From positions 39,944-103,943 of the forward strand of contig JAGAZE010000043.1 in assembly GCA_017940185.1 (NCBI GenBank): a stretch of DNA of 64,000 nucleotides, written 5' to 3'. The notes beneath the pieces are model-generated. The model ran no database searches and had not been told where the DNA came from. It saw only the letters and a list, made by a program, of their open reading frames with translations. How positions within the stretch are numbered: position 1 is the first letter of the stretch; each line of letters starts with the position of its first letter. This DNA is from Bacteroidaceae bacterium (GTDB taxonomy: Bacteria; Bacteroidota; Bacteroidia; Bacteroidales; Bacteroidaceae). Below, piece after piece: positions 1 to 64,000 of the stretch. Position numbers and translations under genes: made by a program.

Positions 1-16
1 GACCGAACGGAAGAGA

Positions 17-106
17 TTACTTGTTCTTGTGACGATTCTTTCTCAGTCTCTTCTTACGCTTGTGGGTGGCCATCTTGTGGCCTTTTTTCTTTTTTCCGTT
101 TGGCAT
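17..106 (-). CDS. AURKAIP1/COX24-domain small ribosomal protein (mS38/bS22-like)
   Basis: A 29-residue, extremely basic peptide starting MPNGKKKKGHKMATHKRKKR and ending in RHKNK. The KMATHKRKKRLRKNRHK core is the hallmark of the small AURKAIP1/COX24 (DUF1713) family of Bacteroidetes, related to mitochondrial mS38, and is thought to sit on the small ribosomal subunit. It is too short for most gene finders. It lies 87 bp downstream of the HU gene on the same strand and may share its transcript. Identity rests on the lysine/arginine pattern; the ribosomal role is known for the family, not shown here. Confidence 0.8.
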   Translation of the reverse strand: MPNGKKKKGHKMATHKRKKRLRKNRHKNK

Positions 107-193
107 AATAGTGGTGATATTGAGTTGATAATTACAGTATCATCGCAATGATGCGTGTCTGTTGTCGTGGAGTGTATATATGGTGTGGAGTGC

Positions 194-472
194 TTACTCG
201 CCCTTCATGCGGCTGATGAAGCTCTTGGCCGGCTTGAAACCGGGAAAGTCATGAGCGGCAATGGTGATGGTGGTGTTCTTAGATATGTTGCGAGCTGTCT
301 TCTCGGCACGGTGCTTCACGATGAAACTACCGAAACCGCGGAGGTAGACGTTCTCCTTATTTACCATGCTGTCTCTCACTACGTCCATAAAAGCTTCTAC
401 GGTAGTCATTACTTCGCTTTTGGGGATGCCAGTCTTTTCAGAAATGATGTTGACGATGTCTGCTTTAGTCAT
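194..472 (-). CDS. hup: HU/IHF-family DNA-binding protein
   Basis: A 92-residue histone-like protein that bends and compacts DNA as a dimer. The N-terminal helices (MTKADIVNIISEKTGIPKSE) are followed by the conserved GFGSFIVKHR strand and the DNA-contacting arm around residues 55-75, where the usual RNP motif is replaced by a threonine/isoleucine-rich stretch, as in some Bacteroidetes IHF-like paralogues. Length matches the family (90-100). A -7 element (TACATTTG on the minus strand) lies at 532-539, giving a 5' leader of about 50 nt. Confidence 0.92.
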   Translation of the reverse strand: MTKADIVNIISEKTGIPKSEVMTTVEAFMDVVRDSMVNKENVYLRGFGSFIVKHRAEKTARNISKNTTITIAAHDFPGFKPAKSFISRMKGE

Positions 473-531
473 AATAATGAGAATAAATTAGGAGTAATAC
501 ATTTGTAGCGTTGCCGTTCGGAAACGACGTG

Positions 532-539
532 CAAATGTA
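532..539 (-). promoter_or_regulatory. Bacteroidetes -7 promoter element for HU
   Basis: TACATTTG on the minus strand fits the TAnnTTTG consensus of the Bacteroidetes primary sigma factor. It lies about 60 bp upstream of the HU start codon. Confidence 0.6.
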
Positions 540-674
540 AGGACTTTTTATTTTGCGTGAAAAAAATTCATGTTTTTTTCTTTGTTTATGGGGTATACGG
601 TGCTGTCGGGGGTGTGCCGGAGGCTGTCTGGACTGCTTTCGCGCGCGCGATATTTATATAGTGGTGTGCGGTGT

Positions 675-2576
675 TCAGGGTGTTGCGGTGTGCCATCTCT
701 TGTTCACCTCTCCGTTGCTCATGCGCACGATGTTGATTCCTTTCTGCAGTGTGTTGTGCCGTCGGCCCTGTGTGTCGTAGATGGCTGTGATATGTGGTGC
801 CGTGGTGGTTGTGGCAATGGCGTTGGTGGTGGGGGTGTATTGCAGTTTGTTGTCGATCCATGCTATGCGTTCTGCCAGATAGGTGCCAATGGCATCCACC
901 TCCGCCTGCCATGAGCCCCTTGCCATGGGGTTGCGGTGCACCGGGGTGGCGAGTATGTCCCAGCGCATGAAGTTGAGCTGCTGCGAGGCGCTGATGCTTG
1001 CTGCTGTGGCGGCCACATAGTGTTGCAGCGCTTCGGGAGTGATGATGCCTTGGTCGCGCCATTGTTGCCAGAGGGTGCGCATCTGCTGTGTCACGTAGGG
1101 GTCGTTGAGCAGTCGGTTGACGCTGTTGCGCAGGTTGCCGGCACTGCTCTCTGTGCATTGGTATAGCCACGGGGTGTGGCTGTTGACGGGGTATACGCGC
1201 GCGTCGTTGTCGAAGGCCAGGTCGAAGTCCCACGCGGGGCCCACGTGCAGTTGGTCGTTGCCGCGCTGTTTCCACAGGAAGGTGCTCCAGAAGGCATCAG
1301 GGTTGCCTGCCAGCTCGCTTACCAGCAGGTAGCGCACAAACGAGCCCACGTTGAGCAGGGGCCGATACCCCTTTGTGACATTGGTGTAGTCGTCGGAAAA
1401 GAGGCGGCGCTCCATCTCGTTGATGTGGTTGATGATGTAGGCTCGCTGTGTGGAGGTGAGGGTCGACTTGTCGGGTGCTTTGATGCTGATGGGGTTGCCT
1501 TTCAGCGAGGGGATGCTCTCTCCGTCTTCCTGTGCGTAGCCGTCTATCTCGATGAGATAGCCTCCGGTGAGTGCTTCGCCGCTATTGTCGTAGCGTGTCA
1601 TGGGCGCTATGTCCACGCGCTGAGCACCCACTTCCACCTGATCGCACAACTGATAGCAGCCTTTGTATTCGCCATTCACTATCACGTCTACCGCTTGGCA
1701 GTAGGGTGTGTAGCTCATTCCCATGCGGCGGCTTATCTCCATGGCCACAATGTTGCGCATCAGGCTCTTGTCGCCGTAGTTGTTGATGAGCGTCCACTTC
1801 TCGGCCTTGGCCGGCGAGGCATAGGCGGCACCGTTGAACATGCGGTGGAGTTGTCCGTCGGTGAAGCGCAGGCGATAGGGCTTTTTCGGAAATGTTATCG
1901 ATGCGTGGCCTCGCAGGCGTATGGCTATGGGATGCTGGCTGTAGCGCAGCCCGTCGTCGTAGATGGTGGTGAGCCATGCCGTGAGTTCGTGTTCCTTGTC
2001 GTATGGCTCCATGTTGTCGGCTATGTGTATGCTCAGTGTGGGCAGGGCGGTGAGTTGGTGGTAGTGTGTGTTGTCGCCTTGCCCGGGCCGTCCGTAGAAT
2101 GCCACTTCTGCGATGTTGCAGCGTGCATCGTTGGGCCCTACGTAGCGCACGTAGCGAAAGCCGCGCGACACGTCCACGTCGGCCCACATCATCTGCCCTG
2201 TCGCTCCAGGTGCGGGGATGAGGTAGAGTGGCACGGCGTCAAGGAAGTCGGCGCGGTTGCTGCCCTCAAAGAGGCCCAGGCGCACGCGCTCAGGGCCCTT
2301 CTCGTCGTCGCGGGGCGACCATGCCACGCGCGTGATGATGTGCGGGCTGCCCAGGTCGAGTCCCACCCATGTGCCCGAGCGGCTGTAGCTGGCAAAGTAG
2401 GTCGACAAGTCGCCGTCGAAAGCTGCCGCGCAGGTGTTGACGGTGGTCGACGCCTTGCCCGTGGCGTAGTCCACGCTGGTGGGCGTGCCTATCACGGTGC
2501 CTGTCAGTCGGTTGTCGGCACTCAAGGGCAGACCGAGCACGCCGAGCATGAGGGTGAGAAGAAGTGTCCTGCACAT
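675..2576 (-). CDS. Secreted CotH-kinase-family protein with discoidin-like N-domain
   Basis: A 633-residue exported protein. Residues 1-20 form a signal peptide. Residues ~25-165 resemble an F5/8 type C (discoidin) carbohydrate-binding domain (FAGDL-type fold with YFASYSRSGTWVGLDLG). The rest is a CotH domain, with IRLRGHASITFPKKPYRL at the start and GPAWDFDLAFDND near residue 455, matching the Asp-containing signature of CotH atypical protein kinases. The tail (VYDTQGRR-like, then NIVRMSNGEV) resembles the C-terminal region of Prevotella type IX-secreted proteins. It starts 25 bp after a glycosyltransferase gene, so the two are probably cotranscribed. Substrate unknown. Confidence 0.85.
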   Translation of the reverse strand: MCRTLLLTLMLGVLGLPLSADNRLTGTVIGTPTSVDYATGKASTTVNTCAAAFDGDLSTYFASYSRSGTWVGLDLGSPHIITRVAWSPRDDEKGPERVRLGLFEGSNRADFLDAVPLYLIPAPGATGQMMWADVDVSRGFRYVRYVGPNDARCNIAEVAFYGRPGQGDNTHYHQLTALPTLSIHIADNMEPYDKEHELTAWLTTIYDDGLRYSQHPIAIRLRGHASITFPKKPYRLRFTDGQLHRMFNGAAYASPAKAEKWTLINNYGDKSLMRNIVAMEISRRMGMSYTPYCQAVDVIVNGEYKGCYQLCDQVEVGAQRVDIAPMTRYDNSGEALTGGYLIEIDGYAQEDGESIPSLKGNPISIKAPDKSTLTSTQRAYIINHINEMERRLFSDDYTNVTKGYRPLLNVGSFVRYLLVSELAGNPDAFWSTFLWKQRGNDQLHVGPAWDFDLAFDNDARVYPVNSHTPWLYQCTESSAGNLRNSVNRLLNDPYVTQQMRTLWQQWRDQGIITPEALQHYVAATAASISASQQLNFMRWDILATPVHRNPMARGSWQAEVDAIGTYLAERIAWIDNKLQYTPTTNAIATTTTAPHITAIYDTQGRRHNTLQKGINIVRMSNGEVNKRWHTATP

Positions 2577-2601
2577 ATATCGATAGTGTGTGGTGGCGGT
2601 T

Positions 2602-3684
2602 TTAGTGTGTTGTGGGCTGATATGCGGTCAGCAGCGAGGCCAGGGCGGTGTCGATGGCGTGGCGCAGATAGTATCCGCTGTCGATGCGCTGCTGCATGCG
2701 TGCCACGTTGTCGAGCATCGTCTGTCGCTGTTGGGGCGTGATGCGTTGCAGTGTGCCGCCCAGCGTGGCGAGGTCGTCGATAGCCAGTCCCACCCCTTCG
2801 CGCTCTATGAGTGGTGCCAGGGCAGCACTGCGGTGGATAATGACGGGTATGCCCGAGCGCAGATAGAACGATATCTTCATCGGCGTGCACAGCTGTGTGT
2901 ACTCTCCCCACGGTCCCTGCAGGCTGTCGAGGGCATGTCCGTACCACACCAGCCCGTAGTCGGCCTCCACGGTCTTTATAAACGTGTCGGAAGGCAGCAG
3001 GTCGTGGCCGTGTATATGGGCGTTGTTGTGCCCGAAGGGTGTGCCCACCTCACGTCCGTAGTAGTGCAGCTGGTAGGGCAGGTCGGCCTGTTCGAGCTGT
3101 GTGAGAAAGGCATTGCGGCGCGTGTCGATGCGTGCGGCGTATACCACGATGGGCAGCGTTGTCGTCTCATCGTGTGTGGCGTCGTGTTGCTGGCGTCGCA
3201 GGGGCGTGGCCGAAGGATAGTCCCACAGCTCGAGCGCGCCCTTTGCCGTGGCGAGGCCCCGCTGCAGGCACCAGTCGCGCATCACGCTGTTGGTGGCTAT
3301 GATATAGTCGGTCATGCCCAGCCGGCACAGCTCTTCCTGCTCGGTGATGCGTCGGCGCTTCATGCAGCCCAGGTCGTGTATGAGGGTGATGGTGAGGGCA
3401 CCGCGCCGACGCGCAGTGCGGCAGATGTATTTGTAGTACTTCTTTATGGGGTATTGCAGCACCACGATGTCGCCCTTTCTCACGCGCCATGTGTAGCGCA
3501 CCATGCCCCACAGGTTGTGCAGAAAGCCCCACACCTTATTCTTATGGCGTGTCTGCGGACTGCCGAGGTTCACCGCTCCCCAGGCGTGGAGCAAGTCTTC
3601 GGTATTGATGCGCGCCATATTGAGCGTGTTGTAGTTGCGCGACACATAGCATAATCGGTGCTGAGGGGGGAGCCGTAGAGCCAT
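2602..3684 (-). CDS. Glycosyltransferase, galactofuranosyltransferase-like
   Basis: A 360-residue cytoplasmic sugar transferase. It resembles the beta-1,6-galactofuranosyltransferase/GT-B group: VVLQYPIKKYYKYI, TLIHDLGCMKRRRI and a C-terminal GEYTQLCTPMKISFYLRSGIP-like nucleotide-sugar region (W.P.K.S.Y..AG.PVI type). I chose the ATG at 3684 because the -7 element (TACCTTTG on minus, 3714-3721) would be inside the longer reading frame. The product is probably an acceptor-specific hexosyl or furanosyltransferase for a surface glycan. The CotH gene follows 25 bp later. Exact sugar unknown. Confidence 0.75.
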   Translation of the reverse strand: MALRLPPQHRLCYVSRNYNTLNMARINTEDLLHAWGAVNLGSPQTRHKNKVWGFLHNLWGMVRYTWRVRKGDIVVLQYPIKKYYKYICRTARRRGALTITLIHDLGCMKRRRITEQEELCRLGMTDYIIATNSVMRDWCLQRGLATAKGALELWDYPSATPLRRQQHDATHDETTTLPIVVYAARIDTRRNAFLTQLEQADLPYQLHYYGREVGTPFGHNNAHIHGHDLLPSDTFIKTVEADYGLVWYGHALDSLQGPWGEYTQLCTPMKISFYLRSGIPVIIHRSAALAPLIEREGVGLAIDDLATLGGTLQRITPQQRQTMLDNVARMQQRIDSGYYLRHAIDTALASLLTAYQPTTH

Positions 3685-3713
3685 TGTGATAAGTGCTGTG
3701 AAAATAATCGGCG

Positions 3714-3721
3714 CAAAGGTA
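3714..3721 (-). promoter_or_regulatory. -7 promoter element for the glycosyltransferase/CotH unit
   Basis: TACCTTTG on the minus strand, about 30 bp upstream of the chosen start at 3684. It rules out the longer upstream start. Confidence 0.6.
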
Positions 3722-3916
3722 GCATAAACGCCGGTCTGCACAAAGGCATGCCGTTGGTTTTTAGCCAACTGCATCCTGCCAAGGCATCGTCAGCAGATAA
3801 TACTTTTAGGAATTTCCCTATCCAGTTTTAGGATTTTCCTGCCGTGTTTCAATCAAAAACTCCTACCTTTGCTGTCAAGAATGAGTAGACGAGTTGACAA
3901 GTTGAAAGTTCAGTTT

Positions 3917-3951
3917 CCAAACGACCAATCTCCCAATCAACTAAACGACCA
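3917..3951 (+). repeat. Leader repeat of ACGACCAAT-type units
   Basis: The stretch just upstream of the lipoprotein start contains AAACGACCAATCTCCCAATC followed by CTAAACGACCAG. Nearly the same wording occurs, also directly before a start codon, on the minus strand at 62887-62925. Confidence 0.55.
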
Positions 3952-3957
3952 GACACT

Positions 3958-4773
3958 ATGAAGAAGTCATCCCTTTGCATATTCCTTGCCGGTGCCCTGT
4001 TGGCCAGCAGTTGCACCTCCCTTGAGTCGGGCCTGTATGGTGGTGCTACCTTCGGCAGCATCCTGGGCAGCGCCATTGGCGGCTTGAGCGACGGTCCGCG
4101 CGGCAGCGATGTGGGCACCATCGTGGGCATGGTAGGCGGTGCCGTGGTAGGCGCAGCCATCGGCAATGCCAGCGAGAAGAGCCGCGAGCAGCGCATGCAG
4201 GAACGCCGCACACGCATGCAGGAGCGCCGCAGCGAGGTGGCAGCAGCCGACATGGAAGGCATCGACTACGGTCAGGCAGGCCTCGAGCGCAGCGGCTTCG
4301 ACCCCACCATGAGTGGCGACGACCGCATAGCCGACTTCGACGCTCCCGCAGCCACCGACGGCTACACTCCGCTCACAGGCACCGCCATGGAGAGCGGCAC
4401 CGACGCCGTGCCCACTGCCGGAGCACTCAACGAGGCGGTAACCATCCGCAACGCACGCTTCGTCGACGGCAACCGCGACAACATCCTTTCCTCCAACGAG
4501 GTGGGCCGCGTGGTGTTCGAGGTGGTCAACACGTCCGACCGCATGCTCTACGGCATCACCCCCGTGGTCTACGAAGTCAGCGGCAACAAGCGCATCTACA
4601 TCTCCGAACCTATCCATGTGGAGCGCCTCGCACCGGGAAAGGGCATACGCTATACCGCCACCGTCAAGTCGGCGCGTATGAAAAACGGCGAAGCCACCTT
4701 CGTGCTCAATGTCATGCAGGGCAACAAGCGCATGGCATGGGCCCAACAGATCACCGTCCCCACCCGGCGATAG
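3958..4773 (+). CDS. Glycine-zipper lipoprotein
   Basis: A 271-residue predicted lipoprotein. The N-terminus MKKSSLCIFLAGALLASSC ends in a lipobox with Cys19. Residues ~27-70 are a glycine zipper (GGATFGSILGSAIGG and GMVGGAVVGAAIGNA), followed by an Arg/Glu-rich segment (residues 75-95) likely to be helical. The C-terminal ~120 residues form a beta-rich domain (IRNARFVDGNRDNILSSNE, then VVYEVSGNKRIYIS) resembling domains of periplasmic scaffolds. Probably anchored in the outer membrane. A TACCTTTG element sits near 3865-3873. The leader just before the ATG carries an AAACGACCAATC repeat also found at 62.9 kb. Confidence 0.8.
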   Translation: MKKSSLCIFLAGALLASSCTSLESGLYGGATFGSILGSAIGGLSDGPRGSDVGTIVGMVGGAVVGAAIGNASEKSREQRMQERRTRMQERRSEVAAADMEGIDYGQAGLERSGFDPTMSGDDRIADFDAPAATDGYTPLTGTAMESGTDAVPTAGALNEAVTIRNARFVDGNRDNILSSNEVGRVVFEVVNTSDRMLYGITPVVYEVSGNKRIYISEPIHVERLAPGKGIRYTATVKSARMKNGEATFVLNVMQGNKRMAWAQQITVPTRR

Positions 4774-4819
4774 GCTCACGCAAGCCTCCTTCGGGTTCCG
4801 GTCGGGGCCCGCGCACAAT

Positions 4820-4882
4820 GCAAAATCGTCGACATTGGTCACCAATGTCGACGATTTTGCTGACCAATGTCGACGATTTTGC
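4820..4882. terminator. Three-arm inverted/direct repeat, likely bidirectional terminator
   Basis: A 20-nt arm at 4820-4839 is exactly complementary to 4841-4860, and the latter is repeated directly at 4863-4882. The core word is AATCGTCGACATTGGT. The first arm can therefore pair with either of the two others. It sits between the convergent lipoprotein and the 227-residue gene, the usual place for a shared terminator. Confidence 0.6.
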
Positions 4883-4918
4883 TCATCGGAGGGTCTGCGC
4901 AATGTTGATGAATGTGGT

Positions 4919-5602
4919 TCAGTGTTTGGTCTGATAGCCGTCGTAGCGGCGGCGCGCCAGCAGGTAGAGACGGTCGTAGGGCAGGTTGAGCTTTTCTATC
5001 ATTGAGGGGAAGGCACGATAGAAGGTGACGTAGTAGAGAGCGAGAAACTTGTAGCCGTCGAAGGTGTACTGCGGCAGGCTGTTGATGGTGTAGGTGCCGT
5101 TGGGTGTCACGCCGTTGTTCCATATCACCGATGCCTCGAGGGCTATGAGTCGGGTCTTGCCCAGTGTGAGTGTGTCGGTGAATTCGAGGGCTATGGTCAT
5201 TTCGGTAATGATGCGCTCTTCGTTGGTGAATCCTTCGTCGTAGCGTGGCGTTGTTGTCGTGGTGCTGTTGTCGTGGCGGCTGTGCGGTGCGTCGGCTTTG
5301 GGTGCTGGCTGTTGTTGCGGAGTGTGTGTTGCGGTGTTGCCGGCGGCGTGACTGTTGTCGCTCAGCGTCGTTTCGTTGTTTTCCGCTTCCGGGCTACGGG
5401 CGTCTTTGCTTTCCGTTTCTGCAGTAGGGGTGTCGCAGCTGCTCTCCGGTGCTGGCGTGTTGTCGCCGTACGCATCGGCATTGTCGCTGCACGCGGATGC
5501 CGGTTGCAGTGCTGTCGCTTCGGTGTCGCCTGTCATCTCTTCGGGCGTGAAGAGCAGTTGCTCGTCGGCCAGTGGGGCGGGGTGGTGGCTATGTTGTTTC
5601 AT
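4919..5602 (-). CDS. Conserved hypothetical protein with low-complexity N-terminus
   Basis: A 227-residue protein I do not recognise. Residues 1-125 are low-complexity and rich in Ala, Thr, Glu and Pro. Residues ~128-227 look folded (EERIITEMTIALEFTDTLTL, then FTDGYKFLALYYVTFYRAF-type aromatic segment) with a basic C-terminus (RRRYDGYQTKH). No signal peptide or membrane segment is obvious. It begins 42 bp after the stop of the 5'-nucleotidase gene and is probably its operon partner. Confidence 0.65.
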   Translation of the reverse strand: MKQHSHHPAPLADEQLLFTPEEMTGDTEATALQPASACSDNADAYGDNTPAPESSCDTPTAETESKDARSPEAENNETTLSDNSHAAGNTATHTPQQQPAPKADAPHSRHDNSTTTTTPRYDEGFTNEERIITEMTIALEFTDTLTLGKTRLIALEASVIWNNGVTPNGTYTINSLPQYTFDGYKFLALYYVTFYRAFPSMIEKLNLPYDRLYLLARRRYDGYQTKH

Positions 5603-5644
5603 GATGCGGAGTGGTGATTGGTCGGTGGGGTAGTGGTAGGGGTG

Positions 5645-7390
5645 TTATTTCAGTCCGTTGGTTCCGAATATGATGTCGCGGTCTCGTTGCAGTGCGGGTT
5701 GTGCCCACTCTTCGGGCACGAAGCGCCAGTTGGTGTGTGCGCGCGGATGGAGGTAGCCCATCTTCTCTATCTCCTGCATGAGGTAGTAGCGCTGGTCGCG
5801 CGGGCTCTGGTAGATGATGCGCTTGGCCAGTTCTTCGCGCTTGATGCCGGCGCCCTTGGTGAGTAGCTCGCCTCCGCCGTTGCCCCGGTAGCTGTTCATC
5901 ACCACATTGTAGGTGCGTTCGGGGTCGAAGGGTTGTCCGTTGCTCATCTGCAGTATGCGCACCTTGCTGCCGTCGGGCTTGGTGACGTCCACCTCGTAGT
6001 CGATGCCGGCGGCGCTGTCGAAGTTGAAGGCCAGATTCCTGAAACCGTAGCGCTGCATGTCGTTGAAGTTGTATTCGCTGATTTGCATGATGTGGTCGTC
6101 GGGCGATGTCATGGTGTTCACCCACAGGTCGTAGCTCATCTCCAAGTGTCGGCGCACTTCTTCACCTGTCATGCGCAGCATGTAGATTTGGTTTTCGTAC
6201 TTATAGAGGTTGAACATATCGCTCACGTGGATGTCGCCTTTCTTTATCTGTGCGTCGAACACGAGTGGTGCGTTGATGGAGATGTCGGCTCCGGTGATGC
6301 GCATCTGCAAGTCGTGCACAAAGTCGGTGAAGGCAGCGGGTCCGAAGTAGGCGTCGCGGCTTGAGATGGTGGTGTCGCTGACGCCTATCTTGCGGTCGAC
6401 GTAGGCTCTTACGCTGTCGATGTCGCTCTGGAAGCGTTCCATGAAAGGTTGGTGGACGGGCATTTCTTCAATGTTGACCAAGCGTCCTTCAGCTTTCTTG
6501 TCGACCACTTTGCCGCCTTGCAGTGTGAGTGTGAGTCGCGCGTCGGCCACGTAGTGAGCATGTGCCGAGGGATTGAGGCATAGCACCTTGTTGCCTTCCA
6601 CATTCTCGATGGTGTCGTGGTGTATGGTGTGGTCGTGTCCGTAGAATATGATGTCGAAGCCGGGCACTTCGCGTGCTACGCGTAGGGTGGCGTCTTCTTC
6701 GTAGTCGGCGGTGGTGATGCCTCCTTCGCGTCCGGAGTGGAACAGGCCGACGATGACATCGGCTTTCTCCTTCGTCTTCACCACGTCTACCCATCGCCGT
6801 GCACAGCTCACCATCTCTTCGAAGTGCATGCCCTGCCACAGCGACTCGTGCAGCCAGAAGGGTATGGCGGGTGTGAGCATGCCGATGACGGCTATGCGTA
6901 TGCCCTCGCGGTCGAAGGTGGCATAGGGCAGCACGTAGGGCAGTCCCGTCTGGGTGTTGATGATGTTGGCACCCAGCACCGGGCAGCGCAACTCGCTTAT
7001 CCACTTGTCGTAGACGGCGTGACCCGTCTCCACGTCGTGGTTGCCGAAGGTCTGTGCGTCGTATTGCAGATAGTTGACCACCTTGGCTGCCACGTTGCTC
7101 AGCTCGGGGTGCACGTAGTTGGCATAGTAGCATGTGGGCTGTCCCTGCAGTATGTCGCCGTTTTCGAGCAGGAACAGTTTGTCGCCGTAGTGTTGTCGCA
7201 GGCTGTCGATGTAGTGGGCGGCGCGTGCCAGCGTGCCGGGCAACGGCCGGCGGTTGATGAAGTCGTAGGGGAAGAAGCAACCATGCACGTCGCTGGTCTC
7301 GATGAAGCGCAACTCGATAGTTTTTGTTTGGGCCATAGCTAAGGAAGGGGATAGCAATAAAGTGGTGACAGCCAGAAGAAAATGTTTCAT
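5645..7390 (-). CDS. Secreted 5'-nucleotidase / 2',3'-cyclic phosphodiesterase (metallophosphatase)
   Basis: A 581-residue exported enzyme that releases phosphate from nucleotides in the periplasm. Signal peptide: MKHFLLAVTTLLLSPSLAMA. The metallophosphatase domain shows the metal ligands in TSDVHGCFFP, LLENGDILQG, TFGNHDVETG and IFYGHDHTIH. The C-terminal 5'-nucleotidase substrate domain begins near residue 330 and includes SINAPLVFDAQ and NSYRGNGGGELL. The start at 7390 was chosen for the signal peptide and for the -7 element at 7434-7441, which lies within the longer frame. Confidence 0.9.
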   Translation of the reverse strand: MKHFLLAVTTLLLSPSLAMAQTKTIELRFIETSDVHGCFFPYDFINRRPLPGTLARAAHYIDSLRQHYGDKLFLLENGDILQGQPTCYYANYVHPELSNVAAKVVNYLQYDAQTFGNHDVETGHAVYDKWISELRCPVLGANIINTQTGLPYVLPYATFDREGIRIAVIGMLTPAIPFWLHESLWQGMHFEEMVSCARRWVDVVKTKEKADVIVGLFHSGREGGITTADYEEDATLRVAREVPGFDIIFYGHDHTIHHDTIENVEGNKVLCLNPSAHAHYVADARLTLTLQGGKVVDKKAEGRLVNIEEMPVHQPFMERFQSDIDSVRAYVDRKIGVSDTTISSRDAYFGPAAFTDFVHDLQMRITGADISINAPLVFDAQIKKGDIHVSDMFNLYKYENQIYMLRMTGEEVRRHLEMSYDLWVNTMTSPDDHIMQISEYNFNDMQRYGFRNLAFNFDSAAGIDYEVDVTKPDGSKVRILQMSNGQPFDPERTYNVVMNSYRGNGGGELLTKGAGIKREELAKRIIYQSPRDQRYYLMQEIEKMGYLHPRAHTNWRFVPEEWAQPALQRDRDIIFGTNGLK

Positions 7391-7433
7391 GACGGTAGGA
7401 GTGATGGGTGTGGGGCGGGTAGTGTCTGAGCCG

Positions 7434-7441
7434 CAAAGGTA
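7434..7441 (-). promoter_or_regulatory. -7 promoter element for the 5'-nucleotidase unit
   Basis: TACCTTTG on the minus strand, 44 bp upstream of the ATG and directly after the terminator of the preceding TonB receptor gene. Confidence 0.6.
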
Positions 7442-7450
7442 AGAAAAAAT

Positions 7451-7492
7451 GCCGACAGCCAAGATATTGCAGGCAATATCGTCGGCTGTCGG
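7451..7492 (-). terminator. Rho-independent terminator after the TonB receptor
   Basis: On the minus strand a long hairpin (outer stem CCGACAGCC, inner stem GATATTGC/GCAATATC) is followed by a CATTTTTTC run. It ends 22 bp after the receptor stop codon. Confidence 0.8.
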
Positions 7493-7513
7493 AAAGAGAG
7501 TGTGACTGCCATG

Positions 7514-9682
7514 TCAGAAGGAGACGGGCACCACGAGTTTACAGGTGATGTTGCGTCCCATGTTGTAGATGCCTGTGTGGCCGCTGATGGGATTGGGCTC
7601 GGCATACTTCAGTCGGCTGAGGTGGCTTTGGCAGGCTTTGTTGAAGAGGTTGTCGGCGGTCAGCACGATGGATACCACCCGCTCATATCGGCGACAGATG
7701 TCGATGCCTGCCGAACAGTGGAACAGCGTGTAGCCCGGTGTGGCTGTCTCGGTGGCGTAGGCAGCCATGAAGCGGTCTTGCCGGGCGTAGCAGTCCATGC
7801 CAAATGCCACGTAGGCGTTGTTCCACACGGGCTGGTCGTGGCTTATCTCATACTTGATGTCGGTGGTCCATCGCAGTGGCGGTATGAAGGGCAGGTAGCG
7901 TTGGTCGCGCCGGCTGTGCATCTGTCGTGCGCTGACATAGCTCAGCGTGCTGCCCAGGTGCAGACTGTGTATGGGGTGGAAGTCGGCGGCTATCTCTCCG
8001 CCCATCATGGTGGCGTCGCCGGCGGTGTAGCAGTAGTGCAGCAGGCCGGTGTCGTCGTCGTGTGGGTGGCGGCTGCGCGGCATGGCGGCAGCAGAGGGCG
8101 AAGGGGAGGGGTGCGTAGCGTCGTCGTGTTCGCGCTGCAGGTAGATGTAGTTGTCGATGCGGTTGGCAAAGAGGCTCACCTGCAGCGACAGCCAGCGGTC
8201 GGCATAGTCGAGTCCGAGGTCGAGCTGATGACTGTACTCCGGTCGCAGGCGGTGGTTGCCTTCTTCGAAGCGCAGCGTGCCCTCGTGCACGCCGTTGCTT
8301 CCCAGCTCACTCATGTTGGGTGCGCGGAAGCCGCGGGAGAGGTTGGCCTTCAGTGTGAGATGGTCGGAGGGGTGGTAGGCCGTGCCGATGCTGGCAGTGA
8401 GTCCGTGCAGGCGTCGGGCAAAGTCCGTGAAGCGCTGCTCGCCCTCGTCGGTGAGGGCGTAGCTGTGCAGCCAGCGCGTGTCGTAGCGCACGCCGCCGTT
8501 GAGGTCGAAGCACCCGAAGGTCTTCTCGGCAGTGGCGAATAGTCCTATGTCGAACAGGCGATAGGCTGGTATGAGGTATTCGTCGCCCTTGTTGCTGCTG
8601 CGTTGCACCATGCCGTTGATGCCGGCCGACAACTTCCACCCGTTGGCATTGGTGCGTGTGTAGCGCACGTCGTAGTTGACGGTGTGCAGCAGGAAGTGGA
8701 GTCCGCATGCGGCGCGGCCGTCGTCGTCTTCCTCATACTCCTTGCGTCGGTTTTGCTGATAGGCGGCCAGAATGTTGAGTGTGCCGCCGCCGAGGTAAAC
8801 CATATTGTCGAGTGCGGCCTTGTAGTGGTACACCTGCTGGTAGGGTAGGGCATGCCCGTAGGTGGTAGTCTTGTTGTAGCTGCGCAGCAGTCGGCCGGTG
8901 AGTGGGTCGCGTTCGCCTTCGGCAATAGAGGGGGTGAGGTGGAAGTAGCTGAGCCGCAGTCGGCTGAAGCCCCACTGCTGTCGCAGTGCGAGCAGACCGT
9001 TGAGTGCGCGTTGGCGGAATTGCGTGTTGGGCACGTAGCCATCGACAGGACTCTTGTAGGCATGTGCCATCTTGTCGGAGTAGCGCAGGTCCCATGCCAG
9101 GCTGTTGCTGCTGCCTCCGGCGTTGAGCGTATAGGCAAAGAGGCCGTTGTTGGTCTGATACTCCGTGGCAGCGTTGGCGTAGAGCTTTTCGCCGAAGGCG
9201 GGCGGGGCACTGTTGAACAGCAGCACGCCTCCCAGTGCGTCGGAGCCGTAAAGCAGACTGGCGGGACCCTTTAGTATCTGTACCGACTGCACGCTGTGCT
9301 CGTCGATTTCTATTCCGTGCTCGTCGCCCCATTGCTGTCCTTCCTGGCGTATGCCATCGTTGACAACGATGATGCGGTTGTATCCCAGTCCGCGTATCAC
9401 GGGCTTGGCGATGCCTCCTCCGGTGGTGATTTGCGATAAACCCGGCTGTCGGGCAATGCCGTCGATGAGGTTGGTGAACGCCAATTGCCGCAGGTCGCGC
9501 TGCGAGAGGATTGAGATGGGGATGGAGGTGTGTTTCAGTTTGGTCTGTCCCGTACTGCCCGTCACCACCACTTCGCGCAGCGACAGGTGGCGGAAGAAGA
9601 GGTCGGAGCTGTCGGCAGGCTGCTGTGCAGCGGCCGACAAGGCTGTCAGTGAGAAAACAGCCAAATGGATCAGGTGTCTCAT
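7514..9682 (-). CDS. TonB-dependent outer-membrane receptor
   Basis: A 722-residue gated barrel. Signal peptide MRHLIHLAVFSLTALSAAAQ; plug domain ~45-170 with LREVVVTGSTGQTKLKHT, PGLSQITTGGGIAKPVIRGL and GPASLLYGSDALGGVLLF; barrel from ~190 to the terminal VSF. It has no CarboxypepD_reg extension, so it resembles metal or siderophore receptors rather than SusC. A His/Cys-rich small membrane protein lies upstream in the same unit, which supports metal uptake. The start at 9682 was chosen for the signal peptide. The ligand is not shown by the sequence. Confidence 0.88.
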   Translation of the reverse strand: MRHLIHLAVFSLTALSAAAQQPADSSDLFFRHLSLREVVVTGSTGQTKLKHTSIPISILSQRDLRQLAFTNLIDGIARQPGLSQITTGGGIAKPVIRGLGYNRIIVVNDGIRQEGQQWGDEHGIEIDEHSVQSVQILKGPASLLYGSDALGGVLLFNSAPPAFGEKLYANAATEYQTNNGLFAYTLNAGGSSNSLAWDLRYSDKMAHAYKSPVDGYVPNTQFRQRALNGLLALRQQWGFSRLRLSYFHLTPSIAEGERDPLTGRLLRSYNKTTTYGHALPYQQVYHYKAALDNMVYLGGGTLNILAAYQQNRRKEYEEDDDGRAACGLHFLLHTVNYDVRYTRTNANGWKLSAGINGMVQRSSNKGDEYLIPAYRLFDIGLFATAEKTFGCFDLNGGVRYDTRWLHSYALTDEGEQRFTDFARRLHGLTASIGTAYHPSDHLTLKANLSRGFRAPNMSELGSNGVHEGTLRFEEGNHRLRPEYSHQLDLGLDYADRWLSLQVSLFANRIDNYIYLQREHDDATHPSPSPSAAAMPRSRHPHDDDTGLLHYCYTAGDATMMGGEIAADFHPIHSLHLGSTLSYVSARQMHSRRDQRYLPFIPPLRWTTDIKYEISHDQPVWNNAYVAFGMDCYARQDRFMAAYATETATPGYTLFHCSAGIDICRRYERVVSIVLTADNLFNKACQSHLSRLKYAEPNPISGHTGIYNMGRNITCKLVVPVSF

Positions 9683-9808
9683 ATAGGTTTTTTTAAGGTA
9701 TGGAGCCGCACTACGATGCACAACGGGCATGCGTCGTCGATACCGATGTGGGCTGCCTGTCGGCTTTGCGGCATAGATAAAAGGTAGGGAAAGGGGTGTG
9801 GCGGAAAC

Positions 9809-10162
9809 CTACATGAGTGGCGGTGCCCGTGGCACACGATGCCTTGCCGGGCGACGAGTTACCTTGGCAGGGCATGGAGAGTTGCTCGTAAGCATCTCGC
9901 AAGCCAGCATTGTCACTGCAACAGTGGCAGCAACAACGAAGGTGAAGGAGAGAAACTGACACAGCACGCAGTCGGCTATGTGCTCTGCATAGCTGGTGAA
10001 GTGGGCATGAGCGTAGGAATGATGATGCACACATTCTGCACACGCAGCCTCATCGGACTCCACATAGTGGTGGTTGTGGAGCGAAGCACACAGCAACATG
10101 GGCACGAAGACCATGAGTAGCAGTCGTGCCAGGCGTTGTTGTCGGTGCGAGTAGTGCTTCAT
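9809..10162 (-). CDS. Small His/Cys-rich membrane protein (DUF2946-like)
   Basis: A 117-residue protein with an N-terminal hydrophobic segment (residues 12-28), then a periplasmic loop dense in possible metal ligands (LHNHHYVESDEAACAECVHH and SYAHAHFTSYAEH). A second hydrophobic segment follows (residues ~65-88, LCQFLSFTFVVAATVAVTML) and then a basic tail. Similar small proteins often sit next to metal-linked TonB receptors in Bacteroidetes, and here a receptor follows by 126 bp. A TACCTTTG element at 10231-10238 would drive both. The metal role is inferred. Confidence 0.65.
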   Translation of the reverse strand: MKHYSHRQQRLARLLLMVFVPMLLCASLHNHHYVESDEAACAECVHHHSYAHAHFTSYAEHIADCVLCQFLSFTFVVAATVAVTMLACEMLTSNSPCPAKVTRRPARHRVPRAPPLM

Positions 10163-10303
10163 TGGCTATGCTTTGCGGATCACTGTCGGTCAGCGTCGTT
10201 GTTGTTGCGCCCGTGTGGTGTCGTTGTTGGCAAAGGTAAGATATTGATAGTGAGTAGGCAAGGGTTAATTCACTTATTTTTGTTTCCGGTTGGGATAAAC
10301 GAT

Positions 10304-10342
10304 TGCGGCACCGCTCTCTCTGTTTCGGAGTGCGGTGCCGCA
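10304..10342 (-). terminator. Hairpin downstream of rplT
   Basis: An 11-bp perfect stem (TGCGGCACCGC / GCGGTGCCGCA) 33 bp after the rplT stop on the minus strand. The following T-run is poor, so it may be a processing hairpin. Confidence 0.5.
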
Positions 10343-10375
10343 GATGTTATGTGTGGCGCTACAGGTGGCGCATGC

Positions 10376-10720
10376 TTACTTCACCTTTTCCACGATGGCC
10401 TTGAAGGCTTCGGGGTTGTTCATGGCGAGGTCGGCGAGCACTTTGCGGTTGATTTCGATACCGGCCTTGTGCAGCTTGCCCATAAACTGGCTGTAGCTCA
10501 TTCCTTCGAGGCGTGAGGCAGCGTTGATACGCTGTATCCACAGTGCGCGGAAGGTGCGTTTCTTGTTGCGACGGTCGCGATAGGCGTAGGTGAGACCTTT
10601 CTCCCAAGTGTTCTTGGCAACGGTCCACACGTTCTTGCGTGCGCCGAAATATCCTTTTGTGAGCTTAAGTATGCGGGTGCGCTTGGCTTTTGAAGCTACG
10701 TGATTTACTGATCTTGGCAT
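10376..10720 (-). CDS. rplT: 50S ribosomal protein L20
   Basis: 114 residues, the normal length. It starts [19 protein letters not shown] and has the typical [15 protein letters not shown] and [20 protein letters not shown] segments that bind 23S rRNA domains during early assembly of the large subunit. Last gene of the infC-rpmI-rplT operon, 37 bp after rpmI. Confidence 0.98.
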
Positions 10721-10757
10721 AACTTGTTTCCTTTCTTAATTGGGTGTGACATGTGGA

Positions 10758-10955
10758 TTAACGCAGACGAAGCAGGTCTTTCACCTGTTTAAGGTTGGAG
10801 GGATCTACTATGGCCTGATGCACAAGATTCCGTTTTTGCTTCTTGGTCTTCTTGGTGAGGATGTGGCTGTGATAAGCGTGGTGACGCTTGATCTTGCCGG
10901 TTCCGGTGAAGGTGAAACGCTTCTTTGCTCCGGAGTTGGTTTTCTGTTTAGGCAT
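10758..10955 (-). CDS. rpmI: 50S ribosomal protein L35
   Basis: 65 residues starting [20 protein letters not shown], with the characteristic basic [19 protein letters not shown] core. The ATG at 10955 matches the family start; the longer upstream reading is not used. It lies between infC and rplT, the usual order. Confidence 0.98.
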
Positions 10956-11045
10956 TGTTTTGTTGTTTATTAGGTTAGTGTTTACGCCGTGGCAACGCAC
11001 AAAGCAGCGCAGCGCACAGGCGGGTTGATTGTGTATGTGTCGGTG

Positions 11046-11729
11046 TTATTCTTTCTCTTCGGTGGCATTGAGCAGTGCTTCGGCACCCTTGGCATTGGCC
11101 AGCAGGCTGTTCTTCTGTGCCAGCTCTTCCTGTTCCTGACGCTGCTGCTCTTTTTCTTCAGCCTGACGCTGTTCGCGGTCGCGCTTCTGCTGGCTCTTCT
11201 TGGCCACACCGGCCTTCTTCGGGGCGAGGAAGAGGAACATCTTCTTGCCTTCCAGCTTGGGCAGCTGCTCCACCTTGGCCAGTTCTTCCAAGTCGTTGGC
11301 GAAACGCAGAAGCAGCACTTCACCCTGCTCCTTGAAGAGGATGCTGCGGCCGCGGAAGAATACGTAGGCCTTCACCTTGTTGCCCGCCTCGAGAAACTCC
11401 TTGGCATGCTTCAGCTTGAAGTTGTAGTCGTTTTCGCCTGTCTGCGGACCGAAGCGTATCTCCTTCACGTCTATCTTCACCTGCTTGGCCTTCATCTCTT
11501 TGGCCTTTTTCTTCTGCTGATAGAGGAATTTGGAGTAGTCGATGAGCCGACAAACGGGCGGTTGCGCATTGGGGGAGATCTCTACGAGGTCTACACCTTG
11601 TTGTCGGGCGAGGTCTAATGCCTGACGTGTGGGCATGACAACGGGTTCGCCGTCGCCTACAACGCGTACTTCCTTGACGCGTATCTGCTCGTTAATGCGG
11701 TAACTGGGAGCTTTCTTGTCGTTTCTCAT
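11046..11729 (-). CDS. infC: Translation initiation factor IF-3
   Basis: 227 residues. The N-domain contains [18 protein letters not shown] and [17 protein letters not shown]; the C-domain contains [20 protein letters not shown] and [18 protein letters not shown]. It prevents premature subunit joining and checks initiator tRNA pairing. A charged ~50-residue C-terminal tail rich in Gln/Glu/Lys exceeds the ~180-residue E. coli protein but is usual in Bacteroidetes. It starts with a normal ATG rather than the AUU used for autoregulation in enterobacteria. The -7 element TACATTTG at 11836-11843 gives a ~95-nt leader. No thrS lies upstream. Confidence 0.97.
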
Positions 11730-11825
11730 TCAACTGTTTAAAGGTGAGTAATGTCGGATGCGCTCTACGCTGCATCGCCCTTTTCAGCGTGGTTTCTGCA
11801 GGCCGAAGAGGGAATACACAGCGTT

Positions 11826-12182
11826 TTAGCGGCTGCAAATGTACGAACTATCACTGTATTGCCAAATGATTGAGGGTGTTTTTTTACGGCTACAGAACAG
11901 AAAATGATTTTGATTCCAATGGATAATACATGGAAGAGCACTATCTTTAAGTTCGTTGAGTGACAGTTTTTCACATGTTGTATGTATACCAAAGTGTTCT
12001 GCAGTTTCGCTTAAGGCTAATAGAGAGACACCCTCTTGTGTTGGATGGCAAACCTTTTCTATGTCCTCCATGCAGACTTTCTTTCCGAGATGTGCCAATA
12101 TCATACTGAGGCATGCAACACCACATTGCATCGTGTCATGCTGAATGCAAATAGGGAAGTTGTCCCTTCTATATGAAAACAT
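11826..12182 (-). pseudogene. Truncated C39 peptidase (N-terminus of a peptide-exporting ABC transporter)
   Basis: 118 codons. Residues ~8-95 match the C39 bacteriocin-processing peptidase domain: ICIQHDTMQCGVACLSMILA holds the catalytic Gln and Cys, and ALPCIIHWNQNHFLF holds the His region. The similarity ends there; the last ~20 residues (CSRKKTPSIIWQYS onward) overlap the infC promoter and look unrelated. The rest of the peptidase domain, the transmembrane domain and the ATPase are missing. In intact systems this domain cleaves leader peptides at a double-glycine site during export. A remnant, about 28 bp after the outer-membrane protein gene. Confidence 0.75.
11836..11843 (-). promoter_or_regulatory. 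-7 promoter element for infC-rpmI-rplT
   Basis: TACATTTG on the minus strand. It overlaps the 3' end of the truncated C39-peptidase reading frame, as if the foreign segment stops just at the ribosomal promoter. Confidence 0.6.
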
Positions 12183-12209
12183 GTTTTAACAGATTCTATA
12201 ATGGTATAA

Positions 12210-14357
12210 TTAAGGTACCGGCGCATTCATTTCTTGAAATTGTTGTTGCGTGTTTATTACCTTTTGTGCAACCTTCTTTCCTCCATTGAACTGATAGGTG
12301 AAATTGACATTGATACCATATTCAGACGACCTGTTGGCGGAATGGCGAAGCAGGTTGGAAGAGCAGAAGTCGGCTTTACGTTGATGTCGGAACACTGTGC
12401 CGTTTAATGATATGGTTATATGTGACCCAAAGTTTCTGTAAAGTGATGCCCGCACCTGTGTTACCCAGTGCATCCTTGTTGCAAGAAAGGTGAATGTAGG
12501 CTCAAGATGACCATTGAGAGTAGCTCCCATACTTTTAGTGAATGTGAAGTTATTGTTGGAAAAAAATGCCATGCGGTGATTCCAACGATTATATCGTATT
12601 CCTGCCAACGTCGCATTCTCCTTTGTCCAACGAAAGCGCACATTGTTGTTGGTGCGCCACCACTTCGTGATGTTGCCATTATATCCCCCGCTTATACTGA
12701 TAGTCTGCTGGTGTCCACGCGCATTTTCGGGACGTGTTATGACATCATTAGGATGTGCTTCACTCACTGTGTTGACGAAGTGTATCATGTCATAGTCGTA
12801 GGCATACCTAACGGAGAAGATCCATTTGGAAGAATAAAGGGACGTATTCAACTGCATGACATAGTCTTTGTTTGCTCGAAGATAGGGGTTTCCTGTAGTA
12901 TAGTGGCTATTTCCCCTCCATATCAAGCTACTGTTAATCGCATAATATGGCACATTGTATAACTCATGCTTGGCGGTGAAACGCAGTTGGTGTTTGTGCT
13001 TTTGGTCAAAAAGCCAGATTAAAATAAATTCGGGATTCAAGCTGTTTTCAATGTTTTTAGAGCTGATGCGTGTTTCATTATTGGTATAGACAATGGCATT
13101 ATGCTTCCAACGTAGTCCTAGGTTCCAAGTCCACCTCTCTCTTCTACGCTGTATAGAAACAAAGGCAGTAGGTATCTTTCCTTTTCCCGAAGCATTTCCC
13201 TGCCGGTAGGCAAGCCAGCCTTCTGATGTACCTGTAGGCTTGTATCCTAACCAGAAAAGGGTACTGCGCGTGCCGACAGTAAGCCATATTCGATGAGCTA
13301 ACGGAGTATTGTATTCAGCACGAAGTTGCAGAAGATTATATGAACGACTGTGACATGTGTAGTCGTCAATATATGTTGCATCATTTTTATAATAGGAATG
13401 CAAATAGTCTAAGGTGGTGAACAGCCAATGAGCATCGCCATTAAAGTGTCCATAATACTGTAACGTCGTCTGTGTTTGAAGGTTTCTCACCTTGTTGAAA
13501 AGTGGTGGCAAGCCTTGCCAAGCATCTTCCTGCCATTGTTGCTGACGTGTCTTTGATGGTGTGTTGGCTGCATTGAAAGAGAAATTTGCACCAAGGTTAT
13601 GTCGCGAATTTATGTCGTAAGATAAACTAACACGATTAAAGATGCTTGTCTTCTTAGTACGTGCTAACGTCTTTCTGCTTTCTTCTTTTGAAGTGTCCAG
13701 ATATTGATACATGTCATATTCATCATCAAAGTATCTATTTTTAGCAATGCCTAAGTTCTCATATATTACCAGTTTCTCCAAACCATAGTAGGAGAATCCT
13801 CCCAAAGATAGGTTTCTCCAGCCATATTTGAATGTAGACCCCCATCCTGCTGTCGCACTTCCATAATATCCTCCTTGGGAAGGTTTTTCAATAGTAAGCC
13901 TGATTGTGCCGCCATTGCCTGTGGTACGTTCCCCCATGCTTGACATATATTCAATTTCTGCTTTCAAAAGGCGTTCGCCAGGGATATTCTGAAGCTCCTG
14001 TAAAGAGTGTATACGTTGCCCGTTTACATAAATCACTCTCACAGTTTCTCCCTCAAGCAGATATTGTCCATTTATCTTTGTTACTCCAGGTAGAAAGTCT
14101 AACACCTCATTTGTCATCTTCCCTTTTACGATATCTTCCCCCTTAAGAATAATAGAATACCCTCGGGATGTTTGTTTCATTTTTTGTGATAATACCAAAA
14201 CTTCAGGAATCTCTATGACCTTAGTACTGTCGTTAGATTCCTGTGCAAATATGAAAATAGGAAAGAATAAGAATATAGCACAGATATACGCATCTCTTTT
14301 TCTAATTGGTATATATGCCATGGATTTCATTATAAAAATATTCTTTGATAACATCAT
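12210..14357 (-). CDS. TonB-receptor-like outer-membrane barrel protein (OMP_b-brl family)
   Basis: About 715 residues. A hydrophobic N-terminus (AYICAIFLFFPIFIFAQ) precedes a plug-like domain (IPEVLVLSQKMKQTSRGYSI, DFLPGVTKINGQYLLEG) and a long aromatic beta-barrel ending near NVNFTYQFNGGKKVAQ. No carboxypeptidase-like repeat is seen. I prefer the ATG at 14357 because AAGGAG lies 10 nt upstream; 14387 or internal ATGs are possible. The base composition is clearly more AT-rich than the neighbours. With the truncated C39 peptidase behind it, this looks like part of a peptide-export locus gained by transfer. Confidence 0.75.
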   Translation of the reverse strand: MMLSKNIFIMKSMAYIPIRKRDAYICAIFLFFPIFIFAQESNDSTKVIEIPEVLVLSQKMKQTSRGYSIILKGEDIVKGKMTNEVLDFLPGVTKINGQYLLEGETVRVIYVNGQRIHSLQELQNIPGERLLKAEIEYMSSMGERTTGNGGTIRLTIEKPSQGGYYGSATAGWGSTFKYGWRNLSLGGFSYYGLEKLVIYENLGIAKNRYFDDEYDMYQYLDTSKEESRKTLARTKKTSIFNRVSLSYDINSRHNLGANFSFNAANTPSKTRQQQWQEDAWQGLPPLFNKVRNLQTQTTLQYYGHFNGDAHWLFTTLDYLHSYYKNDATYIDDYTCHSRSYNLLQLRAEYNTPLAHRIWLTVGTRSTLFWLGYKPTGTSEGWLAYRQGNASGKGKIPTAFVSIQRRRERWTWNLGLRWKHNAIVYTNNETRISSKNIENSLNPEFILIWLFDQKHKHQLRFTAKHELYNVPYYAINSSLIWRGNSHYTTGNPYLRANKDYVMQLNTSLYSSKWIFSVRYAYDYDMIHFVNTVSEAHPNDVITRPENARGHQQTISISGGYNGNITKWWRTNNNVRFRWTKENATLAGIRYNRWNHRMAFFSNNNFTFTKSMGATLNGHLEPTFTFLATRMHWVTQVRASLYRNFGSHITISLNGTVFRHQRKADFCSSNLLRHSANRSSEYGINVNFTYQFNGGKKVAQKVINTQQQFQEMNAPVP

Positions 14358-14399
14358 CTTCTGTCCTCTCCTTATTTTTTTGGACATTGCTGTCCATTC

Positions 14400-15623
14400 T
14401 CAGTCCATGCGGTCGCGATAGTCTTCATAACCGTAATGTCGCAGGGGTTTGAGTGTCCCCTCGTCGGTGAGCAACAGCAGTGAGGGATGGTGCACACCGT
14501 TGAACATGTTGGTCTTCACCGTGGTGTAGTGTGCCATGTCTTCGAAGACGATGGTGTCGCCGACATGCAGCGGCGAGGCGAATGTCCATGTGCCGATGAA
14601 GTCGCCCGACAGACAACTGTTGCCGCCCAGGCGGCAGGTGAAGCCCGATGCGGCTTCCTTTTCTCTTTGGTCTTCGGCGGCCGACGGTTCCTCTCTTCTC
14701 TTTCCTTTCTCCCCTTTTACCCACACTTCGGGCTGGTAGGGCATCTCCAGACAGTCGGGCATGTGGCATGTGAAACTCACGTCGAGGACAGCAGTGGTGA
14801 TGTCCTGGTCGCAGACGATGTCGACGACGTGCGCCACGAGCCATCCCGTCTGCCATGCGAAGGCGCTGCCGGGTTCAAGGATGATGTGCAGGTTGGGATG
14901 ACGTTGGCGAAAGTCCTGCAACAGTCGGACGAGCATCGGCACATCATAGCCTTCGCGCGTCATGAGGTGTCCGCCGCCGAAGTTCATCCATTGCAGCTGC
15001 GGCAGCCATCGTGCGAAGTCGCGTTCCACCACGCTCAGCACCTCGGCAAACTGTGCTGCACTGCTCTCGCACAAGGTGTGGCAGTGGAACCCTTCAATGT
15101 GTGGCGGCAGGTTGGCCGGCATGCTGTCGGCGTCGATGCCGAAGCGTGTGCCCGGTGCGCAGGGGTTGTAGAGCAATGTCTCCACCGGACTGCTGTGGGG
15201 GTTGATGCGCAGTCCGAGCGAAAGGCCGGGGTTGGTATGCAGGGCACGTCGGGCATAGCGCTCATACTGGCTCAGCGAGTTGAAGGTGAGGTGGGAAGAC
15301 AGGCGGGCAATATCGTCGATGTCGGTTTCGGTATATGCCGGCGAGTAGGTGTGCGGGGCGCTGCCGAACTCTTCTGCTGCCAGCCTCGCCTCGTAGAGGG
15401 AACTCGCCGTCGTGGCTGCTATGTACTCGCGGAAGACGGAAAAAGTCTTCCACAGGGCGTAGGCCTTGAAGGCCAGGATGATGTCGACCTGTGCTTGTTT
15501 TGCCACCGAGGCGATGAGTGAAAGGTTGCGGCGCAGCAATGTCTCGCTCACCACATAGGCAGGACGGCCCATGCAGGACAGTTCGGGGGTGTGAAGGTGG
15601 GGGTGAAGCAACGTGTTCAGCAT
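14400..15623 (-). CDS. nspC: Carboxynorspermidine decarboxylase
   Basis: 407 residues of the alanine-racemase-fold, PLP-dependent group IV decarboxylases; it makes norspermidine or spermidine from the carboxylated precursor in the cytoplasm. Visible motifs: ILAFKAYALWKTF (PLP lysine), HCHTLCESSA, WMNFGGGHLMTREGYDV, LEPGSAFAW and LDVSFTCHMPDCLEMPYQP. Oddity: after EVWVKGE an Arg/Glu/Lys-rich stretch of ~25 residues interrupts the conserved region before CRLGGNSCLSGD. A -7 element lies at 15658-15665. Upstream ATG kept; a start at residue 18 is possible. Confidence 0.92.
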   Translation of the reverse strand: MLNTLLHPHLHTPELSCMGRPAYVVSETLLRRNLSLIASVAKQAQVDIILAFKAYALWKTFSVFREYIAATTASSLYEARLAAEEFGSAPHTYSPAYTETDIDDIARLSSHLTFNSLSQYERYARRALHTNPGLSLGLRINPHSSPVETLLYNPCAPGTRFGIDADSMPANLPPHIEGFHCHTLCESSAAQFAEVLSVVERDFARWLPQLQWMNFGGGHLMTREGYDVPMLVRLLQDFRQRHPNLHIILEPGSAFAWQTGWLVAHVVDIVCDQDITTAVLDVSFTCHMPDCLEMPYQPEVWVKGEKGKRREEPSAAEDQREKEAASGFTCRLGGNSCLSGDFIGTWTFASPLHVGDTIVFEDMAHYTTVKTNMFNGVHHPSLLLLTDEGTLKPLRHYGYEDYRDRMD

Positions 15624-15657
15624 ACTATATATATAATGGTGTAACCTAAGAGTGAGG

Positions 15658-15665
15658 CAAAGGTA
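15658..15665 (-). promoter_or_regulatory. -7 promoter element for nspC
   Basis: TACCTTTG on the minus strand, 35 bp upstream of the first ATG. Confidence 0.6.
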
Positions 15666-15892
15666 ACTTTTTGTTGCGATAAGTGTTGGCAGAACGAGAA
15701 TGTTTTCCTAATTTTGCAGCCAAAAGCAGACCACCGTGCTACGTTATCACCACATGCAGCGCTACATGCTTCACGGACGAGAGTGTCTCCACAGGGACTT
15801 GCGTCAATGAAGAATGGGGCGCGTGCGCGTTTTGTAACGATAGCATAATGGGCTGCTTTTCTATTGTTACACACTGATATCCAACTACTACG

Positions 15893-16831
15893 ATGAGCGA
15901 CAAGTTGTCCTTTATGGTGTTTTCGGGTTCGAGCACAAAGTATCTCACTGAGAAGATTTGCCAAGAGCTAGACCAGCCCATGGGCAAGATGCATGTCATA
16001 CGTTTCAGCGATGGCGAGTTTACTGTCTACTACGAAGAGTGCATTCGCGGCCGCGACGTGTATCTTGTGCAGAGCACTTTTCCCAACACCGACAACCTGA
16101 TGGAGCTGCTGCTTATGATCGATGCCGCCAAGCGTGCCTCGGCAGGCACCATCAATGCCGTCATCCCCTACTTCGGCTGGGCGCGGCAAGACCGCAAAGA
16201 CCGTCCGCGTGTGAGCATCGGTGCCAAGCTCATTGCCGACCTGCTGACAGCCGCCGGCGTCGACCGTGTCATCACCATGGACCTGCACGCCGACCAGATA
16301 CAGGGTTTCTTCGATGTGCCCGTAGACCACCTGTATGCTTCCAACGTGCTGCTGCCCTACCTGCAAAGCCTCAAGCTGGAGGATGTCATCATCGCTTCGC
16401 CCGACGTGGGCGGCTCAAAGCGTGCCAATACCTTTGCCAAATATCTCGGCTGTCCGCTCGTGTTATGCAACAAGACACGTGTGAGAGCCAACGAAGTGGA
16501 GAGTATACGCATCATCGGCGATGTGAAAGACAAGAACGTGATTCTTGTAGACGACATCGTAGACACCGCCGGCACCATCACCACGGCAGCCGACGAGATG
16601 ATACGTCAGGGTGCGAAGAGTGTCAGGGCATGTGCCTCCCACTGCGTGATGAGCGGACCGGCAGACGAGCGCGTGGAGAAGTCGAACCTGGTGGAGATAG
16701 TATTCTCCGACTCCATACCCTACCACGGCACTTGCACCAAGGTGAAACAGCTTACCGTGGCAGGACTGCTGGCAGAGACCATACGCCGCATAGACAACAA
16801 CGAGAGTATCAGCCCACAATATATTATATAA
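15893..16831 (+). CDS. prs: Ribose-phosphate pyrophosphokinase
   Basis: 312 residues. It makes PRPP from ribose-5-phosphate and ATP for nucleotide, His and Trp synthesis. Key motifs: FSDGEFTVYYEECIRGRDVY, YFGWARQDRKDRPR (catalytic flexible region), MDLHADQIQGFFDVPVDHLY, ASPDVGGSKRA and the PRPP loop VDDIVDTAGTI. The length is standard. A TAATTTTG element near 15707-15715 would give an unusually long ~175-nt leader. The thioredoxin lipoprotein follows by 23 bp. Confidence 0.97.
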   Translation: MSDKLSFMVFSGSSTKYLTEKICQELDQPMGKMHVIRFSDGEFTVYYEECIRGRDVYLVQSTFPNTDNLMELLLMIDAAKRASAGTINAVIPYFGWARQDRKDRPRVSIGAKLIADLLTAAGVDRVITMDLHADQIQGFFDVPVDHLYASNVLLPYLQSLKLEDVIIASPDVGGSKRANTFAKYLGCPLVLCNKTRVRANEVESIRIIGDVKDKNVILVDDIVDTAGTITTAADEMIRQGAKSVRACASHCVMSGPADERVEKSNLVEIVFSDSIPYHGTCTKVKQLTVAGLLAETIRRIDNNESISPQYII

Positions 16832-16854
16832 GGAATAAAATAACACTTACAGCC

Positions 16855-17463
16855 ATGAAACGAACCACTATCTTTGTCTTCTTGTTGCTCTGCGCAGGCT
16901 TGTGCCTGACATCGTGCAGCAAGAAGGAGGCATCACCAGCCGATGCCACCAATACCGAAAACCAACAACCGACCGATGGAGGCGAAGCACAGCAGGACGA
17001 AGCATACGCCAAACTGAAGGATATCACGCTGCCCGACGCCAATGGCAAAACCCATTCGCTGCTGGAAGAGGTGAAGAAGAATCCTGTCACCCTCATAGAC
17101 TTTTGGGCCAGCTGGTGCGGACCCTGCATGCGAGAGATGCCCAATGTGAAGCAGACCTACGAACAGTTTAAAAACCGTGGCTTCAACATCATCGGCCTGT
17201 CTCTCGACAACGACCGCGAAGCTTGGCAGCAGGCGGTGAGCAGCATGGAGCTGACATGGTTGCAGCTGTCTGACCTCAAGGGTTGGGACAGTGCAGCGGC
17301 ACAACTCTACAATGTGCAGTCTATTCCTTTTACCATGCTTGTCAACAGCGAAGGCGAAATTGTTGAGACCAATCTTCGGGGCGAAGAGCTCCAGCATGCG
17401 GTGGCAGAAATGGTTGCCGATGCTGAGGATACGGCAAAGCTCGAGGCCGATAACCGGGAGTAA
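16855..17463 (+). CDS. Thioredoxin-fold (TlpA-like) lipoprotein
   Basis: 202 residues. The N-terminus MKRTTIFVFLLLCAGLCLTSC is a lipoprotein signal with its lipobox Cys, followed by an acidic linker. The thioredoxin domain spans ~60-190, with the redox site FWASWCGPCMREMPN. It probably reduces or resolves disulfides in the envelope. I chose the ATG at 16855, 23 bp after prs, because the much longer in-frame extension overlaps prs. Likely cotranscribed with prs. Confidence 0.9.
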   Translation: MKRTTIFVFLLLCAGLCLTSCSKKEASPADATNTENQQPTDGGEAQQDEAYAKLKDITLPDANGKTHSLLEEVKKNPVTLIDFWASWCGPCMREMPNVKQTYEQFKNRGFNIIGLSLDNDREAWQQAVSSMELTWLQLSDLKGWDSAAAQLYNVQSIPFTMLVNSEGEIVETNLRGEELQHAVAEMVADAEDTAKLEADNRE

Positions 17464-17495
17464 CCCCTGCGACACAGCAGGCAGACAGCGTCAAC

Positions 17496-17547
17496 CTACT
17501 ACGACAGCGCACTTCTCCAAGCTTGGGAAAGTGCGCTGTCGTAGTAG
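17496..17547. terminator. Bidirectional terminator between convergent genes
   Basis: A 19-bp perfect inverted repeat (CTACTACGACAGCGCACTT at 17496-17514 and its complement at 17529-17547) with a 14-nt loop and a short T-run on the plus side. It lies between the thioredoxin and nitroreductase genes, which converge. Confidence 0.8.
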
Positions 17548-17557
17548 TAGGTTTTGC

Positions 17558-18184
17558 TCATTTGGGGTAGCCCACGGGATGGTTGAGAATGGGCACTTCT
17601 CCTTCCTTTAGCAGCAGTTCTTTCTTCAGTATGTCGATGTCCATCTGTGCACGTGCCACAGTGCCGAGTCCCATGGAAGTGCAAGCCAGGTAGATGTTCT
17701 GCGACACATAGCCCGTATCCATGCAGCCATATTCCATGCTGCGTCGGGGAAATTTGTTGGTGTCGCTCACCAAGAGTAGGTTCATCGGTGCCGTGGCAGC
17801 GAAGTGCTGATTGGCAGCCAGAGCCTTGCGCAAGTCTTTGTTAGTGACGAGCGAAAGCGAATGCTGCTTGGCATTGTAGAGATAGGCCCCCTGAGCGGTA
17901 CACACGTACACTCGCACATCCTGCCTGTTTACGGCCGATGGGGCGGTAATCTTGCCTGTAGCAGGCTCACTCACGCCACAGGCTGCCCACAGCAGGCACG
18001 ACAGAGTGGCATCGTCGATAGGCTTGTCGGCATAAGCACGGATGCTGCGACGTGACTTGAGTACTTGACTTAACGGACGATCTGCATCCGCAGGAAACTG
18101 GGGCGAGGGCAACGCGCGTTCTTGTTGAGCTACGCACGCAATGCTGCTCATGGCCATAAAGCCCAATAAGAGTAAGTGTTTCAT
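17558..18184 (-). CDS. Exported nitroreductase-family (SagB-type) oxidoreductase
   Basis: 208 residues with signal peptide MKHLLLLGFMAMSSIACVAQ. The FMN-binding fold is indicated by SRRSIRAYADKPIDDATLSC, PSAVNRQDVRVYV, YVSQNIYLACTSMGLGTVAR and the C-terminal NHPVGYPK, typical of SagB-type/nitroreductase proteins in Bacteroidales. Export of this family to the envelope is common in the phylum. The substrate is unknown. Confidence 0.85.
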   Translation of the reverse strand: MKHLLLLGFMAMSSIACVAQQERALPSPQFPADADRPLSQVLKSRRSIRAYADKPIDDATLSCLLWAACGVSEPATGKITAPSAVNRQDVRVYVCTAQGAYLYNAKQHSLSLVTNKDLRKALAANQHFAATAPMNLLLVSDTNKFPRRSMEYGCMDTGYVSQNIYLACTSMGLGTVARAQMDIDILKKELLLKEGEVPILNHPVGYPK

Positions 18185-18214
18185 AAGATATTGATGATAA
18201 GGAATTATGCTATT

Positions 18215-19045
18215 TCAGGACATTGACTCTTTCAGATACACCAGTGCTGCGCCTATGGCCGTGCAGTATTCGGCATATTTGGGTATGCTGAAGCGCACGT
18301 TGTAGAGTTTTTCCAGCAGCGGGAACACGTCGCGGCACTGCGGCAGTAGTGTGAGGTTGCCTATGAGCACTATCTCTCTCGTTCCGCTGTTGAGCGCGGA
18401 GAGCACTGCTGCCGAGCCTATCGACTGCAGCACTGTGTGTATGATGCCTACCGCTATGTCTTCCTTCTGTGCGTCGGCCTTGATGCGTCCCAGCAGCGAG
18501 GCGGTGGCGTTCATGGGCAGTCCTGGCAGTGGGCGGGCGCTGATGTCGCCTATCAGCAAATTGGCATGCTTGATGTCGCCGCGCATGGCAAGGGCTGCCA
18601 CCTGGCGTATGTCATCGGTCTTGAGCAGCAGGCGCGAAAGTCCGTTGAGTGTGCCGCCGCCAATGCCGATGCCGCCGATGTGGCGGATATCGTCGCCCTG
18701 ACACCTGACAAACGACGTGCCCGTGCCCATACTCACCACGAGCATGTCGTCGAGCTGCGACTCAAAGTGCGCGCCCAGCCCGTCGGCATCAAACTCCTCG
18801 GCCTTCATCCAGGCCACATCATACCTCAAAGTGTCGACATAAGCGCTGCCTACACCCGTCAGCACCACCTTCTCAATGTCGGAAAGCGACAGCTTGTTGT
18901 CGTCCATATATTTGCCCAATGCGCCGTAGAGTGAGGTGACGGGGTCGTTGGCGGTGATGCGCACAGGCGAAATCACCTTCATGTTGCGAATGCCTACTAT
19001 CTTGGTGGTACTGATGCCCACGTCGATGCCGATAACGTATTTCAT
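18215..19045 (-). CDS. coaW: Type II pantothenate kinase
   Basis: 276 residues of the acetate/sugar-kinase-Hsp70-actin fold. Phosphate-binding motif GIDVGISTTKIVGIRN at the N-terminus; VVSMGTGTSFVRCQG and IGGIGIGGGTLNGLSRLL match type II pantothenate kinases, which make 4'-phosphopantothenate for CoA. The downstream CoA enzyme coaBC is at 24-25 kb. It is 30 bp before the nitroreductase gene and may be cotranscribed with it. Confidence 0.85.
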   Translation of the reverse strand: MKYVIGIDVGISTTKIVGIRNMKVISPVRITANDPVTSLYGALGKYMDDNKLSLSDIEKVVLTGVGSAYVDTLRYDVAWMKAEEFDADGLGAHFESQLDDMLVVSMGTGTSFVRCQGDDIRHIGGIGIGGGTLNGLSRLLLKTDDIRQVAALAMRGDIKHANLLIGDISARPLPGLPMNATASLLGRIKADAQKEDIAVGIIHTVLQSIGSAAVLSALNSGTREIVLIGNLTLLPQCRDVFPLLEKLYNVRFSIPKYAEYCTAIGAALVYLKESMS

Positions 19046-19161
19046 GATACTGTAAGGTTAGTGCTGGCAAAAGTACGAACAACCTTGTAATAATATGCCT
19101 GTTGAGGCAAAAAACGTGCATACTGTTTTTGTTGAGTGTGTGTTTTTGCCGACCTTTGCGG

Positions 19162-19586
19162 CCGCGTTTGCAGTGTGTCGGCTTGTCGCTGGCGTGTCTC
19201 TCGGGGCACGCGAGAGGAAAGTCCGGGCAGCATAAGGCGCTCCACTGGCGAAAATACCAGTTGTCGGCGACGGCAAGTGACGGTAGAAGAAAACAACCGC
19301 CCGTCTTCTTCCGAGGCGGGTAAGGGTGAGAAGGTGGTGTAAGAGACCACCGGCCGCCGGGCGATCGGCGGGCCGTACCGGCTGGAGGCTGCAAGTTCGC
19401 GTATACCATCGACAGAGGGTAGCCTGCCCGAGGGGTTGGGGCACCTGTTGCTTCAGCCTGCGATGGAGGGTAGAACGCTGGAGCCGTAGGGCAACCTGCG
19501 GTGTAGATAAATGACAAGCACCGCCACAAGGGGCAATCCCTGTGGCGGTACAGAACCCGGCTTACAGACACACTGCAAGCCTTTTT
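19162..19586 (+). ncRNA. rnpB: RNase P RNA (class A)
   Basis: The catalytic RNA of the tRNA 5'-processing enzyme. Conserved 5' core GAGGAAAGTCCGGGCAGCAT near 19213, the GGCAAGTGACGGTAGAA-type P10/P11 region near 19270, AAGGGTGAGAAGGTG near 19322, and the universal 3' core ACAGAACCCGGCTTAC at 19550-19565. Helix P1 is formed by TTGCAGTGTGTC (19168-19179) and GACACACTGCAA (19567-19578). A CTTTTTT run after P1 acts as the terminator. Ends are estimated from P1. Confidence 0.95.
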
Positions 19587-19642
19587 TGTGCTCGGCTGTC
19601 GGTATGCCGCGCCCGTTGCGACAGAAGAAGTGCCGGGTAAGG

Positions 19643-20137
19643 TCAGCGTATGCGGCTCTTGGCCACGTAGCCCAGGAAACGCTCAAACTCATACACCTTC
19701 ACCCAGCCGCTGTTGTAGGGCTTGTAGTGAATGTCGGAGCCCACGGCGAGTTGTCCCGTGATGGCATAGTTGGTGCCGGGACCCTTGCGGATGTTGACGT
19801 ACGTGTCGCGCGGGTCGACGACGGTGCCCTTGCGCAGCGATGTCGAGGTGGCACTGCCCGCATTGGGGTTGACATACCTGATGCGGCTGGTGGCCATGTA
19901 GCCCATGAAGCTGCTGCTCTTGTTGGCGGAGTACACCTTGCTCCAGCCATTGCTCAGGGGTGTGTAGTACAGATACTCTCCCGATTGGTAGCGGCGCACG
20001 ATGGCATAGTTGGTGCCGGGACCTTTGCGGATGTTTGTGTAACCGTCGGGGTCGACCACGCGGCCGTAGCGTTGCTGTGCCATTGCGCACAGTGACGTTG
20101 TGAGCACAACGGCAAGTAGTAGAAGAAATCTTTTCAT
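19643..20137 (-). CDS. Secreted protein with two SH3b domains
   Basis: 164 residues. Signal peptide MKRFLLLLAVVLTTSLCAMA, then two bacterial SH3 domains, at ~22-90 and ~98-164. Each contains NIRKGPGTNYAI, a W-K-V strand and a closing GY(M/V)A-SRIR. Such domains usually bind peptidoglycan or other envelope ligands. The protein is nothing but the two repeats, so it may act as a wall-binding adaptor. Confidence 0.85.
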   Translation of the reverse strand: MKRFLLLLAVVLTTSLCAMAQQRYGRVVDPDGYTNIRKGPGTNYAIVRRYQSGEYLYYTPLSNGWSKVYSANKSSSFMGYMATSRIRYVNPNAGSATSTSLRKGTVVDPRDTYVNIRKGPGTNYAITGQLAVGSDIHYKPYNSGWVKVYEFERFLGYVAKSRIR

Positions 20138-20197
20138 GGCAGTTGGCTTGTTTAGTGTGAGTGGTTATAGCTTTCTGTACGTTCCCACAGGGGAGTG

Positions 20198-20608
20198 TCA
20201 GATATTGTCGGCGGGTTTGTTTTCCGGGTCGCGGCTGAGCACGGCGTCGATGTATTCTGCCACGCCGCTCTCTTCCAGACGCTGCAGCGTGCGCCGTTGC
20301 ATGTTGCGGCTCACGAAATGATAGCACAGACACGCCGCCACGCCCACAATGCCGCCCACCAGCAACGCCGGCACATAGTCGAGAAAGAGGGATGCAATGC
20401 CGATGGGTACTATCACCATCAACCCCATCACGGTCAGCTGCTTCTTCTGCTCTTGCAGAATATCGCGCTGAGGGTTCATGCGGTAGAGGTATTCGTCGAC
20501 GTCGTCTTCCGTCACGTCGAAGTCTTCGGGCTTGGGAAAGTCGGGGTTGGGGCGGTTGCGGGCTATGAGCTTGCGCAGACGCTTCTCGTCCTGTACGGTG
20601 TATGCCAT
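20198..20608 (-). CDS. Small two-TM membrane protein
   Basis: 136 residues; not recognised. The cytoplasmic N-terminus is charged (DEKRLRKLIARNRPNPDFPK, acidic FDVTEDDVDEYL), two hydrophobic segments follow (~70-88 and ~90-108), and then a C-terminal stretch (RRTLQRLEESGVAEYIDAVL). The ATG at 20608 was chosen because the longer frame covers the divergent promoter (TATCTTTG on minus near 20632). It diverges from the DUF1232 gene. Confidence 0.7.
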   Translation of the reverse strand: MAYTVQDEKRLRKLIARNRPNPDFPKPEDFDVTEDDVDEYLYRMNPQRDILQEQKKQLTVMGLMVIVPIGIASLFLDYVPALLVGGIVGVAACLCYHFVSRNMQRRTLQRLEESGVAEYIDAVLSRDPENKPADNI

Positions 20609-20720
20609 GGTAGTGCGTGTTATGTTCACGACAAAGATAATAATAAGTGAGAGTACCGACAAATTATTTTTGCCGATTGTTGAACAATGTCTACATTTGC
20701 AGCGACAAAAATCTCCCGCT

Positions 20721-21155
20721 ATGGAACTTCCCGATTTCATGCCCTATAAGGATAAGTTTTCTCCGCGTAATTTCTCGGAGAAGATTTCGCGTATTGCCAA
20801 GCGCGCCGGTGCCAAGCTCATCTACGTGGCACTCATCCTTTACTATATGTTGCAGAGCAAGAAAGTGTCGCTCAAAGACAAGGCACTCATTCTCGGTGCG
20901 CTGGGCTATCTCATCTCGCCGCTCGATGCCATCCCCGACGCTATTCCTATTGCCGGTCTCGGCGACGACCTCGGCGTGCTGATGTTTGCCTTGCAGAAGG
21001 TGAGGTCCAACGTGTCCGACGAGGTGCGCGAGAAGGCGCGAAAGCGACTTTCGAAGTGGTTCGACGACGATGAGATAAGCGAGATCGACACCCTCTTCGG
21101 CGATGCACCGGCACCCAAAGAAAAGGCTTCCGCCGACGCAGAACAGGACAAGTAG
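20721..21155 (+). CDS. DUF1232 (YkvA-like) membrane protein
   Basis: 144 residues. Core DUF1232 signature: LILGALGYLISPLDAIPDAIP followed by GLGDDLGVLMFAL, the conserved hairpin of this family of small membrane proteins of unknown function. The C-terminal ~40 residues are charged (DDDEISEIDTLFG and a Lys/Glu tail). The start at 20721 fits the TACATTTG element about 25 bp upstream; the longer frame overlaps the divergent gene. Confidence 0.85.
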   Translation: MELPDFMPYKDKFSPRNFSEKISRIAKRAGAKLIYVALILYYMLQSKKVSLKDKALILGALGYLISPLDAIPDAIPIAGLGDDLGVLMFALQKVRSNVSDEVREKARKRLSKWFDDDEISEIDTLFGDAPAPKEKASADAEQDK

Positions 21156-21273
21156 GGACTCTACTGACCTCAACAAGCAAAGAAATCAATCATAAGCCCG
21201 AAGCACCGGGATGCCCGAATAGAAAAATGGCTGCAACACTTCTTGATGTTGCAGCCATTGCTGTTGGTTGGTG

Positions 21274-21345
21274 AGGTGCCTAGCGGATTCGAACCGCTGT
21301 AATCGGTTTTGCAGACCGGTGACTAAACCACTCATCCAAGGCACC
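21274..21345 (-). tRNA. tRNA-Cys (GCA)
   Basis: On the minus strand the acceptor GGTGCCT pairs with AGGCACC, the anticodon loop is CTGCAAA (anticodon GCA), and the T arm is GCGGTTCGAATCCGC. No CCA is encoded. A TACCTTTG element lies about 25 bp upstream, near 21367-21374. Confidence 0.95.
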
Positions 21346-21379
21346 TTGTTAGCGCAAAGCGTCTGCAAAGGTAAGCACA

Positions 21380-23074
21380 TCATTTGGTATCCGCAAGAAA
21401 TGCGTCACTTTTCTGCTGTCGTAGCAGTGCACGTGCGTTGTCGAGGGCTTCGCGTGTGATGTCGGCACCGCTGAGCATGGCTGCAATCTCTGCTAGGCGT
21501 CGGCCGTTGTCGAGAGGTTGCATGTGTGTGGTGGTGGTGCCGAAGAGGTTTTCCTCTTTATACACGCGGTAGTGGTGTTCTCCTCTGGCTGCAATTTGTG
21601 GCAGGTGGGTGATGGTGATAATCTGTCGTCCGTCGGCAGCCATCTGCTGCATGAGCATGGCCATGCGCTCTGCCATGTGTCCGCTCACGCCGGTGTCGAT
21701 TTCGTCGAAGATGATGGTGGGCTGGCTGCCCTGCCGGCTCAGTAGCGCCTTGAGTGCAAGCATCACGCGCGCCGTCTCACCTCCCGAGGCTATTTGTGCG
21801 AGGGGCTGTAGCGGTGTGTTGCGGTTGGCTGTGAAGCGAAACTGCACTTCGTCGGCACCGTCGGCAGCGAGGGGTTTCGACTGTAGCGAGGCTTCAAACT
21901 GCACATGGGGCATGCCGAGGCTTTGCAGATGGGCAATGAGTGCTGCCGCTACCTTCTTGGCCGCCTTGGTGCGTTGTGCGGTGAGCGTGGCCGCCTGTTG
22001 CTCCAGAGCGATGTGCAGCTGTGCAGCCTGCGCTTCGAGGGTGGCGAGTTGTTCGTCCGATGCATCAAGGCTGTCGAGGCGTCGGCGCAGCGTGTCGCGC
22101 TGAGCGATGAGTTCGCCGACGTCTTGTGCATGATACTTCTGCAACAGTGCGTTGAGCATGTCGAGTCGTGAGTATACTCTCTCCGCCTCGGCGGGGTCGA
22201 AGTCGGCCTGCTCGCTCGTGCGGCTCACATCGGCGGCAATGTCTTTCAGGTCGATGTATGCCGAACGTATGCGTTGGCTGATGTCGTCGGCCAGGGTGGG
22301 GTAGAGCTGTGCGGCGTTGTCTATGGCCTGTGCGGCACTGTGCAGCTGCTCTACTATTCCTCCATCGGCGTTGAGCAGCGTGTCGGCCTGTGCCAGTGCC
22401 GTCTTGATGTCTTCAGCATTGCCTATGGCGCGAGCCGTGTTGTCGAGTTCTTCCTTTTCGCCTTCTGCGAGGTGTGCGTCGCAGAGTTCGTTCACCTGAA
22501 AGCGCAGGAAGTCGGCCTCTGCCGCTGTCTGTCTGAGGCTCTCGCGCAACTGTTGCAGCTGTGTGTCGGCTTCGTGCCACTGTCGAAAGGTGTTGCTGTA
22601 GGCAGTGCGCGTGGCGAGATTGTCGGCCATGGCGTCCACCACCGACAGTTGGAATCCCGCCGTGCGGAGCAGCAGGTTCTGGTGCTGGCTGTGGATGTCT
22701 ACCAGTCGCTCGCCGATGAGTCGCAGTGTGTTGAGTGCTACGGGCACGTCGTTGACGAAAGCCCTGCTCTTACCCTGACTGCTGATGTCGCGCCGCAGAA
22801 TGGTGTCGGTAGCATCGTAGTCCAGGTCGTTGTCGTCGAAGATTTCCGGCAGTTGCGGGTCGTCGAGGCTGAAGTGTGCTTCTATCGTGCACCGGTCGCA
22901 TCCGCTCTTTATCGCTTTCGCATCGGCACGTTGTCCGAGCAGCAGCGACAGTGCCCCGAGGATGATGCTCTTGCCTGCTCCCGTCTCACCGGTGATGACG
23001 GAGAATCCCGGGTGAAAGTCGATGTCGAGCTCGTCAATGAGCGTGAAGTTCTTTATATATAAGTGTGTGAGCAT
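21380..23074 (-). CDS. recN: DNA repair protein RecN
   Basis: 564 residues, the usual length for this SMC-like ATPase that acts early at double-strand breaks. The N-terminal Walker A is in VITGETGAGKSIILGALSLL. A long coiled-coil middle (residues ~150-380, Ala/Gln/Leu-rich) follows. The C-terminal signature and Walker B are LAQIASGGETARVMLALKAL and IIFDEIDTGVSGHMAERMA. The next gene on the strand is the DUF4835 gene, 24 bp upstream, and coaBC beyond it: a conserved Bacteroidetes order. Confidence 0.96.
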   Translation of the reverse strand: MLTHLYIKNFTLIDELDIDFHPGFSVITGETGAGKSIILGALSLLLGQRADAKAIKSGCDRCTIEAHFSLDDPQLPEIFDDNDLDYDATDTILRRDISSQGKSRAFVNDVPVALNTLRLIGERLVDIHSQHQNLLLRTAGFQLSVVDAMADNLATRTAYSNTFRQWHEADTQLQQLRESLRQTAAEADFLRFQVNELCDAHLAEGEKEELDNTARAIGNAEDIKTALAQADTLLNADGGIVEQLHSAAQAIDNAAQLYPTLADDISQRIRSAYIDLKDIAADVSRTSEQADFDPAEAERVYSRLDMLNALLQKYHAQDVGELIAQRDTLRRRLDSLDASDEQLATLEAQAAQLHIALEQQAATLTAQRTKAAKKVAAALIAHLQSLGMPHVQFEASLQSKPLAADGADEVQFRFTANRNTPLQPLAQIASGGETARVMLALKALLSRQGSQPTIIFDEIDTGVSGHMAERMAMLMQQMAADGRQIITITHLPQIAARGEHHYRVYKEENLFGTTTTHMQPLDNGRRLAEIAAMLSGADITREALDNARALLRQQKSDAFLADTK

Positions 23075-23098
23075 ATATTGGCTGCGTGAGTGCAGACG

Positions 23099-24001
23099 CT
23101 ATTGTTTTATTTTGTCCCAGGCGCTTTTCTGCGAAGCATTGATGGAGAAGAGTACTTCGTAGACGCTTTCTTTCTCCTTCTGTGTGCCTTTTCCTTTATA
23201 AATGTCGGCCAGCTCGTCGCGCTTGTAGTCGGTCCATATCTGCGGCAGCAGGCTCATGGGTTTGTCGGCGTGGCACTTCTTGAGCTGTTCTTCTATGGCT
23301 GTGGTGATGTTGGCCCGGCCTCGGTCGGCGTTGTTGGCCATCTCGTCGAGGCCGAGACGGTAGTAGTCGTACTGCAGTTGGCGGAAGGGCTTCATGGCGG
23401 GGTCGAGATAGTCGTTGATGATGGCATAGCGGTTGCGGTCGCTGTCGAAGGCTTTCCATCCGGGGAAGTTGAGGTTTTGCGCGTTGTTGGCCAGCACCAT
23501 GCAGCGTTGCAGCACATCGTCGCCACCCATGGGCGAGAAGGTGTCGAGGTCGAGGCCGATGATGAGCAGGGCGTAGTAGGCGAAGAGCGCCGTGGTCTGG
23601 TTGTCGACAAACTCTTCGTTGAACTCCAGCTGGTCGAACTGCGAGAACTCGAAGTTGAACTCGTTGTCTTTATTATTGTAGAGTGTGGTGGTGTATGCCG
23701 AGTTGAATACGGGACGGTTGGCCTGTATCATGGCGTTGCATGTCATCAGGTTGGTGGCCTTGTCGTATTTGGTCACGGTGATGCTGAAGCTGCAGTTGAT
23801 GCGTTCGTGTTTCTGAAACTGCATGTTTGTCCACTGCCTTTCGTTGAGAAACTGCTCCAGCGTGGTCTGCAGGTTGTCAAACACCGACACGTCGGTGCCC
23901 TGCACCTGCGAGTGGTTGATGCTTACTTTGGCCATCAGCTCTTGTGCCTGTGCTGTGATGGCGGTGGTGAGTAGGGCGAGGATGATGAGGGTGTGTCGCA
24001 T
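23099..24001 (-). CDS. DUF4835 family exported protein (PorD-like)
   Basis: 300 residues. Signal peptide MRHTLIILALLTTAITAQAQ followed by the DUF4835 fold: MAKVSINHSQVQGTDVSVFD, FSITVTKYDKATNLMTCNAM, ALLIIGLDLDTFSPMGGDD. This family is restricted to Bacteroidetes and some members are annotated as the type IX secretion component PorD. Position between coaBC and recN is typical. The link to type IX secretion is from family annotation and not from this sequence. Confidence 0.85.
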   Translation of the reverse strand: MRHTLIILALLTTAITAQAQELMAKVSINHSQVQGTDVSVFDNLQTTLEQFLNERQWTNMQFQKHERINCSFSITVTKYDKATNLMTCNAMIQANRPVFNSAYTTTLYNNKDNEFNFEFSQFDQLEFNEEFVDNQTTALFAYYALLIIGLDLDTFSPMGGDDVLQRCMVLANNAQNLNFPGWKAFDSDRNRYAIINDYLDPAMKPFRQLQYDYYRLGLDEMANNADRGRANITTAIEEQLKKCHADKPMSLLPQIWTDYKRDELADIYKGKGTQKEKESVYEVLFSINASQKSAWDKIKQ

Positions 24002-24014
24002 GGTATGTGGGGTG

Positions 24015-25229
24015 TTATAGTATGCTTACGAGTCGGTCGACGATATCGCGTGCCACGTCAGCCTTCGGTTTCTTGTCGAAGGGTGTGGCGCCGTGAGCGT
24101 CGATGATGGTTATCTGGTTGTCGTCGTTGCGGAAGCAGGTGCCTGCGTTGCGCATGGAATTGAGCACGATGAAGTCGAGGCGTTTCTTCTCCAGCTTCTT
24201 CTGTGCGTTGGTCTCTTCGTCGTTGGTCTCGAGTGCGAAGCCCACGAGACGCTGTGCAGGCCTTTTCATCTGCCCGAGTGCAGCTGCGATGTCGCGGGTG
24301 GGCTGCAGGTGCAGGATGAGTTCATCGCCTTCGCGTTTCATCTTTGTCTGTGCCACATGTGCCGGTCGGTAGTCGGCCACTGCGGCGCAGAGTATGGCGG
24401 CGTCGCTGTCGGCAAAGCAGCGGGTGGCAGCTTGGTACATCTCCTCGCAGCTCTCCACGTCGATGCGCTTGATGGCTGGCGAGCATGCGAGGGTCACCGG
24501 TCCTGCCACGAGTGTGACGTCGGCCCCTCTCCGTGCGCACTCTTCTGCCAGAGCGAAACCCATCTTGCCGCTGCTGTAGTTGCCCAGGAAGCGTACGGGG
24601 TCGAGCTTCTCGTAGGTGGGTCCCGCGGTGATGAGCACGCGCTTGCCCTTCATGTCGTCGGTGTGGGCTGTCGGTGCCGCCGGTGCGTTGTCGAAGAAGG
24701 CATTGAGCACTTCCACGATGCGTTCGGGCTCTTCCATTCGCCCCTTGCCGTCGAGGCCGCTGGCAAGAAAGCCGCTGCCTGGTTCGATGATATGGTTGCC
24801 GAAGCTGAGCAGCCGCTGCATGTTCTGCTGTGTGGTGGGGTGTTGATACATGTCGAGGTCCATGGCCGGAGCGATGAAAACGGGTGCTTTCATCGACAGA
24901 TAGGTGGTGATGAGCATGTTGTCGGCCACACCGTTGGCCATTTTCCCGAGCGTACTGGCCGTGCAGGGTGCTATGAGCATGGCATCGGCCCACAGTCCGA
25001 GGGCTACGTGTGAGTGCCATGTGCCGTCGCGCTGCGCGAAGAAGTCGCTTATGACGGGCTTCTGCGTGAGGGCAGAGAGCGTGATAGGGGTGATAAACTC
25101 TTTGCCGGCAGGGGTGATGACCACCTGCACCTCAGCGCCGCGCTTCACCAATTGGCGGATGATGAGGCACGCCTTGTAGGCAGCGATGGATCCGGTGATG
25201 CCGAGTACGATGTGTTTGCCTTGTAGCAT
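24015..25229 (-). CDS. coaBC: Bifunctional phosphopantothenoylcysteine decarboxylase / phosphopantothenate-cysteine ligase
   Basis: 404 residues. The flavin-dependent CoaC part has VLGITGSIAAYKACLIIRQL, the catalytic-His region around AQRDGTWHSHVALGLW, MLIAPCTASTLGKMANGVAD and the PAMDLDMYQHP motif. The CoaB ligase begins near residue 195 with VLITAGPTYEKLDPVRFLGN and includes AVADYRPAHVAQTKMKREGD. Together these make 4'-phosphopantetheine precursors for CoA. The ATG at 25229 was chosen because the -7 element TATCTTTG lies at 25254-25261. Confidence 0.95.
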   Translation of the reverse strand: MLQGKHIVLGITGSIAAYKACLIIRQLVKRGAEVQVVITPAGKEFITPITLSALTQKPVISDFFAQRDGTWHSHVALGLWADAMLIAPCTASTLGKMANGVADNMLITTYLSMKAPVFIAPAMDLDMYQHPTTQQNMQRLLSFGNHIIEPGSGFLASGLDGKGRMEEPERIVEVLNAFFDNAPAAPTAHTDDMKGKRVLITAGPTYEKLDPVRFLGNYSSGKMGFALAEECARRGADVTLVAGPVTLACSPAIKRIDVESCEEMYQAATRCFADSDAAILCAAVADYRPAHVAQTKMKREGDELILHLQPTRDIAAALGQMKRPAQRLVGFALETNDEETNAQKKLEKKRLDFIVLNSMRNAGTCFRNDDNQITIIDAHGATPFDKKPKADVARDIVDRLVSIL

Positions 25230-25317
25230 GGTGAGTGATGTTGTTATTCTTCGCAAAGATATTGCAAATGCGGAAGATAATAGAATGTAAGTGCGTTTTT
25301 CTACTGCTCTGTTCATC

Positions 25318-25360
25318 AAAAAGCCCCGTTGCCGGTTGTTGTCCGACGGCACGGGGCTTG
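25318..25360 (-). terminator. Rho-independent terminator after dnaN
   Basis: On the minus strand an AAGCCCCGT/ACGGGGCTT stem, with a second short stem nested inside, is followed by TTTTTG. It is 44 bp past the dnaN stop. Confidence 0.8.
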
Positions 25361-25403
25361 TTGGTATGGGTCATGAATTGTTTGCCGGTCGTTGCCCTCG
25401 GCA

Positions 25404-26528
25404 TCAGTCGTTGAGCAGCATGGGCATGACGAGCATGAGCACCTGCTCGTTGTCTTCTTGATGTGCGGGTTCCAGTATGCCTGCGCGGCTGGGGTCGCCG
25501 AGTTTGAAGCTCACCTCGTCGCATGTGAGGTTGGTGAGCGATTCGGCAAGGCTCGAGCCTTTGAAGCCGATGGTCATGGGTTGTCCGTCGTAGTCGCAGA
25601 CGAGTTCCTCACGGCCGAAGGATGCAAACTCTACGTTGTCCGACGACAGGGTGAGCTTTCCCATCTCCACGCGGAGGCGTATGAGTGCCGTACTCTCGTT
25701 GGCAAAGGGCAGCACGCGGCGCAGGGCACCGAGCAGGGTGTTGCGGTCGATGGTGAGTATGTTGGGGTTGTCCTTCGGTATCACCGAGCTGTAGCGTGGG
25801 AAGCGCCCGTCGATGAGGCGGCAGGTGAGGGTTGCATGCGGCAGCTTCACCTCGGCGTTGCGCTGGTTGTAGCTGATGCTCACGGGCTCGTCGTCGTTGG
25901 GCAGCATAGCCTTGAGCAGCGTGGCAGGCTTCTTGGGGAGTATAAACTGTGAGGGTGTCTCTGTAGCATACTCTTTGTTGGTGTTGAGCACGAGTTTATG
26001 TCCGTCGCTTGCCACCACCATCAGTCCGTCGGGTGTCTGGTCGAAGAGCAGTCCGTTCATCACCGGGCGCAACTCGTCGACAGCTGTGGCAAAGAGCGAG
26101 CGCGAGATGTTGCGCACCAGCAGGCTGGCGGGCAGCGTGATTGTGGTGAGCTCGCCCTCTACGCCTTGCAGCACGGGATACTCTTCGGCATTCTGTGCTA
26201 CAAAGGTGAATTCGCCATTCTGGTATGTTCCCTTCACGTTGTAGCTGGCCATGTCTATTTCGAAGGTGATGGGCTGCTCGGGTATCTCTTTGATATATCC
26301 CAGCATGGATGCTGCGGGCACGCAGAAGGAGCCGTCGGCAGCACTGTCGGTTATTTCCATGTCGGCAACAATGGCGTTCTCGCCGTCGGAAGCGGTTACG
26401 ATGAGCTGATTGCCCTTCAGATCGAAGAGGAAAGAGTCGAGGATGAGGATGGAGGCCTTGCCGGAAATCACTTTGGCAAGCTCAGACAGACGGGCATTGA
26501 GCGCGGTGCTGGAGACAGTGAATTTCAT
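25404..26528 (-). CDS. dnaN: DNA polymerase III beta sliding clamp
   Basis: 374 residues, standard length. It begins MKFTVSSTALNARLSELAKV and shows three clamp-fold domains of ~120 residues each (DGENAIVADMEI in the first, GLLFDQTPDGLMVVASDGHK in the second) and the terminal MLVMPMLLND, a variant of the MPMR-type end. The ring tethers DNA polymerase and many repair proteins. Promoter TATTTTTG at 26583-26590. No dnaA lies next to it. Confidence 0.97.
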   Translation of the reverse strand: MKFTVSSTALNARLSELAKVISGKASILILDSFLFDLKGNQLIVTASDGENAIVADMEITDSAADGSFCVPAASMLGYIKEIPEQPITFEIDMASYNVKGTYQNGEFTFVAQNAEEYPVLQGVEGELTTITLPASLLVRNISRSLFATAVDELRPVMNGLLFDQTPDGLMVVASDGHKLVLNTNKEYATETPSQFILPKKPATLLKAMLPNDDEPVSISYNQRNAEVKLPHATLTCRLIDGRFPRYSSVIPKDNPNILTIDRNTLLGALRRVLPFANESTALIRLRVEMGKLTLSSDNVEFASFGREELVCDYDGQPMTIGFKGSSLAESLTNLTCDEVSFKLGDPSRAGILEPAHQEDNEQVLMLVMPMLLND

Positions 26529-26743
26529 AAACGAATGCTTTACGTTAGGGTGATATTACTTGGTGTGTTTCTTTTCTGAGCACAAAAATACGCTTTTTGC
26601 GCATCACCGACAAAAAAAGCAAAGAAAAAGTTTCGCCGCCACCAACATCTTTTGTACCTTCGCCTGCGGAAAAGCACTACCGCTTTCTGTGTCGTCGGTC
26701 GTCAGACCGGGGGACACTCATTTTATACACCTTTATATATTAT

Positions 26744-27130
26744 ATGGACATACAAGGAAAGATTATTGCAGCGCTTGAGCCTCGCACCGGCGAGTCGGCT
26801 CGCGGCCCGTGGAAGGTGCAGACTTTTGTTTTGGAAACGCACGATGCCTATCCGCGCAAGTTGGCTTTTGAAGTGTTTGGCGAAGACAGGCTCGCTCGCT
26901 TCAACATACAAGTAGGCATGGAGGCTTTGGTGTCGTTCGACATCGATGCCCACGAGTACAACGGCCGTTGGTTCAACAGTGTGCGTGCCTTCGATGTGCG
27001 CCCCGCCACCGAGCAGGCTCCCTTCCCTGCTGCCAGTGCTCCCGCTGCCCAACCCGCCGGCACACCTACTCCCGCAGCACCTGCTCCTGCCGCTGCTCCC
27101 GCCGATAGCGACGACGACCTCCCCTTCTGA
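26744..27130 (+). CDS. DUF3127 OB-fold-like protein with SSB-type acidic tip
   Basis: 128 residues. Residues 1-85 match DUF3127 (MDIQGKIIAALEPRTGESAR, WKVQTFVLETHDAYPRKLAF, FNIQVGMEALVSFDIDAHEY), a Bacteroidetes family with an OB-fold-like core. Residues ~90-120 are a disordered Ala/Pro linker, and the end is DSDDDLPF. That layout (OB core, flexible linker, acidic tip ending in Pro-Phe) copies single-stranded DNA-binding protein. A role in recruiting replication or repair proteins is an inference. The ATG at 26744 is the only one aligned with the family start. Confidence 0.85.
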   Translation: MDIQGKIIAALEPRTGESARGPWKVQTFVLETHDAYPRKLAFEVFGEDRLARFNIQVGMEALVSFDIDAHEYNGRWFNSVRAFDVRPATEQAPFPAASAPAAQPAGTPTPAAPAPAAAPADSDDDLPF

Positions 27131-27227
27131 GTTGATGCTCTGGCAAAGGGTGCACCAAGAGTTGCTGCCACCACAGCCCGAGAGTGAAAGATTTTCGCCG
27201 ATTGTTTGCACAATAGATTTTCTTTCC

Positions 27228-27235
27228 TACCTTTG
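27228..27235 (+). promoter_or_regulatory. Promoter of tRNA-Ser
   Basis: TACCTTTG with TTTG at 27205-27208, spaced by 19 nt, about 80 bp upstream of the tRNA. A textbook Bacteroidetes -33/-7 pair. Confidence 0.65.
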
Positions 27236-27314
27236 CACCCGCTTTCCGCAGTGCCGGAGCCGGAGTGTCGGCTCAATAGGCATACGCCGCAAGCAGTTGG
27301 CCGTTGGGCCATAA

Positions 27315-27405
27315 GGAAGGTTGGCAGAGTGATCGATCGCGCTGGACTCGAAATCCGGTATACCCTTTTCGGGTATCGGGGGTTTGAATCCCTCACCTTC
27401 CGCCA
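27315..27405 (+). tRNA. tRNA-Ser (CGA)
   Basis: 91 nt with a long variable arm (ATACCCTTTTCGGGTAT), as in class II tRNAs. Acceptor GGAAGGT pairs with ACCTTCC, the anticodon loop is ACTCGAAA (CGA), and a 3' CCA is encoded. Confidence 0.95.
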
Positions 27406-27635
27406 CCAGCAAGCAAGCCGATGTCGTCTCACGATGGGCATCGGCTTGCTGTTGGTGTATGCCAGTGCGTCGGTGGCCCGCTCGGAAGCCATCTCGTCGA
27501 TGTCGGTATGCAAAGACAATGTCCTTGCTGTCCACAATCAGTGACGTTCATTACGACGGTTGCACTCTTCGCTTTCCAAAGTATGTTGTCTGCCGGGGTG
27601 TAGCTCCCGACATGTAGTGCTGCGCTGCCGGCACC

Positions 27636-28262
27636 TTATTCGCTTCCTAATGGGAAGAGTCCGAAAAGTTTGGCATCAATCATGTCGCACACCTGTTCAA
27701 AGTCTTTCGGCTCGCTGCCGAACTTATTGTTATCGCCGTCGATGATGATGAGCGGTCCCTTGTAGGTGGCTATCCAGCTCTCGTAGCGCTGTGCCAGGCC
27801 TTGCAGGTAGTCGATACGTATCGACTTTTCAAACTCGCGTCCGCGTTTCTGTATCTGTGCCACGAGCGTGGGGATGCTGCTGCGGATGTAAATCATCAGG
27901 TCGGGCAACTTTACGAGCGACATCATGAGGTCGAACAGGTCGGAGTAGTTGGCAAAGTCGCGGTCGCTCATCATGCCCATCTCGTGCAGGTTGGGAGCAA
28001 AGATGCGTGCGTCTTCGAAGATGGTGCGGTCTTGCACGATGGTGTCGTTGCTGCGACTTATTTCCACCACCTCTTTGAAGCGCTTGTTGAGGAAGTACAC
28101 CTGTAGGTTGAACGACCAGCGCGGCATGTCGGCATAGAAGTCGTCGAGATAAGGATTGTTGTCAACGGGTTCGAAGCGTGGGCTCCAGCCGTAGTGTTTG
28201 GCCAGAAGGTTGGTGAGTGTGGTCTTGCCGCTTCCGATGTTGCCTGCTATTGCGATGTGCAT
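27636..28262 (-). CDS. Deoxynucleoside kinase (copy 1)
   Basis: 208 residues. P-loop MHIAIAGNIGSGKTTLTNLL, substrate-binding Glu in RFEPVDNNPYLDDFY, the DR-type motif VQDRTIFEDARIFA and YIRSSIPTLVAQIQKRGREF with the lid arginines. Phosphorylates deoxynucleosides in the salvage pathway. It starts 39 bp after a second copy of the same family; the two may phosphorylate different bases, as the paired deoxyguanosine/deoxyadenosine kinases of other bacteria do. Confidence 0.88.
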   Translation of the reverse strand: MHIAIAGNIGSGKTTLTNLLAKHYGWSPRFEPVDNNPYLDDFYADMPRWSFNLQVYFLNKRFKEVVEISRSNDTIVQDRTIFEDARIFAPNLHEMGMMSDRDFANYSDLFDLMMSLVKLPDLMIYIRSSIPTLVAQIQKRGREFEKSIRIDYLQGLAQRYESWIATYKGPLIIIDGDNNKFGSEPKDFEQVCDMIDAKLFGLFPLGSE

Positions 28263-28301
28263 GGTAGTGGTGTTTTTTTATAGTGTGTATGTGTGTTGTG
28301 T

Positions 28302-28934
28302 TCAGGATTTGTCGTTGTGTGCAAAGAGTCCGAACAGTTCTGCGTCGATGCTGTCGATGATGGATGCCAAGTCTTGCGGTCGGTGTTGGAAGTCGAGATG
28401 GTCGACATTGACGGTGAGCACGCGGCCGGGATATTTGTTGTAGATGAAGTCTTCGTATCGCTCGTTGAGGTTTTTCAGATAGTCGAGCGGTATGGTCTGT
28501 TCGTATGTGCGTCCGCGCTGCTGTATGTTTGCCACGAGGTGGGGCACCGATGCGCGCAGGTAGATCATCAGGTCGGGCAGTTGCAGCACGCTCATCATCG
28601 ACTCGAAGAGCTCCATGTAGGTCTGATAGTCGCGGTCGGTGAGGTTGCCCATGGCATAGTTGTTGGCTGTAAACACGTACACCCCTTCATAGATGCTGCG
28701 GTCTTGTATCACGGGTGTGTCGCTGTGTGCAATGCTGAGCATGTCGGCGAAGCGGTGGCGCAGGAAGAATACCTCCAGATTGAACGACCATCGTGCGATG
28801 TCCTTATAGTAGTCGTCGAGATAGGGGTTGTCGTCCACGGCCTCGAAGCGTGGTGTCCAGCCATAGTGATTGGCCAGAAGGGTGGTGAGGGTGGTCTTGC
28901 CACTGCCCATGTTGCCTGCTATTGCGATATGCAT
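28302..28934 (-). CDS. Deoxynucleoside kinase (copy 2)
   Basis: 210 residues, starting MHIAIAGNMGSGKTTLTTLL. Substrate region RFEAVDDNPYLDDYYKDIAR, the motif IQDRSIYEGVYVFTANNYAM and the lid region YLRASVPHLVANIQQRGRTY. Closely related to the next gene but with different active-site wording (A for P after E, SIYEGVY for TIFEDAR), pointing to a different substrate. Promoter TACCTTTG near 29010-29017. The ATG at 28934 was chosen to match the family. Confidence 0.88.
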   Translation of the reverse strand: MHIAIAGNMGSGKTTLTTLLANHYGWTPRFEAVDDNPYLDDYYKDIARWSFNLEVFFLRHRFADMLSIAHSDTPVIQDRSIYEGVYVFTANNYAMGNLTDRDYQTYMELFESMMSVLQLPDLMIYLRASVPHLVANIQQRGRTYEQTIPLDYLKNLNERYEDFIYNKYPGRVLTVNVDHLDFQHRPQDLASIIDSIDAELFGLFAHNDKS

Positions 28935-29116
28935 AGTGCTGCGTGTGTTTTCTTCTACAGTCGTTTTGCTCGGCCACGGCTTAGCTGAGCCGTCGTTTCG
29001 TTCCTTGCAAAGGTAGCATTTTGTCAGATGTTGTGCAAGCGGCAACCCATATTTATCTTGTCTGCTTTCTCCCTCTGCTGCATGCACAGTGTTTCCTTTG
29101 CCCGCTGCAAATGGCA

Positions 29117-29149
29117 ACAGCCCCTCTCCCGCGGGGGGAGAAGGGCTGT
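29117..29149 (-). terminator. Hairpin terminator after gdhA
   Basis: Strong GC stem (ACAGCCCCTCTCCC and its near-complement) 30 bp past the gdhA stop on the minus strand; no clear T-run. Confidence 0.5.
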
Positions 29150-29178
29150 AATGTGAGTGTAGCTTGTGAGCCTGCAGC

Positions 29179-30522
29179 TTAGATAGTGCCTTGCTCGAGC
29201 ATAGCGGTAGCCACCTTCATGAAGCCGGCGATGTTGGCGCCCTTCACGTAGTCGATGGTGCCGTCGGCCTTGGTGCCGAACTTCACGCACTGCTCGTGAA
29301 TGTTCTCCATGATCCAGTGCAGCTTGTCGTCCACTTCCTTGCCGCTCCAGTTGAGGTGGGCAGCATTCTGTGTCATCTCCAGACCCGAGGTGGCAACACC
29401 ACCGGCGTTGACAGCCTTACCGGGAGCGAAGAGCATGCCGTTGTTCTGGAAGAAGTGGATGGCGCCGGGCTGGCAACCCATGTTCGACACTTCGCAGCAG
29501 CACCAGCAGCCGTTAGCCTTCAGTTCCTTAGCGTCGTCTTCGCTGAGCTCATTCTGGAATGCGCAGGGCAGAGCGATGTCGCAAGGAATGCTCCATGCCT
29601 TCTTGCCAGCGGTGAACTGAGCCTTGCCGGGGAACTTGGTAGCCATGTCTTCCACCTTGTTGCGGTTGGAAGCGCGCATGTCGAGCATGTAGTCGATCAT
29701 CTCGTCGGTGATGCCTTCGGGAATGTGGCAAACACCGTCGGGACCAGAGATAGCCACAACCTTGGCACCGAGCTCCTTAGCCTTCTTGGCGGCACCCCAT
29801 GCTACGTTGCCGAAGCCGGAGAGAGCGATGGTCTTGTCCTTAATGTCCTTGCCGGCCTTGTGCAGCAGGTGCTGGGTGAAGTAGAGAGCACCGAAACCGG
29901 TAGCCTCAGGACGCAGGATGGAGCCACCCCATGTCTCGCCCTTGCCGGTGAGCACGCCAGTGTGGTACTGACGGGCCAGCTTCTGGTACATACCATTGAG
30001 GAAGCCGATCTCACGGCCGCCTACACCTACGTCGCCGGCGGGGATGTCCTGATCGGGACCGATGCAGCGCCACAGCTCCATCATGAAGGCCTGGCAGAAA
30101 CGCATGATTTCAGCGTCGCTCTTGCCTACGGGGTCGAAGTCGCTGCCGCCTTTGCCACCGCCCATGGGAAGAGTGGTGAGGGCGTTCTTGAACATCTGCT
30201 CGAAACCGAGGAACTTCAGCATTGAGGGAGTAACAGCCTTGTGGAAACGCAGACCGCCTTTGTACGGGCCAATGGCGCTGTTGAACTGTACACGATAGCC
30301 GAGGTTGGTCTGAACCTCACCCTTGTCGTCTACCCAAGTAACGCGGAAAGTGAAGATGCGGTCGGGCTCAACGATGCGCTCGATAATCTTAGCCTTCTCG
30401 AATTCGGGATGCTGGTTGTACACTTCTTCTACTGACTCGAGCACTTCGCGAACTGCTTGCAGGTACTCGCTTTCACCTGGATGCTTAGCCTCCAAGTGTT
30501 GCATGATTTTCTCAACGTTCAT
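29179..30522 (-). CDS. gdhA: NADP-dependent glutamate dehydrogenase
   Basis: 447 residues, the standard hexameric enzyme that assimilates ammonia into glutamate. The substrate site is GPYKGGLRFHKAVTPSMLKF followed by the catalytic lysine region PMGGGKGGSDFDPVGKSD; the dinucleotide fold is IALSGFGNVAWGAAKKAKEL. The gene has high, even codon use, suggesting strong expression. The upstream region at 30.5-30.8 kb is AT-rich. Confidence 0.96.
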   Translation of the reverse strand: MNVEKIMQHLEAKHPGESEYLQAVREVLESVEEVYNQHPEFEKAKIIERIVEPDRIFTFRVTWVDDKGEVQTNLGYRVQFNSAIGPYKGGLRFHKAVTPSMLKFLGFEQMFKNALTTLPMGGGKGGSDFDPVGKSDAEIMRFCQAFMMELWRCIGPDQDIPAGDVGVGGREIGFLNGMYQKLARQYHTGVLTGKGETWGGSILRPEATGFGALYFTQHLLHKAGKDIKDKTIALSGFGNVAWGAAKKAKELGAKVVAISGPDGVCHIPEGITDEMIDYMLDMRASNRNKVEDMATKFPGKAQFTAGKKAWSIPCDIALPCAFQNELSEDDAKELKANGCWCCCEVSNMGCQPGAIHFFQNNGMLFAPGKAVNAGGVATSGLEMTQNAAHLNWSGKEVDDKLHWIMENIHEQCVKFGTKADGTIDYVKGANIAGFMKVATAMLEQGTI

Positions 30523-30826
30523 AGTTTAATGATTGAAATGAATGAGTGATAAATTGTAATAGATCGTTGCTGTTTCGGCGCTCTGTCCCGGCGCGCGGGG
30601 CTGCCCGCGCTACCTGCCATCGGCCTTTGAGGCGCGCTGCCCGCCTCTGCTGAGACCTGAACGCCATTTGCACCGCAAAAATATAGACTATAATCGGAAC
30701 GGCAAAGTAATTTTGCGTATTTTTTTCAAGGTCATCAAAAAGGACAAAAATAACTCCTAAACAATTGTTAAAAGATTGATTTATGTCAAGAAATCGAGGG
30801 GTGTGGCCATTTTTCTTTCAAATTCG

Positions 30827-30858
30827 CTTGCATAAGTCATATAATACCACTATTTTTG
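30827..30858 (+). promoter_or_regulatory. Promoter of the candidate small RNA
   Basis: TTG at 30828-30830 and TATTTTTG at 30851-30858, spaced by 20 nt. No protein gene follows on this strand for more than 2.8 kb. Confidence 0.6.
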
Positions 30859-30864
30859 CACTAG

Positions 30865-30935
30865 TGTTTTTCATAGTATTAGATTTAAGGTTAAATGAGA
30901 AAGCGGAGCTTGTGAAAGTTCCGCTTTTGCTTTTC
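30865..30935 (+). ncRNA. Candidate small RNA of about 70 nt
   Basis: The sequence runs from just after a good promoter, through AGTATTAGATTTAAGGTTAA, to a hairpin AAAGCGGA...TCCGCTTTT followed by GCTTTT, which looks like an intrinsic terminator. It has no reading frame. The ends are predicted from the promoter and terminator alone. The AGATTTAAGG wording gives an impression of a recurring Bacteroidales element, but I cannot confirm that here. Confidence 0.5.
30900..30935 (+). terminator. Intrinsic terminator of the candidate small RNA
   Basis: Stem AAAGCGGA / TCCGCTTT around a ~11-nt loop, then TTGCTTTT. Confidence 0.6.
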
Positions 30936-31210
30936 TGCTGAAACACAGGCTGTTACATCCCTCTTTACGCTCTTTTTTTATCCCGAAATTGGTCATTTGT
31001 CTTTAGGTCATAGCTGTGCGGGTAGTGCCGACGGGCGCACTATGACATCAACATCGCCCTGCTCTGCTCATTCGGCTTAACGACAATGTTGAATTTCATT
31101 CTTCGTTTTGCTTTTCCGCTTCGCGCCAGCGACCTTCGGTTCTCGTTTCAACAATGCTCAAGCAAGCTTGGCATTGTCTTCGGCTTAACGACAATGTTGC
31201 AATTGAGCCT

Positions 31211-31329
31211 TAATCACACTGCAACTGTTGCCTAATCACGCTGCAACTGTTGCCTAATCACACTGCAACTATTGCCCAATCACGCTGCAATTAGGCAATA
31301 CTTGCACACCAATTGGGCAACAGTTGCAA
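31211..31329 (+). repeat. 22-bp tandem repeat with inverted half copy
   Basis: Three complete units (31211-31232, 31233-31254, 31255-31276; TAATCACRCTGCAACTRTTG plus CC) and a partial fourth to about 31296. At 31317-31329 GGCAACAGTTGCA is the inverse of the unit's TGCAACTGTTGCC, so the block can fold back on itself. Confidence 0.8.
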
Positions 31330-31485
31330 TTTCGGAGTGCAGATGACCTGTTTACACGTATTGTTGTGCATGCTTTGGGCATACGCGACCACTGTTTGTC
31401 ACAGCCTTCTGAAAAGTTTTTTTGCAAAAATGCCTGCACGCTTGCACTCATGCCTATATCGTCCTGACCCACAGTGTGATAACGA

Positions 31486-31596
31486 GTGCAAGCGATTTTT
31501 GTCGCTTACACTCGCCTGCACTCGCCTGCACTCCTTCTCGTCGCCCCCCTTCTCAAATAGGTGTAAGCAGAGTGTAAGCGACAAAAATGCTTGCAC
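31486..31596. repeat. Imperfect 28-bp inverted repeat
   Basis: Left arm 31486-31513 (starts GTGCAAGCGATTTTTGTCGC) pairs with right arm 31570-31596 except for a one-base deletion. A further partial copy (TCGCTTGCACCTCGCAAC) lies at 31664-31681. Confidence 0.75.
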
Positions 31597-32007
31597 CCTC
31601 GCAACATCCTGGCCTACAGCGGAAAAACAGAAGACGAGTGTAAGCAGTGTAAGCGGCAGAAAATCGCTTGCACCTCGCAACGCTCTGACAGACAATGCAT
31701 AGCGTGGGTTGGTGCAGGCAAATCGGAAAAAGTGGATTTCTTTATCCCCAATCGGTCCTGGAATGCTTTGCTGCTATATGCCTGCCATTACAATAAAGAC
31801 ACACGCCTTCGCTTGCACCATATACAATATAGGGACAGCAAAGAGCCCTGACGGCGTTGTCAGGACTCTTTGCTTCTTTTTGCTTTCGCGTTGCGGCCGG
31901 CAGTGCCCCATGGCAGTGCTGCCGACGGCTACGTCGTCGCTCCCAGTGAGGGGCGATGCTCAGGCACAATTGTCAATGATTACCGACGGTGCCAACACAA
32001 TTGTCGG

Positions 32008-33387
32008 TTACTGCTCCAGACGGCGGAGCTGCACGGTGAAGTGTCGCATGAGGGGAGCTTCCCACTCTATAGCCACTCCGCGTGTAATGTCCATGCGGCG
32101 ATCGTAGACGTTTTTCAGTGCGGCTGCTATCACCTTCATGTGGTTGTCGGTGTATACGCGGCGCGGTATGCACAGGCGCAGCAGGTCGAGTCCTCCGAAG
32201 CGGTTTTCGCGCGTCACGGGGTCGCGGTCGGCGAGCATGTAGCCAATCTCGCAGGCACGGATGCCGGCCTCCAGATAGAGTTCGCAGGTGAGTGTCTGTG
32301 CGGGGAACTCCTCTTTCGGTATCTGTGTGAGCACCTTGTCGGCATCGACGAAGATGGCGTGTCCTCCGGCGGGGCGCTGATAGGGGATGCCGTATTCGTC
32401 GAGCAGGCTGGCGAGGTAGGCCACTTGGTGGATGCGTGTCTCCAGCATCTCAAACTCCGTGTTCTCGTCAAGTCCCACTGCCAGGGCATTGAGGTCGCGT
32501 CCGTTCATGCCGCCGTAGGTGATGTAGCCTTCGAAGGGTATGCAGAAGAGTTTGGCGCCCTCGTACCATTCCTTGTTGCGTGTGGCGATGAATCCGCCCA
32601 TGTTGACGATGCCGTCCTTCTTGGCCGACATGGTCATGGCGTCGGCGTCGGCATACATCTCGAGGGCTATCTCCTTGATGGTCTTGTCGGCATAGCCTGC
32701 CTCGCGCGTCTTGATGAAGTAGGCATTCTCGGCAAAGCGTGCGGAGTCCATCACCACGGGCACGCCATACTGGTGGCACAGCTTGCAGGTGGCCTTGATG
32801 TTCTCCATCGACACGGGCTGTCCGCCCACGGTGTTGTTGGTGACGGTGAGCACCATGAAGGGCACGTTGCCCTGGTTCTCTTTGAGCACCTTCTCCAGCT
32901 TCTCCAGGCTGACATTGCCTTTGAAGGGCACTTCCAGCTGCGTGTCTTTGGCATCGTCGGTTGTCACGTCGATGGCTTTTGCCTTGCGGCTCTCGATGTG
33001 TCCCTTGGTAGTGTCGAAGTGTGCGTTGCCCGGCACCACGTTGCCTTCCTTCACCAGATAGGAGAAAAGCACGTTCTCGGCGGCGCGGCCCTGATGGGTG
33101 GGGATGACGTAGGTCATGCCGAAGATGCGCTTCACCACCTCTTCAAACTTATAGAACGATGTGGCTCCGGCGTAGCTCTCGTCGCCGAGCATCAGTGCGC
33201 TCCATTGGCGGTCGCTCATGGCTCCGGTGCCGCTGTCGGTCAGCAGGTCGATGTATACTTGCTCGCTCTTGAGCTGGAAAACGTTGTAGTGGGCTTCTTT
33301 CAGCCACTGCTCGCGCTCGGCGCGGGTGCTCTTGCGCAGCGGTTCGATCATCTTGATCTTCCACGATTCAGCAAAAGGTAGTTCCAT
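32008..33387 (-). CDS. tnaA: Tryptophanase
   Basis: 459 residues, PLP enzyme that splits tryptophan into indole, pyruvate and ammonia. PLP lysine in ADAMTMSAKKDGIVNMGGF. Two stretches favour tryptophanase over tyrosine phenol-lyase: FDTTKGHIE and VVMDSARFAENAYF. Also IDLLTDSGTGAMSDRQW and YVIPTHQGRAAENVLF. It stands alone with its own promoter (TACCTTTG on minus near 33433-33440); no tnaB permease or tnaC-like leader peptide is visible. MITE-like fragments lie on both sides. Confidence 0.92.
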   Translation of the reverse strand: MELPFAESWKIKMIEPLRKSTRAEREQWLKEAHYNVFQLKSEQVYIDLLTDSGTGAMSDRQWSALMLGDESYAGATSFYKFEEVVKRIFGMTYVIPTHQGRAAENVLFSYLVKEGNVVPGNAHFDTTKGHIESRKAKAIDVTTDDAKDTQLEVPFKGNVSLEKLEKVLKENQGNVPFMVLTVTNNTVGGQPVSMENIKATCKLCHQYGVPVVMDSARFAENAYFIKTREAGYADKTIKEIALEMYADADAMTMSAKKDGIVNMGGFIATRNKEWYEGAKLFCIPFEGYITYGGMNGRDLNALAVGLDENTEFEMLETRIHQVAYLASLLDEYGIPYQRPAGGHAIFVDADKVLTQIPKEEFPAQTLTCELYLEAGIRACEIGYMLADRDPVTRENRFGGLDLLRLCIPRRVYTDNHMKVIAAALKNVYDRRMDITRGVAIEWEAPLMRHFTVQLRRLEQ

Positions 33388-33432
33388 ATGTGTCTGTATT
33401 TTAAGTTTTGTTGATGTAAACGATATGGCAAA

Positions 33433-33440
33433 GGTATGTG
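33433..33440 (-). promoter_or_regulatory. -7 promoter element for tnaA
   Basis: TACCTTTG on the minus strand (TACCTTTGCC reading), about 45 bp upstream of the start codon. Confidence 0.55.
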
Positions 33441-33483
33441 GTTTTTATGTATATCGCAAGATTTGTGGTTGAATTTCACTTTT

Positions 33484-33679
33484 AACCCAAATCGGTAATT
33501 AGAACGCTTTGTTGCTATCTGTCTACTGTAATCATGCTCTTTGTGCATAGCAGCATTTCATTCGGCATCTTGTCAAAGCGTGCATCTCGACGTAGCCCGC
33601 TACGCCTTCTATGCCCCCTTTGCCAATCTGCACAAAACAAGCACCACTATGACATAAAGTCTGATTACCGATTTGGGTT
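33484..33679. mobile_element. MITE-like element with 16-bp terminal inverted repeats
   Basis: AACCCAAATCGGTAAT at 33484-33499 is exactly inverted at 33664-33679, enclosing ~165 bp without a gene. It lies between the divergent tnaA and glycosyltransferase genes. Relatives of its two ends occur near 30982 and 31745. No clear target-site duplication was found. Confidence 0.55.
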
Positions 33680-33695
33680 TAATGGTAAAAGTTTC

Positions 33696-33703
33696 TACCT
33701 TTG
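33696..33703 (+). promoter_or_regulatory. -7 promoter element for the glycosyltransferase/SlyD unit
   Basis: TACCTTTG, 58 bp upstream of the ATG at 33762 and just outside the right end of the MITE-like element. Confidence 0.55.
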
Positions 33704-33761
33704 TGGCGGAGTAGGGGAGCAATTTCCCCGTGTGGGGCAATCATCTGTTAGGCTACAGACA

Positions 33762-34937
33762 ATGACCGAAAGCAAACGACCCGTGATAGGCTATGTGTCG
33801 CGCTACGATCCTTTTACCGACAAGATGGCGTGGAGCGGCACTATCTACAAGATTCGCGAAGGCATAGAGAAGGCAGGTTTCGAGGTGCGGTGGATACGCT
33901 ACGGCACGCGCCCGATGTACTATCGTGTGCTGGCGTGGAAGCTGCTGCTGCGTCTGTCGGCCCGCTGCTTCGGCAAGCGATGGGTCAGCGAGTGCCACTT
34001 TCGCCCCATCGTGAAGCTCTATGGCAAGGAGCTGCGCCGCAACAAGGCAGTGGAGGAGTGCGACTATCTGTTCTTTCCCGGCTCGGCACAGAATATGCTC
34101 TACTCGGGCATCACCACACCCTATATATATTATACCGACGCCACGGCCTACCAGATGATAGACTACTATTGGTTCGACATCTGCCGTAAGTCGCAGCGTA
34201 TGGCCTGCGAAATGGAGGGCGAAGCCATCCGCCGTGCAGCGCTCAACCTGCGTGCCTCGCAATGGTGCATCGACAGCGTGATAGCCGATGGCGGCGGACA
34301 GCCCGACAAGTGCCATGTGCTGCAGTTCGGGCCTAACCTCGACACCGAGCACATCCATCCCATCACCCCCTACAGCGGCAACGGACCGCTGCGCATTCTC
34401 TTCTCGGGCGTGGCTTGGGAGCGCAAGGGCGGCGATGTGGCGGTAAGAACTGTGGAACTGTTGCGCAGGCGAGGCCTCGACGCACGCCTCATCATCGCAG
34501 GACCTGCAGAGAAACCCGCAATATGCGAGGGAAAAGAATACGTAGAGTTCTACGGCCTGCTCAATAAAAATCATGACGAAGAATACCGCAAGTATCTGTC
34601 GTTGTACGAGACGTCCCATCTCTTCCTCCTCCCCACCCGCGCCGAGTGTGCCGGAATAGTGTTCAGCGAGGCATCGGCTTTCGGGCTGCCCGCTTACACC
34701 TATCTCACCGGCGGCACCGGCAGCTATGTGCAGGACGGCATCAACGGCCACACACTGCCACTGAGCAGCGGACCCGAAGCCTTCGCACAGCAGATATACG
34801 ACGACGTGACCCACCACCGACTTGCAGCCCTGGCCGAAGGTGCCATGCGGCTCAACCGCGACCAGCTGTCGTGGGAAGCGTGGGCAAGACGCTTCAGAGA
34901 GATCATGGAAAAAGAAACAGCAAACAATAAAGAATAA
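33762..34937 (+). CDS. Family 4 glycosyltransferase
   Basis: 391 residues of the GT-B type. Acceptor-side N-terminal half: RPVIGYVSRYDPFTDKMAWSG. In the C-terminal donor half: LRILFSGVAWERKGGDVAV, then the E-x7-E type site HLFLLPTRAECAGIVFSEAS followed by GLPAYTYLTGG. Adds a sugar from a nucleotide donor to a surface glycan or lipid. The ATG at 33762 was chosen because the promoter at 33696 lies inside the longer frame. The SlyD-like gene follows after 7 bp. Confidence 0.88.
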   Translation: MTESKRPVIGYVSRYDPFTDKMAWSGTIYKIREGIEKAGFEVRWIRYGTRPMYYRVLAWKLLLRLSARCFGKRWVSECHFRPIVKLYGKELRRNKAVEECDYLFFPGSAQNMLYSGITTPYIYYTDATAYQMIDYYWFDICRKSQRMACEMEGEAIRRAALNLRASQWCIDSVIADGGGQPDKCHVLQFGPNLDTEHIHPITPYSGNGPLRILFSGVAWERKGGDVAVRTVELLRRRGLDARLIIAGPAEKPAICEGKEYVEFYGLLNKNHDEEYRKYLSLYETSHLFLLPTRAECAGIVFSEASAFGLPAYTYLTGGTGSYVQDGINGHTLPLSSGPEAFAQQIYDDVTHHRLAALAEGAMRLNRDQLSWEAWARRFREIMEKETANNKE

Positions 34938-34944
34938 ACTCACT

Positions 34945-35535
34945 ATGGACGACAACAAATTCATCAGCGTGGTCTACAACCTCCACAGCGTGGAGACCGA
35001 TGGCGAACAGCTCATTGAGAAGACCACCGAGGAGCTCCCCTTCAGTTTCATCACTGGCTTCGGCGTGGCTTTGCTGCCCTTTGAAGATGCCGTGAAAGAC
35101 CTGTCGCAGGGCGATACCTTCGACTTCACCCTCACCCCCGAGCAGGGCTATGGCGCATACGAAGAAGAACGCGTGCTCGACCTGGCCAAAGATATGTTCT
35201 GCGACGATGGCAAGTTCGACGACGAGCACGTGAAGGAAGGTGCCGTCATCCCGCTGCAAAACCAGGAGGGACAGGTGTTTCCCGCCGAGGTGGTAAGCAT
35301 CGGCAGCGACACGGTACGCGTAGACCTCAACCATCCTCTGGCAGGCAAGACGCTGCACTTCACCGGACATGTGAGCGAGACACGACTCGCCACAGCCGAC
35401 GAAGTCAACCACCTCGTCCGTCATCTGGCAGGCGAAGGCTGCGGCTGTGGCTGCGACCACTGCGGCGACGGCTGCGGCGACGAGTGCAGCCACGACCATA
35501 AGCACGGCGAGCATTGCGGCTGCGGACATTGCTAA
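34945..35535 (+). CDS. SlyD-like FKBP peptidyl-prolyl isomerase with metal-binding tail
   Basis: 196 residues. The N-terminal FKBP core is split by the inserted chaperone flap (residues ~70-130), as in SlyD: LPFSFITGFGVALLPFEDAV, then TLTPEQGYGAYEEERVLDLA. The C-terminal ~30 residues are almost all Cys, His, Gly and Asp (GCGCGCDHCGDGCGDECSHD), a strong metal-binding tail like the nickel-binding end of SlyD. Probably a folding helper for metalloproteins. Confidence 0.9.
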   Translation: MDDNKFISVVYNLHSVETDGEQLIEKTTEELPFSFITGFGVALLPFEDAVKDLSQGDTFDFTLTPEQGYGAYEEERVLDLAKDMFCDDGKFDDEHVKEGAVIPLQNQEGQVFPAEVVSIGSDTVRVDLNHPLAGKTLHFTGHVSETRLATADEVNHLVRHLAGEGCGCGCDHCGDGCGDECSHDHKHGEHCGCGHC

Positions 35536-35626
35536 CGGGAACATTTTCGATAAGCCGAAAACAATGAAGTGGATTTCAATTGTTGAGGCGAGAAAATGAA
35601 GGATGAAATCCAACGATAAATCTTTT

Positions 35627-36640
35627 ATGTCCAACACCTTCGGCACCCTCTTCCGCCTCACCACCTTCGGCGAGAGCCACGGCACCGCCATCGGCGGCAT
35701 CGTCGACGGCATGCCCCCGGGCATCGTTGTCGACAGTGCTTTCGTGCAGGCAGAAGTCGACCGTCGCCGCCCTGCACAGGGAGTGGGCACATCGCAGCGT
35801 AGCGAGGCCGATGAGGTGCGCTTCCTGAGCGGCATCTTCGAAGGTCGAACGACAGGCACCCCCATCGCCTTCGTGGTGGACAACCACGATGCACGCCCCG
35901 ACGACTACGCCCACCTGCGCAACGTCTACCGCCCGTCGCATGCCGACTTCACCTATCAGCAGAAGTATGGTGTGCGCGACCATCGCGGCGGCGGGCGTGC
36001 CTCGGCGCGCACCACGCTGAGCCGTGTGGTGGCGGGGGCATTGGCAAAACTCGCCCTGCGAGAGATAGGCGTGAGTGTGACGGCGCATGTGGAATCGGTT
36101 GGCGGAGTACCTTACGCCGATGCGGCGGCCATCGACCTGTTGCTTGGCGAGCTGCGGGCAACGGGCGACACCACTGGCGGCATCGTCAGTGGGGTGGTGC
36201 GTGGAGTGCCCGTAGGGTGGGGCGAACCTGAGTTCGGCAAGCTCCACGCCATGCTCGGCAGCGCCATGCTCAGCATACCGGCAGCGAAAGGCTTCGAATA
36301 TGGCGAAGGCTTTGCCGCTGCCGCACAGCGCGGAGCTCAATACAATGATATATTAAAGGAGGACGAAGAGCATTTTCACTTCCTCACCAACCACGACGGC
36401 GGCATACAGGGCGGCATCAGCAACGGTCAGGACATCGTGTTCCGCGTTGCCTTCAAGCCCATCCCCACGCTTATGCAGCCCCAGCCGACGGTGAACATGC
36501 AGGGCGACGATGTCGTGTTGCAGCCGCGCGGTCGCCACGACGTCACCCCCGTGCTGCGCGCCGTGCCCGTGGTAGAAGCCATGGCGGCTCTGGTGCTCGC
36601 CGACAGCTGCCTGCTGGCACGTGCCACAGCACAGATATAG
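35627..36640 (+). CDS. aroC: Chorismate synthase
   Basis: 337 residues; last step of the shikimate pathway, FMN-dependent. Signatures: FGTLFRLTTFGESHGTAIGG, RRRPAQGVGTSQRSEADEV, YGVRDHRGGGRASARTTLSR and GGIQGGISNGQDIVFRVAFK. I chose MSNTFGTLF (35627) over the first ATG because it fits the family start. Slightly shorter than the usual ~360. Confidence 0.95.
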   Translation: MSNTFGTLFRLTTFGESHGTAIGGIVDGMPPGIVVDSAFVQAEVDRRRPAQGVGTSQRSEADEVRFLSGIFEGRTTGTPIAFVVDNHDARPDDYAHLRNVYRPSHADFTYQQKYGVRDHRGGGRASARTTLSRVVAGALAKLALREIGVSVTAHVESVGGVPYADAAAIDLLLGELRATGDTTGGIVSGVVRGVPVGWGEPEFGKLHAMLGSAMLSIPAAKGFEYGEGFAAAAQRGAQYNDILKEDEEHFHFLTNHDGGIQGGISNGQDIVFRVAFKPIPTLMQPQPTVNMQGDDVVLQPRGRHDVTPVLRAVPVVEAMAALVLADSCLLARATAQI

Positions 36641-36959
36641 TTTTGTTTTTTCTTTATTTACCTAAAACCCCGTATCTTTGCGCAGATATAGTGGCAGCAA
36701 TTCAAAGTACTGCGGCATGGCTCGGCGCTTTAGCCTGCACATCGTAGTGTATGGCTCTTGGCGCGGGACAAGCTCCAAGCGGCTCTTCATCATGTTGCAA
36801 CGACGGCATTCCACCAGTCCCTTCATGGCAGAACGATGGCTATGAAGGGAAGGGGGTGTTTGTGTGCATATATGAGGTAAGTTCCTGCTAGTACGATGAA
36901 GAACACCAGCCATTTAGAGCAAAAGCTTCCGAGTGTAACTCGCCAATCCATATCATCCG
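36641..36959. other. Leader region of the exopolysaccharide locus
   Basis: 319 bp with a -7 element (TATCTTTG at 36673-36680) reading toward the operon, hence a ~270-nt leader. It contains a 9-bp hairpin (36818-36826 with 36842-36850). A short plus-strand frame from 36717 (42 codons) and a minus-strand frame over 36662-36913 are both unconvincing. The leader may be regulatory. Confidence 0.5.
36673..36680 (+). promoter_or_regulatory. -7 promoter element for the exopolysaccharide operon
   Basis: TATCTTTG about 280 bp upstream of the first operon gene; no nearer candidate was seen. Confidence 0.5.
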
Positions 36960-38504
36960 TTGACTACCACGTCTACTCACTACAATCCCCGCCGTATAGC
37001 TAAGAATACGGCCTATCTGTATGTGCGCATGCTGCTTACGGTGTGGCTCAATCTGTGGGCTACACGGTTGGTGCTGGCCAATCTGGGCGTGGAGAGTATG
37101 GGCGTGTACAACGTGGTGGGCAGCCTGATATTCTTCTTCTCCTTTGTGAGCATTGCCACCACCCCCACCATTCAGCGCTTCATCACCTTTGAGTTAGGGC
37201 GCGAGGATGGCGATGTGCCGCGTGTCTACAGTGCCGCGGTGAGCATCGTTGCGGCATTGGCATTGGTCTTGTTGCTGCTGCTCGGCATTGTGGGCGAATG
37301 GGTGCTGCGTACATTTATTGTCATCCCCGAGGGCATGCTGCCTGCTGCCGTAAGCGTGTTCCGCTATTCGGTGCTGGCATCGCTGCTGCTGATGCTGTGC
37401 ATCCCGCTGCAAGCCGTCATCATTGCCTACGAGCGCATGTCGTTTTTCGCCATCATGGCAGTCGTGCAGGTGGTGCTCAATTGGTTGGCGGCCTATCTCA
37501 TCGGCTTTATGGCTGAGGGCTCGCGCCTCTTGTGGTATGCCATTTTGTTGCTTGGTGCCAACGCTGCGGTGCTGCTGGCTCACTGGTGCTACTGCCGTTG
37601 GCAAATACCCACGGCACGCTACCGCTGGCGATGGGACAAGGCGTTGTTTCGCGATATGCTGTCGTTCACGGGCTACACCACAGCCTCCAACGCCCTGTAT
37701 GTGGCCTACTCCGAGGGGCTCGTACTCGTCATCAATCTGACCTTCGGCACAGCGGTCAATGCCGTGTATACCATCGCCATACAGCTGAAGAACACCATCA
37801 CATCGTTTGGCATGAACATCTTCAAGGCCGCCTCGCCGCAAGTGACCAAGACGTATGCCGACGGCGACCTTGAGCGCCATCAGCAGCTGGTGTATGCCAG
37901 TTGCAAGGCTGAGCTGTTTATGATACTGTTGCTGGCCATTCCCTGTTTCATCAAGGCCGACTATGTGTTGCACTTGTGGCTGGGCGATGTGCCGCCCTAT
38001 ACGGTAGAGTTTGTGCGTTGCATACTGTTGCTGGGCATTTCGTATGCGCTCTCCGAGCCCTTTCGCACGGCAGTGTACGCCACACGGCGCATTCGACGCT
38101 TCCTGATAGTTCCCGAGGCGGTGTATCTGCTCACGGTGCTGCCGTTGTGCTATCTTGTCAGTCGGTTGACGGGCAGTCCGGTGGCCATGGTGGTGTGCAT
38201 GGTGGTTGTCGACCTTTCGGTATGTGCGTTGCGCATATGGCTCGCTACGAAGGTGACCGTGCTGCGTGTGGGGGATACACTGCGACAGGTGCTGCTGCCC
38301 GTGGGCATGGTGCTGCTGCTTTCGGCAAGTTGCTGTTGGGGGATGGCGCAGCTCACCGCCGACACGCTGCCGGGACTGCTGCTCTGTCTGGCCGTGCACG
38401 CCTTGTTGTTTATCGCCATAGTATATGTGGTGGGTCTCACCGTCGGCGAGCGGACGTTCGTCCGCTCAATGATAGGCCACCGCTTCTGTCATCATAAGTC
38501 GTAG
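36960..38504 (+). CDS. Polysaccharide flippase (Wzx/MOP family)
   Basis: 514 residues with about 12 hydrophobic segments, e.g. VSIVAALALVLLLLLGIVGE and VMVVLLLSA-like stretches. Moves undecaprenyl-linked oligosaccharide across the inner membrane. Early KNTAYLYVRMLLTVWLNLWA and GVYNVVGSLIFFFSFVSIA segments match Bacteroidales flippases. The start is a TTG at 36960; a stop lies 8 codons upstream with no ATG or GTG in between, and the first ATG (37029) is inside the first helix. First gene of the operon. Confidence 0.88.
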   Translation: MTTTSTHYNPRRIAKNTAYLYVRMLLTVWLNLWATRLVLANLGVESMGVYNVVGSLIFFFSFVSIATTPTIQRFITFELGREDGDVPRVYSAAVSIVAALALVLLLLLGIVGEWVLRTFIVIPEGMLPAAVSVFRYSVLASLLLMLCIPLQAVIIAYERMSFFAIMAVVQVVLNWLAAYLIGFMAEGSRLLWYAILLLGANAAVLLAHWCYCRWQIPTARYRWRWDKALFRDMLSFTGYTTASNALYVAYSEGLVLVINLTFGTAVNAVYTIAIQLKNTITSFGMNIFKAASPQVTKTYADGDLERHQQLVYASCKAELFMILLLAIPCFIKADYVLHLWLGDVPPYTVEFVRCILLLGISYALSEPFRTAVYATRRIRRFLIVPEAVYLLTVLPLCYLVSRLTGSPVAMVVCMVVVDLSVCALRIWLATKVTVLRVGDTLRQVLLPVGMVLLLSASCCWGMAQLTADTLPGLLLCLAVHALLFIAIVYVVGLTVGERTFVRSMIGHRFCHHKS

Positions 38505-38554
38505 CAGCCGCCCGCTCGCTTGCTGTCAAAGAAAAAGCACAACAATGATATAGA

Positions 38555-39805
38555 ATGAAGGCTATCTTCCTCATACTCTTTTCCCTCGGCTTTGCATGGC
38601 GTTTTGAGATTGTAGGCGATATCTCCATGTCGGAGTTGGTGCTGATAGGCCTGTCGCCCGTGATACTCTATCGCATCCACCCCTTCCGCAACAAGCAGAT
38701 GGGCACCTTCTTGAAGTTCTATCTGGCACTCATCGCCGTGCAGGTGCTGATGGAGTCGATAGTGGGCAACGAGGTGGAAAACTCGATGCGTGGCATAGCG
38801 GTGAGCATCGTGTCGTTGTTGCACACGTGTTTCCTGTATCTGTTTTTCCGCAAAGACCGCCATTGCCTGGCTTGGGTGGCTTTGGGATATTTTCTGCGTA
38901 ATCTGTTCTTCCCCAGTGAATTTTTGGAAGATGTCGTAGGGGAAGATACTTTCGAGTCGGTGTTTTTGAAGTTTCAGTTGGCACCGATGATGTTTGGCGC
39001 CATCCTCTTCTTGGGTACCTATCTGCGTATACGCCTATTCCATGTGCTCGTCATCGTGGCAGGTATAGCTTTTGTTATCATGGGTGCGCGCAGCTTCGGT
39101 GTGATATGTATCATATCGGGTGTGATAACCTTCCTTATCAAACGCCGAAAAGGTTTGCGTATTCCACACTTCAAGACCTATATCATTGTGGCTTTGCTGC
39201 TGCTCTATGGCGGGTATCGCGTGTATGTAGACCAGGTTTTGGAAGGCAAAATCGATTCGGGTAATAGCAGCCAACTCATGAAAGTGGAAGATCCCTACAA
39301 TCCTGTCAATCTCTTAATGATGGGGCGCACTGAGGTGTGGGTCGGTTATATGGCAATGACCGAGCAACCCATCACGGGATGGGGAGCCTGGACCATAGAT
39401 CCCGACAACCGCTTTAGATATATGGAAATGGACCTGCGCGATGAGGATTTCAGAGAACTCAATGACGAACAGGTGATTCCCAGTCACTCGGTCATTATCG
39501 GCTACGGCATGCAGAATGGTATCTTTGCTATGCTGTTGGTTATCACTTTGGCAGTGTGGATTATGCGCAAGGGCATTCTTCTGCTGCGGTATGGCGAGGA
39601 AGAAACACTCATCGTAACCTTCTTGCTCGCTTACTTCGCTTGGAATGTCCTCTTCAGTCCTATCTCTCACTTCCGGTTGGACCTTCCCATCGTCATGTCG
39701 TTCATCTTGGCTAGCTGGGAGCTGAAGTTCGGCAGCATGGGCAATACGCGTCGGGGCAATCCTGTAGTAGCACTCGGCGACGTGGTATCACGACACGAAG
39801 AATAA
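38555..39805 (+). CDS. O-antigen polymerase/ligase-like membrane protein (Wzy-like)
   Basis: 416 residues with about 10 hydrophobic segments (e.g. VLVIVAGIAFVIMGARSFGV and TYIIVALLLLYGGYRVYV) and one large periplasmic loop (~residues 215-310) containing RTEVWVGYMAMTEQPITGWG and IPSHSVIIGYGMQNGIFAM, the pattern of Wzy/WaaL proteins. It would link repeat units on the periplasmic face. 50 bp after the flippase and 8 bp before the next glycosyltransferase. Confidence 0.85.
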   Translation: MKAIFLILFSLGFAWRFEIVGDISMSELVLIGLSPVILYRIHPFRNKQMGTFLKFYLALIAVQVLMESIVGNEVENSMRGIAVSIVSLLHTCFLYLFFRKDRHCLAWVALGYFLRNLFFPSEFLEDVVGEDTFESVFLKFQLAPMMFGAILFLGTYLRIRLFHVLVIVAGIAFVIMGARSFGVICIISGVITFLIKRRKGLRIPHFKTYIIVALLLLYGGYRVYVDQVLEGKIDSGNSSQLMKVEDPYNPVNLLMMGRTEVWVGYMAMTEQPITGWGAWTIDPDNRFRYMEMDLRDEDFRELNDEQVIPSHSVIIGYGMQNGIFAMLLVITLAVWIMRKGILLLRYGEEETLIVTFLLAYFAWNVLFSPISHFRLDLPIVMSFILASWELKFGSMGNTRRGNPVVALGDVVSRHEE

Positions 39806-39813
39806 TACATTAT

Positions 39814-40944
39814 ATGAAAGCACCACACATCTGTTTTGTCACCACTGGCGACATCGTCAGTATAGCCACCGCCAAGCGTGCCTTGGGCTTGGCCAACCAC
39901 CTTGTCGACCTGGGATGGCGGGTCAGCATACTCATGGAAGACGCCGATGAAAACCACCACCGCGCCGAGATGGAGTGTGGCCCGCAGGTGCAGGTGTGTT
40001 ACTTCCCTTGGATGAGCGGTCGCAAGGAGCAGCGGTGGAAAACGCAGAAGATACGCGAGCTCGATCCCGACGTGCTCTACCTGTGCGCCTTCGTGGGGCG
40101 CAACATCGTGGCAAGCCGCCATCGGAGCCTCAAACTGGTGGAGCACAGCGAGCTGCAGTCAACGTTTAGCAATGTGTCGTGGAAACGACGCATATATTAC
40201 TATCTCACCGAATACTACTCCCTGCGCTATGCCGATGGCGTGGTCAACGCCAGTCAATATTTGCAGACTTTCTTCCGTCGACGCAGCAAGCGCATGCTCC
40301 GTCCCCGCCTGCCCATGCTCTATCTGCCCTATGCCTACAACAAAGATGTGTGCCGCGTAGACACCGGGCTGGCACAGCAGCGCTTTGAAAAGAGCCCGCA
40401 CCACCGCTACTTTGTCTTCATGGGCAGCCTGGTGGAAGACTATGGCGCCTTCACCATGCTCGAAGCCTTTGAAGAGATAGCCCGGCAGCGCACCGACCTC
40501 AAACTGCTGCTACTCGGAAGAGGACGCGACTACTACCGGGTGCGCGACTATATTGAACAACATCAACTACGGAAGGTGGTGCGCATGATGGGCTACATAG
40601 CCGAAGAAGACATACCCGTCTACTTCTCTCTGGCCGATGCCTTTCTGCTGCCGCTCAACGACACGGTGAAGGACAAGGCGCGCTGCCCGAGCAAACTGTA
40701 TATGTACCTGCCCTACAAGAAGCCCGTGGTGACCTGCAAGGTGGGCGAGCCCTATGCCGTGCTCGGAGAGAAGGGAACTTATTTCACGCCCTCCGACAGT
40801 CATGCCTTGGCGCAGGCCATCCTGCACATGGCCGAGCATGAAGACTGGACACTCGACATCGACCCTGAGCAGCACGAATGGAAAGCACGCGCACAACAGC
40901 TCGACGAATGGGTAAGGCCCATACTGAAAAACAGACAGAGGTGA
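39814..40944 (+). CDS. Family 4 glycosyltransferase
   Basis: 376 residues of the GT-B fold. N-domain: HICFVTTGDIVSIATAKRAL and VDLGWRVSILMEDADENHH. Donor domain: YFVFMGSLVEDYGAFTMLEA, LLLGRGRDYYRVRDYI and ADAFLLPLNDTVKDKARCPSK, the last a variant of the usual E-rich donor site. Cytoplasmic; builds the repeat unit. 8 bp after the polymerase. Confidence 0.88.
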   Translation: MKAPHICFVTTGDIVSIATAKRALGLANHLVDLGWRVSILMEDADENHHRAEMECGPQVQVCYFPWMSGRKEQRWKTQKIRELDPDVLYLCAFVGRNIVASRHRSLKLVEHSELQSTFSNVSWKRRIYYYLTEYYSLRYADGVVNASQYLQTFFRRRSKRMLRPRLPMLYLPYAYNKDVCRVDTGLAQQRFEKSPHHRYFVFMGSLVEDYGAFTMLEAFEEIARQRTDLKLLLLGRGRDYYRVRDYIEQHQLRKVVRMMGYIAEEDIPVYFSLADAFLLPLNDTVKDKARCPSKLYMYLPYKKPVVTCKVGEPYAVLGEKGTYFTPSDSHALAQAILHMAEHEDWTLDIDPEQHEWKARAQQLDEWVRPILKNRQR

Positions 40945-40994
40945 GCCCTCGATTTCTACTCGAGAGCCAGATAAAGACCATCTATTACTATTCC

Positions 40995-42083
40995 ATGAAT
41001 CTTATCTTCTTCCAAAACTGCATCTCTCCCCACCAGATGCCCTACATCGCCTGTCTGCCCGCCATGCCCGAAGTGGGTAGGGTAGTGGTGGTGGCACCGC
41101 TCGTAGATATGGACGAGCGCAAGGCCATGGGCTGGGATGCGGATAAATATCTGCACACGGCTGGCGTGGAGGTGCGCATTGCTCCCACTGATGCAGAGGT
41201 GCAGCAGCTCTTGCAGCACAACCCTGCCGACACGGTGTGCCTCTTCAGCGGCATCAACGCCTTTCCCGAGGTGAGACACTGGATAGACCTGTCGGTGCCG
41301 TTTGCCGTGCGCAGGGCCATCATCACCGAACGCCCCAACCTTCACCGCCATCCGCTGTGGATGCACAGGGCGCGCTTCTGGCTGAAAGATAGACCGTTGG
41401 CACCGCTGTTCAGCGATGTCTTCGTCATGGGCGACGACTTTGTGGACTACTACCGCCGCAGCAGCAGCCAATGGCGCGTACACCCCTTCCTCTATTGCAC
41501 GGAATGGACAGAGCGACAGCATTTCCCCCTTGCCGACCCCGCACGCAATATCCGACTGCTCTTCGTGGGCGGGCTTTTCAAAAGGAAGAGTGTGGCAACG
41601 CTGGCCAATGCCCTGCAACTGATGCCAACGGCCGAAGCCTACAGGATAGAAGTGGGCATCGTGGGCGACGGACCGCTGCGCCGACAACTGGAAGAACGCT
41701 TCCGCGCCACGCCGTCGAAGGTGATGTGGCACGGCACACAGCCACACGACAAGGTGACAGGCATCATGCAGCAATACGATGCTTTGGTGTTGCCATCTAC
41801 CCACGACGGCTGGGGAGCCGTGGTCAACGAAGCACTCACACTGGGACTCTACATCGTGGTGAGCGACAAGTGTGGTGCCAGGATGGTGGTAGGCAACGAC
41901 ACCGTCGGACGTGTCTTCCGCGCCGGCAGTCCGCGCAGTCTGCAGCAGGTGCTCACCACCATGCCCACGCAGGAGGCTATCACCAATACCATTGCCACGC
42001 GCATCGACTACGCACGACGCCACATAGCACCACAAGCCGTGGCCAGACGACTGGTAGATGGATTGAGAGAAATGCAACACTAA
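40995..42083 (+). CDS. Family 4 glycosyltransferase
   Basis: 362 residues. Begins MNLIFFQNCISPHQMPYIAC; donor site near the end: NIRLLFVGGLFKRKSVATLA, IVGDGPLRRQLEERFR and LVLPSTHDGWGAVVNEALTL. The ATG at 40995 is 50 bp after the previous stop; the longer frame overlaps the preceding gene and lacks similarity. Sugar unknown. Confidence 0.88.
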   Translation: MNLIFFQNCISPHQMPYIACLPAMPEVGRVVVVAPLVDMDERKAMGWDADKYLHTAGVEVRIAPTDAEVQQLLQHNPADTVCLFSGINAFPEVRHWIDLSVPFAVRRAIITERPNLHRHPLWMHRARFWLKDRPLAPLFSDVFVMGDDFVDYYRRSSSQWRVHPFLYCTEWTERQHFPLADPARNIRLLFVGGLFKRKSVATLANALQLMPTAEAYRIEVGIVGDGPLRRQLEERFRATPSKVMWHGTQPHDKVTGIMQQYDALVLPSTHDGWGAVVNEALTLGLYIVVSDKCGARMVVGNDTVGRVFRAGSPRSLQQVLTTMPTQEAITNTIATRIDYARRHIAPQAVARRLVDGLREMQH

Positions 42084-42102
42084 CCACATAGCAATACCGC
42101 AC

Positions 42103-43200
42103 GTGAACGTACTCCACTACACACCCAGCATCTCGTTCCACTCTGCCGGCGTGGGGATGTGCATGCAGTTGCTCGCAAAGGACTTGAGCAAGAAGGCGCG
42201 GCTCACTATCGTGACACACCGCACCGACCACGACTTGCCCATCGACAACTGCACACTCATCAACCTGCCGCCCATGAAGCTTGTAGGCACCCGTTGTCGG
42301 CATGTGTTTGAATATGCACTTGATGTCATACGCCCCGACCTCGTACACATACACAGCTGTTGGGAACCCCTGTCGGCTTTTGCACAGAAGTGGGCACGAC
42401 AGAGAGGATACCGCACGGTGTACACACCCCATGGCATGCTGGCACCCTATGCCTTGCAGCAACACCGCTTCACACGCAAACTGCCTGCCATGATGCTCTA
42501 TCAACGGAAAGCGCTCAACACGGCCGACGTCATACACGTCACCTCAGAGAAAGAACGCGCCGATGTGGAACAACTGAAGCTGCATCCCCCTTGTGCTGTG
42601 GTACCCATCGGGGTTGATGTCAACGATATAGCCATGCGCACCGACTGGACATCGCAGAGAAGTATGCTCTTTCTCTCGCGTGTGAATAGGGTGAAGGGAA
42701 TAGAATTTCTCATCGATGCGGTGGGCGAAATGAAGGATGCACTGGCAGGCTACACCATATATATATATGGTATGGGCAACGAGACCTATATACAATCACT
42801 GCGCGAAAGAGTAAAACAATTGGGCATTGCCGACATCGTGCGTTTTCAGGGCTTGGCAGAAGGAGAAGAGAAATGGCGGCTGTTGCGTCAGGCCGATGTG
42901 CTGCTGCTGCCCTCCTACACCGAGAACTTCGGCATAGCCGCTGCCGAGGCCATGGCATCGGGCACCCCCGTCATCACCACACAGGGCACACCATGGCAAG
43001 ACCTGCAAAGACGACAGTGTGGGTGGTGGGTGCCCGTGGGAAAAGAACCACTCAAGGAAGCACTCCATGCGCTGCTGCAGACGACAACAGCAGAGCGCGA
43101 ACAGATGGGGCGCAGGGCACGACAACTGATAGAAGAGAAGTATTCCACCAAAGCCATGGCAGAGGGAATGCTGCAACTTTATAATAGCATACTGCAATGA
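42103..43200 (+). CDS. Family 4 glycosyltransferase (paralogue A)
   Basis: 365 residues with a GTG start (42103). Motifs: VLHYTPSISFHSAGVGMCMQ, DLVHIHSCWEPLSAFAQKWA, YTPHGMLAPYALQQHRFTRK, MLFLSRVNRVKGIEFLIDAV and LLLPSYTENFGIAAAEAMAS (E-x7-E donor site). Very similar along its whole length to the gene at 43757, so the two arose by duplication within the operon. Its stop overlaps the next start (ATGA), implying translational coupling. Confidence 0.92.
   Translation: MNVLHYTPSISFHSAGVGMCMQLLAKDLSKKARLTIVTHRTDHDLPIDNCTLINLPPMKLVGTRCRHVFEYALDVIRPDLVHIHSCWEPLSAFAQKWARQRGYRTVYTPHGMLAPYALQQHRFTRKLPAMMLYQRKALNTADVIHVTSEKERADVEQLKLHPPCAVVPIGVDVNDIAMRTDWTSQRSMLFLSRVNRVKGIEFLIDAVGEMKDALAGYTIYIYGMGNETYIQSLRERVKQLGIADIVRFQGLAEGEEKWRLLRQADVLLLPSYTENFGIAAAEAMASGTPVITTQGTPWQDLQRRQCGWWVPVGKEPLKEALHALLQTTTAEREQMGRRARQLIEEKYSTKAMAEGMLQLYNSILQ
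42754..42771. repeat. 18-nt palindrome inside glycosyltransferase A
   Basis: ACCATATATATATATGGT, a perfect palindrome coding for the TIYIYG segment. The same palindrome is present in the paralogue at 44423-44440. Confidence 0.8.
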
Positions 43201-43760
43201 ATGACATACAGACTATAGGACATTTCTCCAAAAAAGACAAGTTGTGTCGCACGTGTTGGAACGTGGCTTATGCACTTTTGTTTCGACCTTTCGGCACGCC
43301 ATTGCTATGGTGGTGGCGCCGATGGATTCTTATTGCCTTCGGAGCCAAGGTGCATCGCACGGCGCATGTCTACAGCTCGGTCCGCATCACGGCACCCTGG
43401 AATCTGCGCATGGAGCGCGACACGTGTCTGGCACCGCATGTCGTATGCTACAACCATGCCATGGTGAAGCTCATGGAAGGAGCCACCGTGTCGCAGTACT
43501 CAGTGCTCTGCACCGCCGGACACGACTACACCACAGGCAAAGGGGCACACTCCGAGGTAATCATAGCACCCATCACGCTGCGTCCCCACGCATGGGTGAC
43601 ATCCAACAGCTTCGTCAATCTAGGCGTGGAAGTGGGCGAGCGAGCCATTGTAGGAGCCGCGGCAGCGGTGTTTAAAGACGTAGAACCCTACACCATCGTG
43701 GGGGGCAATCCCGCAAGGGTAATCAAAACAATACCACACCCCGACATTGACGCCGAATGA
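43197..43760 (+). CDS. WcaF-type left-handed beta-helix acetyltransferase
   Basis: 187 residues. N-terminal WNVAYALLFRPFGTPLLWWW segment, then hexapeptide repeats (RTAHVYSSVRITAPWNLRME, NLGVEVGERAIVGAAAAVFK) and the catalytic-type GHDYTTGKG region, ending in YTIVGGNPARVIK, as in colanic-acid-type O-acetyltransferases. It likely acetylates a sugar of the repeat unit. Overlaps both neighbours by 4 bp. Confidence 0.9.
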   Translation: MNDIQTIGHFSKKDKLCRTCWNVAYALLFRPFGTPLLWWWRRWILIAFGAKVHRTAHVYSSVRITAPWNLRMERDTCLAPHVVCYNHAMVKLMEGATVSQYSVLCTAGHDYTTGKGAHSEVIIAPITLRPHAWVTSNSFVNLGVEVGERAIVGAAAAVFKDVEPYTIVGGNPARVIKTIPHPDIDAE

Positions 43761-44890
43761 CTGACCGACCCTTACGCATTCTCCACTTCATTCCCTCACT
43801 GTCGTTCCGCTCGGGGGGCATAGGACGGTATATGCAACTGCTGGCCAAGGAATTGGGCCGGCAGGTGCGACTCACGATTATCACGTACGCCTCGTGCGAC
43901 GAGCTGCCCATCGACAATGCTCGGGTGATATACATACCCTTGCTCACCATCACAGGCAAGCGCTGCAGACATATCTTTGAATATGCACTCGACACGGTGA
44001 AGCCCGACCTTGTCCACACCCACGGCTGCTGGCTGCCAGTAGATGCCATGACGCTGCTCTGGGCTAAAAAGAAAGGCTATCCCGTGGTATGTACCCCCCA
44101 CGGCATGCTTGAACCCTATATCCGCCGTCGGCACTACTGGAGCAGAAAGCTGCCCGCATGGCTGCTTTATCAGCGGCGCGCACTGCAAAAAGTCGACGCA
44201 CTCGTAGCAACGGCGGAAGAAGAACGAAGGAATATTCTCAACTTCCGGCCTAAGAATAGAGTAGAGGTGGTGCCCATAGGGCTCGACACCGACACCATCG
44301 CCATGAAAAAATCGTGGCAACGCACAGGAAAGATTGTATTCCTATCGCGCATACACGAAAAGAAAGGCATCGACTTCCTGCTGCAGGCGGCTGCCGACAT
44401 GAAAGAAGAACTGAACGGGTACACCATATATATATATGGTATGGGCGATGAAGCCTATACCGACCTGCTCCGTCAGCAGGCGCAGCAACTGGGAGTGGCA
44501 GACAAGGTGGTGTTTGCCGGCAGTGTGCAGGGCGACGACAAGTGGCGTGCCTTGCGCGAGGCCGACCTCTTTGTGCTGCCCACCCACAGTGAGAACTTCG
44601 GCATTGCCGTGGCTGAGGCGTTGGCATCGGGCACACCCGTCGTCACCACCAAGGGTACACCGTGGCAGGAAATAGAAACCCACCACTGCGGATGGTGGAC
44701 GGAGATAGGCACCGAACCCACCAAAGAGGCTCTGCGCAGCTTCATCGACAAGAGCGAAACAGAATTGGAAGAGATGGGACGCAACGGACGCAGACTCATC
44801 GAAGAACACTATTCGACAACCAACATGGCTCAACAGATGATGCAAGTGTACACCGATGTGATGAAAAAAACACGACAGACGACACTATAA
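43757..44890 (+). CDS. Family 4 glycosyltransferase (paralogue B)
   Basis: 377 residues. LRILHFIPSLSFRSGGIGRY, LVHTHGCWLPVDAMTLLWAK, CTPHGMLEPYIRRRHYWSRK, IVFLSRIHEKKGIDFLLQAA and LPTHSENFGIAVAEALASGT. Close paralogue of the gene at 42103, with the same TIYIYGMG segment and the same palindrome. Starts within the stop of the acetyltransferase (ATGA). Confidence 0.92.
   Translation: MTDRPLRILHFIPSLSFRSGGIGRYMQLLAKELGRQVRLTIITYASCDELPIDNARVIYIPLLTITGKRCRHIFEYALDTVKPDLVHTHGCWLPVDAMTLLWAKKKGYPVVCTPHGMLEPYIRRRHYWSRKLPAWLLYQRRALQKVDALVATAEEERRNILNFRPKNRVEVVPIGLDTDTIAMKKSWQRTGKIVFLSRIHEKKGIDFLLQAAADMKEELNGYTIYIYGMGDEAYTDLLRQQAQQLGVADKVVFAGSVQGDDKWRALREADLFVLPTHSENFGIAVAEALASGTPVVTTKGTPWQEIETHHCGWWTEIGTEPTKEALRSFIDKSETELEEMGRNGRRLIEEHYSTTNMAQQMMQVYTDVMKKTRQTTL
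44423..44440. repeat. 18-nt palindrome inside glycosyltransferase B
   Basis: Same ACCATATATATATATGGT palindrome as at 42754-42771. Confidence 0.8.
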
Positions 44891-44892
44891 TA

Positions 44893-45858
44893 ATGCTTGA
44901 TATTTCAACCATCATCCTGACCTACAACGAACAGCTCCACATAGAGCGTTGCATCAGCAATGCGCAACGCTATGCGCAGGAGGTGTTTGTGGTCGACAGC
45001 TTCTCCACCGACGACACGGTGGCGATAGCCCGGCGCATGGGAGCACACGTGGTGCAGCATGCCTTTACCACACATGCCGACCAGCTCAACTGGGCATTGC
45101 AACACCTGCCCCTGCACACCGAATGGGTGTGGAAACAGGATGCCGACGAGTACCTGTCGGACGAGCTCATCGATGAACTGCAACACACTGTGCCGACAAT
45201 GTCACCCGACATCAATGGCTATACGGCTCGCTGCGAACGTATCTTCATGGGACGGCATATCAAGCATGGTATCGTACCGCTCATATTGCTGCGACTCTTC
45301 AGACGCGAATATGCCCATGTTGAGAAAAAAATGATGGACGAGCATGTCGTGCTCAGTCAAGGAACAACGGCAGCCCTGCAGCATCCCTTCTACGACGACA
45401 ACCGCAACAACCTGGCATGGTGGACACAGAAACACAACGGATATGCTGACAAAGAAGCAATAGAACTGTTGCTCACCAAGTATGGCATGCACGATGCGGA
45501 GGTGGTCAACTCGGGAGCGCATGCACAAAAGGTGCGAAAGAAGAAACTGCGCTACACCCGATTGCCACTCTTCTGGCGGGCGTTCGCCTTCTTCTGCTAC
45601 CGCTACTTCCTGCGACTGGGATTCCTCGATGGTAAGGAGGGATTCCTGTGGCACTTCCTGCAAGGATTCTGGTATCGCACATTGGCCGATGCCAAGGCTT
45701 ACGAGATAGAGAAGAACCTGAAACACGACCCGCAATGCATACGACAGTATCTGCAACAACGGGTAGAAGCAAGCAGAAACGCTGCCGCACCGTCGGATAC
45801 AAAGAATGCCATACCGGCAAGCAGCACCGGCAGAGCACAGGAAACCATCAAAGCGTAA
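44893..45858 (+). CDS. Family 2 glycosyltransferase
   Basis: 321 residues of the GT-A fold. ISTIILTYNEQLHIERCISN, VVDSFSTDDTVAIARRMGA and the metal-binding DAD in WVWKQDADEYLSDELIDEL. The middle and C-terminal part (IFMGRHIKHG, hydrophobic WRAFAFFCYRYFLRLGFLDG) match the WaaE/KdtX-like branch that adds glucose or a similar sugar to a lipid-linked core. The ATG at 44893 is 2 bp after the previous stop. Confidence 0.9.
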   Translation: MLDISTIILTYNEQLHIERCISNAQRYAQEVFVVDSFSTDDTVAIARRMGAHVVQHAFTTHADQLNWALQHLPLHTEWVWKQDADEYLSDELIDELQHTVPTMSPDINGYTARCERIFMGRHIKHGIVPLILLRLFRREYAHVEKKMMDEHVVLSQGTTAALQHPFYDDNRNNLAWWTQKHNGYADKEAIELLLTKYGMHDAEVVNSGAHAQKVRKKKLRYTRLPLFWRAFAFFCYRYFLRLGFLDGKEGFLWHFLQGFWYRTLADAKAYEIEKNLKHDPQCIRQYLQQRVEASRNAAAPSDTKNAIPASSTGRAQETIKA

Positions 45859-45866
45859 ACATCTCC

Positions 45867-46631
45867 ATGCCCCTTTTTTCCGTCATCACCACTTGCTACA
45901 ACCGTGCCGGCACGGTAGGGAAGACCATTGAGAGCCTGCTCGCCCAGACGTGCAACGACGTGGAATACATCGTAGTAGACGGAGCGTCTGCCGACGGGTC
46001 GTGGGAGAAGATACAAAGCTACGGCAGCAGGATAGATAAGATGGTGTCGGAACCGGATGACGGCATGTACCAAGCCATCAACAAAGGCATACGCATGGCC
46101 AGCGGCGACTACATACTGCTGCTGCATAGCGACGACGTGATGTACGACGCGCATGTGCTCAGCGACGTGGCAGCATGGCTCGCACAACATCCGCAGACCG
46201 ACCTGCTCTACGCCGACGGCATCTACGTCAGTGCCGACAACCCGCAGCACGTCGTGCGCAACTGGCGCGGACACACCTTCCACCGATGGAAGCTACGCAC
46301 GGGCTGGCTGCCACTGCACACCACATGCTTCATACGACGACAGACAATGATGGAGCACGGACTCTACGACGAACGCTACAAGATAGCTGCCGACACCGAC
46401 CTGCTGCTGAGATATATAGGCAACAAGAATATATGCGTGGGCTACTATCCGCGCTACATCGTGCGCATGCTGATGGGCGGAATGAGTACCGACAGCGCAC
46501 GACGCAAAAAGATGTGGCGCGAAGATGTGGACATATACCGCCGCCACCGCATGCCCGGCACGCTGATGAAACTGATGAAGATGGCGCACAAAGTGCCGCA
46601 ATATCTCTTTACCAAGCCACACAAAGAGTAA
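45867..46631 (+). CDS. Family 2 glycosyltransferase (WcaA-like)
   Basis: 254 residues, GT-A. PLFSVITTCYNRAGTVGKTI, EYIVVDGASADGSWEKI, the second motif SEPDDGMYQAINKGIRMASG and metal site LLLHSDDVMYD. Shape and length match the transferases with the EPD.G.Y.A.NKG motif often found in colanic-acid-type loci. ATG at 45867, 8 bp after the previous stop. Confidence 0.92.
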   Translation: MPLFSVITTCYNRAGTVGKTIESLLAQTCNDVEYIVVDGASADGSWEKIQSYGSRIDKMVSEPDDGMYQAINKGIRMASGDYILLLHSDDVMYDAHVLSDVAAWLAQHPQTDLLYADGIYVSADNPQHVVRNWRGHTFHRWKLRTGWLPLHTTCFIRRQTMMEHGLYDERYKIAADTDLLLRYIGNKNICVGYYPRYIVRMLMGGMSTDSARRKKMWREDVDIYRRHRMPGTLMKLMKMAHKVPQYLFTKPHKE

Positions 46632-46634
46632 ACC

Positions 46635-47834
46635 GTGACTCTGAGCTCTGCCCGCCTGAGCACCAACGGAGCGCAAGAAATAGTAAATATCTCTGTGAAC
46701 TACGTAAAACCTTTCTTCCAACTGCTACGCAACGAGTTGTGGCAACAGGGTACCGTGCCCACAGCGTTGTCGCTGCCGCTTTTCAGCTGTGTGCAGCGGT
46801 TTGCCCGGCAGCAGACCGTATGGGGACTGGTGAGCAACAGCATCGTGCGCAACAATGTGAAGACGGGCGACGACAACGCCATGGAAGCCATGGGAACCAC
46901 CATCACCCACCAGCGCACAGCACAGAAGATGCAAAGCGTGATGGTGCAGATAGCAGAGGCACTGGAGGGAAGAGCAACAGCAGACAACAACGGGCAGCCA
47001 CCCATACCCTATGCCGTGTTCAAAGGACAGGCCGTGGCAGTGCTCTATCCCACACCACACTGCCGTACACTGGGCGACATCGACATCTACTTCCCGAAGG
47101 AACACTTCCAAGGGGGGGTGGAACGCATAGAGCAACGTCTCGGCATCAGCGTACACCGCGAAGAACTCGACAAACACTACGACTGCGAACTCGACGATGT
47201 GCGTATAGAGCTGCACTATCGGGTGGAGACCTTCGGCTCAAGCCGACACCAACGCTACTTCGACCGAATGGTAGATGCCGACATCTGCACACCCTCGCCC
47301 ACACGCATCGACATCGGTGGGGTAGGGGTGCGCACGTTCTCGCCCATGGTGCACACGCTCGTGGTGTTCAAACACCTCTTCAACCACTTCCTGGTGGAGG
47401 GAGTGGGGCTGCGACAGTTCTGCGATATGGCCATGCTGCTGCACCACTATCACGATGCTATGCCTGCCGACGCACTGCAACGCCACCTGCGCGGCATGGG
47501 CTATCGACGGGCCTTCCTGGCTACGACGATGCTGCTCGTAAAGAAACTCGGAATGCCTGAGGCTGACAGTCCGCTGCCACTCAGCGAACAGCGCGACACT
47601 CCATGGGCACGACGCCTGCTTGAAGAGGCAGCACAACGCGGCAACTTCGGAGCCAACGACCGACATGCCGATGAGACATCGCGGCAGAAGAGCCTCAACA
47701 CGGCACGAGTGGCCATGCGTCATTGCCTGCAATACATGCCGCTGGCATGGTGGGACATCCTCTGTCTCATACCGCGACGCGTAGGGGTGACGCTGCGACG
47801 ACACCTGCGAAAGAATAACGACGAAACAGCCTGA
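46635..47834 (+). CDS. Nucleotidyltransferase-fold protein (NTP_transf_5 family)
   Basis: 399 residues. The minimal nucleotidyltransferase motif is in YAVFKGQAVAVLYPTPHCRT followed by LGDIDIYFP, with a second acidic segment DDVRIELHYR; the rest is helical (MVHTLVVFKHLFNHFLVEGV). Family members occur at the ends of capsule and exopolysaccharide loci but their substrate is unknown. It starts at GTG 46635, 3 bp after the previous stop. Last gene of the operon. Confidence 0.85.
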   Translation: MTLSSARLSTNGAQEIVNISVNYVKPFFQLLRNELWQQGTVPTALSLPLFSCVQRFARQQTVWGLVSNSIVRNNVKTGDDNAMEAMGTTITHQRTAQKMQSVMVQIAEALEGRATADNNGQPPIPYAVFKGQAVAVLYPTPHCRTLGDIDIYFPKEHFQGGVERIEQRLGISVHREELDKHYDCELDDVRIELHYRVETFGSSRHQRYFDRMVDADICTPSPTRIDIGGVGVRTFSPMVHTLVVFKHLFNHFLVEGVGLRQFCDMAMLLHHYHDAMPADALQRHLRGMGYRRAFLATTMLLVKKLGMPEADSPLPLSEQRDTPWARRLLEEAAQRGNFGANDRHADETSRQKSLNTARVAMRHCLQYMPLAWWDILCLIPRRVGVTLRRHLRKNNDETA

Positions 47835-47935
47835 ATGCCATCAACGTTCACAGAAAGCGCATAGACACACACCGACATATATAGATGCTACCCACAGGTC
47901 GCAACACATGCACCTGGCACAGTAGCTACCCTGCA

Positions 47936-48006
47936 GCCCCTGCTACGGCAACGCACCGACCACATGAGTCTCCCTCACGTCGTCGGTGCGTTGCCGTAGC
48001 AGGGGC
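47936..48006. terminator. 25-bp perfect inverted repeat ending the exopolysaccharide operon
   Basis: Arm 47936-47960 (GCCCCTGCTACGGCAACGCA onward) is exactly inverted at 47982-48006, with a 21-nt loop. T-run weak. About 100 bp after the last operon gene. Confidence 0.6.
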
Positions 48007-49068
48007 TGGCGTTTGTTTGGCATTATGACTCAGCGGTGGGGTGGGGCAACGACCTTCCCAGTGTTATTGCCGTCATCGCTATATATCCCATTTGTGGGGG
48101 AGGGCATGTCACTGTGTCCTTTGCAATGAGGCTGTCGTCTCGCGGTGTGCCTCATTTGCCGGAGAGTCAAAACACGGCTTCTCTCATTGCCCTCTGAGAA
48201 TGGCGTAGAGTGGGGGAGAGGACAGGGCACTGAGAAATATTAGCAGGAAACAAATGTAAACCAGAGACAATTTTCAAACTTTTTAACATAAATAGACGCA
48301 ACAATACCGCAAAACAATACTGCCAAAGAAGCGGAAAAGGGGCAACTTGGGGGATGATACGGCACCGCCAGTATCTAGAATGCAACCCGCCGACGATGGA
48401 AAAAAAGTGCTCTCGACAACGATGGACAGGGGAGAAACGACTCTTTTTTCCCCTCTGAGAATGTTGCCGAATACGGATGCTCCTCCCCGACGTCGCAAAT
48501 AGGAGAATTACGCAGGTTTTTTAGTTCGCCACAGCACCACAACCAACCATTAGCACTATTTAAGATTTTTAATTGTAAATCAAAAGATTGAAGAACGAGC
48601 GCAGAAACACAAATCTAAACAACCGTTGAGAACCTGTTGTTAAAACACGGATGAAGTTTACTTTTGTTGTATTTGTGTTTGAAAATCAAAACAACAAGAT
48701 TGAAGTTGTAAACGAATAAACGTGCAAAATGTACAGTTGTGTGTATGTGATTAAAAACCAGAAAGATACAAGCAGTGTTAAAAGTATTTCTGCGGATATT
48801 TTCCTTGATTTTCGGCCAGCCGGTGAATATTAGCCGTCTTTTGACTGTAAGATGATTAACTAACTTACATAAAGCCAGTATGCTGCATTCAAACGTTCAA
48901 GAAAAGCGAAGGGTGCGACAGTCTGCAAAACCACCTGATGAATGTGGGTTTGTGAAAGAGTGAAGCGGAGAGTGTTTCGGATTCTTCAATTGTAGTTTTG
49001 TAAACGCTTCGGTTTTGTTGATTTGTAAATGTGTTAACGTGTTTCGGATGACAAAATCTCGGTTTTAA

Positions 49069-49099
49069 TTTGTGAACTCCCGATTTTGCCCTACTTTTG
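49069..49099 (+). promoter_or_regulatory. Promoter of the candidate structured RNA
   Basis: TTTG at 49069-49072 and TACTTTTG at 49092-49099, 19 nt apart. Confidence 0.6.
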
Positions 49100-49104
49100 T
49101 ACCG

Positions 49105-49345
49105 TCAGCCATCCTATCGGAGCACATGCCATCCTGGTCAGGGTGTTGTGCGGCACTCATATCCGAACAGTGTCAGCTACTCCTCATGGCGACAACAGCC
49201 AGATGGGTGCAATCCATTCGAAGTAGTCAGCACTGTCAGCCCAGGTAGCTGCACCTTTTCATGAAAAAAAAGCTGTCACGGGCCGAGCCGTCCTCATGAG
49301 GTGCCAAATATTAAACGATGTAAATTTCCGGAAAAATTTTTTCTC
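49105..49345 (+). ncRNA. Candidate structured RNA or long 5' leader
   Basis: Starts just after a good promoter. It contains three GTCAGC words (near 49108, 49167 and 49234), a possible closing helix GGTGCA/TGCACC around 49206-49257 and a CCTCATGAGG palindrome near 49295. It is more GC-rich than the flanking DNA. The 3' end is uncertain (a weak A/T-rich hairpin near 49323-49345). It could instead be the ~430-nt leader of the XRE gene at 49533. No Rfam-type family was recognised. Confidence 0.4.
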
Positions 49346-49532
49346 ACAGGTTTTCAGTGAAATAGAAGCCGATTTTCAGGCTTAATCAACCCCTTGATGG
49401 AAAATATCGCAACCACAGACACAAAAATGACAACACATAACACCCCTCCGCCTTCCTGTACTTCCACTGCCACTCCCCTGCACCCCATGTCCACTCAATA
49501 ATTCGTTAACTTCTTAACTCCTTTAATATATC

Positions 49533-50003
49533 ATGCGCGAACGAATACGACAACTGATGGAGTCTACCGAGATGACACAACAGACCTTTGCTGAATATCT
49601 CGGCATCTCCGCTGCCTCTATGAGCAGCATCTTCAACGGCCGCACCAAGCCCACGTTAAACATAGTGGAAGCCATCAAGCGCCGCTTTCCCACGCTGAAC
49701 ACCGACTGGTTGGTGTTTGGGGTCGGTGAGATGTATGGCGAAGCTTCTACTCCCTCACCCTCATCCGACGAGGGTCTGACATCATCGTCAGCCGTCATCG
49801 AGCCAGGTTTGCCCTTTGCTGCCGACGAGGCATCGCAACCTCTGCGGCAGGGGGCTTTGCTGCTGCAACCTGCTGCACCATCCTCTGCCAAGGATGCCCC
49901 ACGTCGCGAGATTCCTGCACCACCGCCACCCAAGCGGACGATAACCGAGATTCGCGTGTTCTACGACGACCAGACCTACGAGTCGTTCTCGCCACGCAAG
50001 TAG
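49533..50003 (+). CDS. XRE-family helix-turn-helix regulator
   Basis: 156 residues. Residues 1-62 are a Cro/C1-type HTH (MTQQTFAEYLGISAASMSSI and FNGRTKPTLNIVEAIKRRFP). Then a long Pro/Ser/Ala linker (residues 70-130) leads to a short conserved C-terminus (ITEIRVFYDDQTYESFSP). Similar HTH proteins are core genes in Bacteroidales, with unknown targets. 22 bp before comEC. Confidence 0.85.
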   Translation: MRERIRQLMESTEMTQQTFAEYLGISAASMSSIFNGRTKPTLNIVEAIKRRFPTLNTDWLVFGVGEMYGEASTPSPSSDEGLTSSSAVIEPGLPFAADEASQPLRQGALLLQPAAPSSAKDAPRREIPAPPPPKRTITEIRVFYDDQTYESFSPRK

Positions 50004-50025
50004 TGCCATCAGCATCCCACTCCCT

Positions 50026-51609
50026 ATGCCGTCGTCCTACGTGTCGTTAGGTTCCAGTCGTTGGCAACTCTTCCCCCTGCTGCGTGTGGCGCTGTTTCTC
50101 CTTGCCGGCATGCTGCTGGGCGAGGCGCTGTGGCAGCAGGTGTCTTTTGTGGCATGGCTGTCGGTCTTCGGTGTCGCGCTGCTCGCCGCACTCCTCTGCC
50201 GCCGCTGGCCTGTGGCGCAGTCGGTGTGCATGCTGCTTGCCATCCTCTTGGCTGGCAGTATGCTGATGGTGCAGGCAGAGAAGCACTTGCAGGCAGACTA
50301 TGTCGATGCCCCCGTGGCCTATCAGGGAGTGGTGCTTACCGAGCCCGTGCAACGCGGCAAGGTGGTGCAGTTCGACATGATGATGGTCTCCGGAGTCTAT
50401 CGCGGACATAAGGTGAAGGCGTCGTTGCTGCGCGACACGGTGCAGCAACGCTACCTGCGCCTGCATCGTGGCGACGGTCTGGAGGCGACAAGTATTGTGG
50501 AACCGCCACGGCAGGTGTGGCCCTCGCGCATGGACTGGCCCCGCTATCTGCATGTGCACGGCTACGTGGGCACCACCTTTATATATTACCGCAATTGGCA
50601 GAAGGCATCGGTGAGCACTGAGGAGCTGTCGGCTGTTGCCCGGGTGCGACTGCGTATGCTGCAATGGCGCGATGGCTTGCTGCGCCGCTGCGAGGCGTCA
50701 GGACTCGACACACAGGCCTTCGGCATGCTCACGGCGATGACACTCGGACATAAAGGCGACCTTGACACTGCGGTGCGCGAGGTGTATCAGGCTACGGGAG
50801 TGTCGCACTTGCTGGCACTGAGTGGCATGCACCTCGGCATCATCTATATGCTGCTCACCTTTCTGCTTCCCCGTCGGCGCTTCGAGGTATTGCGGCAGCT
50901 GTTGTTGCTCAGTGCCATCTGGGCCTATGTGTTGCTGGTGGGCATGCCCTCGTCGGTGGTGCGCGCCGCGACGATGATCAGCGTCTACGCCTTCACACAC
51001 CTGCTCCAGCGTCGCAGTCAGCCGCTCAACACACTGGCACTGGCAGCCATCCTGCTCATGGTGGCCAACCCGCTGTGCATCTACGACGTCGGTTTCCAAC
51101 TGTCGTTCACTGCGGTGCTGTTCATCCTGCTGTTCTTCCAACCCGTCTATGGTCTGTTGCCTGAGCGTTGGCTGCGGTGGAGGCTGCTGCGCTGGCTCTG
51201 GTCGATGGTGGTGATGTCGGTGGTGGCACAGGTGGGCACGGCACCGCTGGTGATGCACCACTTCGGCACCTTTGCTGTCTACTTCCTGCCAGCCAATCTC
51301 ATCGCCGTGCCGCTGGCCACCCTGCTCATCGGAGGTACGCTGCTACTCATGCTGCTCACCCCGCTGCCAGCAGCACAACACGTGGTGGCCGCAGCCCTCT
51401 CTGCCGTCGTCAACGCACAGAACCAAGCCCTCGGCACCATCGCCGCATGGCCAGGCGCCACCATCAACGACATACAACTCTCCACCATGCAGACGTGGCT
51501 GCTATATACTATGATTGGATTGGTGGCGGGAGTTGTCATCATCCTGAATCGCAGTCGCATCCGCCGTTCGAGTGCCGTGGTTGACGACAGATTTGACAAA
51601 AACATCTGA
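50026..51609 (+). CDS. comEC: ComEC/Rec2-family membrane protein (channel part only)
   Basis: 527 residues. Two N-terminal membrane segments, then an OB-like periplasmic DUF4131 part (AYQGVVLTEPVQRGKVVQFD), then the Competence domain with the signature VSHLLALSGMHLGIIYMLLT and about 8 helices, ending shortly after the last. The C-terminal metallo-beta-lactamase domain found in many ComEC proteins is absent. It may form a DNA-uptake channel; competence in this organism is not shown. Confidence 0.88.
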   Translation: MPSSYVSLGSSRWQLFPLLRVALFLLAGMLLGEALWQQVSFVAWLSVFGVALLAALLCRRWPVAQSVCMLLAILLAGSMLMVQAEKHLQADYVDAPVAYQGVVLTEPVQRGKVVQFDMMMVSGVYRGHKVKASLLRDTVQQRYLRLHRGDGLEATSIVEPPRQVWPSRMDWPRYLHVHGYVGTTFIYYRNWQKASVSTEELSAVARVRLRMLQWRDGLLRRCEASGLDTQAFGMLTAMTLGHKGDLDTAVREVYQATGVSHLLALSGMHLGIIYMLLTFLLPRRRFEVLRQLLLLSAIWAYVLLVGMPSSVVRAATMISVYAFTHLLQRRSQPLNTLALAAILLMVANPLCIYDVGFQLSFTAVLFILLFFQPVYGLLPERWLRWRLLRWLWSMVVMSVVAQVGTAPLVMHHFGTFAVYFLPANLIAVPLATLLIGGTLLLMLLTPLPAAQHVVAAALSAVVNAQNQALGTIAAWPGATINDIQLSTMQTWLLYTMIGLVAGVVIILNRSRIRRSSAVVDDRFDKNI

Positions 51610-51675
51610 AAAGTTTGCAGGATTATCCGGATTGTAATAACCTTGCACGCGAAATATGCCAAAACAATCCTTACG

Positions 51676-53019
51676 ATGAAACAAAAACGCTACCTGCTTA
51701 CTGAACAAGAGTTACCCACTGCCTGGTACAACATCCAGGCCGACATGCCTGTGAAGCCCCTGCCCCTCATCCATCCTACCACGCATGAGCCCCTGTCGGT
51801 CGACGACCTGGCACAGATATTCCCCCGTGAGTGCTGTGTGCAGGAGTTGGACACGCAACACGCCTGGATACCTATTCCCGATGCCGTAGCCGACAAGTAC
51901 CGCTACTACCGTTCCACCCCCTTGGTACGCGCCTATGCCTTGGAAGAGGCTTTGCACACCCCGGCACACATCTACTTCAAGAATGAGTCGGTCAACCCGC
52001 TCGGCTCCCATAAGGTGAACTCCGCCTTGGCGCAGTGCTATTATGCCAAGGAGGAAGGCACCACGAATGTCACCACGGAGACGGGTGCCGGTCAGTGGGG
52101 GGCAGCGTTGAGCTATGCCGCCACGGTGTTCGGGTTGGAAGCTGCAGTCTATCAGGTGAAGGTGTCGATGCGCCAGAAGCCCTATCGTTCCAGCATCATG
52201 CGCACGTTTGGTGCGGCCGTAACAGGGTCGCCCTCCATGTCGACGCGTGCCGGTAAGGACATCATCACGCGCGATGCCCATCACCCGGGTTCATTGGCAA
52301 CGGCCATCAGCGAGGCGGTAGAGCTGGCACAGACCACGCCAGGATGCAAGTACACTCTGGGATCGGTGCTCAACCATGTGGCTTTGCACCAGACCGTCAT
52401 CGGTCTGGAGGCAGAGAAACAGATGGCGTTGGCAGGCGAATATCCCGATGTAGTGGTGGCCTGTTTCGGTGGCGGCAGCAATTTCGGCGGCCTGGCATTC
52501 CCGTTCATGCGTCACAATATTCTCGAGGGGCGCACTACCGAGTACATCGCGGCCGAGCCTGCCAGCTGCCCGAAACTCACGCGGGGACAGTTCCGTTACG
52601 ACTTTGGCGATGAGGCGGGTTACACGCCCTTGCTGCCGATGTACACCTTGGGTCACACCTTCAAGCCCGCCAATATCCATGCCGGTGGACTGCGCTACCA
52701 TGGTGCAGGCGTCATCGTCTCACAACTGCTGAAGGATGGGCTGATGCATGGCGTCGACATCCCACAGCTGAAGAGTTTCGAGGCAGCCCTGCTCTTTGCA
52801 CGCACAGAGGGTATCATCCCGGCACCCGAGTCGTCGCATGCCATCGCGGCCGTCGCCGACATCGCAAGACAATGCCGCCAGACGGGAGAGGAGAAAGTGA
52901 TATTGTTCACCCTTTCCGGCCATGGACTGCTTGACATGACAGCGTATGAGCAATACCTCAACGGCGACCTTATCGACTACACGCTGAGCGATGAAGAAAT
53001 AGCCCTCACATTGAAATAG
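51676..53019 (+). CDS. trpB: Tryptophan synthase beta chain, type 2
   Basis: 447 residues, PLP-dependent. PLP lysine in FKNESVNPLGSHKVNSALAQ; TETGAGQWGAALSYAATVFG and CFGGGSNFGGLAFPF match the TrpB2 branch, which is longer than the ordinary TrpB (~400) and works without TrpA. It condenses indole and serine to tryptophan. No trpA or other trp gene is near. With tryptophanase at 32 kb it may act to recycle indole. ATG 51676 chosen by alignment to the family. Confidence 0.88.
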   Translation: MKQKRYLLTEQELPTAWYNIQADMPVKPLPLIHPTTHEPLSVDDLAQIFPRECCVQELDTQHAWIPIPDAVADKYRYYRSTPLVRAYALEEALHTPAHIYFKNESVNPLGSHKVNSALAQCYYAKEEGTTNVTTETGAGQWGAALSYAATVFGLEAAVYQVKVSMRQKPYRSSIMRTFGAAVTGSPSMSTRAGKDIITRDAHHPGSLATAISEAVELAQTTPGCKYTLGSVLNHVALHQTVIGLEAEKQMALAGEYPDVVVACFGGGSNFGGLAFPFMRHNILEGRTTEYIAAEPASCPKLTRGQFRYDFGDEAGYTPLLPMYTLGHTFKPANIHAGGLRYHGAGVIVSQLLKDGLMHGVDIPQLKSFEAALLFARTEGIIPAPESSHAIAAVADIARQCRQTGEEKVILFTLSGHGLLDMTAYEQYLNGDLIDYTLSDEEIALTLK

Positions 53020-53112
53020 CCATACCCCCCTTACGCTGGAATGACAATCCCCTCTCCCATTAGTAACCCAGCTGTGCTGAACAGTGCGAAGCACTCAAAA
53101 CATAATCTCCCC

Positions 53113-53619
53113 ATGTCTTACTGTCCCGATTGCGGTACTGCTCTTGTTGAGCGTCCGCTGCCTGGCGAGGGTCTGGTGCCCTGGTGTCCGCGCTGCGAGG
53201 CGTGGCATTTTCCTTTGTATAATGTGGCTGTGAGCATGCTCGTGGTGCGCGAGACCGACGGGCGCATCCTTCTGGTGAAGCAGTATGGTCGGCCTTCGTA
53301 TATTCTCGTGGCGGGCTATGTCAACCGCGGCGAGGCGCTGGAGCATGCCGTGGCGCGCGAGGTGCTGGAAGAGACGGGCATGACGGTGAGCCGCTTGTGC
53401 TACAACCGCTCGCAGTTCTTCGCGCCCAGCAATACGCTGATGTGCAACTTCACCGCCTGGGTGTCCGATGCCGACGACTATGCGCCCAACGAAGAGATTG
53501 ACGAGGGTTGCTGGTTCACACCTGACGAGGCACGCGCACACATTCGCTCCGGCAGTCTGGCGCAGCATTTCCTCAACGCCGCCCTCGATGCAGGACTCGG
53601 GAATGCACCAGCCGATTAG
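53113..53619 (+). CDS. NUDIX hydrolase with zinc ribbon
   Basis: 168 residues. A CxxC...CxxC zinc ribbon (CPDCGTALVERP, then WCPRCEAWHFP) is followed by the NUDIX box GYVNRGEALEHAVAREVLEE. This layout is like NADH pyrophosphatase (NudC), but the protein lacks the N-terminal domain of that enzyme. ATG 53113 chosen because the preceding in-frame residues look unrelated. Confidence 0.88.
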   Translation: MSYCPDCGTALVERPLPGEGLVPWCPRCEAWHFPLYNVAVSMLVVRETDGRILLVKQYGRPSYILVAGYVNRGEALEHAVAREVLEETGMTVSRLCYNRSQFFAPSNTLMCNFTAWVSDADDYAPNEEIDEGCWFTPDEARAHIRSGSLAQHFLNAALDAGLGNAPAD

Positions 53620-53698
53620 TGCCTCCGCCATTCCGTTTCAATGGGAGGTGGGTATTACCAGCTGATTGGTGAAACAGGCTATCCGGTATTACCTTCTG

Positions 53699-54022
53699 TC
53701 ACGACAGCAGTTTCAGTCCTATCACCGAAGCGATGAGCGTGGTGATGAAGAAGAGTCGCCAGAAGGTGGCCGGCTCGTGAAACACTGCGATGCCCATCAC
53801 CACTGTCCCCACGGCACCTATGCCCGTCCACACGGGGTAAGCCGTTCCGAGAGGCAGTGTCTGTGTGGCTTTGGCCAGCAGATACATACTCAGGCAGGTG
53901 AAGGCTGCAAAGCCCCCCATCCATGCCCACCATGCAGTGCCTTCGCACCCTTTGGCACGTCCAAGACAAAAGGTGAATCCCACCTCGCACAGTCCCGCAA
54001 TGATTAAGATAATCCAGTTCAT
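53699..54022 (-). CDS. SMR-family small multidrug/guanidinium exporter
   Basis: 107 residues with four membrane helices. Conserved essential Glu in LIIAGLCEVGFTFCLGRAKG and the GTAYPVWTGIGAVGTVVMGI helix, as in SugE/Gdx and EmrE. Proton-coupled antiporter acting as a dimer. The ATG at 54022 is the family start; a GTG-started longer frame covers the promoter (TACCTTTG on minus near 54084-54091). Confidence 0.92.
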   Translation of the reverse strand: MNWIILIIAGLCEVGFTFCLGRAKGCEGTAWWAWMGGFAAFTCLSMYLLAKATQTLPLGTAYPVWTGIGAVGTVVMGIAVFHEPATFWRLFFITTLIASVIGLKLLS

Positions 54023-54178
54023 AATGAGAGAGTGCCTTTTCCGAGGGCTGCAGCACTGCGCCGGCGTCTCCTGCCAAGGCGCCGCAAAGGTAAGAAAAAG
54101 AGACAATAATACGATATGCAGCCCTTCCTGAACAAGGCAGGCAATAGTGTGCGTAGACACATGTTCAGAAGAATTCTA

Positions 54179-54484
54179 TCAAAGAAGGCTTAATGTTTGT
54201 CTTGAGCCGACTTCCTCTGCGGTGTAAAGCATGGCAGGTGTGCCTTTCATCATTGCAGTTGGCATGTGTTTGCTGTCACAATAGACGATACCTACATTGT
54301 TGGCAACGAGCTGGATGATGAGAGGAACGGTAAGTTTGGCAGAATGGTGGTCTATCATAATCATCTTTATATCCTCTATGGGTCGCAATGCAACTTCGCC
54401 TGTTCTACTGTCAGTTATCACCATCATGCCACCCCGTAAGGATAGTTCTTTTGCAGATTCAATTACAATAACTTGCTTTGCCAT
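54179..54484 (-). pseudogene. cas1: Truncated cas1 (N-terminal domain only)
   Basis: 101 codons. Residues ~12-80 read like the beta-sandwich N-domain of Cas1 of type II systems: GGMMVITDSRTGEVALRP, IEDIKMIMIDHHSAKLTVPL and IVYCDSKHMPTAMM match the usual IEDI..(V/I)DH...(T/L)...L..NNV.(I/V).CD..HMP pattern. The catalytic helical domain (Glu, His, Asp) is missing, and after MPTAMM about 20 unrelated residues lead to a stop. Not a working integrase. It has its own -7 element (54493-54500) only a few bases before the ATG. It diverges from the repeats that begin 117 bp away. No cas2 or cas9 in the window. Confidence 0.75.
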
Positions 54485-54492
54485 TTTTAACG

Positions 54493-54500
54493 CAAAGGTA
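54493..54500 (-). promoter_or_regulatory. -7 promoter element for the cas1 fragment
   Basis: TACCTTTG on the minus strand, ending about 8 bp before the ATG, so the transcript would be nearly leaderless. Confidence 0.6.
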
Positions 54501-54548
54501 GAGAAAAAGGTAACACCCCAGTCGCTATAAATATAATGTCTGTTTTTT

Positions 54549-54578
54549 TTTGCAACTATTGTCGAATAACTACCTTTG
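54549..54578 (+). promoter_or_regulatory. Promoter reading into the repeat array
   Basis: TTTG at 54549-54552 and TACCTTTG at 54571-54578, 18 nt apart. Transcription would begin roughly 15-20 nt before the first repeat, as in a CRISPR leader. Confidence 0.65.
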
Positions 54579-54601
54579 CACGAGGAGTTTGAGAAATACG
54601 G

Positions 54602-54636
54602 GTTTGAAACGCCTGTTATGTAAAGTCAATTAAAAC
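54602..54636 (+). repeat. CRISPR-like repeat 1
   Basis: Begins GTTTGAAACGCCTGTTATGT and ends GTCAATTAAAAC. Confidence 0.9.
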
Positions 54637-54641
54637 CTTCG

Positions 54642-54649
54642 TACCTTTG
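54642..54649 (+). promoter_or_regulatory. -7 element between repeat 1 and the 66-residue ORF
   Basis: TACCTTTG only 4 bp before the ATG at 54654, predicting a leaderless transcript. Confidence 0.5.
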
Positions 54650-54653
54650 TGGC

Positions 54654-54854
54654 ATGAAAGAAGAACTGACAACAAAAATGCACTCCGAGTTTTCTGTTTC
54701 TGAAGAAACTGAAATGAGACTACGCGCTGGCAATATTTGGAATAATTTCAAAGACGCGCCAAAGAGTGATCAGCTCCGTTTATGTAAAGTATATGGAATA
54801 ACATGGGAGCAGGCTATGAAATATAAGACCTTTTGGCTATCACTTTCCAAATAA
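54654..54854 (+). CDS. Small hypothetical protein in the first repeat interval
   Basis: 66 residues, not recognised. Charged N-terminus (MKEELTTKMHSEFSVSEETE), then a segment with conserved-looking aromatics (GNIWNNFKDAPKSDQLRLCK, VYGITWEQAMKYKTFWLSL). No signal peptide. It starts 17 bp after repeat 1 and has a -7 element right before it. The rest of the interval (54855-54943) shows nothing. Confidence 0.5.
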   Translation: MKEELTTKMHSEFSVSEETEMRLRAGNIWNNFKDAPKSDQLRLCKVYGITWEQAMKYKTFWLSLSK

Positions 54855-54943
54855 ATATTCTATGAAGGTTTGGGATTTCGCCTTGTCTTTGATGTTCAAT
54901 TCTCCAAACCATTTCGCACCCCTCATATATTCTTTTGCCCCTT

Positions 54944-54978
54944 GTTTGAAACGCCTGTTATGTAAAGTCAATTAAAAC
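54944..54978 (+). repeat. CRISPR-like repeat 2
   Basis: Identical to repeat 1 over all 35 bp. Its inner end supplies the stop codon (TAA on minus) of the phage fragment that follows. Confidence 0.9.
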
Positions 54979-55404
54979 GTGGGGTGCCATTTTTGCAGTC
55001 CCCTGTTCTGGAAGCCCCCTTTGCGGAAGTTCTGCTGGTAGTGGTCTTTTGCCATACGTCCTACGATGACCGGCAGCCGACGGCGCATGAGCTGTTCTAT
55101 TTGCGTCCGGTGTGCAGCGAGTTCGTTTGCGAATTGTTTCACATTCATGTTTGTTGTTACTTTTTTTTGTGGCATGGTGGTGTAGAGCGCTTTGTCGCGG
55201 TAGTAGTCTAATGTGCCTTTGATGGTCTTTTGCTTGATGAGCTCGTATGCGCTGCATGGTGGTGATGACTGGCTTGCCGTTGATGTTGAGGATGATTACT
55301 TTGCAGCGCAGTTGATTTGCGAGCTTGTCGGCGTGTGTGACGGCGTGTGTGACGGCACGCTTCATGCGGATGTTGAAAATCCATGTTTTGATTTTTTCTT
55401 TCAT
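54972..55404 (-). pseudogene. Mu-like phage fragment: small conserved gene plus virion-morphogenesis protein remnant
   Basis: Two phage-type pieces. The last 67 codons (from 55175) read MNVKQFANELAAHRTQIEQL, RRRLPVIVGRMAKDHYQQNF and FRKGGFQNRGLQKW, the N-terminus of a Mu G-like virion morphogenesis protein, cut off where repeat 2 begins (stop inside the repeat). Upstream, the 5' part (WIFNIRMKRAVTHAVTHADK, then VIILNINGKPVITTM) resembles a small gene that often precedes it. Its frame breaks near 55257: the continuation ELIKQKTIKGTLDYYRDKAL lies in another frame. An 8-A run (near 55161-55168) also fuses the two; one A fewer would create a stop. Confidence 0.65.
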
Positions 55405-55579
55405 ATTTTTTTTGTGTTTTGAAAATTATTGTTATCTTTGCAGTGTCCCTTTGGGTGCGACATTAAGTTCTGTCTCGGAACAGCACTCTGGGGACATTTT
55501 TTATTCTTCCATAATAGAGTAGAATTGTTCTTTACCAAATGTCATTCTTTCCAATTTTACAAGGAACTTTCTGCCATTA

Positions 55580-55614
55580 GTTTGAAACGCCTGTTATGTA
55601 AAGTCAATTAAAAC
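55580..55614 (+). repeat. CRISPR-like repeat 3
   Basis: Identical to repeats 1 and 2. Confidence 0.9.
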
Positions 55615-55626
55615 ATAAAGTGACGT

Positions 55627-56097
55627 ATGAAAAAAAATACATTAACGTTGTTGTTGGCATTATTTATAAGTAATGTTTATGCCCAAATAAATACAAATAT
55701 ACTCGGATGTAAGTTAGGAGTGTCAAGTAAAGCTACAGTTGAGCGAGTATTAAAGTCCAAAGGACTAAACATAGAAAAGAGTAATGCAATCGATTTGTTA
55801 GAAGGTGTTACTTTCTATGACATTAAAGATGGTGTTTCTTTTGGAGGTATTATTTGGGATGATGCAAGAATACGTTTTATTAATGGAAAATTTGCTTCGA
55901 TTATATTTTCAAAAGTAGCTTCAAGAGAAACATATAATAAAATATTCGCTTCTTTGAAAAAGAAATATGCGAGGTATCTTATTTCAGCAGATTATCCTGC
56001 GCCCTTTTTTCAAGATAATAATACCGAAATAATTATGATGCACGGAGATAAGCTTTCACTATCATATGGGTGCAGAAAATTTTTCGATGACGAATAG
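55627..56097 (+). CDS. Exported low-GC hypothetical protein in the third repeat interval
   Basis: 156 residues. Signal peptide MKKNTLTLLLALFISNVYAQ, then a single ~135-residue domain with NTNILGCKLGVSSKATVERV, GVSFGGIIWDDARIRFINGK and FASIIFSKVASRETYNK. Related-looking small exported proteins occur in Bacteroidetes accessory regions; function unknown. It is strikingly AT-rich compared with the 53-kb side. The start lies 12 bp after repeat 3, and the last base of its TAG stop is the first base of repeat 4, so it fills its interval exactly. Confidence 0.7.
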   Translation: MKKNTLTLLLALFISNVYAQINTNILGCKLGVSSKATVERVLKSKGLNIEKSNAIDLLEGVTFYDIKDGVSFGGIIWDDARIRFINGKFASIIFSKVASRETYNKIFASLKKKYARYLISADYPAPFFQDNNTEIIMMHGDKLSLSYGCRKFFDDE

Positions 56098-56130
56098 TTT
56101 GAAACACCTGTTATTAAAGTCAATTAAAAC
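56097..56130 (+). repeat. CRISPR-like repeat 4 (variant)
   Basis: GTTTGAAACACCTGTTATTA then AAGTCAATTAAAAC: one G-to-A change and one base lost. Terminal-repeat degeneration like this is usual at the leader-distal end of CRISPR arrays. Confidence 0.85.
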
Positions 56131-56167
56131 GTCATAGTCGATATCTTATTGTTACTGATTCTACTGA

Positions 56168-56200
56168 AAAGGTGGTTAATCGTAACCGACAAACCACCTC
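56168..56200 (-). terminator. Terminator after the flavodoxin gene
   Basis: On the minus strand, stem AGGTGGTTT/AAACCACCT with a ~13-nt loop followed by TTTTC, 39 bp past the stop. Confidence 0.65.
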
Positions 56201-56238
56201 ATTACTAAACAAATACTTTATGAAATATTATCCTGTGA

Positions 56239-56733
56239 TTACAATTCAGGAGAGATGGCGGCTATCCATGCCTTGATGCGGGTATCCGTCTTGTCATCCT
56301 CGTTGATGTCATCGAGGGGCAGGCCAATGAACTTACCGTCAATCACGGCCTCAGAGTCATCGAAGGTGTAGTCGTCGGTCTCTACCGAGCCGATGAACTT
56401 GGCACCGCTGTCTTTGATACCGTTGTAGAGTTCGCCCATGCCGCCTACGAAGGTGTCGCTGTATGACGAGCAGTCGCCACAGCCAAAGAGAGCAATAGTC
56501 TTACCCGTCAAGTCAGCACTTTGCAGGGTTTTCAGACCGTCGTACCAGTCATCCTGCAATTCTCCTGCGCCCCATGTCGAGGTACCGAGAATCAGGTTTT
56601 GGTTAGCAGACACGATGTCGGCAGTCAGTTCCTGTACATTCAAGGCCTCACAGCCCAGTTTCGAGGCAATCTTCTCTGCGATAGCCTCGCAGGTCCCCGT
56701 TGAGGAACCATAGATTACAATTGTTGCGTTCAT
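56239..56733 (-). CDS. fldA: Flavodoxin
   Basis: 164 residues, long-chain type. FMN phosphate loop IVIYGSSTGTCEAIAEKIAS, LILGTSTWGAGELQDDWYDG and ALFGCGDCSSYSDTFVGGMG. One-electron carrier that replaces ferredoxin under iron limitation. It follows the DUF2023 gene by 25 bp, a pairing seen in other Bacteroidetes. Confidence 0.95.
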   Translation of the reverse strand: MNATIVIYGSSTGTCEAIAEKIASKLGCEALNVQELTADIVSANQNLILGTSTWGAGELQDDWYDGLKTLQSADLTGKTIALFGCGDCSSYSDTFVGGMGELYNGIKDSGAKFIGSVETDDYTFDDSEAVIDGKFIGLPLDDINEDDKTDTRIKAWIAAISPEL

Positions 56734-56758
56734 TTTGTGATTTATTCAAAAGAAGTTA

Positions 56759-57154
56759 TTAAATACTATTCATACATGCTTCGCACTTCACTTGGCACTT
56801 CCCCTCACACTGACTCTTGCGTTTGCAGTACCTTTCGCACTGTGCACAGAGGTCGTAGCCCAGCATGGCGCCAAGGATGAAATCCTCCTCAGGCGTAAGC
56901 TGGTTCAACGGGCGTGTGACGATGAGCCTGATGGCATCCAGACACTCACGCCGACCGAAATACACGTTAAGGTTCTGTCGTCCGGCAGGCTGCAGCAGAT
57001 AAGGAATACCCTGACTCTCCAGTCGCTGTATGGCTTGTTCACTGTACTTCTTGTTGCAGGTGAACAGCACCATGTGGCGAACACCCTTGCTCAGCTCGTA
57101 GATGTGGTTCATCAACACCTTCATCTCTGTGGGAATCGTCTTTGCTCTCATCAT
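56759..57154 (-). CDS. DUF2023 family protein with C-terminal cysteine cluster
   Basis: 131 residues. The core (MKVLMNHIYELSKGVRHMVL, GIPYLLQPAGRQNLNVYFGR, LTPEEDFILGAMLGYDLCAQ) matches DUF2023. The last ~25 residues hold seven cysteines (CAQCERYCKRKSQ, CEGKCQVKCEAC), possibly for an iron-sulfur cluster or zinc. Gene order with flavodoxin suggests a redox or flavodoxin-maturation role. Start may be at either of two adjacent ATGs, or at residue 12. Confidence 0.8.
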   Translation of the reverse strand: MMRAKTIPTEMKVLMNHIYELSKGVRHMVLFTCNKKYSEQAIQRLESQGIPYLLQPAGRQNLNVYFGRRECLDAIRLIVTRPLNQLTPEEDFILGAMLGYDLCAQCERYCKRKSQCEGKCQVKCEACMNSI

Positions 57155-57406
57155 TTTTCAAATTACGGTGCGAAGGTGCAGCAAACAAACAAGGTGTGCA
57201 ATACCTAAAAATGAGTATTTTCAAAGATTGCACGCCTATGGTGACCAACAAAAGCAGATTAGTAAGAAATAGGTATTGCTAATAATAATAATTGTGCCAA
57301 CCTGTCGTAGTTGTATAGCTTATATTTCGTGATAATGTGATGTCGAGTGGATTCTTTGTCATAAACCTTATCTTATTTCGTATAATGTCTGATAAATTGG
57401 GATTAA

Positions 57407-57442
57407 GCGGACAACATCTGTCATTGTCATGTCAATTAAAAC
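57407..57442 (+). repeat. Degenerate CRISPR-like repeat 5
   Basis: Only the 3' part is clear: CTGTCATTGTCATGTCAATT then AAAAC, compared with CTGTTATGTAAAGTCAATT in repeats 1-3. Same orientation. It overlaps the start of the next ORF. Confidence 0.5.
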
Positions 57443-57623
57443 GGAAAGTTACGAAATAGACAAGCGACTTAAAGCAAACGGCGGCAAACCGCTTAAGATC
57501 CACCGTGAGAGTATCGCGCGGTACGGAAAGAGCGTAGATGTGGATAGAACTCTGCAAGAGTTATCCGAAGAGAAATCGGAAGAACAGAATAGCGCGCTTG
57601 CAAGTATGATGAATGGATTGTAG
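57429..57623 (+). CDS. Small hypothetical protein starting inside repeat 5
   Basis: 64 residues; not recognised. Charged throughout (SYEIDKRLKANGGKPLKIHR, SVDVDRTLQELSEEKSEEQN). The first four codons (MSIK) are the repeat's GTCAATTAAA. Its end overlaps the M24 peptidase fragment by 11 bp in another frame. Could be a fragment of a larger unknown gene. Confidence 0.4.
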   Translation: MSIKTESYEIDKRLKANGGKPLKIHRESIARYGKSVDVDRTLQELSEEKSEEQNSALASMMNGL

Positions 57624-58146
57624 TATGGCGAAGCCTGGGGTGAAATATATGGACGTACACTTTGCCGTCTGCCGCTTGATGACAGAACGACTGAAAGAAC
57701 TCGGACTGATGAAGGGCGATGTTGACGAAGCTGTTGCAGCAGGTGCTCATGCCATGTTCCTGCCTCACGGACTGGGTCACATGATGGGTATGGACGTGCA
57801 CGATATGGAAGGATTGGGACAGATTTATGTCGGCTTCGACGAGGAGATACGACCTAACCTGGAACAGTTCGGTACCAACTGCCTGCGTATGGGTCGCCGC
57901 CTACAGGAGGGCTTCGTCGTTACCGATGAGCCAGGCATCTACTTCATCCCTGCCCTTATCGACGACTGGCGCAAGAGCGGCCACTGTGCGGAGTTCCTGA
58001 ACTTCGGCCTGTTGGAAACCTACAAGGACTTTGGTGGCATCCGTATCGAGGACGATGTGCTCATCACCAAGGATGGCTGCCGTTTCCTCGGAGAAAAACG
58101 AATCCCCTACCACCCGAAAGACGTGGAAGCCTTCATGGCGCAATGA
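57613..58146 (+). pseudogene. 5'-truncated Xaa-Pro aminopeptidase (M24 family)
   Basis: 177 codons corresponding to the C-terminal ~40% of a PepP-type metallopeptidase. Present: HGLGHMMGMDVHDMEGLGQI (metal-ligand His), VVTDEPGIYFIPALIDDWR and GGIRIEDDVLITKDGCRF (two metal-ligand Glu). Missing: the N-terminal domain and the two metal-ligand Asp of the catalytic domain, so it cannot be active. The break is at its 5' side, next to the small ORF and repeat 5. Sequence after the break is otherwise intact, implying recent loss. Confidence 0.85.
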
Positions 58147-58254
58147 GCAGCTCCACAGTAAACCTCTGCTGTGAGGGGGGCTGTAAACACACATTGGGCA
58201 CACCGAAATATCGGTGCGCCCGATGTGTTGTTCGTAATCACGGTGCCGATGCTG

Positions 58255-58653
58255 TCAGTTGCCTATCGGCTTGACATTGTCCCACCACAAGTACCAATTT
58301 AAGAGGCACTCCGTTCCTTCCTTGAATCGGCTGTCATAGACAGTAAAGGTATGATAGGGGGCTCCATTCCATACATACAAATGCCCCATATCAAAAGTCT
58401 TCTTCACAGAATACAGGATCGTTCCATTGCGCTTTACATCAATCGTAATTTCAGCCTTGGTGATTTCACCGGCCATATCGCCATTGTTTGTGAAATACCC
58501 ACGCACTTCACAGAAACCATCTCCCATCTTACCTTCTTTAAAGGTAAATTTAATATCCGCACCGGCAAAAACATTCTGCGACATCATCATCATAAGGCCT
58601 AAAAGACACAACACCATCGTCCGGACAGTCAGTTGTCGGTTGTTTCGTTTCAT
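58255..58653 (-). CDS. Exported protein with FxLYD-like beta domain
   Basis: 132 residues. Signal peptide in residues 13-30 (VLCLLGLMMMMSQNVFAGA), then one beta-rich domain: DIKFTFKEGKMGDGFCEVRG, YFTNNGDMAGEITKAEITID and KRNGTILYSVKKTF. The pattern (growth of a residue, N-N-G-D, K-A-E-I-T) recalls FxLYD-type extracytoplasmic domains, but I am not sure. Last gene of the minus-strand envelope cluster, 36 bp past the CxxCxGxG protein. Confidence 0.65.
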   Translation of the reverse strand: MKRNNRQLTVRTMVLCLLGLMMMMSQNVFAGADIKFTFKEGKMGDGFCEVRGYFTNNGDMAGEITKAEITIDVKRNGTILYSVKKTFDMGHLYVWNGAPYHTFTVYDSRFKEGTECLLNWYLWWDNVKPIGN

Positions 58654-58689
58654 GGTTTTATCCGTTTTTTAAGTTCAACTCTATTTTGA

Positions 58690-59307
58690 CTATTGCTGTG
58701 AAGGAACCTTCACGCCGTTCTTCTTCATCTGTTGCAAACGATGGTTCACACGAGCTTTCGCCAGCTTGCGCATTCTCTCCTGTTCACTATCGTTGGGATC
58801 AATTTGTACCTGTACCGTTCCTGAATAGCCGTTATCGTCGGTGTAGGTGGAAGTGACTGTTTGTGATTGCGCCTTTACTTTACCTGTACCGCTGCAAACA
58901 TGACACTGCCATTTGGTCACCTTGTTGCCATTGCACTGGTTGCAAACATATTTGCCAGCACCTTCACACTTCCAACAGACAATCTGACCGGTTGTCTTAC
59001 ACTTCTCGCATTCGGGTGTTCCCTTGCCGCCACACCATTGGCACTCACGCCAATTATCCTTGACCTGCACGCCACCTTTACCACGACAATGGGCGCAAAA
59101 GATTTTGCCTTCACCACCACAGTCGTTACAGCGCACCATCTTCTTGCCCAAGCAGAAGTCGCACTCGCGGTAGCCTTCACCTTTACAGAAAGCGCAGTCG
59201 CGATACTCCAAACCAGAACCGTGACAGTTGTCACATTCCTTTGTCTGAGCCTGAGCAGAGAGACCTGCCGTCAGGATAATTGCTAAAGTTAAAATAAATC
59301 GTTTCAT
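58690..59307 (-). CDS. Exported DnaJ-type zinc-finger protein with ten CxxC motifs, no J domain
   Basis: 205 residues. Signal peptide MKRFILTLAIILTAGLSAQA, then residues ~23-150 are ten CxxC motifs in a row: CDNCHGSG, CAFCKGEG, CDFCLGKK, CNDCGGEG, CAHCRGKG, CQWCGGKG, CEKCKTTG, CWKCEGAG, CNQCNGNK, CHVCSGTG. In DnaJ this CxxCxGxG domain binds two zinc ions and unfolded protein. Here it is doubled, outside the cytoplasm, with no J domain. A ~50-residue charged tail (SEQERMRKLAKARVNHRLQQ) may be helical. Function unknown; a periplasmic zinc or redox chaperone is an inference. Confidence 0.85.
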   Translation of the reverse strand: MKRFILTLAIILTAGLSAQAQTKECDNCHGSGLEYRDCAFCKGEGYRECDFCLGKKMVRCNDCGGEGKIFCAHCRGKGGVQVKDNWRECQWCGGKGTPECEKCKTTGQIVCWKCEGAGKYVCNQCNGNKVTKWQCHVCSGTGKVKAQSQTVTSTYTDDNGYSGTVQVQIDPNDSEQERMRKLAKARVNHRLQQMKKNGVKVPSQQ

Positions 59308-59377
59308 AATGGTATTGTTTTATTAGTTATTCTTGTTATGGATGATAGTCGCGCCAGCCGCAGTGAGGCTCACGTTT

Positions 59378-60721
59378 TCATTCCTTTTCTTTTTCAGCGA
59401 TAAGACTTTTTACTTTGTCAAGTGTGTAACCATCGGTAACGGGCACCACCTCTACCACCTCATCGTCCACATGATAGGCACCCATGCGGTTGCCGTCGCC
59501 CACAAGCAGATACATGCCGCCCTTGAGGGTGAAGTAAGTGTTGATATAAGAATAAGCGACGGGAATCTCCACCGTACCGTTGAAAGTGCCGATAACACCC
59601 GACAACCCATTTTTTCTCACCTTTGCCAGTATGCCGTCATACGTGCCGCTGCGGTCAATCAGTTCCACATAGTCATACTCGCATGGAATAGTCATGGGAT
59701 TATTATTATCATTAAGCCCCTGGTTCATGTCTTCGATGTCGGGGTTGTAAATACCATGCTGGAGTACGCCACTATTATTTCTCATGGTAACATCAAAGAC
59801 AACTATCTTCCCTCCGACCTCATTGACAACAGTTGATAACATCTTGACGCTCTCAAACTTAGGCTCGCACATCTTGGCGCCGCCACGGTTGTAGATGCCC
59901 CACTTGCCGTTATCGTCACGGACAAGAATATACTGGTTGATGCCATTGGCCTCGACAAATTCCACCTTGGAGAACTGCCCCACCTCCTTACCGTCGGTTG
60001 TATAAAGCAACCAGCGTTCCTCACCATTGGGCATTGTGGCTCCGATGGCACGTGCGAAGTAGCCACCGAAAGTCAGCTCCTTGTCGTAGTGTTGTGCAAT
60101 ATACGTCCCTGGGGCGACAGTGTGCGTATATGTGGCATTGTCCTGCTGTGTTGATTGAGCCTTACGCTCGGCTTCTTCACGTTTCCTATTAAATTCGGCC
60201 AAATGCCAATCAAAGGAATTAAGCAAGTTATCCTCGCAAACATGAAAATCTATTATCGCCTTACGTCGTTCTTCGGGTGTGGTTGCGGCAAGTGCTTTGG
60301 CCTTCGCTTCAATAGCCATCTTCTGCAGCAGAACAAAAGCACACCAGCGTTCATGAGCCACGCTGCCGCATGCGGGGCAGGTAATCATGTGATCTCCATC
60401 ACCGGCATTATACATACAGTGATATTTACCAGACGAAATCTTCAATCGGCTTTTGACTTCGGGAAGCGGCTTGTAGTCATGCAAATGGGTTGAGCCTGAA
60501 CTCGACGACGAACTGCTTGATGATGACTCCTCGCTAGACGGTGCCGAGTAATAGGGGCAACTGGAGGCGTGGGGTGTCACCTCAACCCACTGCCCGCCCT
60601 TTTTCTCAAAGCGAGCCTTTTCACAGTAGGCACAAACACCGCCAGACACTGTAGGAATCTGTGCATGTACAGATACCACTGCAGCAAGTGCCATTGGTAT
60701 CAAAAGGGCTATACGTTTCAT
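59378..60721 (-). CDS. Exported protein with CxxC...HxxxCP zinc motif and WG-like repeats
   Basis: 447 residues; not a family I can name. Signal peptide MKRIALLIPMALAAVVSVHA. Residues ~28-60 hold a CxxC...HxxxCP motif (CAYCEKARF, then HASSCPYYS), then a Ser-rich linker, then a second cysteine group (CPACGSVAHERWCAF). From ~260 on are WG-type beta repeats (NGKWGIYNRGGAKMCEPKFE, NGLSGVIGTFNGTVEIPVAY). ATG 60721 chosen for the signal peptide. It starts 4 bp after the preceding stop, so translation is coupled. Confidence 0.75.
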   Translation of the reverse strand: MKRIALLIPMALAAVVSVHAQIPTVSGGVCAYCEKARFEKKGGQWVEVTPHASSCPYYSAPSSEESSSSSSSSSSGSTHLHDYKPLPEVKSRLKISSGKYHCMYNAGDGDHMITCPACGSVAHERWCAFVLLQKMAIEAKAKALAATTPEERRKAIIDFHVCEDNLLNSFDWHLAEFNRKREEAERKAQSTQQDNATYTHTVAPGTYIAQHYDKELTFGGYFARAIGATMPNGEERWLLYTTDGKEVGQFSKVEFVEANGINQYILVRDDNGKWGIYNRGGAKMCEPKFESVKMLSTVVNEVGGKIVVFDVTMRNNSGVLQHGIYNPDIEDMNQGLNDNNNPMTIPCEYDYVELIDRSGTYDGILAKVRKNGLSGVIGTFNGTVEIPVAYSYINTYFTLKGGMYLLVGDGNRMGAYHVDDEVVEVVPVTDGYTLDKVKSLIAEKEKE

Positions 60722-60725
60722 AGTC

Positions 60726-61595
60726 TTATTGTATTTTGGGGGTTTGTGGTACTTGTGGAACCTCAGGAACTTGATTGAACAGCGGACAGCCTTTGTTGTG
60801 GTTACGACCGTTCTTGAAAGCAAGGCTTGCCGACTTGCCGGTGAACTCGGCACCACATTGCGGACAAGTGATATGAATATCATGCGGGGGCTGTACCGGT
60901 TTTGTACTTTGCGACGACGGCAAACTGTCGTTCACTTCCGAATCTTGAGCATACGGACAGTTCGCTTGATGGGCTTCACCTGCAGTCAGGTTTACATCGC
61001 AAAAGATGCAATAGGCTTCTTCCACATTCGGATTCAGGCTTTCAATAGCCGTGATAAACGCTTCAATCTCCTGTTTGGAGCCGAAAGGCAGGATGAAGCC
61101 GGGATGACGGTTTTTATCCTTGTCGACGATAGGTGACACACTAAGATATACAGCATCATCACCCACGAACATCATCTGCGTATAAGCCTCCACATGGGCA
61201 TCCTTCATGTTGTGATACTCCGGTTCTGGTGGTGTACCTATATCAAACCATGCCGTCACGTTCTTGAAATTTGTATCGAACAGGACTGCTGCATCCTCGA
61301 TGCCTGTAACAGGTGCTTTCGTCTCCCACCACAGCCCTGCCTTGTCAGCAAGAGAACGCAGTTCCTTGACAAATGCTGGGATGTGCTTACTCGATAAACG
61401 TATTCCAACGATTGGGATATGCTTGTTAAGCGACTGGCCATAGATGAGACAGTCGAAAGACTTTCCCTTAACATTCTCTACCAACACGCCATAATCCCTA
61501 CCGGTTACCGACGAGTGCCACGACTTGTATTTCTGTGCCTGAATGGTCAGCATACAAGTTACGGCTATTGCTGTGGTTAATAAGAATCTTTTCAT
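60726..61595 (-). CDS. Exported protein with two CxxC...HxxxCP zinc motifs
   Basis: 289 residues; not recognised as a named family. Signal peptide MKRFLLTTAIAVTCMLTIQA. The N-terminal ~180 residues form a beta-rich domain (IVGIRLSSKHIPAFVKELRS, WFDIGTPPEPEYHNMKDA). The C-terminal third carries CIFC...HQANCPYAQ and CPQC...HNKGCPLFN, then a Pro/Val tail. The same C2HC pattern is in the next gene. Overlaps the previous gene's stop by 4 bp. Confidence 0.75.
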   Translation of the reverse strand: MKRFLLTTAIAVTCMLTIQAQKYKSWHSSVTGRDYGVLVENVKGKSFDCLIYGQSLNKHIPIVGIRLSSKHIPAFVKELRSLADKAGLWWETKAPVTGIEDAAVLFDTNFKNVTAWFDIGTPPEPEYHNMKDAHVEAYTQMMFVGDDAVYLSVSPIVDKDKNRHPGFILPFGSKQEIEAFITAIESLNPNVEEAYCIFCDVNLTAGEAHQANCPYAQDSEVNDSLPSSQSTKPVQPPHDIHITCPQCGAEFTGKSASLAFKNGRNHNKGCPLFNQVPEVPQVPQTPKIQ

Positions 61596-61786
61596 AGCGT
61601 GTCGTTATTCTCTTTTAGCATTTCTTTCATCATTTCCTCATATATCTCCATTGAAGACTTGCCTTCCTCCAAACCCTTCGTAACAGGGTCTTTCTCCACG
61701 ACATTAGGCTTCCTTTGCGGCTCAATCATTACTCCGATGAAAAGTCCCACTACCACGATGGTGGTCCAAATGATGATCTTCCTCAT
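61592..61786 (-). CDS. Small membrane-anchored protein
   Basis: 64 residues. An N-terminal hydrophobic segment (MRKIIIWTTIVVVGLFIGVM) followed by a charged helix-like tail (EEGKSSMEIYEEMMKEMLKE). Its stop overlaps the next start (4 bp). Perhaps an inner-membrane partner of the exported proteins. Confidence 0.65.
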   Translation of the reverse strand: MRKIIIWTTIVVVGLFIGVMIEPQRKPNVVEKDPVTKGLEEGKSSMEIYEEMMKEMLKENNDTL

Positions 61787-61827
61787 ACTTCTTTCTTCCT
61801 TCTCTCCATACTCCTTTATTCCATGTT

Positions 61828-61857
61828 CCCTCCCCTTGGGAGGGTTAGGGAGGGGTC
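61828..61857 (-). repeat. Intercistronic GC-rich hairpin element, copy 1
   Basis: Minus strand: GACCCCTCCCTAACCCTCCC AAGGGGAGGG, directly after the stop of the EF-hand gene; followed by a purine-rich AAAGGAGTATGGAGAGAAGG tract. Same arrangement as copy 2. Confidence 0.6.
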
Positions 61858-61858
61858 T

Positions 61859-62884
61859 TTATTTATACTCCACCTTCGCCTGCTCACCCTTATAGGCTAC
61901 GGGGTATTTGATTGTCGGCTTGCAACCTTTAGCCAAGATGATCTTCTTCAACATGCGGCAGTCGCTCAGATCCACTTCCTTCAGTTTCTTGCAAGCGCTC
62001 AGGTCAACTGTTTCGGCATACGAAGTACCTGCGTCGAAATACTCCAGATTGGGGAAATACTTCAGGTCGTCGTAGTTCTTGATGATGCGGATGAAGCTCT
62101 TGAAGCACATCAGACTGAGGTTTTTCACAGCCTTGGCTTCCTCTACAGACACCTGACCGTCTTTGTCAGCATCAACATCCTTCAGCCACTCGATGCAGAA
62201 ATCGCGGACACCATTGTCCTTGAACACGATGATGTCTGTTGGTTCCGTCAACTGTGCCGTGAAATAGTTCTGCTTCAACACATCGAGACTATAGTTGCAC
62301 GCTACTTCCAAATTGCCGTTATGCCAGAGTCCGTAAGGTCCTACCCCATCGTTCTCGCTGACGATATAATAAGTATCGCCGTCCTGCTGAATCGGCTCCA
62401 CATACTGATAACCATCCTGGAACAGCTGACGGGAAACTGGGTCATCCACCCAGAACTCCACCTTGATGGCTTCTCTGGAAGGATCTTCACCAGTGATTTC
62501 TGGAGCCGTTTCGCAGCCTACGATGATCTTCTTCAACCAGAGGGCGCTGCTCACGTTCACCAGCTTGAGTTTCTTCAGCATATGCAGATCGACAACCTCC
62601 AACGGCGTGTTGCCTACCGAGAACATCTCCAGGTTGGGGAAATACTTCAGGAAGTCATAGTTCTCAATCACGTTCGAGCGTCCGCCACGATCGAGACCCA
62701 GTTTTGTAGCTGCAGCAGCCTCAGCGTAGGTAACGATACCGTCTTTATTAGTATCGCAAATTTCAAAACAATGAGAGAAGAAATTCTCGTTCTCTATTTT
62801 AATAAAGACGTCGTTGGCGTCTTGTGCCTGTACAGTCATCAAGCCAAAAGCGGCAACTGTTGCGGTTAAAATATATTTTTTCAT
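61859..62884 (-). CDS. Exported EF-hand-like / leucine-rich-repeat protein
   Basis: 341 residues. Signal peptide MKKYILTATVAAFGLMTVQA. Two calcium-type loops with the DxDxDG spacing: CDTNKDGIVTYAEAAA (residues ~43-58) and DVDADKDGQVSVEEAKAV (~240-257). Each is followed by a leucine-rich stretch (FPNLEMFSVGNTPLEVVDLH, then FPNLEYFDAGTSYAETVDLS) with LKKLKLVNVS-type repeats. So the protein is a tandem of EF-hand plus LRR units. Likely a surface or periplasmic binder. The leader holds ACGACCAA repeats. Confidence 0.8.
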   Translation of the reverse strand: MKKYILTATVAAFGLMTVQAQDANDVFIKIENENFFSHCFEICDTNKDGIVTYAEAAAATKLGLDRGGRSNVIENYDFLKYFPNLEMFSVGNTPLEVVDLHMLKKLKLVNVSSALWLKKIIVGCETAPEITGEDPSREAIKVEFWVDDPVSRQLFQDGYQYVEPIQQDGDTYYIVSENDGVGPYGLWHNGNLEVACNYSLDVLKQNYFTAQLTEPTDIIVFKDNGVRDFCIEWLKDVDADKDGQVSVEEAKAVKNLSLMCFKSFIRIIKNYDDLKYFPNLEYFDAGTSYAETVDLSACKKLKEVDLSDCRMLKKIILAKGCKPTIKYPVAYKGEQAKVEYK

Positions 62885-62886
62885 AA

Positions 62887-62925
62887 TGATTGGTCGTTTG
62901 GGAAATTGGTCGTTTGGTCGTTTAG
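62887..62925 (-). repeat. Leader repeat of ACGACCAA units before the EF-hand gene
   Basis: Minus strand: AAACGACCAAACGACCAATT then TCCCAAACGACCAATCA directly before the ATG. Closely similar to the leader at 3917-3951. Confidence 0.6.
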
Positions 62926-62966
62926 GAATGTTACTTCCTCTCCTTTACTCCTTACTCCTTTAAATG

Positions 62967-62999
62967 CCCCTCCTCTTGGGAGGGGATGAGGGTGGGGTC
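62967..62999 (-). repeat. Intercistronic GC-rich hairpin element, copy 2
   Basis: Minus strand: GACCCCACCCTCATCCCCTC then CCAAGAGGAGGGG, overlapping the stop codon of the 104-residue gene, followed by AAAGGAGTAAGGAGTAAAGG. Matches copy 1 in layout. Confidence 0.6.
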
Positions 63000-63312
63000 A
63001 ATCATTCGTATGAATGGTTCCGCGACCGAGACAGCGTGTACAGAGCACGCGGCCCTTACCATCACATACTCGGCACTCATTATAACCTGTGCCGTCACAA
63101 ATACCGCAAGTGTATGTACTTCCTTTATAATCTACTACACCAGAGCCACCACACTTGATACATGCACAACGGGGGTTGCCGTTACAGTTCGGACATGACA
63201 GACTTCCGCTACCGCCACAACTATCACAGGTACGTTCGCCTGTTATCGTAAAACTCATGGCTATCATTGCTATTGCTACAACAACAAATGATCTGAATGC
63301 TGACTTTTTCAT
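62998..63312 (-). CDS. Exported DnaJ-type zinc-finger protein with six CxxC motifs
   Basis: 104 residues. Signal peptide MKKSAFRSFVVVAIAMIAMS, then six CxxC motifs filling the rest: CDSCGGSG, CPNCNGNP, CIKCGGSG, CGICDGTG, CRVCDGKG, CTRCLGRG, ending in TIHTND. No other domain. Sister of the 205- and 134-residue proteins in the cluster. Confidence 0.85.
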   Translation of the reverse strand: MKKSAFRSFVVVAIAMIAMSFTITGERTCDSCGGSGSLSCPNCNGNPRCACIKCGGSGVVDYKGSTYTCGICDGTGYNECRVCDGKGRVLCTRCLGRGTIHTND

Positions 63313-63372
63313 AATGAATAGGTTTTTGTAATTATTCTAACTGTTTATTCTCTTTTTGTTTCCGATGGCCAA

Positions 63373-63777
63373 CTACTGGCAATCCGGACAAAGCACTTTG
63401 TTCAGTCCGTCACAACGACGGCAAACCTGATTGCCATTAAAGCAATCCTTAGGGATGCCAGGACACTTCACATAGCCTTTGCGATCACAATGACTGCAGT
63501 CTCTTACCTTTCCCACGCCCTTGCACGCTGAGCAGGTAGCGTTGTTGTAGTACTTTGAACCGTGACATACCGGACAGGTATATGAATCTCCGTGACAATA
63601 GTCACAAATAACATTACCCAGTCCCTTACAAATCTGGCAAATAGGAGGATTACCATTACAATCTGGACAAGTAATAACACCTTTGCCTCCACATGTTCTA
63701 CACTCGTCGTCATGATGTGCCATCATCGACATCGTGCCTGTGATGACAACTGCTAGAATCATAATTGCTCGTTTCAT
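63373..63777 (-). CDS. Exported DnaJ-type zinc-finger protein with nine to ten CxxC motifs
   Basis: 134 residues. Signal peptide MKRAIMILAVVITGTMSMMA, an HHDDE start to the mature part, then CRTCGGKG, CPDCNGNP, CQICKGLG, CDYCHGDS, CPVCHGSK, CSACKGVG, CSHCDRKG, a gapped C...C pair, CRRCDGLN and a final CPDC. First gene of the cluster, about 65 bp after its promoter. Confidence 0.85.
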   Translation of the reverse strand: MKRAIMILAVVITGTMSMMAHHDDECRTCGGKGVITCPDCNGNPPICQICKGLGNVICDYCHGDSYTCPVCHGSKYYNNATCSACKGVGKVRDCSHCDRKGYVKCPGIPKDCFNGNQVCRRCDGLNKVLCPDCQ

Positions 63778-63841
63778 ATCTTCATTGGTTTTTAGGTTAA
63801 TAAAATTCTTTCTGTTTTCAGCTTATTGATTTCTGATGTTG

Positions 63842-63849
63842 CAAAGATA
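63842..63849 (-). promoter_or_regulatory. -7 promoter element for the envelope zinc-finger cluster
   Basis: TATCTTTG on the minus strand, 14 bp after the end of the transposase gene; the only good promoter upstream of the run of eight genes. Confidence 0.6.
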
Positions 63850-63862
63850 GAATATTTTCGGT

Positions 63863-64000
63863 TCATCCGAGAAATGACGTGATGCCTTTGTTATGAAGGT
63901 CATATAGTCTGAGTTTAAAGTATCGTTCATCCCTGAATCCATAGGCCTCTCTTTTAAGGACCTTGATTTTATTGTTGATTCCTTCCACTTTGGCTGTTGA
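63863..64000 (-). CDS. ISL3-family transposase, C-terminus (cut by window edge)
   Basis: 45 residues. STAKVEGINNKIKVLKREAY followed by GFRDERYFKLRLYDLHNKG matches the C-terminal signature of ISL3-type transposases (VEG-NNKIK..KR.AYG.R....F..RI). The rest lies beyond the window. Whether the element is whole cannot be told. Confidence 0.75.
   Translation of the reverse strand, partial: STAKVEGINNKIKVLKREAYGFRDERYFKLRLYDLHNKGITSFLG

Follow-up and report, generated by a model that had tools for sequence, protein, structure and literature searches.

Type II-C CRISPR-Cas systems of Bacteroidota combine cas9, cas1 and cas2 with regular arrays. Integrons keep captured DNA as an ordered array behind a promoter, and have a tyrosine recombinase. 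Casposons have a family B DNA polymerase and are bounded by terminal inverted repeats. In ordinary CRISPR arrays, 97% of spacers are 29–43 nt long (PMC4869251), and a type V-A study reports that Cas1 and Cas2 alone set spacer length, with full insertion being most efficient at 27–29 nt (PMC13034035). Adaptation genes are also described as stand-alone modules, including RT-Cas1 modules positioned beside an array (PMC6452270). Casposons are described as Cas1 transposons, in which Cas1 acts on DNA far longer than a spacer (PMC6452270, PMC9939771). Among titles and the opening parts of abstracts in the open-access literature, preprints excluded, we found no description of CRISPR arrays with long inserts. 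By default, CRISPRDetect is reported to allow a maximum of 125 nt plus the word length between repeating words (PMC4869251), meaning that long-insert arrays would escape such a detector.

Here, we describe a locus in a 64 kb stretch of Bacteroidaceae DNA (“the window”), together with its relatives in other genomes. The original prediction offered two readings of the repeats at this locus: very large DNA pieces captured at a CRISPR leader, or a system of repeat-bounded gene cassettes. The first is now strongly supported, since a cas1–cas2 remnant adjoins the array, ten genomes carry full-length cas1 at related loci, and four inserts are copies of DNA elsewhere in the same genome; the second does not hold generally, because the located sources lie inside genes and insert orientation is evenly split (see below). 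From these sequence comparisons, it is very probable that the inserts are long spacers placed by a Cas9-free Cas1–Cas2 integrase, and that the window carries a relic of such a CRISPR-derived DNA-capture module. The features of the window are listed in Table 1.

Table 1. Features of the repeat array and the adjoining cas remnants in the window
Feature	Position	Strand	Remarks
Probable cas2 C-terminus remnant	54168–54248	-	Out of frame with cas1 remnant; tblastn match, weak alone
Type II-like cas1, first 78 codons; remainder missing	54251–54484	-	TIGR03639, Pfam Cas1, identity to L070, clade
Leader, 117 bp	54485–54601	+	TAnnTTTGC box at 54571–54579, directed into array
Repeat 1 (leader-proximal)	54602–54636	+	35 bp
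Insert 1, 307 bp	54637–54943	+	66-codon ORF 54654–54854, start 17 nt past repeat
Repeat 2	54944–54978	+	Identical to repeat 1
Insert 2, 601 bp, phage-like	54979–55579	+	67-codon Neck1/tail-completion fragment 54972–55175 (-), cut off at repeat 2
Repeat 3	55580–55614	+	Identical to repeat 1
Insert 3, 482 bp	55615–56096	+	Filled by 156-codon ORF 55627–56097
Repeat 4	56097–56130	+	34 bp; one substitution and one deletion
Insert 4 or native flank, 1,276 bp	56131–57406	+	Flavodoxin 56239–56733 (-), DUF2023 56759–57154 (-); Pfam
Repeat 5, probable decayed distal repeat	57407–57442	+	10 edits; 4 edits in last 24 bases

The repeats at 54602–56130 are as originally predicted, i.e., three identical 35-bp direct repeats and a fourth with two changes. 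The gaps between them match the predicted lengths (307, 601 and 482 bp), as does the last gap, to repeat 5, at 1,276 bp against ~1,280 bp. Decay toward one end is also borne out, with 0, 0, 0, 2 and 10 edits in successive repeats going away from cas1. The degenerate fifth repeat is probable, but its support is weak: at full length its 10 edits make it the best place outside the array in 64 kb, with 11 edits at the runner-up, while its last 24 bases have 4 edits as opposed to 6 at the runner-up place. The segment at 56131–57406 would count as an insert only with a genuine repeat 5. The proposed coincidences of ORF and repeat edges are all present: the TAG of the 156-codon ORF ends on the first base of repeat 4, the phage fragment stops inside repeat 2, and a 64-codon ORF (57429) starts inside repeat 5. 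The possibility that the repeat is a generic interspersed element, scattered singly and unlinked to cas genes, is rejected, because all three matches in its own genome (≤3 substitutions allowed, a setting blind to the deletion in repeat 4) lie within this array, beside the cas1–cas2 remnant. The same search across 397 further genomes from this genus gave zero matches, and the exact repeat has no match in viral contigs.

The cas1 fragment matches TIGR03639 with E 1.6e-14 and 53.9 bits, below the cut-off of 120, and Pfam Cas1 with 18.4 bits, under the cut-off of 22.3. It is 64% identical to L070 Cas1 over residues 1–78. The putative cas2 remnant aligns to residues 78–104 of L070 Cas2, with 41% identity over 27 residues (tblastn, E 0.004). 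Judged by its sequence, the window copy is a relic of a Cas9-free DNA-capture module; most of its cas1 and cas2 is missing, and it would therefore no longer be able to acquire DNA by itself. The truncated cas1 had gone unnamed in the original prediction.

The ten closest loci by Cas1 (L070–L079) come from other Bacteroidota genomes, all metagenome bins, and consist of cas1–cas2 with long-insert arrays in one of two layouts: (a) the array is 5′ of cas1, or (b) the array follows cas2. They resemble type II-C systems in their Cas1 family (TIGR03639, 251–285 bits against the cut-off of 120 in 5/5 long-clade proteins scanned), in having Cas2, in the similar length of their direct repeats and, for layout (b), in the position of the array. 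They differ from type II-C systems in layout (a), in insert length, in the absence of an eight-residue segment near the Cas1 C-terminus, and in the lack of cas9. No tblastn match to Cas9 was found in the DNA around any of the ten loci, although this is less sure for L074, where only 1.4 kb lies upstream of cas1; by comparison, 69 of 70 other Cas1 loci have a match. Similarly, 58 of the 59 arrays found among those 70 loci have a median spacing of 65–78 bp, whereas exact repeat copies in L070–L079 are 225–3,519 bp apart, save for one 66-bp spacing in L076. ORFs of 104–125 aa were called as cas2 by position in 9/9 loci examined (L079 was viewed as DNA only); two of two scanned match Cas2_II (PADLOC), and one of four scanned matches NCBIfam cas2. 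The L078 call is odd, in that the 125-aa ORF extends into the first repeat.

Like the stand-alone adaptation modules, these loci have adaptation genes adjoining an array, with no effector (PMC6452270). They differ in that the parts of that article drawn on here make no mention of long spacers, and in that the scanned window ORFs and neighboring genes include no reverse transcriptase. As in casposons, Cas1 would handle DNA far exceeding spacer length (PMC6452270, PMC9939771); unlike casposons, the loci have cas2 and a multi-repeat array, with no family B polymerase among the 10 neighboring genes scanned. Rfam and ARAGORN found nothing in six loci. Plasmid sequences include 14 records with Cas1 relatives, all at <60% identity (32–39% for the 10 of 14 matches listed), and comparing the Cas1 alignment with viral contigs gave 34 stretches that fit a pattern, none confirmed.

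Repeats in the ten loci are 34–37 bp long and nearly identical inside each array, but differ between arrays. Including the window, there are 61 inserts, irregular in length, ranging from 31 to 3,482 bp (median 432 bp), and mostly 200 to 3,500 bp. The uniformly short spacers of a CRISPR array are missing, with a single insert of 61, in L076, having an ordinary length (31 bp); length control may be partly retained. Other features are CRISPR-like: near-identical repeats, a leader at the cas side, far-end decay, and copied inserts that end at repeat edges. In the window, L070, L071, L074, L077, L171 and L079, edits are most numerous in the last repeat; L171 and L079 also have single edits elsewhere, so that decay is not strictly distal. 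L072, L073, L075 and L076 have repeats without edits in the stretch examined, and the two repeats of L078 are identical.

The origin of some inserts can be traced. We tested 45 of the 61 inserts for a source in the same genome, in part with 40 of 41–53 candidates scored. Four are 98–100% copies of DNA elsewhere in that genome: L075 c3 (335 bp), L075 c5 (226 bp) and L077 c4 (412 bp) have zero mismatches, and L075 c2 has 6 mismatches in 357 bp. In each copied insert, homology stops within 3 bases of the repeat edge. For the other 41, no near-identical source covering the full length was found in their own genome. Three of the four copied inserts are among the first five of the leader-side contig of L075, and none of 12 on the distal contig is a copy; the L075 array consists of two contigs that are not joined. 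Insert 6 of L073 matches another genome over 786 bp at 92% identity, with one end of the match at the repeat edge. The sources show no clear PAM, their leader-side flanks being ATG, ATA, GTG, TCG and perhaps TTG, although sources are few.

Support for acquisition is comparative throughout. In the mechanism that we propose, the Cas1–Cas2 integrase of the intact relatives would take long DNA pieces from the host chromosome, phages and other mobile elements. Each piece would be inserted at the leader-side repeat, and copying of that repeat would leave the piece between two identical repeats, with older pieces pushed outward from the leader. We infer that Cas1–Cas2 itself would make the long insertion, free of the ordinary CRISPR length limit, and that the leader would be both the entry point of new pieces and the origin of array transcription. 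If so, a Cas1–Cas2 clade with adjoining inserts of hundreds to thousands of bp, without Cas9, would break the rule that Cas1–Cas2 sets spacer length, and would separate adaptation from interference. Comparison with sister Cas1 proteins could then reveal how the length limit works, and a long-insert Cas1–Cas2 could serve as an integrase with which to record long DNA in cells.

RNA-guided DNA cutting with the stored pieces is unlikely, given that some match the cell's own DNA perfectly. A possible role, to which we give somewhat less than even weight, is that of a natural gene bank, in which a CRISPR-derived integrase without a spacer length limit would archive gene-sized pieces of self DNA and phage DNA, kept in order in an array driven by its leader. 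The cell would then use this DNA not for RNA-guided cutting but by expressing it, recombining it or making antisense RNA from it.

A rather unlikely variant, compatible with long-piece capture by Cas1–Cas2, is a memory that acts through RNA, in which the leader promoter would drive transcription of the array and the long transcripts would serve as antisense RNAs against phages, with no nuclease encoded at the locus. In all five array-bearing loci of layout (a), as well as in L230, a TAnnTTTGC box, presumably the Bacteroidota −7 promoter element, points toward the array; a box of this type is present in 18 of 2,000 shuffles of the window leader. Overlap between some inserts of the L075/L171 array also fits this idea, as might be seen with repeated sampling of one element family. 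However, the arrays also contain pieces of host genes, which occur in either orientation with respect to the gene, and a search for a tracrRNA-like anti-repeat beat all shuffles in 0/10 long-clade loci, a weak test given that only 3/10 ordinary controls did so.

The clade might instead consist of broken, ordinary type II-C loci, in which the adaptation genes left after Cas9 loss occasionally make useless, aberrant long insertions. The type II family of Cas1, the 31-bp spacer in L076 and the broken window copy are consistent with this explanation, which we nonetheless regard as very unlikely on four grounds. First, the cas1 reading frame is unbroken in all ten relatives, and one genome has 22 repeats. 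Second, E148, H205, D217 and E220 of Cas1, which we take to correspond to the active site, are conserved in 10/10 long-clade proteins, just as they are in 33/33 ordinary ones. Third, leader geometry is kept: in the window, L070, L071, L072 and L073, the distance to the cas1 ATG is 116–118 bp for the first repeat and 85–87 bp for the TAnnTTTGC box. Fourth, the trait marks a single clade, rather than scattered Cas9 losses. In a quick tree, all 11 long-spacer rows, including the window fragment, fall on one side of a branch with SH-aLRT 100, and the trait requires one change on the Cas1 tree versus a mean of 10 after shuffling.

There is slighter reason still to favor integron-like cassettes, in which the repeats would be recombinase sites and the inserts complete genes that the leader promoter would express. 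Long-insert loci do share with integrons an order of captured DNA behind a promoter, with the promoter-like box facing the array. In the window, ORFs of inserts 1 and 3 start 17 and 12 nt past a repeat, and whole-gene cassettes in a fixed orientation look convincing there; they fail over 60 inserts. ATG ORFs that begin ≤30 nt from the leader-side edge are in weak excess, with 14/60 inserts, as against 6/60 for the opposite edge (Fisher p 0.085). By contrast, each of the four sources that were located is a piece from within a gene, such that bracketing of whole genes, as originally proposed, is not the rule. Orientation is mixed as well, with the longest stop-free frame running away from the leader in 23 inserts and toward it in 31 (p 0.34), and the 26 clear-cut cases dividing 13 to 13. 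Unlike integrons, the repeats are near-identical and direct, and the linked genes are cas1–cas2. A scan of 10 neighboring genes, taken from seven of the ten loci, showed no tyrosine recombinase or other recombinase. Lastly, chance repeats or an assembly artefact could be suspected with one genome per species and ten metagenome bins, but hardly explain the same architecture with different repeats in separate assemblies of different species.

The window also allows some observations on its individual inserts, none of which has a second copy in its genome; for 56131–57406, this holds at the DNA level (E 0.001). Insert 1 has no Pfam family above the cut-off and no NCBIfam family. In insert 2, residues 6–63 of the 67-codon ORF are 48% identical to Bacteroides phages (E 1e-14; 8 of 35 matching records listed), where the matched gene is 633 nt long; this fragment also matches PHROG 26 (E 0.005), and an overlapping 148-codon ORF in another frame has no phage match. 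For the insert 3 ORF, no match was found above the Pfam cut-off or in NCBIfam, PHROGs or plasmids. The genome of the window has a Cas9-like gene at a separate locus, with 25–27% identity. By eye, the start of the 156-codon ORF of insert 3 resembles a signal peptide.

The closest relatives of the window's Cas1 have unusually long repeat spacing. In a set of 149 related genomes, the best Cas1 matches come from other families within the order (G400, 63%; G415, 41%), and at both loci neighboring repeats are separated by hundreds to thousands of bases. The third-nearest Cas1 (G043, 40%) is encoded next to cas9; no array was found in its 5.4-kb contig. Seven of the eight other loci fetched alongside G400 and G415 carry arrays spaced 65–66 or 76–79 bp, barring single steps. 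A scan of 84,980 species returned 332 Cas1 relatives, and the best 80 of these were kept. In the top ten of the 80 (L070–L079), spacing is long and irregular, and Cas9 matches are absent. Among the remaining 70 ("ordinary" loci), 69 have a Cas9 match, and 58 of the 59 in which arrays were seen have a median spacing of 65–78 bp, although some skip a step or include an odd one. L133, which lacks a Cas9 match, has a regular array on a contig of 5.8 kb. At L079, Cas1 identity is only 47%, and one of the three repeats is badly decayed. Searching 398 genomes of the genus added two Cas1 proteins with 73–75% identity to that of L071, one of them interrupted by an internal stop codon; the contigs break off 154 and 801 bp past the cas1 start, and no array is readable there. 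In the ordinary group, L125 has three exact repeat copies, 66 and 1956 bp apart.

We drew a quick midpoint-rooted tree of 44 rows: the window fragment, 33 ordinary loci (of 70), and the 10 long-spacer loci. In it, a branch with an SH-aLRT of 100 separates the 11 long-spacer rows from the rest, and the window fragment, which covers 26% of columns, sits beside L070. Contig C22 of the window's own genome carries a separate, ordinary-looking CRISPR system; its Cas1 is encoded by an open frame of 328 codons, and its Cas9-like gene shows 25–27% identity.

Features of the window locus and of other loci discussed in the text
Feature	Location	Details
Window repeats	window 54602-57442	repeats 1–3 identical (35 bp); repeat 4 with two edits; repeat 5 probable, decayed
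Gaps between window repeats		307, 601, 482, 1276 bp
C-terminal part of an M24 peptidase gene, lacking its beginning	window 57613-58146	directly past the decayed fifth repeat
Several small proteins rich in CxxCxGxG motifs	window 58690-63777	
Internal duplications	window 61937-62664	near the CxxCxGxG-protein region
Separate ordinary-looking CRISPR	C22 of the window genome (L037), about 7097-7716	47-bp repeats, spacing about 77 bp
One 31-bp spacer	L076:6242-6342	between identical repeats, adjoining a 617-bp insert
Several mutually overlapping inserts	L171:56-6401	both orientations

Within its own genome, matches to the window repeat (up to 3 substitutions) are confined to the array. Directly to the left, reading away from the repeats, is a type II-like cas1 of which the first 78 codons remain, with 64% identity to an intact relative over 78 residues and family scores below curated cut-offs. 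A probable cas2 end (E 0.004 only) follows out of frame, an arrangement that points to a former cas1-cas2 pair with an internal deletion. The M24 peptidase piece may be one more insert, or the array may have interrupted this gene.

The 12 arrays (counting separately the two contigs of the L075 genome, i.e., leader-side L075 and distal L171) hold 61 inserts of 31–3482 bp (median 432; 41.5 kb in total) between repeat cores of 34–37 bp. From the leader outward, repeat edits number 0, 0, 0, 2, 10 in the window; 0, 0, 0, 6 in L070; six zeros, then 2 and 4 in L077; and 1, 0, 10 in L079. In L171, three distal repeats carry one edit each and the last carries 8; no edits were seen in L072, L073, L075, or L076. 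In five loci (the window and L070–L073) the array lies 5′ of cas1, and the first repeat is 116–118 bp away from the start of cas1; a TAnnTTTGC box, which we take to be the Bacteroidota −7 element, stands at 85–87 bp in these five. L230 also has the box, at 88. In six loci (L074–L079), the array lies 3′ of cas2. The L071 and L073 repeats start with GGTTCGAAT, resembling the T-arm of a tRNA; ARAGORN found no tRNA in either locus. Locus surroundings vary, and the ten neighboring genes scanned, from seven of the ten loci, match ordinary enzyme, transporter, and regulator families, plus one DUF1015.

We searched for own-genome sources of 45 inserts (window, 4; L075, 8; L171, 12; L077, 7; L072, 6; L073, 8). 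Whole-insert copies were found for four: L075 c3 and c5 (no mismatch), L075 c2 (6 mismatches in 357 bp), and L077 c4 (412 bp, no mismatch). None of the other 41 had a copy at such a level, with four of the six array searches scoring 40 of 41–53 own-genome candidates. All four sources lie inside reading frames. Two of these frames resemble aminotransferase and S46-type peptidase genes; one looks like an asparaginase (Pfam on the insert), and one is a large unnamed gene, in which the copied piece starts just past the apparent start codon. The original prediction was that the repeats bracket whole genes instead of spacers; tests of orientation and ORF starts give whole-gene capture no support.

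The three copies in the L075 genome all belong to the first five of the eight leader-side inserts; the 12 distal-contig inserts have no copies outside the array. Several distal inserts overlap each other at 66–100% identity, as if one mobile-element family had been sampled repeatedly. L073 insert 6 has a 786-bp, 92% match in another genome, one end on the repeat edge and the other inside the insert; that region lies near transposase- and portal-like genes. Phage-like matches of inserts include Neck1 (window), an ATPase (L077), and PHROGs of unknown function.

The loci show what integration by Cas1–Cas2 yields: repeats that hardly vary within an array and differ from one array to the next, copied inserts exact to the base, decay at the distal end, and linkage to cas1-cas2. 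Insert length is the only feature foreign to it. Four Cas1 residues, which we take to correspond to the active site, are conserved in 10 of 10 long-spacer loci. Eight residues near the C-terminus are missing throughout the clade, and this missing stretch is a candidate explanation, from sequence comparison, of insert length. Judged likewise from sequence, the few located sources, the lack of a clear PAM, and the 31-bp spacer in L076 count against integration of long pieces by Cas1–Cas2. An array guiding a DNA nuclease would make perfect self-matches in chromosomal genes harmful; therefore, such interference is unlikely. The array may act as a gene bank or an antisense memory, or may be a by-product. 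Farther along the window, the CxxCxGxG motifs are DnaJ zinc-finger-like.
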